This document shows, in pieces, positions 1 through 32,652 of a stretch of 32,652 nt of DNA. Source of the stretch: Candidatus Wolfebacteria bacterium. Lineage in GTDB: Bacteria > Patescibacteriota > Minisyncoccia > Phycocordibacterales > EsbW-18. The DNA is taken from positions 1 to 32,652 of the forward strand of contig JAKEFG010000004.1 in assembly GCA_022616195.1 (NCBI GenBank). The letters run 5' to 3'. Positions within the stretch are counted from its first letter, which is position 1; each line of letters begins with the position of its first letter. The translations under genes and the position numbers were made by a program. A model generated the notes under the pieces. The model saw nothing but the letters and a program-made list of their open reading frames with translations. It made no database searches and was not told where the DNA came from.

Positions 1-274
1 AGCCGCAAATAAAAATGATAGGAAATTTTTGGGTTTTGCCCCGCGCGAGCAAGGCGCAAAGGGTTGGCGTTGGTACGCGCTCCGTGCGTACGATTGGGTT
101 TCAAGCCACCACGCGCTCGGCGCGTGGAAAGGTCAATCGCTTCGCGATTGGAAAAAGGTTCGCGCAAAGGTTAATATTTCTGCACCAAACGATACTTCGC
201 GTTTTGAAAGCGCAGATGAGCCGCGCGCCGCAGGCGCGGCGTTCTCCTTCGCTTTCGCGAGCGGAAGTATTGTT
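1..274 (-). repeat. Hairpin array downstream of tRNA-Met
   Basis: There is no believable gene here; the open frames are shadows of GC-rich structure. Read on the minus strand, the region after the tRNA is a train of short perfect or near-perfect stem-loops: about 82-100 (GTACGC arms), 112-130 (CCACGCGC arms around TCG), 132-150 (CAATCGC arms around TTC), 212-232 (CCGCGC arms) and 250-263 (CGCT arms). An outer inverted repeat joins 182-198 with 264-280. One arm of it includes the tRNA 3' end (GCACCA), so the distal arm is an inverted copy of the tRNA terminus. The array may act as a terminator or processing structure, or be a relic of an element. Its function is unknown, and it continues past the window edge. 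Confidence 0.55.
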
Positions 275-351
275 TGGTGCCGGCGACAGGAGTTGAACCT
301 GTGACCTGACGCTTATGAAACGTCCGCTCTAACCACCTGAGCTACGCCGGC
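275..351 (-). tRNA. tRNA-Met (anticodon CAU), elongator type
   Basis: The minus strand folds as a complete cloverleaf. It has a 7-bp acceptor (GCCGGCG with CGCCGGC), D stem GCTC/GAGC, anticodon stem GACGT/GCGTC with loop TTCATAA, T arm ACAGG-TTCAACT-CCTGT, discriminator A and an encoded CCA. The fully paired acceptor and the C11:G24 pair point to an elongator rather than an initiator. A CAU anticodon could also be a lysidine-modified tRNA-Ile2. A tRNA with anticodon UAU elsewhere in the window makes Met the simpler reading. Confidence 0.93.
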
Positions 352-1029
352 TTCTTTTTTCAACGCCTTAATAAGACCAAGTACCCGATATTGTAATCCC
401 GAACTCTTCAGCACTGAAACCTTCAAGGTTCCATAATATCTATCGTAATTTTCATACACTTTCTTGGGCTTAACCTTGATGAATGTCGGGGATCTAAACT
501 GCTCCGCAGGCAAGTTTAGCAGAGACCGCCAAAACCGCAATACGGTATTAATCCTTGGTTTGTGTATCTCATTTATCAAGACACGGAATACCAAATCTTT
601 TTCTTTAACTCCCAGCATGTCAACAAGGAATCTCTTGAGAAAAAGAATCATCTCTGGATCAGAGTTAGAAAACACAAAACGACCAAGTTGTGTTTTTGCA
701 CCCTCACCCCAATACAAACCAACCCCTGCAATAAGCATGTCTCTTTTAGTTAAACGGCCTAGCGTTTTTACCCCCTCTTTCTCATAGCGCCGTATGCGCT
801 CTTGTTTCTGTTTTTTATTCTTAAATGCACCCTGTTGTCGACCTTTATACCCGAGCAATACCATCCTCTCATAAAGACGCTCCTGCTGTTTCTTGGCAAG
901 TTCAATATCTCGACACCATAAACTTACTGTGCCTTTTGAAACACCAACTCTTTTTGCAATCTCTTTGATGCTCATCCCCTTTTCTCTGCGAAGCTGGCGT
1001 GCTTTTATTCTCTCTTTGTACCGAGCCAT
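313..1029 (-). CDS. Helix-turn-helix protein with homing-endonuclease-like C-terminal domain
   Basis: The protein has 238 residues when started at the ATG at 1029. A Lys/Arg-rich N-terminus is followed by a helix-turn-helix (about residues 14-40, with IKEIAKRVGVSKGTVSLW). A basic linker leads to a domain containing GVGLYWGEGAK and paired alpha/beta-looking segments, reminiscent of LAGLIDADG-type DNA-binding proteins found in CPR genomes. The role is probably DNA binding; nuclease activity is not shown. The 1029 start is preferred over 1047 because a TATTAT box (1038-1043) lies 8 nt before it. The last 12 codons and the stop lie inside the tRNA-Met gene on the same strand, so RNase P cleavage at the tRNA 5' end would remove the stop codon from the mRNA. 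Confidence 0.7.
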   Translation of the reverse strand: MARYKERIKARQLRREKGMSIKEIAKRVGVSKGTVSLWCRDIELAKKQQERLYERMVLLGYKGRQQGAFKNKKQKQERIRRYEKEGVKTLGRLTKRDMLIAGVGLYWGEGAKTQLGRFVFSNSDPEMILFLKRFLVDMLGVKEKDLVFRVLINEIHKPRINTVLRFWRSLLNLPAEQFRSPTFIKVKPKKVYENYDRYYGTLKVSVLKSSGLQYRVLGLIKALKKEAGVAQVVRADVS

Positions 1030-1071
1030 GTTGGTACATAATAGCATATATCGTCCGTTCTATTATCCACA
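1030..1071 (-). promoter_or_regulatory. Promoter with DnaA-box match for the HTH gene
   Basis: TATTAT at 1038-1043 ends 8 nt before the ATG at 1029. A perfect DnaA box (TTATCCACA on plus) sits at 1063-1071, just upstream of the spacer. The mRNA should be almost leaderless. Control by DnaA is inference from the box alone. Confidence 0.45.
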
Positions 1072-1073
1072 CT

Positions 1074-1107
1074 AAAAACTCCGCCCCGGGATGCGCCGGG
1101 GCGGAGT
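1074..1107 (-). terminator. Rho-independent terminator after the Cys-rich protein gene
   Basis: On the minus strand an 11-12-bp GC stem (ACTCCGCCCCGG with CCGGGGCGGAGT) is followed directly by TTTTT. It lies 16 nt after the stop codon of the 1123-1686 gene. Confidence 0.85.
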
Positions 1108-1122
1108 ACTTGCGTAATCTCT

Positions 1123-1686
1123 TTAGTTCGGACTCGGAATGCCGCCGATTGCCGAACACTCATCAGGCGTTACAAAAAGTGTCGGGCACAAGCCGTTCGG
1201 CGGGACGCCCCGGCAGTCCGCGCACGGCACGAGTCGCACGAAGCATGGGCAGTTTGCCTCTTTCTCTTTTTCCAAATCATCAATCTCTCTATCAAGCCGC
1301 GAGCGGTTCTCCTTAGCGTCGGCAATTGCTTCGCCGAGCGATTCGGCGGAGCTCTGGTTGGGGCAGGCGTACTCGAAGTCCGCACCTTGCCAGTTCATCG
1401 TGCCGGTGAAGTCGCCGCCCGAACCCAAACTGCAGCCGGACCCTTCAATAATTTCGCGGACGCGCTCCATTCGCTTCTCTTCAATTTCCCTATCCAGCCG
1501 GTCACACCGCGCCTGACACTCGTTTTCCGCAACTTCACCGAATGCGCCGCCTTCATTTGCTCCGCCGAGGTCGTCTGTGTCCGGCGCGGCGCGCCCGCCG
1601 CCAAAGCCACCTTTGTTCGCCACCACAGCACCCGCCGCGATGACAAATACCACAACGATGACACCGATTATCTGTCCTTTCGTCAT
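1123..1686 (-). CDS. Membrane-anchored or secreted Cys-rich coiled-coil protein
   Basis: The protein has 187 residues and no family I recognise. Residues about 5-24 are a single hydrophobic segment (signal anchor). A Gly/Asp-rich stretch follows, then two charged coiled-coil-like segments (DRLDREIEEKRMERV and RSRLDREIDDLEKEKE), then a C-terminal tail rich in Cys and Pro. About ten cysteines outside the membrane suggest a disulfide-stabilised exported domain. TATAGT (1693-1698) ends exactly 6 nt before the ATG, so the mRNA should start at the ATG, and no Shine-Dalgarno is present. A strong terminator follows, so this is a single-gene unit. Function unknown. Confidence 0.75.
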   Translation of the reverse strand: MTKGQIIGVIVVVFVIAAGAVVANKGGFGGGRAAPDTDDLGGANEGGAFGEVAENECQARCDRLDREIEEKRMERVREIIEGSGCSLGSGGDFTGTMNWQGADFEYACPNQSSAESLGEAIADAKENRSRLDREIDDLEKEKEANCPCFVRLVPCADCRGVPPNGLCPTLFVTPDECSAIGGIPSPN

Positions 1687-1725
1687 GTCCTAACTATACC
1701 CCTTGCCCACGATGCGTTATCCACA
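1687..1725 (-). promoter_or_regulatory. Leaderless promoter with DnaA-box match
   Basis: The -10 TATAGT at 1693-1698 is followed by TAGGAC and then the ATG. A perfect DnaA box (TTATCCACA on plus, 1717-1725) overlaps the position expected for the -35 element. The string TATANT-TAGG is shared with the rmuC promoter. Confidence 0.5.
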
Positions 1726-1732
1726 CACCCGC

Positions 1733-1755
1733 CCCGCTCCCACAGAGAGGAGCGG
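1733..1755 (-). terminator. Possible terminator hairpin after the flippase gene
   Basis: An inverted repeat, CCGCTCC and GGAGCGG with an 8-9-nt loop, lies 8 nt past the stop of the 1764-3026 gene. No U-tract follows on the minus strand, so it may only be an mRNA 3' stabilising hairpin. Confidence 0.35.
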
Positions 1756-1763
1756 CGCCGGCT

Positions 1764-3026
1764 TCAACTGAAACCGTTGCGTCCAAAATGAAGCACTACG
1801 GCAACGGATGCCGCGAGTATCTCAAATACGATTTTGGCAACAATAGCCCCCTGAAGTCCAAGAAGCGGCAGGAGAAACACAAACGTGAGCACATTGATAA
1901 GCACGACTGAAAACGCGTACGTGAACAGCGTTCCCACGCGCTGTGCGGCAACCCACGAAACGGTAAAGACCTGAAACGGCAGGAGCAGAACGGTAAAACT
2001 CAAGATGACGGCAAGCGCGTGCGCGCTCTCATAGTGCGGGAAGAGGATCGGCATGAGAAAAAACACCGCAAGCAGGAGCGCCGCAGTCGCCACAACGCTC
2101 AACCCGGTGGAGAGCGTGAACCATTTTTTAACATCAAACACCCACGTCCCAGCGCCTCTTTCTTTGAGATGCGGTAGCATATAGAACTGGAGGAGGTTTC
2201 GCACGGCGTTTTTCATATGCTCCGCGGGAATGACGGCGATTGCAAACACCGCAAGGGCCGTCGGACCGAGGAGAATGAAGACAAACGCCTTCTCAAGCGA
2301 GGGCAGAAGCGTAAACGGAACCTGAAAGAACGTCAGCTGTTTTCCGTATCGGACGTCCGTTGTTGACCGGTGAGACCGTTCCGCGGCATGAGCAGGCAAC
2401 AGACGGATAACCAACAACAGAGCGACGGCGGTAAGGAGCAACTGGGTTGCGTAGTAACAGAGAATCGTCCCGGTTATAGTTTGTGTCGCAGAGGCGCCGT
2501 AGGCGGCTCCTCCCGCCGTGAGCGCGATAATGAGACCATCCACAAGCATCTTCGCTTTGAAACGTTTGAGGCCGGCAAGCACCGTGCCCGGCATGAGATA
2601 CAGATTTGCTACGGGCGCGAGAACGCCGCCCACAAGAAACCCGAAGGCAAGATCGTTGTTGTCAACGGTGAAACCAAGGTAGTACACGGCAATTAAGAGT
2701 GCTCCCACCGTCGCGCCGAGACCCCAGCGAATTTGAGCGACAATCCCGTGCCAGAGTCCGCGCCGGTTGAGCAGAGGCAGATGGTTGATGACAACGGAGC
2801 CGACACCGGGAAGTGAAAAGAAAGAAAGTATTGCAAACACCGCGATAAGGTAGCGGGTTCCGCCGAACTCATTTGGGTTGAGAAAACTTGAGAGCGCGAG
2901 AACGATAACCACAGCGCCAATACTCAACACTCCCTGACTCAAGGCGGCCCACGATAGAAGTTGAACGTCCGGTCGCCTTTTGTATAAAAGCGCAACAAGC
3001 GACCGTGGTGTAAATCGGCGTGTCAT
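1764..3026 (-). CDS. Polysaccharide (O-antigen-type) flippase, Wzx/MATE-like
   Basis: This 420-residue, strongly hydrophobic protein has about 12 predicted transmembrane helices with short loops, the length and pattern of Wzx/PST flippases that move lipid-linked glycans across the membrane. The N-terminus (residues 1-20) is basic and cytoplasmic. The first helix region runs SQGVLSIGAVVIVLALSSFL, and ELNPNEFG-like wording before helix 2 (LNPNEFGGTRYL) is typical of the family. It is the third gene of a polysaccharide cluster with two O-antigen ligase-like genes upstream. A TATAAT (3041-3046) overlaps the stop codon of the upstream gene and ends 14 nt before the ATG, so it may have its own promoter. 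Substrate unknown. Confidence 0.8.
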   Translation of the reverse strand: MTRRFTPRSLVALLYKRRPDVQLLSWAALSQGVLSIGAVVIVLALSSFLNPNEFGGTRYLIAVFAILSFFSLPGVGSVVINHLPLLNRRGLWHGIVAQIRWGLGATVGALLIAVYYLGFTVDNNDLAFGFLVGGVLAPVANLYLMPGTVLAGLKRFKAKMLVDGLIIALTAGGAAYGASATQTITGTILCYYATQLLLTAVALLLVIRLLPAHAAERSHRSTTDVRYGKQLTFFQVPFTLLPSLEKAFVFILLGPTALAVFAIAVIPAEHMKNAVRNLLQFYMLPHLKERGAGTWVFDVKKWFTLSTGLSVVATAALLLAVFFLMPILFPHYESAHALAVILSFTVLLLPFQVFTVSWVAAQRVGTLFTYAFSVVLINVLTFVFLLPLLGLQGAIVAKIVFEILAASVAVVLHFGRNGFS

Positions 3027-3041
3027 GAAAATGATTCCACA

Positions 3042-4250
3042 TTATAACAACCCGAGAAGTATCCAGAGGTGGCGCCAGTGGAGCGCGTCAATGAAAAACG
3101 CCTGCACCAACGCCCCCGACAATGCAGCGAGGAAAAACCATTGACGAATCTGCCATGGTTCCCTTTGGATACGTCTGATGAGCGAGTACAAAGCCGCCAA
3201 GAGAAAAAGGGTAAAAAGAACGAGTCCGAGAACGCCCTGCTCAAACAGAACGCGAAGATAGGTATTGTGCGCCGAGATGCCATCAGGTGAATACCTCTCA
3301 AACGTTCCGCTGCCGGAGCCAAAGATTTTTTCTGCCGGCGGACGCGCCGATGAAAAGACCGGTGCCGCTTTCCACGTCGCAAAGCGGGGCGCGTCGGAAG
3401 TAACCAGCCGATCTTTGAGCGTTGCCTCATAGTACGTTTCACTCCCAAGAGGAATAATGAAAAGAACAAGCAGTCCGATAATCGCGCTACTGATACCGAC
3501 CGACACAGTGCGGCGTAAGGAAAAAAGTCGCCACGGGTTTTTGTTGAATACTGCGAGCGCCGCGAGAACCGCGAGCCCAATCCCCACGTTGAGCCACGCA
3601 CCTCGCGAACCCGAGAGAATAATGTTGAGGTAGATGAGGAAGAAAGCCACAGTGGAGAGACCCCGCACCGCGCTCCGTGTTGTTGAGAGCGCGTAGACAA
3701 GACATATCAAGAGGGCGGGCGCGAGAAACGCACCGTAGACGACGGGGTCGTCAAAAAAAACGGCTACTCGAACATCGCCCTGCCAAAAGAACAGAGTGTC
3801 TCTGCCAACGAGTGAGAGTGCGTGAGCGGCGTATGCCCCCGCACCAAGCAGTGACGAGAGAATTGCCGCCGCAAGATACCCGCGAATGGGCCACGCCGAA
3901 GCCCCGGCGTCAGTGGTAGCCCAGTACCGCACCAGGAAATATACGCCCACACCATAGAGCGTTGTTAACCCGAACACATAGCTTTGCTCCGAGATGAGAA
4001 AAAACGAAAGGGAGACATACGCCGCAAACGCAAGCACTGCATACGCTTTCCCGTCACGGAACAGCTCTCCGATACGCCGTCGGTACACGATAATAGCGAC
4101 GGTTGCCACGCCAAGAGTGATGAACACAACGTCGGCCGGCGCAACATCAGTCCACGAAAAGAGGAGTAGGAACGCGGCAAGAAACAAAATCGTGTGAAGA
4201 GTGCTGTGAGGAATCTGTCTGACGATGTGCTGAACAATATTTGTTTTCAT
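3042..4250 (-). CDS. O-antigen ligase/polymerase family membrane protein (Wzy_C type)
   Basis: The protein has 402 residues and about 11 hydrophobic helices. The ILSGSRGAWL segment before a helix and the later ISAHNTYLRVLFEQGVLG segment match the conserved region of the O-antigen ligase/Wzy_C family, in which an arginine and a histidine are catalytically important. The expected role is glycan polymerisation or transfer at the outer membrane face. The ATG at 4250 is chosen, 10 nt after the upstream stop; an in-frame ATG at 4301 would overlap the upstream gene by 41 nt. TAGAGT, starting with the upstream stop codon, ends 7 nt before the ATG and could serve as a -10. Confidence 0.82.
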   Translation of the reverse strand: MKTNIVQHIVRQIPHSTLHTILFLAAFLLLFSWTDVAPADVVFITLGVATVAIIVYRRRIGELFRDGKAYAVLAFAAYVSLSFFLISEQSYVFGLTTLYGVGVYFLVRYWATTDAGASAWPIRGYLAAAILSSLLGAGAYAAHALSLVGRDTLFFWQGDVRVAVFFDDPVVYGAFLAPALLICLVYALSTTRSAVRGLSTVAFFLIYLNIILSGSRGAWLNVGIGLAVLAALAVFNKNPWRLFSLRRTVSVGISSAIIGLLVLFIIPLGSETYYEATLKDRLVTSDAPRFATWKAAPVFSSARPPAEKIFGSGSGTFERYSPDGISAHNTYLRVLFEQGVLGLVLFTLFLLAALYSLIRRIQREPWQIRQWFFLAALSGALVQAFFIDALHWRHLWILLGLL

Positions 4251-4260
4251 ATTTCCGACT

Positions 4261-6309
4261 CTACAAGCTCTCAAGCCCAGGAACGGGAAACTGTTCGGCA
4301 ACCTTATCTATGTGCTCGCGTATCATGTTGGTGAACGGCAGATCGGGGTTGAGCGCAAGTGCCTCGTTCACTTTTTCCTTGGCTCCCGCGACATCGCCGC
4401 CGTAGAGCGTCGCGAGCGCGTCAAGCGCGTAGGTAATCGGATTATCCGGCGAGAGACGGTATGAGTCGGCAATGAGCGTCTTCGTTTCAGCAAGTTTATT
4501 CTCACCGCCAAACGCCTCTCTGGCAAGCAGAAGGTACGCATAGACCATCCGAGCGCGGTAGTGTTCTGGAAGCCGTGACAGATATCGCTCGTAATGCCGC
4601 TCATATGCGTCAAGTTCCGTAAGAATCACTCTCGTAAGAACCGGTTTCTCCGAAGAAGGGGTTTGTGTAAATTGAGCTTGTCCGCTCTTGATGAATGCTA
4701 TTGAAGCAAGACGAAGCGGCTCAAATCGCGGCGGGCCGGCAAACGCCCGGTCAATAAGAGCAACGCGTCTGTCCGTGTTCCTCGTCACTTTTGTCACAGA
4801 GAGCGCATAGAGCGCGTTCTGCCGACTGTATTCGGCAAAGAGAAGAAATATGGAGCCGATGAGAATAACTACAAGCAGTGTAGCGCCCGCGACCTTCTGC
4901 CATACGCCGGGGAGCGCTTCCGATGCGGCGGCTTCTCCTTCTCCACTGGACACCACCGCCATCCGCCGCTCAAGAAAAAGCGCATAGCCGAGAATGAGGC
5001 CTCCGAGCGCATATGTGGCGACGGTGTCAAACGACGTCTGGAGCTGGAGGAAGTGCGCGAAGGGGAGTATGTAGAGAAGTTCGGCTTCAGTGTCCCCCAC
5101 TAATCCGCGGCGCCCCACGCGGGCAACCACACGCAGGAAGAAGCCAACGAGCACTATATACGTGAGCGCTCCCAGGACGCCCACGCTCACGAGCGTGTCC
5201 ACGACAATGTTGTGGGCGCGGTCAAACCAGACCTCGCCGAAGTTCTCTTCGAGATACAGCCGATTGTCAAAATATCTTTCGTGGACAAAACGGAAGGTCT
5301 CCGGTCCCCACCCGAGTACAGGGCGCTCCCGTATACTAGTAAGCCCGTTCTTCCACACAATGATGCGCGCGGCGGTTGATTCTCCAATGTATCGCTCCTG
5401 CACAAAACTTCCCGGCACAAACAACAGTACAATTGCAACGAGCATTCCGACGACCCACACACCGCGCCAGCCAAACGTAACGTACCGTCGTGTTATGTCG
5501 GCGCGCACAAACCGCCGAATAAGCCAAGAGCCAACGAGATATACGACAACAACAAAAACAGTCGCCCCCGATGCCCGCGCCGCCCCAAGGAGCAACGCCG
5601 GATTATGAAGAGCGTCAACGACAGACGACCAGCCGACCCACAGCATGTGTCCGAAAAAGAGCGGCGAGCAAAATTGAATTACCGCAAGCGCGCCGAAGAA
5701 CCACCGCATCTTTGAACCCTTCTCCGACTGCACCAGGACGACAAGCGTCAGTATGAATCCGAGGAGGAGGTACGCGCCGACGAACGTGCTGTTGCCGAAG
5801 GTGAGACCCTCCTTCGCAAAGTCAAGAACAAGAAATCTTCCTGTTATCCCAAGCCCCTCAATACCAAAAAACGACAGGAGAGCGAACACGCCGGTTGACA
5901 CCGCTACGGCACGCCAAACGAACGACCAGTCGCGCTTGGTCAAAACCTCGCTCGCCCAAAATGCGAGGAAGCCGACGTAGGTGAGAAAGAAGACGCCGGT
6001 GGAACGGGGGATGTCCGACCAGAGAGACCCGGCAGGATAGATGCCGAAAAACGCCGCAAGGTAGTGTATGGCAAGGAGAGCGGCGAGCATCCACAGGAGC
6101 ACCCGACGGCGGAGCGGCACGGTGTGGTGCCCGCGGAGCAGGAGGTACGCGAGAAAGAGCCCGGCAAGCGACACAAACCCCACGACGAAAAAATACTTTG
6201 CGTTAATTGAGCCGTAGAAGAGATGTTGTGACGTTACGAACGGAAGTATCGCCGCAAAGAGCGCGGCGAGGAGTCCGGGGAGGCGTGATATGATGTCAGC
6301 GCGTTCCAT
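4261..6309 (-). CDS. O-antigen ligase family protein with C-terminal TPR-like region
   Basis: The protein has 682 residues. The first ~470 hold about 12 transmembrane helices, including the ligase signature region GWGPETFRFVHERYFD followed by FDRAHNIVVDTLVSVGVLG (Arg/His motif). After another helix (about 478-498), the last ~180 residues are soluble and helical, with YLLLAREAFGG, LSPDNPITYALDALATLYGGD and ALNPDLPF spacing typical of TPR repeats. It probably transfers or polymerises surface glycans. It is the first gene of the cluster. TATACT (6318-6323) ends 8 nt before the ATG, so the mRNA would be nearly leaderless. The tandem with a second ligase-like protein suggests division of labour on one surface polymer. 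Confidence 0.85.
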   Translation of the reverse strand: MERADIISRLPGLLAALFAAILPFVTSQHLFYGSINAKYFFVVGFVSLAGLFLAYLLLRGHHTVPLRRRVLLWMLAALLAIHYLAAFFGIYPAGSLWSDIPRSTGVFFLTYVGFLAFWASEVLTKRDWSFVWRAVAVSTGVFALLSFFGIEGLGITGRFLVLDFAKEGLTFGNSTFVGAYLLLGFILTLVVLVQSEKGSKMRWFFGALAVIQFCSPLFFGHMLWVGWSSVVDALHNPALLLGAARASGATVFVVVVYLVGSWLIRRFVRADITRRYVTFGWRGVWVVGMLVAIVLLFVPGSFVQERYIGESTAARIIVWKNGLTSIRERPVLGWGPETFRFVHERYFDNRLYLEENFGEVWFDRAHNIVVDTLVSVGVLGALTYIVLVGFFLRVVARVGRRGLVGDTEAELLYILPFAHFLQLQTSFDTVATYALGGLILGYALFLERRMAVVSSGEGEAAASEALPGVWQKVAGATLLVVILIGSIFLLFAEYSRQNALYALSVTKVTRNTDRRVALIDRAFAGPPRFEPLRLASIAFIKSGQAQFTQTPSSEKPVLTRVILTELDAYERHYERYLSRLPEHYRARMVYAYLLLAREAFGGENKLAETKTLIADSYRLSPDNPITYALDALATLYGGDVAGAKEKVNEALALNPDLPFTNMIREHIDKVAEQFPVPGLESL

Positions 6310-6377
6310 TACTCACAAGTATACGCGCACGGAAGCGTCCGGTTCAATTGCCGCGCAAATCTTGAACTCGACAAAAG

Positions 6378-6403
6378 AAATGACCGCCGCGCGGCGGTCA
6401 TTT
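6378..6403 (-). terminator. Terminator closing the initiator-tRNA unit
   Basis: A perfect palindrome (AAATGACCGCC with GGCGGTCATTT around GCGC) is followed on the minus strand by CTTTTG. It lies between the hairpin array behind tRNA-fMet and the promoter of the ligase gene. Confidence 0.6.
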
Positions 6404-6577
6404 CATTCGTTGTTGCGGGGGCCGGATCTCTCACTCCTCGGAAACCCACGGTTTTCCGACGAGCTTCGCCCTGCCTTCCTCCACGGGGAAACTAGAGTTT
6501 CCCCGACCCCTTTCCTGTCCGAGTCCAGCCCTTGCAAAGAGAAATACCCGGCGCGATGCCGAGCATTTCTCTTCGTG
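6404..6577 (-). repeat. Hairpin array with a tRNA 3'-end copy, downstream of tRNA-fMet
   Basis: There is no gene. On the minus strand three stem-loops follow the tRNA: 6537-6574 (GAGAAAT arms, extended by CGGC pairs), 6490-6510 (GGGGAAACT with AGTTTCCCC) and 6438-6462 (TCGGAAA with TTTCCGA). Then comes a 16-bp exact copy of the tRNA 3' end (6411-6426, identical to 6576-6591), and then the terminator. The layout parallels the hairpin array behind tRNA-Met at 1-274. Confidence 0.6.
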
Positions 6578-6648
6578 TTGCGGGGGCCGGACTCGAACCG
6601 GCGTCTGGAGGTTATGAGCCTCCCGAGGTACCGCTCCTCCACCCCGCT
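6578..6648 (-). tRNA. Initiator tRNA-fMet (CAU)
   Basis: The minus-strand cloverleaf has an unpaired position 1 (A1 against A72), then GCGGGG paired with CCCCGC, and a D stem GAGG/CCTC with the initiator-type A11:U24 pair. The anticodon stem is GGAGG/CCTCC with loop CTCATAA, and the T arm is GCCGG-TTCGAGT-CCGGC. The 1:72 mismatch and A11:U24 identify an initiator. Two of the three usual G:C pairs next to the anticodon loop are present; the outer one is A29:U41. The CCA is not encoded (the genome has CAC after the discriminator), unlike the other two tRNAs here. Confidence 0.95.
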
Positions 6649-6715
6649 GTCTTGTAGAAAAGCTAGAATGCCGTGCTACGGCAAACAGTATAACAAAACA
6701 AATTGTTTTTGCAAC

Positions 6716-7771
6716 TTATACCTCGCGCTCCGGTTTTTCAATCGCGAGCATTTCAAGTTCCGGCGACTCGCCGGTAATGCGCAGCACATCTTTGTCCACC
6801 TTGCCGAGTTCTTTGTGCGCGGTGTTGTAGTGGTTTACCGTTGTTACAAGCGCATTACCCAACTTCACCATAAATTCGTTGTACGAGCCAAGGTGGCGCC
6901 CCAATTCACCCACCCGCTTCTGGATTTCCTTCGCCTGCTCTTCAATCTGGAGCGATTTGAGTCCCTGCAAAACCGTCTGAAGGTACGCGAGGAACGATGT
7001 GGGCGACACGATAATGACTTTCTTCTGCTGGAACGCGTATTCAATCAAGTCGCGCGTGTTGGTCTTCACCGCGCCAACCTGATTAATCAGCAAATCGTAG
7101 TAGATGCCTTCGGAGGGAATGAACATAAACGCAAAGTCCATCGTGTTCTCCTCGGGACGGATGTACTTCGCGGTTTCATCAATGCGGTTCTTGAGGTCAA
7201 TCTTGAACGCCTTTTCAAGTTTCTCGCGCTCCGCTTTCTCGCGCGATTCCAAAATACGGTTGTAGTTCTCAAGCGAGAACTTTGAGTCAATCGGAAGAAT
7301 CTTGTCCGCCTCCAAGAAAATCACCGCGTCCACCACCTCACCGTTCTGGAACGCGTACTGCATTTGGTAACGCCCGGGCGGGAGCACGTTCTTTAGAACC
7401 GTCTCAAGATAGTACTCGCCCAACACGCCGCGCTGTTTGGGGTTCTGCAGAACGTCCTGCAAGTGCTGAAGCTGATCGGCGAACGAAATCACCTGCCGGT
7501 TGGTCTCGTCAAGTTTGGTGAGTCCCTCGGTTACCTCTTTCACAATGCGCGTGGATTCGGAGAGCTGTGTTTTCACCGAATCGTGGAGCGTCTTGGTGCT
7601 CTCGCCCAACTTATGGTCAACGTCGCGGCGCAGTTCATGCAACTGTTGGAGAATAACGTCCGTCCCCCGCTCATCTCCACCACCCTGTCCTTTGCGCAAC
7701 AGAAGCCAGAGCGCGACATTGAGCGCCGCGATGACGATAACACCCACAACAATAGCCGCAGTTGGAGTCAT
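6716..7771 (-). CDS. rmuC: RmuC family DNA recombination protein
   Basis: The protein has 351 residues. A single N-terminal transmembrane helix (about 5-25) is followed by a long coiled coil (about 35-115) and then the RmuC core with KQRGVLGEYYLETVLKNVLPPG, DAVIFLEADKILPIDSKF and FMFIPSEGIYYDLL, all conserved family segments. RmuC proteins belong to the restriction-endonuclease-like fold and limit rearrangements at inverted repeats or replication-linked breaks; the exact reaction is unknown. TATACT (7778-7783) ends exactly 6 nt before the ATG, giving a leaderless mRNA, and the -10 box sits at the edge of a large palindrome that also ends the upstream gene. Confidence 0.93.
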   Translation of the reverse strand: MTPTAAIVVGVIVIAALNVALWLLLRKGQGGGDERGTDVILQQLHELRRDVDHKLGESTKTLHDSVKTQLSESTRIVKEVTEGLTKLDETNRQVISFADQLQHLQDVLQNPKQRGVLGEYYLETVLKNVLPPGRYQMQYAFQNGEVVDAVIFLEADKILPIDSKFSLENYNRILESREKAEREKLEKAFKIDLKNRIDETAKYIRPEENTMDFAFMFIPSEGIYYDLLINQVGAVKTNTRDLIEYAFQQKKVIIVSPTSFLAYLQTVLQGLKSLQIEEQAKEIQKRVGELGRHLGSYNEFMVKLGNALVTTVNHYNTAHKELGKVDKDVLRITGESPELEMLAIEKPEREV

Positions 7772-7778
7772 AGCCTAA

Positions 7779-7822
7779 GTATACCCCGCACCGTTTTTAA
7801 ATAAAAACGGTGCGGGGTATAC
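7779..7822. terminator. 44-bp palindrome: ATPase terminator overlapping the rmuC promoter
   Basis: The arms GTATACCCCGCACCGTTTTTA and their inverse (one central mismatch) form a stem of about 21 bp. On the minus strand it begins 5 nt after the ATPase stop and contains an internal T-run. Its last bases supply the TATACT -10 of rmuC, so one element appears to end one transcript and start the next. Confidence 0.75.
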
Positions 7823-7827
7823 CCTCC

Positions 7828-10461
7828 CTACGATTTTTTCCGAAACGCGATTACTTTGGCGCTCTCTATAGTGAGCAGGTTGAAGGCCGCGACGCCAAGT
7901 AAAATAAGCAGGTCGGTTCCCGAGAGCGCCGTTAGTGAAAGGAGCGAACGAAGCGCCGGAATAGTGAGCGCGGCAAGCAAGACAAGCGTGTTCGTCCCGA
8001 GCGCAACAATGAAGTAGCGATTGGTAAGAAAGTTGGCGTTCCAGAAGGGCTTACGAAGATGTTTGAGCGATACGGCGAAGAAAATGGCGTCAAAGGTGAG
8101 CACCACAAACATCACCGTGCGGATTTCTTCAATCGGGAGGGTAACAACGAAAAGAAGGAAAAAATAGAGCGCTACGCTGAACACACTCGTCACCAGCCCG
8201 GCAATAAAAATAAGCGTACGGACTTCCCCGGTCAGCACGGTTCTCGCCGTGCTTGACCGCGGATTGCGCCGCATTACGTCGCGTTCCGCCGGCTCAAACG
8301 CAAACGCAAAATTCAGGAGCCCTTCCGAAATGATGTTCACCCAGAGAATTTGCACGGGGAGAACTGGCAAGGGAAAGCCGCCGAGAATCGCCGTCGCAAC
8401 AAGGAATACCTCATGAAAACTGGTGGAAAACAAGTGCGTCACGACTTTCTTCAAGTTGTCCATAATACGCCGCCCCTCTTCAATCGCCGCCACGATAATG
8501 GAAAAGCTGTCGTTGAGGAGCACAAGATCGGACGCTTCCTTTGCCACCTCGGTGCCGCTTTCCACGGCAATACCGATGTCCGCGTGCCGCAATGCCGGCG
8601 CGTCGTTGATGCCGTCGCCCGTCATCGCGACCACCTCGCCCGATTTCTGGAGAACTTTCACGAGCCGCAACTTCTGCGTAGGCAAGACCCGTGCAAAGAC
8701 CTTTGCGCTGAGGAGTTTTTCAAGCAGTTCCTCGTCAGACAGCGCTTCAAGGGTACCCCCCTCATACACCTCTGTGTCTTCTCCGGCAATACCCGCGGCA
8801 ACCGCGATGGAGTGCGCCGTCTCTTTGCTGTCGCCGGTGAGCATAATGACGCGCGCACCCGCACTCTTAGCGCGCGCAATCGCCGCAGGCACATCCTCGC
8901 GGATTGGATCAGTAAAGGAAAGCAGGCCGTCAAACACCAGCCCGTCAAGCACGCCGCGGACTTCCGTGGCACTCGTCACTTCGGGAATGGCGTCCCACGA
9001 AACACGTTTATACCCTACAGCAAGAAACCGTTTCCCCTCCATGCCGCCCTCGTGCAGTACACGCCTGAAGTACGCCCGGTCGTCGTCCGTGATGTCACGG
9101 GTTTCTCCCTCCGCTGAAAATCGCTCCGCAGATGCAAGGAGGAGGTCAGGAGCGCCGGCAACCGCGAGTTCTCTAGACGCGCCGCGCTCGTAGAGCGCCG
9201 CCGCGAAACGGTTTTCCGATTCAAACGGAAGCGTATCAAGCCGTTCCCTCCCGTCCTGCAAACTGGTAAGCGTCACCCCTTGTTCGACACCCGCTTCAAG
9301 AAGCGCGAGCTCCATCGGCCTCCCGCGGACAGTAAGCGCATCGCCATCACCGCGATGCTCAACCAAGGCCTCGGTCGTCAGAAGCGCCGTTTCAAGCATT
9401 TCACGTCCGCGCACTTCCCCGTCTCTCGTATAGACGCCAGCGAGCCGCATTTTTGCTTCCGTGATAGTTCCCGTTTTGTCGGTGAAGATGACCGTCGTGC
9501 TTCCTAAGGTTTCAGCGGCAAGGAGATTTCGCACCAGCCCCTTACGCTCAAGGATTTTCTCCATGCCGATGGCAAGCACCGCCGTTACTGCCGCCGGAAG
9601 CCCTTCGGGAATGACGCTCACCGCAACCGCGACAGCCAAAAGAAGCATCTCGTCAATCGGATTTCCGCGAACCGTGCCGAGAACAAAAATAACCGTGACG
9701 ATGATGAGCACCAGGTATGACAGAAACACTGCGAGCTTTTTGATGCTCTTCTGGATTGGCGTTTCCGCCTCGCGCACTCCCTGCAAACTCTCGGCAATGA
9801 TGCCAAGCTCGGTCGCCCCGCCAGTGCGCACCACGACGCCGCGCCCCGAACCGGCAACAACCAGAGTTCCCATCCACACCATGTTAGCGCGCTCGGCAAG
9901 CGGTGTTTTGTGCGGAAGTAATTCAGTATCTTTATCAACCGGCAGCCACTCGCCGGTGAGCGGTGCTTCGTTTACGGCAAGACCGTGCGACTCGCACAGC
10001 CGCACGTCGGCAGGAACCGCCGAACCACTCGCAAGAAGCACGATGTCGCCAGGTACGAGCTCGCGCGCCGGTACGATTGCCCGCGCGCCCCCGCGGAGAA
10101 CCACCGCGCGCTCTTCCTGAGACGCGGAGAGTTTTTCAAACGCGCGCGAGGCGCGCGCTTCTTGGAATGTTCCAATCGCGACGTTGATGATAAGCGCGGC
10201 AAACACCACCGTCGCGTTGGTATACTCGGCAAGGAACACCGTCACTATACCGGCAAGGAGAAGCACCCAAACGAGAGGACTCTTAAATTGCTTGAGAGTG
10301 CGTTCTACAACGGTCTCACGGTGCTCGCGGGTAAATGCGTTGTCGCCGTATTTCACCCGTCGGCGCGCCACCTCGGCGTCGGAGAGCCCTTTCTCCAAAT
10401 GAACGTCAAGAGTGTGCAAGGCGTCGTGGTACGAACGGCTGTGCCAGAGAATGTCTGCCAT
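7828..10461 (-). CDS. Cation-transporting P-type ATPase (P2-type, Ca2+-ATPase-like)
   Basis: The protein has 877 residues, a full-length P2-type ATPase. It has an N-terminal cation-ATPase domain and an actuator region with the TGEWLPV form of the TGES motif. Helix M4 carries PEGLPA (about 284-289). The phosphorylation site is DKTGT (about 327-331), and TGDGINDAPALRHADIGIAV begins near 613. C-terminal helices include LWVNIISEGLLNFAFAFEP. PEGLP in M4 and the C-terminal helices suit a Ca2+ or Mn2+ pump, but selectivity cannot be fixed from this. TATACT (10471-10476) ends 9 nt before the ATG and no Shine-Dalgarno is seen. It is divergent from yqeY. Confidence 0.93.
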   Translation of the reverse strand: MADILWHSRSYHDALHTLDVHLEKGLSDAEVARRRVKYGDNAFTREHRETVVERTLKQFKSPLVWVLLLAGIVTVFLAEYTNATVVFAALIINVAIGTFQEARASRAFEKLSASQEERAVVLRGGARAIVPARELVPGDIVLLASGSAVPADVRLCESHGLAVNEAPLTGEWLPVDKDTELLPHKTPLAERANMVWMGTLVVAGSGRGVVVRTGGATELGIIAESLQGVREAETPIQKSIKKLAVFLSYLVLIIVTVIFVLGTVRGNPIDEMLLLAVAVAVSVIPEGLPAAVTAVLAIGMEKILERKGLVRNLLAAETLGSTTVIFTDKTGTITEAKMRLAGVYTRDGEVRGREMLETALLTTEALVEHRGDGDALTVRGRPMELALLEAGVEQGVTLTSLQDGRERLDTLPFESENRFAAALYERGASRELAVAGAPDLLLASAERFSAEGETRDITDDDRAYFRRVLHEGGMEGKRFLAVGYKRVSWDAIPEVTSATEVRGVLDGLVFDGLLSFTDPIREDVPAAIARAKSAGARVIMLTGDSKETAHSIAVAAGIAGEDTEVYEGGTLEALSDEELLEKLLSAKVFARVLPTQKLRLVKVLQKSGEVVAMTGDGINDAPALRHADIGIAVESGTEVAKEASDLVLLNDSFSIIVAAIEEGRRIMDNLKKVVTHLFSTSFHEVFLVATAILGGFPLPVLPVQILWVNIISEGLLNFAFAFEPAERDVMRRNPRSSTARTVLTGEVRTLIFIAGLVTSVFSVALYFFLLFVVTLPIEEIRTVMFVVLTFDAIFFAVSLKHLRKPFWNANFLTNRYFIVALGTNTLVLLAALTIPALRSLLSLTALSGTDLLILLGVAAFNLLTIESAKVIAFRKKS

Positions 10462-10470
10462 ACATCAACC

Positions 10471-10530
10471 AGTATATAGCAATTAGGCACTCCGCTTTAG
10501 CGAAAAACAAATACTTGCTACACTATGTAT
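10471..10530. promoter_or_regulatory. Divergent promoters for the ATPase gene and yqeY
   Basis: The minus-strand -10 TATACT (10471-10476) serves the ATPase. The plus-strand -10 TACACT (10519-10524) ends 6 nt before the ATG at 10531. Both imply leaderless or 2-3-nt-leader mRNAs. Confidence 0.5.
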
Positions 10531-10986
10531 ATGACACTCCACCAAAAGATAAAAGACGAAATAAAGACGGCAATGAAGGCGAGAGAGGGAGTGAAACTCC
10601 GCACGCTCCGCGGGCTCGTGGCGGCATTCACCAACGAGCTTGTCGCCAAGAAACAAAAACCCGACGGCGAGCTTGCCGATGCAGAGGCACTTACAGTCAT
10701 ACATCGCGAGGCGCGCAAACGGCGTGAATCCATTGAAAGTTTTGAAAAAGGCGGACGGCAGGACCTTGTGGCGGGCGAACAGGCGGAGCTCGCGGTACTC
10801 ACCGAATACCTGCCGGAGCTCATGAGTAAAGAAGAAATCCGTGCCTTCGTCACCGCCAAAAAAAATGAGCTCGGCATCACTGATGAGAGCAAAAAGGGAA
10901 TGCTGATGGGCACAGTAATGAAAGAACTGACTGGTCGCGCTGATGGAAATCTTGTGAAGGAAATAGTTGACGAACTTCTCAAATAA
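10531..10986 (+). CDS. yqeY: GatB/YqeY domain-containing protein
   Basis: The 151-residue protein covers the complete YqeY fold: N-terminal helices with IKDEIKTAMKAREGVKLRTLRGLVAAFTN, central EALTVIHREARKRRESIESFEKGGR, and a C-terminal YLPELMSKEEI...GMLMGTVMKEL segment. YqeY resembles the tail domain of the GatB amidotransferase subunit and is thought to contact tRNA; its cellular job is uncertain. The second ATG (10531) is preferred to 10525 because it stands 6 nt after TACACT, as in other genes of the window. A bidirectional hairpin follows. Confidence 0.9.
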   Translation: MTLHQKIKDEIKTAMKAREGVKLRTLRGLVAAFTNELVAKKQKPDGELADAEALTVIHREARKRRESIESFEKGGRQDLVAGEQAELAVLTEYLPELMSKEEIRAFVTAKKNELGITDESKKGMLMGTVMKELTGRADGNLVKEIVDELLK

Positions 10987-10993
10987 TTTGCAT

Positions 10994-11037
10994 ACAAAAA
11001 GTTGAAATCCCGCCTCGGAATTGCCGGTGGCGGGATT
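10994..11037 (-). terminator. Terminator between convergent yqeY and the small orphan gene
   Basis: The stem AATCCCGCC (11006-11014) pairs with GGCGGGATT (11029-11037). On the minus strand it is followed by TCAACTTTTTG, so it best fits the minus-strand gene, but the hairpin could also end yqeY. Confidence 0.65.
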
Positions 11038-11090
11038 CTTCCGACCTGTGGTCGGGTGATAGCCAGTTGAGGATGTTGCGAGGGTCTCGG

Positions 11091-11393
11091 TCAGGTGGCG
11101 ACGGCGGGATGGAGCGCGCGGTGGCGTTCGCGGACGAGCGGTTCCTTCTGCCGCGACACCGGCTCGGCGCCGTACTCGGCGAAACGAACCATCCGAATCG
11201 TCCTCTTGCTGGTGCCCGAGGTGCCCTCGAGCACCAGAGCGCCCCGCTCAAGCAGCGTTGGTACCTGCCGGCGAGCGACTGGCTTGTAGCCGATCTTCGC
11301 CTCGTCGAAGTCCGCGAGGGTGTTGCAACCCTCCGTGAGCATCTTCTCCACCTTACGACGGCTTGACCCGCTTACGACGATGCAGTCACACAT
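11091..11393 (-). CDS. Small orphan protein in a promoter/hairpin/SD cassette
   Basis: A 100-residue soluble, basic protein I do not recognise. It begins MCDCIVVSGSSRRKVEKMLTE, continues through IGYKPVARRQVPTLLERGALVL, and has an Arg-rich end. The start at 11393 is set by AGGAGG 4 nt upstream, a much stronger Shine-Dalgarno than core genes show. The leader carries two hairpins (11409-11440). A weak promoter pair (TTGTGT, 17 nt, TACTGT) lies near 11449-11477. It resembles the small genes at 25606-26493 and 29116-29403 in start architecture. An unidentified regulator or accessory protein; the reading frame itself is moderately supported. Confidence 0.5.
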   Translation of the reverse strand: MCDCIVVSGSSRRKVEKMLTEGCNTLADFDEAKIGYKPVARRQVPTLLERGALVLEGTSGTSKRTIRMVRFAEYGAEPVSRQKEPLVRERHRALHPAVAT

Positions 11394-11408
11394 CTCGCCT
11401 CCTCGGCT

Positions 11409-11440
11409 CCTAGAAAACAACTAGGCTACCGACGGTAGCC
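11409..11440 (-). promoter_or_regulatory. Two-hairpin leader of the 11091-11393 gene
   Basis: GGCTACC/GGTAGCC (11424-11440) and CCTAG/CTAGG (11409-11425) form adjacent stem-loops that overlap by two bases, just upstream of the Shine-Dalgarno. They could be an RNA control element or mRNA-stabilising structures. Confidence 0.4.
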
Positions 11441-11487
11441 TTTCCACTTAACACAGTAACACATTCACACAAACAACACAATTGTTA

Positions 11488-11643
11488 TCAACACACCTCC
11501 CCCACGGGACACGCCGCATCGGCAGTCATATCGTCCCGTACGATATACCCGCTCGCAATGACGATAATAACCAAACTCGCAAGCACAATCGCCACAAACC
11601 CCAAGAGGAACTTGAAAAATGTTTCGTTGAGCAACACCCCCAT
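11488..11643 (-). CDS. Small single-pass membrane protein
   Basis: A 51-residue peptide with one long hydrophobic helix (FFKFLLGFVAIVLASLVIIVIASGYIV) and a short polar tail ending in a Cys-containing segment. The ATG at 11643 lies 8 nt after a TATGCT -10 candidate; an in-frame GTG at 11685 would add 14 residues. Length and composition fit a real micro-membrane protein, but no homolog is recognised and there is no terminator. Confidence 0.4.
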   Translation of the reverse strand: MGVLLNETFFKFLLGFVAIVLASLVIIVIASGYIVRDDMTADAACPVGEVC

Positions 11644-11730
11644 ATAAAAATAGCATACCATCCAATACAAAAACCCAAAACGCACCAGTCATAATTTTTA
11701 GACGTCCAACGTCTCAAGATGTGTCGTCAC

Positions 11731-11755
11731 CACTTGGGAATCGGATTCCCAAATG
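11731..11755. repeat. REP-like palindrome, copy 1 (orphan)
   Basis: TTGGGAATC-G-GATTCCCAA (11734-11752) has the same core as the three palindromes at the RAYT gene 2.3-3 kb away. It sits in the intergenic gap downstream of the M23 gene's terminator. Confidence 0.8.
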
Positions 11756-11765
11756 TCTCTGGTGC

Positions 11766-11799
11766 GAAAAACAGAACGCCCCGCCTAGAGAGGCGGGGC
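11766..11799 (-). terminator. Terminator of the M23-family operon
   Basis: GCCCCGCCT (11778-11786) pairs with AGGCGGGGC (11791-11799). On the minus strand it is followed by GTTCTGTTTTT. It lies 42 nt past the stop of the 11841-13046 gene. Confidence 0.75.
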
Positions 11800-11840
11800 A
11801 CGGACACAGACAGAGGGACTGCGAGCAGGGCGGGACACGC

Positions 11841-13046
11841 TCACTCCGGCACGACGATGAGCCGCGGGCGGAGCGACTCGTCGGCGTTGTTGCTTGACGC
11901 GAAGATTGCCCACTGGTTGCCGTTCCCGTGGGGTCGGAGCTGGATGCCGTAGTTGGGATACGCGCCGCCCACCCAGTCGTTGTAGAGTGCGGTGATGTCG
12001 ACCAGAAACCACTCGTTGAGGAGAGGCCTGTCGGGGAGACGGCTCCCCACCTGCACGTCGGGGCGGTCTACCCACCAGAGGCGTTCTCTGTCGCGTCCCG
12101 TCCCACTGACACGCCAGTCCCAGTCCTCGAGCGGGCGGTCAAGGTAGAGGAGCTGGTTGAAACTCCCCGGCGAGCGGACGAAGAAGACCGCCACCCATGC
12201 CTGCTTCGCTCGCGGGAGACCCTCGGTGTTGAACTGGAGCAGAGCGTAGTACCAGTCGCTAAACCCTCCGGTGCGCAGTTCGTGGTCGTTGAGTCCCCCG
12301 CCAGGAGTGAAATCAACACCATCGTACGCGTAAGTGCTCGTTACCCAGATGTCTTTTCCGACTTCACCGGGTTCGTTTTCCACGAGGATGCAGGTGATGA
12401 TACCGCCGGGGGATGCGCCACAACCGGTGGGAAAGCTGGTGTTTGGTGGCTGAACGGGCGGACACTCGGTCCAGAGATGCTCGGAGCCGCAGGGTTCGGG
12501 GTAGTGAACGCTCGTGTCGTAGATGTCGTACGGGTCGCTCTTGTTCTCCGCGTACCCGCCGCAGTTCACTTCGTAGTGGAGATGGATCCTACCCTCTCGT
12601 GCAAGACCTGTCCTGCCAGCGACACCTATCAGGTCGCCCTGTGAGACGGTTTGCCAGTCGGCGAAGTCCTCACTCGTGATGTCGTTGCGAACCTCGCTGA
12701 GGTTCTTGAACGGCACTGTTGTGGTGCCGCGTTCGAGGTGGGCGTAGAGGGAGATGCGACGGCCGCAGAGTGGGCCTACTTCGTTGTGTACTTGTACAAC
12801 AAACTCCCCAAAATCACTGAGTTCGTCGTACACCGCAACAACGTATCCTTCCGCTGTCGCCCTCACTTCAAACGGCTCTGCCGGAGGGAACGCGTAGTCG
12901 ATGCCTCGATGGAGCGTCCCGTCGTCGTAGAACCAGCCCGACGTGAGTACGACTTCTCCGCTTCCGTACGGTAGGGTGAGGAAGTGCTGTTGAGCGAGAC
13001 ATGGCGCGGCGCAGAGCGCCAGCACCAGCGTGAGTGTTCTCTTCAC
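11841..13046 (-). CDS. Secreted M23-like peptidase with C-terminal DNRLRE-type domain
   Basis: The protein has 401 residues. Residues 1-18 form a signal peptide (MKRTLTLVLALCAAPCLA, likely cut before QQ). The region about 25-180 resembles the LytM/M23 endopeptidase fold, with HRGIDYAFPP (near 45, the HxxxD zinc motif) and HLHYEV (near 153, the HxH motif). Residues about 230-400 look like the DNRLRE beta domain of surface proteins, with WYYALLQFN, FLVDITALYNDW and NYGIQLRPHG before a final FASSNNADESLRPRLIVV. It may cleave peptidoglycan or a surface peptide outside the cell. The start is GTG, fixed by AGGAG 6 nt upstream. It is second in an operon, 13 nt after the gene at 13060-13857. Confidence 0.82.
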   Translation of the reverse strand: MKRTLTLVLALCAAPCLAQQHFLTLPYGSGEVVLTSGWFYDDGTLHRGIDYAFPPAEPFEVRATAEGYVVAVYDELSDFGEFVVQVHNEVGPLCGRRISLYAHLERGTTTVPFKNLSEVRNDITSEDFADWQTVSQGDLIGVAGRTGLAREGRIHLHYEVNCGGYAENKSDPYDIYDTSVHYPEPCGSEHLWTECPPVQPPNTSFPTGCGASPGGIITCILVENEPGEVGKDIWVTSTYAYDGVDFTPGGGLNDHELRTGGFSDWYYALLQFNTEGLPRAKQAWVAVFFVRSPGSFNQLLYLDRPLEDWDWRVSGTGRDRERLWWVDRPDVQVGSRLPDRPLLNEWFLVDITALYNDWVGGAYPNYGIQLRPHGNGNQWAIFASSNNADESLRPRLIVVPE

Positions 13047-13059
13047 CTAGTACTCCTTT

Positions 13060-13857
13060 CTAGAAGTCGAGTGAGTTGAGGATGGTTTGAAACTCAGGTG
13101 TCTGTTCGAGTGAGGGTTCGTACAGTGTTACAGAGATTACATCTGAGGCACCGTATGGAGCGCTGTACGCCACAAACGACCTCTCGTCACCAAGCGCTCT
13201 TGTTGACCGAAAGTAGATGTGATTACCAACAACCACCTCCGATATGTCTCCCTCGGCAACCGCTTGGGCAAGCAACCAGTCCCGGACCGTCGCGTTCCCG
13301 CGTAGCGAGTTGACGTGTACGAAGAAGAGCGCGTCCTCCCCGCCGAAGCTCGGCTCGTGGTCGTAGAAGAGCACCTTCCGCTCCAAGCCGCTTACCACCT
13401 CTTCCGCGAGCAGTTCCGGCGGGTAGCTCACCGTGAATCCCGCCTCTTCGCCCGCCGTCGGCCACACGATAACCACGTCGATGTTGAGGTGGCTCGGGTA
13501 GGCGCGGTTGGGCGGGCCGTCCTGACGGAGCTTGAGCTGTCCCTCAAGTTCCGTTCCGTCTTCTGCATCCGCGGACGGTGTGAAGGTGAGTACTACCTCG
13601 CGGGTCTCACCTTTCGCGATGTTACCGAGCGCACTCGGTTCTGCCGAGACAACACCTGTGATGTCGCCTTCGAACGTGATGATGACACTCTCCATGTCCT
13701 TCCGGGCAGTGAGAGCGACCGTCTGCACGGTCTCCTCGCCCGCGACGAGTTCAAGAGTGATATCGTTCGGATCCCATGACGCCGGGGTTGATGCCGAGAG
13801 CGCGGCAGCGCCGATGAGTACCACCGCCACGACGATGACTACGATTTGCTTTTTCAT
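13060..13857 (-). CDS. Exported Ig-like/beta-rich protein, partner of the M23 gene
   Basis: The 265-residue protein has a hydrophobic N-terminus (residues 4-20) ending in ALSASTPA, a signal peptide or anchor. A beta-rich segment (about 30-130) resembles bacterial Ig-like/NPCBM-associated repeats (ITLELVAGEETVQTVALTARKD; GETREVVLTFTPSADAEDG). A second domain (about 145-265) resembles surface-lipoprotein PsbP-like folds (FTVSYPPELLAEE, HIYFRSTRALGDERSFVAYSAP). The function is unknown. The ATG at 13857 stands exactly 6 nt after TATACT (13864-13869), so the transcript should be leaderless; the next gene relies on a Shine-Dalgarno. Likely co-expressed with the secreted peptidase. Confidence 0.75.
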   Translation of the reverse strand: MKKQIVVIVVAVVLIGAAALSASTPASWDPNDITLELVAGEETVQTVALTARKDMESVIITFEGDITGVVSAEPSALGNIAKGETREVVLTFTPSADAEDGTELEGQLKLRQDGPPNRAYPSHLNIDVVIVWPTAGEEAGFTVSYPPELLAEEVVSGLERKVLFYDHEPSFGGEDALFFVHVNSLRGNATVRDWLLAQAVAEGDISEVVVGNHIYFRSTRALGDERSFVAYSAPYGASDVISVTLYEPSLEQTPEFQTILNSLDF

Positions 13858-13904
13858 ACCTTTAGTATACCTCCTCTGTGTGTGTTGTGAAGAACTTATG
13901 TGCA

Positions 13905-13926
13905 CAAGCCGCCACATGGCGGCTTG
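13905..13926 (-). terminator. Perfect hairpin downstream of the RAYT gene
   Basis: CAAGCCGCCA and TGGCGGCTTG form a perfect 10-bp stem with a 2-nt center, 108 nt after the transposase stop and upstream of the next promoter. There is no T-run, so its terminator role is uncertain. Confidence 0.4.
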
Positions 13927-13990
13927 GTATTTCCGAGGAGAGTATAACAGGTTACAACACTACCACCAACACCCCACTGCAACGACCCCC

Positions 13991-14013
13991 ACTTGGGAGT
14001 CCGACTCCCAAGT
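13991..14013. repeat. REP-like palindrome, copy 2 (3' side of RAYT)
   Basis: ACTTGGGAGTC-C-GACTCCCAAGT is a perfect palindrome with 11-bp arms, 20 nt beyond the transposase stop codon. It differs from the other copies by a compensated A/G and T/C change, which keeps pairing. Confidence 0.88.
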
Positions 14014-14033
14014 TACATGAGGGGGTAAAGAGA

Positions 14034-14714
14034 TCAGGGCTCAAACACTCCCGCAAGTTTGGTGTCGTCGTCTTCAATTGCTCGGCGGCGTCTGGCAATT
14101 CCCTTAATGGTACTCTCGGCGAAGCGCACGTAGTCAGGACGGCTCCGGAACTGCTCAAGAATAATTTCTTTCCCACAGAATCCTTCCGGTATCCTGCCTC
14201 GGTACTCACCCCAACTGGAGCACACTAATTGAGACGTCCGACCGCTAAATTTGGGATGCACGCGGTCGTTGAGGTTCACGTACGCGCTGACATGCAGAAG
14301 CTGTTCGTTCGTCTCAATATGCACCGCCTTGAACTTCCCCTGAAAGAGTGCACCGCTCCGTTTGTGCCGCTCGTTGAAATAGTTTGTGTATCCAATGCCA
14401 AGCCGCTGCATAAACTTTGAAATTCCGCGTGAAGCAACCTGTTTAAGAATCAGATGGTAATGATTCGGATTGGCGCAATATGCAACAATCTCTACCAACT
14501 TGGGAATCCGATTCCCAAGTTGGACGTCAGCATTCCTGTTCTTTTTGTTGAATGAGTACTCATAGATACTCCCAATGGGATTAAGTGTATTGAAGTATCG
14601 CAAACTCTCCAGAAAGCGTTCCGAGTCGGGCTGATCCATTACAATCTGACGCTTATCAACACCGCGGTTGAAAACGTGGTAATACTCCCCCGTCGCTAGC
14701 GGAACCTTTCTCAT
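14034..14714 (-). CDS. REP-associated tyrosine transposase (RAYT, IS200-like Y1 family)
   Basis: The protein has 226 residues. It opens with VPLATGEYYHVFNRGVDKR, the family N-terminus. The HUH metal motif is NPNHYHLIL, and the downstream RLGIGYTNYFNERHKRSGALFQGKFKAVHI segment holds the likely catalytic Tyr. RAYTs nick and join single-stranded DNA at REP palindromes. Here matching palindromes flank the gene on both sides (13991-14013 and 14731-14753). A third, perfect 14-bp-arm copy (14495-14523) lies inside the coding sequence and encodes QLGNRIPKL just before the conserved LVEIVAYC strand. The frame stays open through it. The start at 14714 fits homologous protein starts; a TACTCT lies 8 nt upstream. 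Confidence 0.9.
   Translation of the reverse strand: MRKVPLATGEYYHVFNRGVDKRQIVMDQPDSERFLESLRYFNTLNPIGSIYEYSFNKKNRNADVQLGNRIPKLVEIVAYCANPNHYHLILKQVASRGISKFMQRLGIGYTNYFNERHKRSGALFQGKFKAVHIETNEQLLHVSAYVNLNDRVHPKFSGRTSQLVCSSWGEYRGRIPEGFCGKEIILEQFRSRPDYVRFAESTIKGIARRRRAIEDDDTKLAGVFEP
14495..14523. repeat. REP-like palindrome, copy 3 (inside the RAYT coding sequence)
   Basis: CCAACTTGGGAATC-C-GATTCCCAAGTTGG is perfect with 14-bp arms, the longest of the four copies. Its 29 bp plus flanks keep the transposase reading frame. Confidence 0.9.
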
Positions 14715-14730
14715 ATACACCAAGAGTACT

Positions 14731-14753
14731 ATTTGGGAATCGGATTCCCAAGT
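14731..14753. repeat. REP-like palindrome, copy 4 (5' side of RAYT)
   Basis: TTGGGAATC-G-GATTCCCAA (14733-14751) is extended by one wobble and one A:T pair. It lies where the -35 region of the transposase promoter would be, so binding there could repress the gene. Confidence 0.85.
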
Positions 14754-14784
14754 GGGGATAGATAGAGTGGGGGGGGTGAGAAAT

Positions 14785-14830
14785 ACAAAAACCACCCACC
14801 TTACCAGAATGGTAAGGGGGTGGTTTTTGT
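14785..14830. terminator. Bidirectional terminator, surface-protein gene / RAYT boundary
   Basis: A roughly 20-bp stem (ACAAAAACCACCC... paired with ...GGGTGGTTTTTGT, one bulged A) has a 5-nt loop. It gives a T-run after the stem on both strands, and lies 50 nt past the stop of the 14882-16843 gene. Confidence 0.9.
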
Positions 14831-14881
14831 ATCTGCTCGTAGAGCAGAAGGACCAGACGTGTCAGTCAACCAAAAACTAGG

Positions 14882-16843
14882 TTAGTTCTTGATGTTGATT
14901 GCATCCGTCTCGAAGTCTTCAACCGGGGTCGCCGTTTGCTCATCCGTTGGAACTGCCGCTGTTGAAGCGAAGTTCAACGTATCAAGCTGCAGCTGGTAGA
15001 ACGAGGTCAGCTCCGGGTCAAAGACAACCGTCAAGGTGAAGGTCTCTGTTTGACCGTCGCTTACCCGGAAGAAGCTGCCCGAGGTGTCGGCGCTTGAGGT
15101 CAGCGACGAGCTCAAGGTGCCGGTTGTCGTCGCGACACCGCCAGCCGTTGCATCCTCAATAACGTAGTTGACACCGTCTGCAGGCGTTCCGTCCGCCGCG
15201 CCGCGCTCCGCAGTCTTCTCAACGAAGACATCCTGGTCAAGCGCGAACACTTCAAAGACGATCTTGAACTCCGCCTCGTTGTCAGTCGTTGTGGCGTCGT
15301 CGTTCTCAATTGGCGTCTCGTCTACCGAGACAACATCAATGAAGACACCTGCGGTGCGGAGCGTCTGCTCCTCACCCACGACGGTACCGGTCTTGTCGCC
15401 CGTGCCGAGCTCCTCGCCGGTTTCGTCTTCGGCATCAATGGCATCACGCTCGGCTGAGGTAACATCAGCTTTGATGCTAGTACCCTCGTCGTAGTTGCCG
15501 GTCTGCTCGTTGACATCTACACGCACCTGCGCGTTGACCTTGTCGTCCTCGCTAAGCTCGTGGTCAATGTCATCGAAGACAACTGTCTGTATGTCGCCAC
15601 CACCTGTTGAGATGGTCTCCGAGTATTCCTGGCCGTCAATCTCAAGAATGACGCGGTTCGCGACATCGCTCACGTCCTGTGTCGTTGAGCTGATGGTAAG
15701 CAGAACCGGAAACTCAAAGACGGTGATGTCGGCGTTTCGCGCCTCAAGCTCAAAGTCGAGCAGGAGTACGTCGTCGGTGTCGGTCGTGTCATCAACCGCT
15801 ACTGTCTGCGCGTCAGGGTTGTCGTCGCCTTCCGTGAGACGAAGCTCAACGCCCGAGGCGCTGGCAAAGGTCTCAAGGGTGAAGGTTTCGCTGAACGCAC
15901 CCGTGTCGTACTCGTCAACAACACCGTTCGGTGAAGCCGCGCGAATACCGTCAGCCGGGATTGCAACGGTCCAGCCGTCGCCCTCGTCAGCGGAGTCAAG
16001 GTTGTTGACTCCGGTTACCGCAACCGTGAGTTCACCCACATCCCCTTCCTCAAGGATGCCCTCAAGGCCGGTGAAGCGGCAAGTGTACTCGTCGGCGCTC
16101 CGGTCGTGGCTACAGTCGTCTACATCCATGCGGCCGAGCTCGTCGCCGTCAAGCCAGACGCTTACGTCCTCAATGTAGTCCTCCAAGTCATCACTTGGAG
16201 CTGTTCCTGCCGGTGTATCAATCTCAACGATGACGCGCTCAATCATCTGGTCGGCGTCAACCGCCTCCATTTCTACACCAAGAACGATTGCATCCTCTTC
16301 TTCTTCGCCAACCTCCTCGCTTGAATAGCTGGAGAGCTGGTCGAACTCATCAAGGAATCCTTCGTCGTTGCCGCCGAAGAAGTCGCCATCACCGTCGCCG
16401 TCACCATCGCCGTCGCCATCGCCGTCGCCACTCGGTACACATACTGCGTTGTACTGGGCGAGTGAGATCGGACCCCAGTAACCGGCTGCCGGTGAGACAC
16501 CGTTAGCAGCCTGCCATGCGGCAACTGCCGACTGGGTAATAGGACCAAAGTAACCGGTCGCACCACCCGAGAAGGTGAAGTGACCCGTACCCTGGAGGTA
16601 CGTCTGGAGTGCCGTGACGTCCGCACCCTGTGACCCGATCGTCAGATCGCGGGTGTACACGTAGCAGCCTGCGCCACCGCCTCCGCCGCCCTGAAGGGCC
16701 AGAAGTTGTGCCTGCAAGGTTGCAATCTGGGCAAGCAAGCTCTCAATCGTCTGCGCGCCTACGTTTGTAGGAAACGCAAACAATGCAAGCATGCCTACTG
16801 CAACAACTCCAGCGAGAACTTTTGCTGAAATTCTTTTACTCAT
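14882..16843 (-). CDS. Large acidic surface (S-layer-like) protein with peptidoglycan-binding domain
   Basis: The protein has 653 residues. A signal peptide (about 1-30, ending NVGAQ) is followed by a Leu/Gln heptad stretch (IESLLAQIATLQAQLLAL). Next is a PG_binding_1-like domain (about 60-130) with GADVTALQTYLQGTGHF and GYFGPITQSAVAAWQ. A linker of eight Gly-Asp pairs leads to about 450 residues of very acidic beta-rich repeats (VILEIDGQEYSETI-like strands, many D/E). The design fits a wall-anchored surface-layer or stalk protein, and the acidic repeats may bind Ca2+. It has a strong promoter 380 nt upstream and a strong terminator, suggesting high expression. Exact function is inferred. Confidence 0.8.
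   Translation of the reverse strand: MSKRISAKVLAGVVAVGMLALFAFPTNVGAQTIESLLAQIATLQAQLLALQGGGGGGAGCYVYTRDLTIGSQGADVTALQTYLQGTGHFTFSGGATGYFGPITQSAVAAWQAANGVSPAAGYWGPISLAQYNAVCVPSGDGDGDGDGDGDGDGDFFGGNDEGFLDEFDQLSSYSSEEVGEEEEDAIVLGVEMEAVDADQMIERVIVEIDTPAGTAPSDDLEDYIEDVSVWLDGDELGRMDVDDCSHDRSADEYTCRFTGLEGILEEGDVGELTVAVTGVNNLDSADEGDGWTVAIPADGIRAASPNGVVDEYDTGAFSETFTLETFASASGVELRLTEGDDNPDAQTVAVDDTTDTDDVLLLDFELEARNADITVFEFPVLLTISSTTQDVSDVANRVILEIDGQEYSETISTGGGDIQTVVFDDIDHELSEDDKVNAQVRVDVNEQTGNYDEGTSIKADVTSAERDAIDAEDETGEELGTGDKTGTVVGEEQTLRTAGVFIDVVSVDETPIENDDATTTDNEAEFKIVFEVFALDQDVFVEKTAERGAADGTPADGVNYVIEDATAGGVATTTGTLSSSLTSSADTSGSFFRVSDGQTETFTLTVVFDPELTSFYQLQLDTLNFASTAAVPTDEQTATPVEDFETDAINIKN
16382..16429 (-). 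repeat. Eight-unit GGCGAY microsatellite coding (Gly-Asp)8
   Basis: Eight tandem 6-bp units encode the flexible acidic linker between the wall-binding domain and the repeats of the surface protein. Copy number could change by slippage without breaking the frame. Confidence 0.9.
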
Positions 16844-17223
16844 AATTAATTACTCGTAACGTTACGATTAATTTCTCTATTTCTAATAACCAGCGATGAT
16901 GTGTCACCACCGCTATACCAATTGTCAATCCTGTAAACCTCATAGCTTAGGGCAAACCCCGCGCTATCGACACGAGATAAACAGGTTTGGTACTGATTGT
17001 GTTAATGCCGATGCATTTGAATCTCTCGGCACACTGTGCCGATGCATCGTGCCGGGGAGCAGCGCGTGCCGTCCCCTCTTCCCTCGTTATGTCGTTGTCA
17101 ACGTGCCGGCATTCTGTTCCTCCCAGACGTCACCTCTGCGCTCCGATGTGTGTCGCCCGCCGTGGCATAAACCAGGCGTGGCACTCTTCTCTTGTGCGCG
17201 TTGGCTTCCATCGCATCCCGTGT
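16844..17223 (-). ncRNA. Long structured leader or unidentified ncRNA upstream of the surface-protein gene
   Basis: About 380 nt without a credible gene lie between a strong minus-strand promoter (17230-17258) and the surface-protein ATG. It contains an 11-bp direct repeat (ATGCATCGGCA on the minus strand, near 17009-17019 and 17037-17047), a CGGCACA/TGTGCCG hairpin between them (17028-17043), and a CGTAACGTTACG palindrome close to the ATG. I tested it by eye against RNase P RNA, tmRNA and SRP RNA signatures and found none. It may be a regulatory or stabilising 5' leader, or a separate small RNA. Confidence 0.4.
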
Positions 17224-17229
17224 ACACCC

Positions 17230-17276
17230 ATTATATCGCCCCAAGGAAAGCGGTGTAAGCGCATCCTTGTGGATAA
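17230..17276 (-). promoter_or_regulatory. Strong promoter of the surface-protein unit, with adjacent DnaA box
   Basis: On the minus strand TTACAC (17253-17258), a 17-nt spacer and TATAAT (17230-17235) form a near-consensus sigma-70-type promoter. A perfect DnaA box (17268-17276) lies just upstream of the -35. Confidence 0.7.
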
Positions 17277-17358
17277 CACAATAATGATGCGACCCTTGCC
17301 GCCACCTCTCAAGAGGCATGCCGTTTAGAGAATACCACCATTTCCTGAAAATACAAGG

Positions 17359-18174
17359 TTATTCCCTCCGCGGTCTGAGAGAATAGCGAGTCCAGCGACG
17401 TTTTCCTTCTTGCTTGACACGTCCCTCAGAAATGAGCGTGTTAAGATCACGCTGGATAGTCTTTTCGCTGTAATCAGAAATGGCCGCGCGTATCTCCCGT
17501 ATTGAGAGTACGCCACCATGACGCAGAAAAGCAAGAATCTTATCCTTCCTTGCACTCGCCAGCTCTTCATTGGAAGACGAAATATGCCTTATTTTCTTAC
17601 CTTCTCTTGAGTGTCCTTTAGAAAAATCTACTTTGTCCTTTATATTATCTCTCTCAACAGAGGCCGAGGTCGTGTCTTTTTCATTTCCCCTATCGTGTCC
17701 TTTAGATGATGCATCATTGACAGAGTTGAGAAGTGATGTGTGATGATCTTCTTCAAAAACATTGAAAAAATCAGATGCCAAATAGCCATCCGATGCAATA
17801 ACACCATACCGCTCCTTGAGTAAACGCCCCAGTTGAGCGAGTTCCCCGGTCAGGAGCTCTGCGTTCATGGGAGATATGAGTTCTGCGGCGCGCCCGATGT
17901 CAAGAAGGGAGAGTAGTTCCGAGATTATCGGTACAACACGGACTTCAACATGGAAACTACGTTTTGTGTCCTTTAGCGGAAGAAGTTCACCGATAAGTGA
18001 GAGTGCCGAGTGTCGGAGTTGCCATTTCAAGGACTCTTCAGGACTGATGAGATTAGTAATAAGATAAACCGCCGTGACAATTCTCTCTACCTTTTTGTAT
18101 AGAAAGAAAAAGAATCTGCTCGAAACATCAGCGCTTAGTTGAGACATATTTTTTGACGAGTTGTTTTCCTGCAT
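17359..18174 (-). CDS. Winged-helix (DeoR-type) DNA-binding protein
   Basis: The protein has 271 residues. The N-terminal ~130 residues are helical (FFFFLYKKVERIVTAVYLITNLIS; SALSLIGELLPLKD) and family-unknown. A Ser/Lys/Asp-rich linker (about 145-200) follows, then a C-terminal winged helix (about 208-262) with LSIREIRAAISDYSEKTIQRDLNTLISEG, a DeoR-like recognition region. It is probably a transcription regulator. The start at 18174 is chosen because AAAGGA lies 6 nt upstream and a TATAAT (18248-18253) with TTGCGT 16 nt before it gives a roughly 67-nt leader; an ATG at 18249 overlaps that -10. The gene carries six copies of TAAAGGACA, one of them being its own Shine-Dalgarno. Confidence 0.75.
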   Translation of the reverse strand: MQENNSSKNMSQLSADVSSRFFFFLYKKVERIVTAVYLITNLISPEESLKWQLRHSALSLIGELLPLKDTKRSFHVEVRVVPIISELLSLLDIGRAAELISPMNAELLTGELAQLGRLLKERYGVIASDGYLASDFFNVFEEDHHTSLLNSVNDASSKGHDRGNEKDTTSASVERDNIKDKVDFSKGHSREGKKIRHISSSNEELASARKDKILAFLRHGGVLSIREIRAAISDYSEKTIQRDLNTLISEGRVKQEGKRRWTRYSLRPRRE

Positions 18175-18253
18175 CGTATGTCCTTTAGAACTCCGTACCA
18201 CCCACTTGTCCTTTATAAACAGCCGCGACTCTGTCCTATTGATGTCCATTATA
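17611..18253 (-). repeat. Cluster of TAAAGGACA motifs in and before the winged-helix gene
   Basis: Read on the minus strand, exact TAAAGGACA occurs near 17612, 17634, 17696, 17967, 18178 and 18207. A one-mismatch copy (TATAATGGACAT) lies on the -10 at 18243-18254. Copies extend to CTAAAGGACAC or ATAAAGGACAA. Inside the gene they are read in two different frames (SKGH and KD), so the DNA or RNA string is what is kept, not a peptide. No further exact copy is seen elsewhere in the window. Confidence 0.75.
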
Positions 18254-18361
18254 TATCGGACATGCCGGAACGCAAGCATCTCTTAGTGAAAACAAAGGGC
18301 ATGCGCACCGGCACGTCCCGTGGAGGGTGTTTCGCATGCTACTATTGAGCTCAACACAAGA

Positions 18362-20530
18362 ATGGCAAAACGGGGTAAAAAGCGAAAGGGCAACTTTTCT
18401 GTGGGACTCGGCGAAGAAGCACTTCACGGAATCCTCATTGTATGTTCTTTTGTTGTGGCGATTCTTTTCATGCTTGCCGCGTTCTCTCTCGCCGGCCCTA
18501 TCGGCACACGCCTCTATACTTTTCTCTCACACCTCCTCGGCATAGGATACTTTCTCTTGCCGCTACTTGCACTCCTTCTCGGTATCGCCCTTACTAAAGC
18601 ACTCCACAATAAACTCTTTGGCGTTACCAAAATCGTCGGGGCGATTCTTTTCATACTCTCAGGGCTTGGGCTCATTGAACTTGTAGCGGACGAGCGGGGC
18701 GGACTCGTTGGTGAATGGATTTCTCACCCACTCGTACGATTCTTCGATGTCTACGCAAGCGGGAGTATTCTCCTGGCGCTCTTCATTATTTCACTTATCG
18801 TCATATTCAACGCCCGTCCCACGCGCGAGATGTTCTTCTTCTGGAAACGGCAAGAAAGACCATCGGAAGAAGAAACCGACGCGGAGCCGGAGGTTATTGC
18901 CATGGAGACCGAGGACATAATTGAAGACGCAGAAGGGGAGGATAGTCGGGAGGAAACAGAAAGCGTCCTTGACCGCGCACAGCAGAAACTTGAGGAGACA
19001 TTTGCGCCGCGGCACGAACGATACACAGGAACACCATACACTCCCCCGCCCTTGAAACTTCTGGAGAAAGACCGCGGCACACCGCGCGCAGGCGACGTCA
19101 AAGCGAACGCGAACATCATCAGGCGAACGCTTGCAAACTTTGGCATCATGGTTGAAGTGGAAGAAGTTGTCGTCGGTCCGTCGGTGACCCAATACGCCAT
19201 CAAACCCGCAGAGGGTGTGAGGCTCTCGCGCATCTTGGGACTGCAGAACAATCTGGAACTCGCGCTCGCCGCGCACCCGGTGCGCATTGAGGCACCGATT
19301 CCCGGACGCTCGCTCGTCGGTATTGAAATCCCGAACAGTGCCAAGACAACTGTGGGTGTCGGGGCGCTTCTCGGAAGCAAACTTTTTACTGATTCCCAAA
19401 ACCCCCTCCTTTTTATGCTCGGGCGGAGTGTCTCCGGAGAGGTGCACGGTGCTAACCTCTCTAAGCTCCCCCATCTCCTTATCGCCGGCGCAACGGGCTC
19501 GGGCAAGTCAGTTGCTATTCACACGCTCATTACTTCACTTCTCTACCGCAGAGGCCCTGAACAGCTTAAGTTCATCATGGTGGACCCAAAACGCGTGGAG
19601 CTCACCCTCTACAACGGCATCCCCCACCTGCTCACCCCCGTCATCACCGACCCGAAAAAAGCTATTCTCGCTCTGAAGTGGCTCATCGGGGAGATGGAAC
19701 GGCGCTACAACCTCCTAGAGGAGCACGCTGTGCGTGATATCGCGTCATACCACGACAACATCCTTGCAACAGCGCTCAAGAACATGGGTACGGGCGACGA
19801 GGGCGACGACCCGTCTCGCCGAGGACGCGCCGAGGCGGAAGAGATTCCGGAGCTTATGCCCTACATTGTCGTCGTCATTGATGAGCTTGCCGATATCATG
19901 AGCTCGTACCCGCGAGAACTTGAGGCAGCAATCGTCCGGCTTGCTCAAATGAGCCGTGCTGTGGGCATCCATCTTGTGCTCTCCACACAACGTCCGTCAG
20001 TGAACGTCATTACCGGACTCATCAAAGCAAACACTCCCGCGCGTGTTGCGCTCCAGGTGGCGTCCCAAATCGACTCCCGAACTATTTTGGACATGGCGGG
20101 TGCCGAAAAACTATTGGGCGCTGGAGACATGCTCTATGTCTCAGGCGACATGGCAAAACCAGTGCGCATTCAGGGCGGGTTTATTTCTGAGGAGGAAGTA
20201 AAACGGGTCACGGGGTACTTGTCAAAAAACTACGCGCGGGAAGATTTCGAGGAGCTTGCACTCACCGGAACCATTGAACATAGCAGCAGGGGTAGCGATG
20301 CGTTTGATGACGACGATGACCTCTACGAAGACGCGCGCGCAGTCGTGATTGAAGCCGGCAAAGCGTCCACCTCGTACCTACAACGGAAACTCCGTGTCGG
20401 CTATGCGCGCGCGGCGCGCCTCATGGATATTCTTGAGGAACGAGGCGTCATTGGCCCTGCTGATGGCGCAAAGCCACGTGATGTACTCGTTGACTCCCCA
20501 GACACGCCGTATGACAATGCGGAATCCTAG
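18362..20530 (+). CDS. ftsK: DNA translocase FtsK
   Basis: The protein has 722 residues. Four N-terminal transmembrane helices (about 15-160) anchor it at the septum. A charged acidic linker (about 165-240) follows, then the alpha/beta motor with GPSVTQYAIKPAEGVRLSRI, Walker A GATGSGKS (about 377-384) and Walker B VVVIDELADIM (about 500-510), with TQRPSVNVITGLIKANTPARVALQVASQIDSRTILD downstream. A winged gamma domain (about 655-720, SYLQRKLRVGYARAARLMDILEERGVIG) reads KOPS-like sites. It pumps chromosome ends through the closing septum. The ATG at 18362 is chosen over 18320 because the motor family starts with a short basic tail, and TACTAT lies 16 nt upstream. Confidence 0.95.
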   Translation: MAKRGKKRKGNFSVGLGEEALHGILIVCSFVVAILFMLAAFSLAGPIGTRLYTFLSHLLGIGYFLLPLLALLLGIALTKALHNKLFGVTKIVGAILFILSGLGLIELVADERGGLVGEWISHPLVRFFDVYASGSILLALFIISLIVIFNARPTREMFFFWKRQERPSEEETDAEPEVIAMETEDIIEDAEGEDSREETESVLDRAQQKLEETFAPRHERYTGTPYTPPPLKLLEKDRGTPRAGDVKANANIIRRTLANFGIMVEVEEVVVGPSVTQYAIKPAEGVRLSRILGLQNNLELALAAHPVRIEAPIPGRSLVGIEIPNSAKTTVGVGALLGSKLFTDSQNPLLFMLGRSVSGEVHGANLSKLPHLLIAGATGSGKSVAIHTLITSLLYRRGPEQLKFIMVDPKRVELTLYNGIPHLLTPVITDPKKAILALKWLIGEMERRYNLLEEHAVRDIASYHDNILATALKNMGTGDEGDDPSRRGRAEAEEIPELMPYIVVVIDELADIMSSYPRELEAAIVRLAQMSRAVGIHLVLSTQRPSVNVITGLIKANTPARVALQVASQIDSRTILDMAGAEKLLGAGDMLYVSGDMAKPVRIQGGFISEEEVKRVTGYLSKNYAREDFEELALTGTIEHSSRGSDAFDDDDDLYEDARAVVIEAGKASTSYLQRKLRVGYARAARLMDILEERGVIGPADGAKPRDVLVDSPDTPYDNAES

Positions 20531-20930
20531 AACACTTATCAAAATCACCACTATTGGGATTGCCGTTGCCGTTGTTGCGGGATATGCCCTTTTTGAGATA
20601 CGAGGACTCCTCATCGGCCCACGTGTTGTTGTTACCAGCCACCCGTCGGGAAGTGTGCTCAATGAGTCCCGTATCACCCTTGCAGGGGAAACAGAACGTG
20701 TCACAGACATTACCCTGAACGACCGTCCCATATTTATTGACGAGTCAGGAAAGTGGAGCGAGGCCGTCATTCTCGCCCCGGGCTACAATGTGCTAGAATT
20801 GAATGCACACGACCGGTTCGGAAGGGTTGACCGCGAGCTTGTGGAACTCGTCTACCGGGCACCGGAACCACCGCCAGCTCCACCTAAAGAAAGCACCACA
20901 ACTGCAACAACGAGCGAAGAGAACACCTAA
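20517..20930 (+). CDS. Single-pass membrane protein with Ig-like (glucodextranase-B-type) domain
   Basis: The 137-residue protein has a basic N-terminus and one helix (IKITTIGIAVAVVAGYALFEI). An extracytoplasmic beta domain (about 37-115, with VTSHPSGSVLNESRITLAGETERVTDITLNDRPI and GYNVLELNAHDRFGRVDRE) follows the pattern of bacterial Ig-like domains. A Pro/Thr-rich tail ends it. The ATG at 20511 or 20517 overlaps the ftsK end by 14-20 nt, so translation is probably coupled. Likely an envelope protein linked to division; function unknown. Confidence 0.75.
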   Translation: MRNPRTLIKITTIGIAVAVVAGYALFEIRGLLIGPRVVVTSHPSGSVLNESRITLAGETERVTDITLNDRPIFIDESGKWSEAVILAPGYNVLELNAHDRFGRVDRELVELVYRAPEPPPAPPKESTTTATTSEENT

Positions 20931-20949
20931 CGGCAATTAACTATTTTTT

Positions 20950-22002
20950 ATGCAACGAAAAAAGAAAACTGCTGTTCCAAAAACCATGGGGATAACCAAA
21001 ACAAGCGCTGCGGGACCCAAGTCGCTTGCGGATATTGAGGACACGGTAAAAGCCATCAAAACGAAGTTTGGCGAAGATTCAATAATGACGTTGGGCGAAA
21101 AGCCGCGCGTGGACGTGGCGGCGATTCCCACCGGCTCCATCTCGCTTGATTACGCTCTGGGCATCGGGGGACTCCCGCGGGGGCGCATTGTAGAAATTTT
21201 TGGCCCGGAGTCGTCGGGAAAAACAACACTCGCCCTCCATGTCGTTGCGGAGGCGCAAAAACAAGGCGGCATCTGTGCATTCGTTGACGCAGAGCACGCG
21301 ATGGATCCGGAGTATTCGCGTCACCTGGGCGTCAAAGTGAAAGAGTTGTTGATTTCACAGCCGGACACCGGCGAACAGGCACTTGAAATCGTGGAGTCAC
21401 TGGTGCGAAGCGGCAAGGTGGACGTCATCGTCGTTGACTCGGTTGCCGCGCTCACGCCCAAGGACGAGATTGAGGGCGAAATGGGCGCGCAACACGTCGG
21501 CAAACAGGCACGCCTGATGAGCCAAGCGCTTCGCAAGCTCACTGCCATCGTCGCGCGGAGTAAGACGGTGGTTATCTTCATCAACCAGCTTCGGATGAAA
21601 ATCGGAATAATGTTTGGCAACCCCGAAACAACGCCGGGCGGTAAGGCGCTCAAGTTTTACTCATCGGTACGCATTGACATCAGGCGCATTGCGCAAATCA
21701 AAAAAGGTGAGGAGGTCGTCGGCGGGCGCGTGCGCGCGAAAGTGGTTAAGAACAAGGTCGCGGCACCCTTCCGCGTTGGTGAGTTTGACTTGCTGTGGAA
21801 CGAAGGCATCTCGCGCGAAGGTGAGCTCCTCGCGCTCGGTGAGAAATTCAAGCTCGTCGAAAAGAGCGGCGGCGCGGTATACAAGTTTGGCGAACACTCG
21901 CTCGGACGCGGCTACGACGCCGCCCGGACATTTCTCAAAGAAAACAAAAAGGTTGCGAACGAGTTACTGAGAGACATTCGCAATCATCTTAAAGCACACT
22001 GA
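20950..22002 (+). CDS. recA: Recombinase RecA
   Basis: The protein has 350 residues, full length. The basic N-terminal tail is followed by the core with Walker [10 protein letters not shown] (residues 85-93) and the [18 protein letters not shown] segment. Walker B is [23 protein letters not shown]. Loop L2 contains [32 protein letters not shown]. The C-terminal domain ends [12 protein letters not shown]. It polymerises on single-stranded DNA and drives strand exchange. It lies 19 nt after the Ig-like gene. A poor -10 (TAACTA) and no Shine-Dalgarno precede it, so co-transcription with ftsK is possible. Confidence 0.97.
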
Positions 22003-22004
22003 TT

Positions 22005-22051
22005 TGGACTGTACAGTGCCGATACTTTCGGGGTACTTCCACCTCAGTCCA
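22005..22051 (+). terminator. Possible recA terminator hairpin
   Basis: TGGACTG (22005-22011) pairs with CAGTCCA (22045-22051), with inner GTAC/GTAC pairing, then CTTTCTGTT. A perfect 10-bp palindrome (ACTGTACAGT, 22008-22017) is embedded. The weak T-run leaves doubt. Confidence 0.35.
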
Positions 22052-22089
22052 CTTTCTGTTAGAATGCTCCGCGTGTTTTATACAGTGCA

Positions 22090-22674
22090 ATGCTGAGTTA
22101 CAACGAAATCAAGCCGAAAACGTTTATTGTGCTTAATGGCGAGCCGTATGAGGTGCTCTCTGCACACGTGTTCGGTAAACAACAGCGAAGACCCGTCAAT
22201 CAGACCAAGCTGCGGAACCTTAAGACCGGCAAGGTCGTGGAACAGACCTTTCGTCAGTCGGAGACCGCCGAGGAAGCGGACATAGACACCACAACGCTCG
22301 TCTACATCTACAACACGCCCACTAGGGGCGGACAGGAAGGCGAGTGGTGGTTTCATGAGTCGGGCGACCCGGGCAAGCGTATAGGTATTAGCGAGAATAT
22401 TGTGGGAACGCAAGGAAAATTTTTGAAAGAAAAAACCGAGGTTGACGGACTTTTGTTCAACAGTGAAATCATCGGCATCCGCATTCCCATCAAAATGCAA
22501 CTCGCGGTGACCGAGGCGCCGCCCAACGTCAGGGGCAACACCGCACAGGGCGGCACGAAGCCGGTCACGCTTGAAACCGGAGCGGTCGTTAACGTACCAA
22601 TGTTCGTCAAAGAAGGAGACGTGGTGGAAGTCAACACTGAAACCGGAACGTATACTCAGCGTATGATACGATAG
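22090..22674 (+). CDS. efp: Translation elongation factor P, atypical tip loop
   Basis: The 194-residue protein covers the three-domain EF-P fold: KOW-like N-domain (GEPYEVLSAHVFGKQQRRPVNQTKLRNL), OB domain, and a C-terminal domain with GTKPVTLETGAVVNVPMFVKEGDVVEVNTETGTY. EF-P relieves ribosome stalling at polyproline. By alignment through GEPY and KLRNL, the residue at the tip where E. coli has Lys34 is Gln32 here, in KQQRRP, so the usual lysyl or rhamnosyl acceptor is absent or displaced to Lys30 or Arg33/34. TATACA ends 5 nt before the ATG, implying a leaderless mRNA. Confidence 0.95.
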   Translation: MLSYNEIKPKTFIVLNGEPYEVLSAHVFGKQQRRPVNQTKLRNLKTGKVVEQTFRQSETAEEADIDTTTLVYIYNTPTRGGQEGEWWFHESGDPGKRIGISENIVGTQGKFLKEKTEVDGLLFNSEIIGIRIPIKMQLAVTEAPPNVRGNTAQGGTKPVTLETGAVVNVPMFVKEGDVVEVNTETGTYTQRMIR

Positions 22675-22702
22675 TGCGGCGAGCGTGTATTGACGGAATA
22701 CC

Positions 22703-23452
22703 ATGATGGTCAGAAATAAAAACGTAATCCTCGAGCTTCTCCGAAACGGCGTCGCCTTTCAAAAAATAACTCTGGCCGAAAACCTGGACCAAGACAGCTT
22801 AACGAAAGAAATCTTGGCCACGGCGGCTACAAAGAATATACCCATTGAAAACCTGTCCAGAAAAAAGATGGCCAGGAGACGAAGCGGAGAAAGCCGCGAG
22901 GTTTTGATCGGGTTTTTGGCGCCGGTGAAAAACTGGACGCTTCAGGAACTCCTGTCGAAACTGTACGAAAATAACCGCGACCCATTCTTCTTGCTTCTCA
23001 ACAGGGTCGCGTTTGCAAACAACATGGGAGTTATCGCTCGAACCGGATTTGCCGTTGGGGTAAACGGCCTAATCTTCCAAACGGACGCCGCCAAACTTTT
23101 TGACGAGGAGACCTTGCATTTCTCAATGGGTACCATCGCCAGAATTCCTTGCGTCAAAATGAACATCTTTGCGGCGTTAAAGGAACTCAGAAAAAACAAT
23201 ATCAAGACCTTCTCCATCCAAATGGATGGTGGTATATATTTCAAAGAGAACCTCACCGGGCCGGTAGCTTTTGTTCTGGGCGCCGAAAGGGAAGGCCTGG
23301 CAAAAACGGTATCAGACCGATGTGACAAGAAGCTTGCCATCCCCATGCGCAAAGGAATAGATTCGCTCAACGTTAGCGCTAGTGCCTCTATCATCTTGTA
23401 CGAAAAAGCTCGCCAAGAAGGTCTGCACTTTCTATCTGAAAACAGCTCGTAG
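22703..23452 (+). CDS. SpoU/TrmH family RNA 2'-O-methyltransferase
   Basis: The 249-residue protein has an N-terminal L30e-like substrate-binding region (about 1-75, KNVILELLRNGVAFQKITLAEN). The SPOUT catalytic domain follows: motif 1 NRVAFANNMGVIARTGFAVG (Arg near 112), motif 2 GPVAFVLGAEREGLAKTV, and motif 3 IPMRKGIDSLNVSASASIILYE. It methylates a ribose in rRNA or tRNA using SAM through a trefoil knot. The RlmB group fits best, but the target cannot be assigned. Two adjacent ATGs (22703 and 22706) could start it. It converges on rpsR without a clear terminator. Confidence 0.88.
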   Translation: MMVRNKNVILELLRNGVAFQKITLAENLDQDSLTKEILATAATKNIPIENLSRKKMARRRSGESREVLIGFLAPVKNWTLQELLSKLYENNRDPFFLLLNRVAFANNMGVIARTGFAVGVNGLIFQTDAAKLFDEETLHFSMGTIARIPCVKMNIFAALKELRKNNIKTFSIQMDGGIYFKENLTGPVAFVLGAEREGLAKTVSDRCDKKLAIPMRKGIDSLNVSASASIILYEKARQEGLHFLSENSS

Positions 23453-23475
23453 CGGCCGCTCTCTATTTCTACCGA

Positions 23476-23673
23476 TTACCGAACGATATACGGCAGGAGT
23501 GCCATGTAGCGGGCGCGCTTGACGGCGCGCGCCACGTCGCGTTGGTGCGCCGCTGAAAGACCCGTGCGCCGACGCGACAGAAGACGCCCATGCGGATTCA
23601 AAAACTTCCGCAGCGTATCGGTGTCTTTATAATCAATATGTTTGATGTTGTTTTGTGAAAAGTAATCCTCCAT
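23476..23673 (-). CDS. rpsR: Small ribosomal subunit protein bS18
   Basis: The 65-residue protein begins MEDYFSQNNIKHIDYKD and has the conserved core DTDTLRKFLNPHGRLLSRRRTGLSAAHQRDVARAVKRARYMALLPY. bS18 pairs with bS6 on the 30S platform. TAGGAT ends 5 nt before the ATG. It is the last gene of the rpsF-ssb-rpsR order, 107 nt after ssb. Confidence 0.96.
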   Translation of the reverse strand: MEDYFSQNNIKHIDYKDTDTLRKFLNPHGRLLSRRRTGLSAAHQRDVARAVKRARYMALLPYIVR

Positions 23674-23780
23674 ACGTAATCCTAATTTACGAATCCATCC
23701 GAATCTGCCAATGACTGCGAATAAATCTTGTGCCCATTCGTAGATATTTGTAGATTGGTATTCATTCGCGGATTGGTGTT

Positions 23781-24245
23781 TTAGAATGGAATGTCGTCCG
23801 GGTTGATTTCCGGCTCGTCGGGGTACTCAATTCCCCCTCCTGACGATCCCTCGTCGGGTGCCGCACTTGGTGTGCCGGACCCTGCCCCGGCACCTGCCTG
23901 TGCAGGCAGGCTGCTCCCCTTCGGACCAAACTGAACGCGGTCGGCGACAATTTCGGTGCGGTAACGCTTGCCAGTTCCGTCGGGGGCGTCCCAGCTCCGC
24001 GTTTGTATACGCCCCTCAATGAGTGCCATGTTCCCTTTTTTGAGATACTGCGCCGTTGTTTCTGCCTGACGCCCAAAAACAACAATATTGTGAAAATCGG
24101 TCTGCTCCTGGCGACCTTTCTCCTTGCTCATGTAGACGCGATTTGTTGCAAGACCAAACGAGGCCACTTGCGTCCCCGACGGGAGCGACTTTAATTCCGG
24201 GTCGCGCGTCAGATTGCCGATGAGTAATACCTTATTGAGATACAT
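23781..24245 (-). CDS. ssb: Single-stranded DNA-binding protein
   Basis: The 154-residue protein has an OB fold (about 1-105: MYLNKVLLIGNLTRDPELKSLPSGTQVASFGLATN and NMALIEGRIQTRSWDAPDGTGKRYRTEIVADRVQF). A Gly/Ala/Ser-rich linker follows, then the acidic tip DDIPF that recruits repair partners. Part of the linker (PAQAGAG) is encoded by an 18-bp palindrome (23893-23910) that also occurs between genes. The gene lies between rpsF and rpsR, as in many bacteria. TAAAAT ends 5 nt before the ATG; a second promoter, TTGGAT-18-TATAAT (24341-24370), would give a leader of about 90 nt. Confidence 0.96.
   Translation of the reverse strand: MYLNKVLLIGNLTRDPELKSLPSGTQVASFGLATNRVYMSKEKGRQEQTDFHNIVVFGRQAETTAQYLKKGNMALIEGRIQTRSWDAPDGTGKRYRTEIVADRVQFGPKGSSLPAQAGAGAGSGTPSAAPDEGSSGGGIEYPDEPEINPDDIPF
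23893..23910. repeat. CCTGCCTG palindrome, copy in ssb linker
   Basis: CCTGCCTG-TG-CAGGCAGG lies inside ssb and encodes part of its disordered linker. Related copies lie at 24406-24425 and 25582-25597. Confidence 0.7.
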
Positions 24246-24428
24246 GGTTGATTTTACTTAGTGAGCGGAGCGAGCTTAGTAATAATCACCACCGGGCACT
24301 CAGCACCGCCTAGTCGTTTTTGTTGTCTGACCCTACATTTATTATACGCCACAATCATCGGTGCATCCAAACTGAGTGCTCTGTTAGACCGAATATACTC
24401 GCTTCGCCTGCCTGCGCAGGCAGGCTCG
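24246..24428 (-). promoter_or_regulatory. rpsF-ssb intergenic region with ssb promoter and palindrome
   Basis: It holds TATAAT (24341-24346) for ssb and an inverted repeat GCACTCAG/CTGAGTGC (near 24296 and 24372). Just after the rpsF stop is a perfect 20-bp palindrome (24406-24425) that may end the rpsF transcript, though no T-run follows. Confidence 0.5.
24406..24425. repeat. CCTGCCTG palindrome, intergenic copy
   Basis: GCCTGCCTGCGCAGGCAGGC is a perfect palindrome immediately downstream of rpsF. It is the same family as the copy in ssb and the shorter one at 25582-25597. Confidence 0.8.
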
Positions 24429-24923
24429 TTATTCGGATACTAATTTCTCTATTTCCTTGTCTATTTCCTCGGTAGAAACCGGGGTGACAGCGGTTGGTGT
24501 TTCCTGCACCGGCACTTTTTCAGGCTCGTGTGGAGAACGCCTGAAAACCGAGCGCGGTTTCATCGTGGCTTGCTCTTCTTTCTGTGTGCGAATCACGAGA
24601 AAGCGGACGAGCGTATCAACAGAACGTAATTCCGCGACAATGTTTTCTGTCATACTTGAGTTCCCCTCAAAAAACATCCAACCGAAATGAGATGTGTCAA
24701 ACTTTTCGCGCGCGCCGCCGCGATTGCGTTCAATAGTGTACGCAAGCGACATGCGCTGGGGCAACTGCTCCTTTACCACAACACCGCCGGCGTTCTCAAC
24801 TATCTTCCGAACGTGCAGCCCCTCTGCCGCGACGTCTCCTTCGGAGAGAGTCGGCATAACATGATACCCCACCTCGTAATACTCGGGGGCAATAATCGTC
24901 TTCTTAGACTGTTCGGTGGCCAT
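24429..24923 (-). CDS. rpsF: Small ribosomal subunit protein bS6, C-terminally extended
   Basis: The 164-residue protein has a ferredoxin-like core: YYEVGYHVMPTLSEGD, VVVKEQLPQRMSLAYTIER, FGWMFFEG and a helix ending VDTLVRFLVIRTQKEE. An added ~50-residue charged/Pro tail (about 115-164) is long for bS6. It binds bS18 on the 30S platform. The ATG at 24923 is preferred over 24944 because the protein family starts with a short tail; TATCTT lies 11 nt upstream. First of the rpsF-ssb-rpsR set. Confidence 0.92.
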   Translation of the reverse strand: MATEQSKKTIIAPEYYEVGYHVMPTLSEGDVAAEGLHVRKIVENAGGVVVKEQLPQRMSLAYTIERNRGGAREKFDTSHFGWMFFEGNSSMTENIVAELRSVDTLVRFLVIRTQKEEQATMKPRSVFRRSPHEPEKVPVQETPTAVTPVSTEEIDKEIEKLVSE

Positions 24924-24978
24924 ATGCGAGAAACAAGATACCACGATGCGTTCGTCTGTGCAAGCACCGCGGGTTTGC

Positions 24979-25044
24979 TATACTGGTATGCTAACGGCTT
25001 CGGCCAAATTATTATCACTCCTTTAATGTAACAACACTATACCT
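24979..25044 (+). promoter_or_regulatory. Promoter region of the cupredoxin gene
   Basis: TATACT at 24979-24984 would start a leader of about 54 nt. A second possible -10 (CACTAT) ends 4 nt before the ATG. No Shine-Dalgarno is seen. Confidence 0.35.
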
Positions 25045-25521
25045 ATGAGCACCAAAGCAATTTGGACTATTATTATCATAATCATCGTCGTCATCATCGG
25101 ATACTTTATGTTCCGCGGCGGCGTTGAGAGTCCGACCACCACACCGGGCACAGGGACGACAACGGACGATGTGCCGACTGAAACCCCTGATGAACCGGAA
25201 GGAGAGTCCGTGACCGTTATGTACACGGACGAAGGATTCTCACCGAGTCCCGTTACCATCAAGGTCGGCGACACGGTAACCTTCGTCAACACATCAAGCG
25301 GCGCTATGTGGGTCGCGTCAGCCATGCACCCAACACACATGGTGTACAGCGGCACCGAGCTCGCTGAGCACTGTGGCGACGAAACAGACATATCGTTTGA
25401 CCAATGCGAATCCGCAGGAGCCGACGGCACCTACAGCTTCACCTTCACCAAGGCAGGCACGTGGAACTACCACAACCACGTTGATTCAACCGATTTCGGG
25501 AGCGTGGTTGTAGAAGAGTAG
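25045..25521 (+). CDS. Membrane-anchored cupredoxin (plastocyanin/azurin-like)
   Basis: The 158-residue protein has an N-terminal Ile-rich transmembrane anchor (about 5-23) and a Thr/Pro/Glu linker (27-52). The cupredoxin domain (about 53-158) contains FSPSPVTIKVGDTVTFVNTSS, the MHPTHM segment (His95, His98), an FDQCESAG segment and GTWNYHNHVD (His143, His145). The fold and the His cluster suggest copper binding on the outer face, but the usual Cys-His-Met ligand loop is replaced by YHNH, so a blue type-1 centre is unlikely to be standard. Role: electron transfer or copper handling, inferred. Confidence 0.87.
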   Translation: MSTKAIWTIIIIIIVVIIGYFMFRGGVESPTTTPGTGTTTDDVPTETPDEPEGESVTVMYTDEGFSPSPVTIKVGDTVTFVNTSSGAMWVASAMHPTHMVYSGTELAEHCGDETDISFDQCESAGADGTYSFTFTKAGTWNYHNHVDSTDFGSVVVEE

Positions 25522-25550
25522 AAGAGGCAAAGAGAACAGAACGAACCGCG

Positions 25551-25597
25551 GGCGCCTCGCAGAGAATGCGGGCGCCCGTTTGCCTGCTCGCGCAGGC
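25551..25597 (+). terminator. Possible terminator hairpins after the cupredoxin gene
   Basis: GGGCGCC and GGCGCCC form a 7-bp stem (about 25551-25578) followed by CGTTTGCC. The GCCTGC-TCGC-GCAGGC hairpin (25582-25597) belongs to the CCTGC palindrome family. T-runs are weak. Confidence 0.35.
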
Positions 25598-25605
25598 GAA
25601 GTGGT

Positions 25606-26177
25606 TCAGAAGTTGTTGGCTGACCTCACCACACGCCGGAGAAACGGCACGCCGAAGATGAGAAAGACAACGGTGAAGTCGACTGCAGCGAAGACGATCG
25701 GCTGACCCGCCGCTTCCAGCGTCCAGTTCTCCACTTGCTCGGGTCGCCCCAGGTCTCCTTGTAGATCGGTAGCCCTGCGACGAAGATGGCAGCGAGACCG
25801 AACAGGATCGCCCATCGGGGGCTGTCGAGTGTCCTCCACAGCACGAGCCCCGTACCGCTCAGCGCCAGGCTGATCTTGTCGGTCCAATCCCAGCCGGGCT
25901 TGCGGTGGAAGAGTCCTAAGGTGACGATGCACGAGGCACCGATGACCGCCGCCCAGATCTGAGCATTGTCGGTCTCCTCCTTGAGCATGCCGACCAGCAC
26001 GATCACATCCGCGGTGAGCCAGATGATGAACGGGACGAGATGTGCCTCCATCTTCCGAGGCGCGACGAGGTTGAAGAACCTGTGGCAGCACTGCACCTTC
26101 ATAGGCCTCGCAATCGCTACACCGTAGGCAACGAACGCGAGGAGGAAGAGCAGACCCTCCGGTTGAAGCAGACTCAT
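25606..26177 (-). CDS. Multi-pass membrane protein, reading frame shifted near 25731
   Basis: The first frame (26177 to about 25731) gives about 150 residues with several helices and ends the good part at IYKETWGDPSK. The continuation ENWTLEAAGQPIVFAAVDFTVVFLIFGVPFL lies in the next frame and stops at 25606. Joining them by one missing base at AAGTGG gives a protein of about 190 residues with about six or seven helices. The KETW.DPS..W signature is known to me from CPR membrane proteins of unknown role, possibly PQ-loop relatives. The start is set by GGAGG 5 nt upstream, directly after the stop of the SemiSWEET-like gene. The disruption may be a sequencing error, a mutation or a programmed shift. 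Confidence 0.65.
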
Positions 26178-26187
26178 CGCACCCTCC

Positions 26188-26493
26188 TTACCCGCGCACG
26201 AGAACCGTCACGATGATGGTGAGTGACTCGAGGACGCTCACCAACATCGAGAGGAACACGCTCGCACTCTTGGTCTTGATACCGTGGAAAACGAACGCGG
26301 CTTGTATCGCCGCGAAGATGCCCCACATCATGAGGGAGATACCCTCGACGCTGGGAGCGGTGAAGACGACGAGTACCTGGGGAAAAATCGCGATGGGGTT
26401 CGCGAAGATGACGACGGACATCATCCACTCGAACCACCGTGCTTCCACCAGCGGCTTGAGACGCCCGTGGAGCGTCTCCATCATGCGTCCCAT
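26188..26493 (-). CDS. Small SemiSWEET/PQ-loop-like membrane protein
   Basis: The 101-residue protein has three hydrophobic helices after a short amphipathic start, the size of a SemiSWEET half-transporter. The segment ANPIAIFPQVLVVF carries the Pro-Gln motif, and SVEGISLMMWGIFAAIQAAFVFHGI matches the conserved T/S..GIS..MW stretch of this family. SemiSWEETs work as dimers moving sugars; substrate here unknown. It has a clear GGAGG Shine-Dalgarno (26500-26504, 6 nt spacing), a hairpin leader and a near-consensus promoter. It forms a two-gene operon with the membrane protein at 25606-26177. Confidence 0.75.
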   Translation of the reverse strand: MGRMMETLHGRLKPLVEARWFEWMMSVVIFANPIAIFPQVLVVFTAPSVEGISLMMWGIFAAIQAAFVFHGIKTKSASVFLSMLVSVLESLTIIVTVLVRG

Positions 26494-26626
26494 CTCACTC
26501 CTCCTCGCCCAGCACCCCGTGGGGTTGGGCTAAGTCGTTGGTCAGTTGAGACTTCTGAACTGTATGTGCTAGTAAGGTTCTTGTGAATCCACCTTCTATA
26601 CTAGCATAAAAAGGTTGATTCGTCAA
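26494..26626 (-). promoter_or_regulatory. Promoter and hairpin leader of the SemiSWEET-like operon
   Basis: TTGACG (26621-26626), 17 nt, TAGTAT (26598-26603) start a leader of about 98 nt. A 10-bp hairpin (26507-26530; GCCCA and ACCCC arms with TGGGC and GGGGT) sits just before the Shine-Dalgarno. Confidence 0.7.
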
Positions 26627-26651
26627 GCAATTTCACGGCTCTATTGGGCTG

Positions 26652-26742
26652 TATAATGAAGACATTTGTCCCGTTAGAACTTTCACGGGACTCTCAAAGA
26701 CCATGGAACATAAGCACGTAAAAGTTTCTAACGGGATGCAAC
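26652..26742 (+). promoter_or_regulatory. recG promoter and candidate RNA switch over the start codon
   Basis: TATAAT (26652-26657) gives a leader of about 39 nt. The leader segment 26669-26683 can pair with 26721-26736 inside the coding region (15 bp, one bulge), looping out the ATG at 26703. The same 5' segment can instead pair with 26685-26690 (TCCCGT with ACGGGA). The two folds exclude each other. Confidence 0.5.
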
Positions 26743-28931
26743 CGCACGACGCCATCACCGACCACTTTCGTCTCAACGACTACCAGAAACAGGCGCTCAA
26801 AAAACTCCGGCTTGCGACCATTGAAAACCTGCTCTACCACTTCCCTACTCGCCACAACACGGTCGCCGACACCGCTATGCGCGTCGCCGACCTCAAAAAG
26901 GGTGACAAAGCCATCCTCTACGGCACCCTCTCCAAACTTGAGGCGAAGAAGGCGTGGCGTAAAAAAATACCGATGGCGAGCGGAGTTTTTTCCGACGACT
27001 CAGGAAAATTGGATGTCGTGTGGTTCAACCAGCCCTACATCGCCAAAATGGCGCGCGAGAATTCCCCCGTCAAGCTTGAGGGCAAGGTCAGCGAGCGCCG
27101 TGCCACAGGGCAGGTAGACAAAGGAAAACTGTACCTCTCGAATCCTGAGGTTGAACACGTGTCGGCGCTCCCGACCGGCGCGCCAGAAGGCATGTTCCGA
27201 GAAGGAGAACAGCCAACTATATTCCCCGTGTATCCGGAGTCCCGCGGGGTTACCTCCCGCTGGTTCTACCACGCGATCCAAAAAGTGTTCGCTTCAGGTA
27301 TCCTTGAAACACTCCAAGACCCCGTACCACCCGACATTCTCAAAACATACAACTTGCCCGGACTCCAAAGCGCACTCGTGTGGATGCACGTGCCGAAGAA
27401 CGAACGTCATAGCAGAGCAGCGCGCAAACGCTTCGCGTTTGAGGAGGTGTTTTTGATTCAGCTCAAAAAACAGCAGGACCGGCAGCGCGCCGACGCCGAG
27501 CCGAGCTGGAAAATTGTGCCGAGGCCCGAGGAGCTCAAGACGTTTGTGAGTCGTTTCCCGTTCACGCCCACGAAGGCGCAGGAGCGCGCAGTACAAGATA
27601 TCTTAACCGACATTTCCACCCCGCACGCGATGTCGCGCTTGCTTGAAGGAGACGTCGGTTCAGGAAAGACGTTTGTTGCGGCGACAACCGCACATGCAGT
27701 TGTTGCCACACACCCGAAGAATGCGGCGGGAAAAACACAGGACTTTGGCAACCTCCAGGTCGCCTACATGGCGCCAACTGAAATCCTCGCCCAGCAACAC
27801 TTTGAGTCATTCATCAACTATTTCCAACACTTGCCTATTCAGATAGGACTTATCAGTTCCTCGGGAAGTCGTAAGTTTCCATCAAAAGTGCGCCCCGACA
27901 CATGGACCGACATATCGCGCGCGCAGCTCCTCAAGTGGGTGGCGAACGGTGAGATACCGATACTCATCGGCACCCACGCGCTCATTCAGAAATCGGTCAG
28001 GTTCAAGCACCTCGCCTACGTCATCATTGACGAACAGCACCGCTTCGGCACGCGCCAGCGTGCCGAACTAGCACGCAAGGACACTGACGCAGAATTTCCG
28101 CATCTCTTATCGATGACCGCGACACCAATTCCCCGCACGCTCGCGCTCACCATCTTCGGTGACCTTGACCTTACCCTCCTTGACGAAATGCCTCCGGGGA
28201 GAAAGCAGATAATTACTAAAATAGTTTCCAAAAACGAATGCGACGCGACCTACAAAAAAATAAAAGAGGAGCTGAACGCGGGGCGGCAAGCATATGTGAT
28301 ATGCCCGCGCATTGAAGAACCCGACCCGGACAAGGCGAATGCGCTTCAGACCAAATCGGTCAAAGCCGAGACCGAGCGTTTGCAGAAAGAAGTGTTCACG
28401 AAATATGCCGTGGGCATGCTCCACGGCAAAATGCGCCCCAAAGAGAAAGATGATGTGATGAACGCGTTCGCGTCAGGCGACATTGACGTGCTCGTTGCGA
28501 CATCCGTCCTTGAAGTCGGCGTCAATGTGCCGAACGCAACCGTTATCGTCATAGAAGGGCCGGAGCGATTCGGCTTGGCGCAACTTCACCAACTTCGCGG
28601 CCGCGTCCTGCGGAGTACGCACCAAGCGTACTGCTACCTTTTCCCCGGCACGAAGTCAAAAATAAGCATCGCGCGGCTCAAGGCGCTCGTTGAAGCAAAA
28701 AACGGATTTGAGCTCGCCGAGAAAGATTTAGAGTTCCGCGGCGCCGGTGAACTCTACGGACGGACGCAGTGGGGCATTTCCGACATCGGCATGGAAGCAA
28801 TCAAAAATATCAAAATGGTTGAAGCGGCGCGCAGTGAGGCGCAGAAACTTATCGCGCAGGACCCGAAACTTAAAAAACACTCCCTGCTCTCTGAAAAAGT
28901 TGCGGAGCGAGGCAACATACATTTCGAGTAG
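26703..28931 (+). CDS. recG: ATP-dependent DNA helicase RecG
   Basis: The protein has 742 residues. The N-terminal wedge (OB) domain includes IENLLYHFPTRH and GTLSKLEAKKAWRKK. Helicase motif I is LLEGDVGSGKT (about 315-325), motif II is IIDEQHRFGTRQ (DEQH, near 443), motif III is SMTATPIPRTLALT, and motif V/VI is ATSVLEVGVNVPNATVIVIEG then GLAQLHQLRGRVLRS. The C-terminal TRG region has DLEFRGAGELYGRTQWG. It remodels stalled forks and Holliday junctions. An in-frame ATG at 26736 is a possible alternative start within the leader stem. Confidence 0.96.
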   Translation: MEHKHVKVSNGMQPHDAITDHFRLNDYQKQALKKLRLATIENLLYHFPTRHNTVADTAMRVADLKKGDKAILYGTLSKLEAKKAWRKKIPMASGVFSDDSGKLDVVWFNQPYIAKMARENSPVKLEGKVSERRATGQVDKGKLYLSNPEVEHVSALPTGAPEGMFREGEQPTIFPVYPESRGVTSRWFYHAIQKVFASGILETLQDPVPPDILKTYNLPGLQSALVWMHVPKNERHSRAARKRFAFEEVFLIQLKKQQDRQRADAEPSWKIVPRPEELKTFVSRFPFTPTKAQERAVQDILTDISTPHAMSRLLEGDVGSGKTFVAATTAHAVVATHPKNAAGKTQDFGNLQVAYMAPTEILAQQHFESFINYFQHLPIQIGLISSSGSRKFPSKVRPDTWTDISRAQLLKWVANGEIPILIGTHALIQKSVRFKHLAYVIIDEQHRFGTRQRAELARKDTDAEFPHLLSMTATPIPRTLALTIFGDLDLTLLDEMPPGRKQIITKIVSKNECDATYKKIKEELNAGRQAYVICPRIEEPDPDKANALQTKSVKAETERLQKEVFTKYAVGMLHGKMRPKEKDDVMNAFASGDIDVLVATSVLEVGVNVPNATVIVIEGPERFGLAQLHQLRGRVLRSTHQAYCYLFPGTKSKISIARLKALVEAKNGFELAEKDLEFRGAGELYGRTQWGISDIGMEAIKNIKMVEAARSEAQKLIAQDPKLKKHSLLSEKVAERGNIHFE

Positions 28932-28974
28932 CTTCATTGCAACTATTCATGCGCTACTATAGTATTTTTACACG

Positions 28975-29050
28975 CCGCCCCTAGCTCAATGGTTAGAGCG
29001 CGCGTCTTATACACGCGTGGTTCCTGGTTCGAGTCCAGGGGGGCGGACCA
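28975..29050 (+). tRNA. tRNA with anticodon UAU, probably tRNA-Ile
   Basis: The cloverleaf is complete: acceptor CCGCCCC/GGGGCGG, D stem GCTC/GAGC, anticodon stem CGCGT/ACGCG with loop CTTATAC, T arm CCTGG-TTCGAGT-CCAGG, then ACCA encoded. The anticodon TAT would read AUA directly. Most bacteria instead use a CAU tRNA modified to lysidine. C38 is unusual. A weak -10 (TATAGT, 28958-28963) precedes it. Confidence 0.9.
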
Positions 29051-29053
29051 AAA

Positions 29054-29117
29054 AACAACTCAACCCGCGACCCTCCGCATCGCAGGCGAGCTGCGCGCGT
29101 TGGTCGCGGGTTGTTTC
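29054..29117. terminator. Bidirectional terminator between the tRNA and the small orphan gene
   Basis: CAACCCGCGACC (29062-29073) pairs with GGTCGCGGGTTG (29103-29114). On the minus strand the stem leads into a long T-run (29051-29056); on plus into TTT. An inner GCAG/CTGC hairpin fills the loop. Confidence 0.8.
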
Positions 29118-29403
29118 ACCGGCGGGCGGTGGTGCGAGCGATCCGGACTGCGGGTGTCCCGAGAGACGCCGCGTCCGCCATGGTGGCGGGGAAGGTGTCG
29201 TAGAAGCGCTTTCGTTGCAATCTCCAGAGCCGCTCCTCCAGCACCCCCCGAACGAATTCCTGCCTCCGGGCACGCTCGATCTCCTCGATCTCGCGGAGGA
29301 AGTCATCCTCCCACCAGACCGACAGCCGCGGGAGGTTCCGAAGGGCCTCGATACAGTACAGCCCTTCCATCACCCCCGCTTCAAAATCCGTCATTTCCCT
29401 CAT
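29116..29403 (-). CDS. Small orphan acidic/Arg-rich protein in a promoter/hairpin/SD cassette
   Basis: The 95-residue protein is not recognised. It begins MREMTDFEAGVMEGLYCIEALRN, has a helix-rich centre (WWEDDFLREIEEIERARRQEFVRGVLEERLWRLQRKRFYD) and an Ala/Thr/Arg tail. The start is chosen for GGAGG 7 nt upstream (29411-29415). A perfect TTGACA-17-TATAAT promoter lies at 29505-29533 with a hairpin in the leader, and the terminator is shared with the tRNA. The self-contained cassette supports a real gene; the role is unknown. Confidence 0.6.
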   Translation of the reverse strand: MREMTDFEAGVMEGLYCIEALRNLPRLSVWWEDDFLREIEEIERARRQEFVRGVLEERLWRLQRKRFYDTFPATMADAASLGTPAVRIARTTARR

Positions 29404-29533
29404 ATCGTGTCCTCCCAGAGTCAAGGTTCATGGGTCGAAAGGGAACCAATTCTAGATAGTATGACCTACCATCCACAATTGGCTCCCCTTCAGCATCTGC
29501 TTGTATTATACTACCATTGACAAAATCTGTCAA
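29404..29533 (-). promoter_or_regulatory. Consensus promoter and hairpin leader of the small orphan gene
   Basis: TTGACA (29528-29533), 17 nt, TATAAT (29505-29510) is an exact consensus. The -35 is one arm of TTGACA-AAATC-TGTCAA (29517-29533), a possible operator. The leader holds an 11-bp hairpin (29441-29451 with 29477-29487). Confidence 0.78.
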
Positions 29534-29540
29534 GTGTTGC

Positions 29541-29918
29541 CTAGGCGGCTTTTTGTATGTCGCCAGCGTCCGAGCTGTCTTCCTCTTCAGTCTCTTCTCC
29601 GCCAAACATCTCTTCAAGCTTACCCGCACGTCCCTCTTTTGCCTGTTCAAGCAGAAAGTTGAGCGCTTTCCGCGCATCGTCCCGCGAAAGCCCCCGTTCT
29701 CTAAACCCGGCCTGTTCGGCGAGAATATCAACGAGTTCCGGCTTCTCCTCAAGCTGTTTGAGGGTGAGGCCGCTCGTCTCAAGCGCCTTGTGCAAATATC
29801 CGGCGTGCTTCCGAACAAGCTCGGCCTTGAGCTGTTCCGGCGCGGTTTCTGTCGCCGCCCGCAGAGCTTCCCGTCGCTCTCTCGCCTCTTCGGGACTGAT
29901 GCGTTCTTCAAGTGACAT
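29541..29918 (-). CDS. Small acidic helical protein downstream of ftsH
   Basis: The 125-residue, mostly helical, highly charged protein (MSLEERISPEEARERREALRAATETAPEQLKAELVRKHAG, then LKQLEEKPELVDILAEQAGF and an acidic tail ending DSSDAGDIQKAA) has no recognised family. The ATG at 29918 is preferred. A TTG at 29978 overlaps the ftsH stop (TTGA) and would add 20 residues by coupled translation, so the start is open. It is probably co-transcribed with ftsH. Confidence 0.65.
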   Translation of the reverse strand: MSLEERISPEEARERREALRAATETAPEQLKAELVRKHAGYLHKALETSGLTLKQLEEKPELVDILAEQAGFRERGLSRDDARKALNFLLEQAKEGRAGKLEEMFGGEETEEEDSSDAGDIQKAA

Positions 29919-29974
29919 AGCGTGTAAAAAATAGTGATAATCGGTCTCAACAATATCGGATGTCGCTTGCTCCG

Positions 29975-31927
29975 TCAACTAAGCGATTTTGCCTGCTCAT
30001 CTTTTTTGAGCTTGATGCCGTGCGCCTTGAGAATCTCCTCAAATTCCCCTTGCTCAAGGGTCTCCTTGTCCATGAGCTCTACCACAATCGCATCCAGTGC
30101 TTTGCGGTGTTTCGTGAGCACCTGTTTTGCCCGCTTTTGGGCTTCTCTCATAATACCCTCCACCTCCGCGTCAATCATTTCAGCAAGCTTGTCCGAGTAC
30201 TCCTCACGATCAACGCCCGGGTGCCCGAACATGGTCCGCCCCCCTTCTCCCTCGAGGGCAATCGGTCCAATTTTCTCCGACATGCCGTAGCGCGTCACCA
30301 TGTCGCGCGCGATGGCGCTTGCCACCTGCAAATCGTTTGATGGTCCGGTGGTAATGTCACCAAACACCATTTCCTCAGCCGCATAACCGCCAAGTGTCAT
30401 TGCAATCTGGTCAAGAAAGTCTTTCTTGCTCCGGAGGCGCCGCTCCTCAAGCGGGAGCGAGATGGTATAGCCACCCGCGTGCCCGCGCGCTATGACCGAC
30501 ACTTTGTGCACTGGGTCGGCATGCGGCAAGACCGAGCCGACGAGCGCGTGTCCCGCTTCGTGGTACGCGGTAATTTCCTTTTCCTTTTTGGTAAGGATAT
30601 GGCTCTTGCGCTCGGGACCCAACATTACTTTCTCAATAGAGCGAATGAGATCATATTGTGAAATCTTTTTCCGGTCTTCACGAGCGGCAAGAATAGCGCC
30701 CTCGTTCATCAAGGACTGTAAGTCGGCACCCGAGAGTCCCGGTGTGCGTTCGGCGATGACGCGAAGATTCACGTCCTCGCCCAAGGGTTTCCTGCGCGCA
30801 TGTATCTCTAGGATTGCCTCGCGGTCATTGCGGTCCGGCAAGTCCAGCCGGACACGTCGGTCAAACCTGCCGGTGCGGAGAAGCGCGGGGTCAAGCACGT
30901 CCCAGCGGTTCGTCGCCGCCATCACAATCACTTTTTCGTTCGGCTCAAAGCCGTCCATTTCCACCAAAATCTGATTCAGTGTCTGTTCGCGTTCGTCATT
31001 CCCGCCGCCGACACCCGTGCCACGCACACGCCCGACTGCATCAATCTCATCAATAAAGATGATTGCCGGAGCCGCTTTCTTTGCCAAACGAAACGTGTCG
31101 CGAACTCGCGAAGCACCGACACCCACGAACATCTCCACGAACTCCGAACCGGAAATAGAGAAGAAGGGTACACCCGCAGTGCCGGCAACCGCCTGTGCCA
31201 TCAAGGTCTTCCCTGTGCCGGGCGCGCCCATCAAAATAACACCCTTGGGGATGCGCGCGCCGATTGCGAGGAACTTCTTGGGGTTTTTGAGGAAGTCGAC
31301 GATTTCCATAAGCTCCTCTTTCGCCTCTTTATTTCCAGCAACGTCGTCAAATGTCACACGTTGATTCTTGTCTTTGGGGTCAATAAAGCGTGCGCGCGAC
31401 TGCCCGAAGGTGAATGCCTGAACGCCTGCCCCTTTCACCTGTCGCGTCAGAAACCAGATGAAGAATGCAATAAAGAGAAGTGGGATAAGAAACGGCGCGA
31501 GCGTCCCAAGCCAGAACATGAACCCGCTTTCGTTCTCTATACTCACCGTGACTCTTGCCAAATCTTCTTCACTGACGCCGTAGCGTTCGAGTGTTTCGGT
31601 AAACGACGCATCCGTTTCTTTCTTTGAAGTAAGCGCCTCGCCGTCGTGCTCAGTGATATCAAGATCGTCGCCGCGGACGACGATGGATTGTACATCTCCA
31701 TCCCTAATGAGTGCCGCAAGCTCCGAAATGGGAACCTCCGCGACTGAGTCGCTCCTCCCGACAATAAATGAGTACGCGCTTATCAAAAGAAGAAAGAGGA
31801 GTACGGTTGTGAGCGCGTTGAGCCAGAACGGGCGGCGGGGTGGTAGTGATGGTCCGCCTCCTGCTGGACCGCGTGGCTTGGGGCGCGGGCGCGGCGGACT
31901 TTGTTGTTTTGGTGACAAGCTCTTCAT
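29975..31927 (-). CDS. ftsH: ATP-dependent zinc metalloprotease FtsH
   Basis: The protein has 650 residues. A Pro-rich N-terminal tail is followed by helix 1 (about 38-55), a periplasmic region (about 56-140) with [20 protein letters not shown], helix 2 (about 145-165), and the AAA module with Walker A GAPGTGKT (about 233-240), [12 protein letters not shown] and the second region of homology [18 protein letters not shown]. The M41 protease has HEAGH (about 455) and the third ligand in GPSNDLQVA. It degrades membrane and misfolded proteins. The ATG at 31927 stands 9 nt after TATAAT (31937-31942); the in-frame ATG at 31966 lies upstream of that box. Confidence 0.96.
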
Positions 31928-32007
31928 AGCGTCTGCATTATACCCACTTCGCCTGCGCTCCGCCACCGAATCGAAATCGGGTGCGCGTGCTATAATGGAG
32001 CACCCAT
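31928..32007. promoter_or_regulatory. Divergent promoters of ftsH and the membrane fusion gene
   Basis: TATAAT on minus (31937-31942) ends 9 nt before the ftsH ATG. TATAAT on plus (31991-31996) ends 11 nt before the GTG at 32008. No Shine-Dalgarno is seen for either. Confidence 0.6.
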
Positions 32008-32499
32008 GTGGTTGAAATTCCCAAAAGGAAAAAGTTGTGGTTCTTTGTCGGTGTGATTGCTCTTGTATTTATCATTGTCGGTAGCGCGTTCGCCCGGCAG
32101 AGCAGCAAGAATGGTGCGGAAATTGTCACGGTCACGCGGCGCGACCTTGCAGAGACAGTTACCATTGCAGGCACCGTTGAGGCAAAAACCGTTTCGGACC
32201 TCGGCTTTGAGGTATCGGGGATTGTGTACGATGTATATGTCAAAACCGACGATACGGTCTACGCAGGCGCGCCATTGGTCACGCTCAACCTGGGTACGCT
32301 TCCCGCCGAACTGCAATCGGCACAAGCGTCACTCGCCATCAAACGCGCTGAGGTTGGTAACACCCTGACATCGCTTGATGCCGTCCGGGAAAAACAGGAC
32401 ACGCTCGTGGAAAACGCACGCCGTACGCTTCTTTCGGAAGGACTCGTAGCGGAACCATCCAGTAGCAGCTACACACTGACCCGGACCCCGAAATTTTGA
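32008..32499 (+). pseudogene. RND/ABC efflux membrane-fusion protein, truncated by an insertion sequence
   Basis: About 155 native residues remain: a basic start, an N-terminal helix (KLWFFVGVIALVFIIVGSAF), the barrel entry region RRDLAETVTIAGTVEAKTVSDLGFEVSGIV, lipoyl-like half-motif VYDVYVKTDDTVYAGAPLVTLN, and the beginning of the coiled-coil hairpin (LQSAQASLAIKRAEV). HlyD/AcrA-type proteins are usually over 350 residues, and the frame ends in TPKF where the IS begins. The GTG start fits the frame; an ATG two bases earlier is out of frame. Loss of the C-terminal half should inactivate it. Confidence 0.8.
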
Positions 32500-32652
32500 C
32501 ACTCGGTCGAATTTAGAAACCGAGTAATATGAGAGGCATATGGGTTCAAAAACAGACTCGCACCCGAGGTGAAGGCGGACATCGTCCGCAGAATCAAAGC
32601 AGAAGGCGTCACGGTACAGCAAGCCGCCAAAGAACACGGCATCCATGAGACA
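32497..32652 (+). mobile_element. Left part of an IS3-like insertion sequence
   Basis: The element starts near TGACACTCGGTC, where the coding sense of the fusion gene ends. A hairpin (ACTCGGT with ACCGAGT, about 32502-32526) follows, then a transposase helix-turn-helix gene. The right end, inverted repeat and target duplication lie beyond the window. Confidence 0.7.
32540..32652 (+). CDS. Transposase OrfA (helix-turn-helix), partial
   Basis: The frame from 32551 on reads NRLAPEVKADIVRRIKAEGVTVQQAAKEHGIHET, the N-terminal helix-turn-helix of IS3-type OrfA. The natural start ATG at 32540 (MGSK...) is in frame only if the A-run at 32548-32552 (five A) had six, so a -1 slip or a one-base loss separates start and body. 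The gene runs off the window. Confidence 0.6.

Follow-up and report, generated by a model that had tools for sequence, protein, structure and literature searches.

A recurrent nine-base site at a winged-helix gene and at a candidate replication origin of Paceibacteria: evidence for a putative autoregulated, origin-binding protein

Background

Why is a single nine-base word, TAAAGGACA, repeated through the promoter, leader and coding region of one bacterial gene? The question arises from a stretch of 32,652 bases (hereafter the window), in which an earlier note, made from the sequence alone, described the repetition around a gene for a winged-helix protein. That note argued that the word is selected as DNA or RNA and not as peptide, proposed autoregulation as the simplest model, and listed uptake-type sequences and slippage-derived repeats as alternatives. 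Here we report a computational follow-up which leads from this gene to a candidate chromosomal origin, and bears on how episymbiotic Patescibacteria time chromosome replication.

In the literature searched, we found no paper on the oriC sequence of Patescibacteria and none on the winged-helix protein or its family, and a full-text search for TAAAGGACA returned only unrelated papers among the matches listed. A 2025 study equates the origin of Patescibacteria with the location of dnaA (PMC12102498).

Results and discussion

The repeated word in the window

A search of the entire window detected six exact copies of TAAAGGACA within positions 17612-18251, each of them on the minus strand. The recount agrees with the earlier tally of six exact copies and one near copy in about 640 bp, with no exact copy elsewhere in the 32,652 bases; six other variants known from relatives are absent from the window. 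The gene that carries the word, delimited from the open reading frame (ORF), the alignment and an AlphaFold model, occupies 17359-18174 on the minus strand and encodes 271 amino acids from an ATG at 18174. This ATG is the likelier start, since the ORF itself extends up to 18279 and hence past the -10 box described below. With this start, four copies are intragenic, two of them read in the frame SKGH (17612-17620 and 17696-17704) and two in the frame KD (17634-17642 and 17967-17975), and two lie in the leader (18179-18187 and 18207-18215). The AAAGGA of the first leader copy is plausibly placed as a Shine-Dalgarno sequence, 6 nt 5' of the ATG, as had been suggested. The near copy, TAATGGACA (minus strand, 18243-18251), overlaps the -10 hexamer. 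The six exact copies thus fall in two frames of the long ORF, giving the peptides KD and KGH, and compare with a mean of 0.42 and a maximum of 4 copies in 2,000 synonymous-codon shuffles of that ORF.

The genome from which the window derives (631 kb in 24 contigs) contains 24 exact copies of TAAAGGACA and 10 of a reversed control word. Seventeen of the 24 belong to three clusters, at the winged-helix gene (6), at contig C22, 51322-54233 (8), and at contig C7, 11062-11105 (3), so that the word is neither common genome-wide nor unique to the gene. Nor is it missing from the corresponding loci of relatives, as described next; these were the two outcomes that the earlier note had named as contrary to its reading.

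Conservation at orthologous genes

Relatives of the winged-helix gene were found in 57 of 60 genomes, almost every one of them from a separate family of the order and mostly with one relative per genome, among them named Taylor-, Zambryski-, Nomura- and Campbellbacteria. On these genome counts, it is a single-copy, order-wide core gene of Paceibacteria. Full-length relatives occur across the class (238 class genomes scanned), and in a scan of the phylum outside the class nearly all matches were to the helix-turn-helix (HTH) domain only, in other proteins. Forty-one aligned proteins share about 24-33% identity with that of the window, conservation being concentrated in an N-terminal helical bundle and in the C-terminal stretch SEKTIQR...GERRWSRYSL. 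The gene neighbourhood is also kept, with recA, a small ORF and the divergent ftsK on one side and the gene for a secreted protein with a peptidoglycan-binding domain on the other.

We examined 41 orthologous loci, each of up to 15 kb (32 kb in the case of the window). The coding sequences and the 200 bp upstream of them contain 115 copies of TAAAGGACA (2.7-2.8 per kb) and 517 kb of flanking DNA three (0.006 per kb), so that the word is some 450 times denser at the gene than around it. A set of 72 named loci, which partly overlaps the 41 and brings the number of distinct loci to 103, gave 1.5-1.9 copies per kb at the gene and 0.008 per kb in the flanks. Among single-base variants at these 72 loci, TAAAAGACA, TAATGGACA, AAAAGGACA, TTAAGGACA and TAAAGGAC[GT] are enriched, whereas CAAAGGACA, TAAAGCACA, TAAAGGATA and TAAAGGACC are not; such a division is the behaviour of a recognition site. 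TAAAGGACA remains the most frequent 9-mer near the gene in the other orders of the class, where TAATGGACA and TAACGGACA appear as further forms and the site drifts mildly with the protein, as TAA[ATC]GGACA.

Copies at the 41 loci encode KD in 43 cases and KG[HQ] in 34. Across the 103 coding sequences we counted 188 copies, against an expectation of 28.6 (standard deviation 4.6) from synonymous shuffles that held protein and codon usage fixed. Since it is dense at orthologues, uses two frames and far exceeds the synonymous-codon expectation, the 9-mer is kept at the level of nucleic acid, which upholds the earlier argument from its two frames. Copy number, spacing and codon shuffles together reject its interpretation as a peptide repeat, and on the same grounds we discard the uptake-type sequence and slippage that had been offered as alternatives. 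That the word is an uptake sequence, a slippage product or a chance occurrence seems scarcely credible, even though the copies are crowded into 640 bp and tandem 9-bp copies exist in cca (see below). An uptake sequence requires hundreds to thousands of dispersed copies, whereas the genome of the window has its 24, clustered, in 631 kb and most genomes hold about 5-34, close to the control count overall; slippage or chance, for its part, is contradicted by the shuffles and by copies that are separated by unrelated sequence and kept across families at about 30% protein identity.

A site fused to the promoter

The near copy had been noted to overlap the -10 element. The hexamer TATAAT (18248-18253) is in fact fused to the site TAATGGACA, forming TATAATGGACA at 18243-18253 on the minus strand. 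On the same strand, TGTCC (18258-18262) constitutes an inverted partner, at a spacing of 10 nt, of the GGACA at 18243-18247, and TTGCGT (18270-18275), 16 nt upstream of the -10 box, is the probable -35 element, orthologous promoters having TTG(A/C). The fusion of -10 box and site recurs, as TATAATGGAC, at 48 of the 103 distinct orthologous loci; TTG(A/C) is present in the -35 window of 31 of these 48 promoters, and the inverted repeat TGTCC-N10-GGACA, spanning the -10 box as it does in the window, in 10. The promoter layout is that of an autorepressed promoter, and TATAATGGACA is a putative autoregulatory operator. Autoregulation, as originally proposed, is made probable by this conserved operator-like site overlapping the -10 box, by the conservation of the word at orthologous loci and by the shuffles.

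Leaders that follow fused promoters contain 114 ARGACA half-sites in the sense orientation and 5 in the antisense, and at the 41 genes themselves 98 copies of the word are sense and 17 antisense. Such a bias of leader half-sites (in the window, for example, at 18175-18242) is not needed by a simple DNA operator. Because RNA recognition would also orient the sites in this way, in leaders and at the gene alike, an RNA-level role is conceivable, in which the winged-helix protein or another protein would control translation by binding UAAAGGACA in the mRNA, both in its leader and in its coding part. One copy does sit at the Shine-Dalgarno sequence, and the N-terminal fold of the protein resembles the S23/Avd group, some members of which act with RNA. 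We nevertheless regard action on RNA as improbable: the copy whose position is best conserved is joined to the -10 box, and its inverted partner lies in the promoter spacer, neither of which is transcribed; at the second locus described below, DnaA boxes that lie between convergent genes have inverted pairs around them; and the C-terminus of the protein is a winged helix of the DNA-binding type.

The encoded protein

From its N- to its C-terminus, the protein consists of a helical bundle, a disordered linker and a winged helix. Its AlphaFold model has a pLDDT of 79, with low confidence in the linker and values mostly above 90 in the N-terminal domain. When compared by Foldseek, the latter matched S23/Avd four-helix bundles (PDB 2gsc, 2rld, 4dwl, 8ub7) with a target-normalised TM-score of about 0.8, a probability of 1.0 and a best E value of 1.9e-3. 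This is moderate evidence that the predicted domain is an S23/Avd-like up-down four-helix bundle. Unlike S23 ribosomal and Avd proteins, it has no sequence match to them, is fused to a winged helix and is found outside diversity-generating retroelement (DGR) or rRNA contexts.

The winged-helix domain (residues ~209-271; 17362-17550, minus strand) contains SEKTIQR...GERRWSRYSL and is the best-conserved part of the family. Its Foldseek matches are winged helices, including that of the centromere-binding AspA. It just passes the PF08220 profile of DeoR regulators (22 bits, cut-off 21; HTH at residues 209-252 of 271), which 22 of the 41 orthologues match at E<=0.01; unlike DeoR regulators, it places the HTH at the C-terminus and has no match to the sugar-binding DeoRC domain. 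The earlier label "DeoR-like" is hence apt for the HTH fold and not for the family. Apart from such weak HTH matches, neither Pfam nor NCBIfam offers a family that covers the protein, and a sequence search of the PDB returned no relative. A LexA/SOS repressor was rejected, as there is no match to the S24 peptidase and the neighbouring recA has zero copies of the site. By sequence, then, the protein is not a member of any family tested, DeoR, LexA and Rep included.

A candidate replication origin at xth-cca-yraN

The other recurrent cluster of sites in relatives, here written TAAARGACA, is located in the xerC-xth-cca-yraN region. Sites occur at 29 of 30 cca loci (128 sites and 5 control words in 132 kb), a strict DnaA box at 23 and a parS-like palindrome at 20. 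Two composite arrangements recur. Between cca and yraN, TGTGGATAA-N16-18-TAAARGACA is found, typically as TGTGGATAACTCTGTGGATATGTGTATAAAAGACA, in which the last DnaA box of the conserved array, TGTGTATAA, shares 3 bp with the TAAARGACA site. Between xth and cca, inverted sites stand on both sides of a DnaA box, as in TAAAGGACACTTATCCACAGAAATGTCCTTTA. Both composites are present in degenerate form in the genome of the window, around TTGTCCACA at C22, 51322-51353, and as TATGTGTAAAAGACA at about C22, 53742. The composite pattern is rare outside the order, and we therefore limit the origin claim to the order.

The cumulative GC-skew minimum lies 0-6 kb from the site cluster in four of the five contigs analysed: at 138,167 for a cluster at 136.3-138.9 kb (G050), at 83,510 for one at 83.1-83.9 kb (G004, a single-contig genome of which 200 kb were examined), at 160,312 for one at 166.2-171.7 kb, 6 kb apart (G005), and at 145,557 for one at 146.7-147.4 kb, about 1 kb off and with cca 3-5 kb away (G044). 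The fifth disagrees, its minimum (192.6 kb) being 29 kb from the cluster (221.6 kb) and near dnaA (G027). The xth-cca-yraN cluster is likely to be the replication origin of the order. In the skew-analysed contigs dnaA is about 30-40 kb from the cluster, and in one further genome (G016) it is 3.4 kb beyond yraN; the dnaA promoter, considered as a possible target, has no site cluster. In the 267 kb read of G005 and the 400 kb read of G027, the main clusters are the winged-helix gene and the origin, separated by about 126 kb and 118 kb, respectively. In G044 (C1, 140721-147434), the origin apparently lies a few kb from cca and the TAAARGACA sites are with the origin; the DnaA boxes there are not strict TTATCCACA.

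Sites also extend into cca, whose coding sequences hold 35, compared with 5.2 in synonymous shuffles. On this count cca is a housekeeping gene with codons bent to hold a DNA signal. A site at a similar place inside cca, encoding IKD-type peptides, was observed at five loci (L264, L265, L271, L275 and L277).

Clusters at an origin could alternatively serve chromosome organisation or segregation and not initiation, in the manner of Noc, SMC-loading or MatS sites. The origin clusters do adjoin parS-like sites, and the winged-helix gene is the divergent neighbour of ftsK. The sites, however, extend over no more than a few kb and adjoin DnaA boxes at a constant distance, and are not spread over the origin-proximal or terminus half of the chromosome, which makes this function quite improbable. 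Neither is TAAARGACA the ParB/parS palindrome GTTTCACGTGAAAC, the parS-like sites standing separately beside it.

A putative origin-binding regulator

Of the earlier interpretation, selection on nucleic acid stands and autoregulation is probable; the conserved sites among origin DnaA boxes had been missed. Because the site is conserved there, the most likely role of the protein is that of a regulator which binds the origin and also controls itself. We consider it probable that TAAARGACA is the recognition site of the encoded Paceibacteria protein, acting as an autoregulated and probably negative origin-binding regulator. That the protein binds the site is argued from location and conservation, that is, guilt by location, and its putative self-repression and blocking of DnaA have the same basis. 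It would bind the operator fused to its own -10 box, along with the leader and intragenic copies, and so repress its own synthesis; at the xth-cca-yraN origin it would bind TAAARGACA and control, most likely restrain, the assembly of DnaA. A site over the terminal DnaA box and arrays flanking cca fit a DnaA-competing regulator, the level of which autorepression would hold. Avd oligomerises; if the N-terminal bundle of the protein does likewise, it may, with the multiple sites, make binding cooperative or permit looping.

In iteron Rep systems, direct-repeat sites lie beside origin DnaA boxes and inverted half-sites lie over the promoter of the rep gene itself. The main rival to negative regulation, a positive co-initiator like plasmid Rep or RctB, draws on this resemblance: the origin sites would be iterons that aid melting or recruit DnaA or helicase, and the inverted half-sites would mediate autorepression. 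The protein shares with iteron Rep and Vibrio RctB repeated sites beside DnaA boxes, inverted half-sites over its own promoter (at the 10 of 48 promoters given above) and, as predicted here, DNA binding by a winged helix, and nearly all genomes of the order have its gene, as a single copy. It differs in having no similarity to Rep or RctB families in Pfam or NCBIfam, in acting, if at all, at a DnaA-type chromosomal origin and in a gene far from that origin. As DnaA and its boxes are retained, and as sites that overlap or tightly flank DnaA boxes form the layout of an inhibitor, we judge a co-initiator unlikely.

At oriC, the sites of CtrA, Spo0A and AdpA overlap DnaA boxes; these regulators, like HP1021, compete there with DnaA (PMC4285127). 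The negative regulator proposed here resembles these four in its short oriC site overlapping or flanking DnaA boxes, its DNA-binding domain of transcription-factor type and its presumed transcriptional role. It is unrelated to them, lacking a receiver or AraC domain and combining a C-terminal winged helix with an S23/Avd-like bundle; its sites also lie inside its own coding sequence and cca, and it is confined to Paceibacteria. The kind, an origin-binding regulator, is thus known, and the protein, site and origin architecture appear to be new. A bolder proposal, which we regard as speculative yet conceivable, is that Paceibacteria possess a class-specific second origin-recognition protein. It would co-assemble with DnaA or license it, the origin being split (xth|cca|yraN) and usually ~30 kb from dnaA, and the sites in the promoter and coding region of its gene would set its dosage; this would be a two-protein initiation switch that evolved in host-dependent bacteria.

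These results provide a concrete candidate oriC (xth-cca-yraN, usually ~30 kb from dnaA) that carries a conserved array of DnaA boxes, together with a candidate regulator whose site is readable. Regulator and site can be tested in vitro from synthetic DNA, with no need for host culture, and TAAARGACA sites offer a means of locating origins by sequence in draft CPR genomes.

Co-occurrence and other targets

Paired TAANGGACA sites were detected in 40 of 238 class genomes; the protein is present in 36 of these 40 and in 117 of the 198 genomes without pairs (p=1e-4, phylogeny ignored), a co-occurrence that is partly circular because many pairs fall inside the gene. One genome of the order, G025, has neither a detectable protein nor site pairs, and two draft genomes (G059 and G023) have pairs and no clear orthologue. 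The latter pattern may reflect assembly gaps or may count against the link between protein and site. Together with the indirect basis of that link, it is what favours another factor as the binder of TAAARGACA, with the winged-helix gene merely one target. We find this distinctly unlikely, as the densest and most universal clustering is on the winged-helix gene itself, for which autoregulation is the usual reason, and as the site drifts along with the protein in other orders.

TAAARGACA clusters of a third kind, which are often inverted pairs, were observed at C7, 11062-11105, in the genome of the window and at four further loci (L106, L108, L117 and L118). These clusters lie near or upstream of genes for large secreted proteins with Ig-like, SpaA or TIG domains, and sometimes adjoin valS or type IV pilin genes. 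Because some sites are upstream of secreted surface-protein genes, the role of the protein may be broader.

A DnaA box, TTATCCACA, is located in the window at 17268-17276 (minus strand), downstream of the winged-helix gene and immediately 5' of a TTTTGCA...TATAAT-like promoter, itself leading to the gene for the secreted protein with a peptidoglycan-binding domain (14882-16843). Thirty-five of the 41 orthologous loci keep it, against an expectation of 0.03 per 800 bp. We rejected this box as an origin and regard it as a promoter element of the surface-protein gene; a conserved box just upstream of the promoter suggests that DnaA controls a major surface gene. Finally, the copies of TAAAGGACA at C3, 11989, and C4, 61110, in the genome of the window are each some 90 bp away from a contig end, in the near-identical context gagTTAAAGGACAaaacgggttg, which suggests a repeat at which the assembly breaks.
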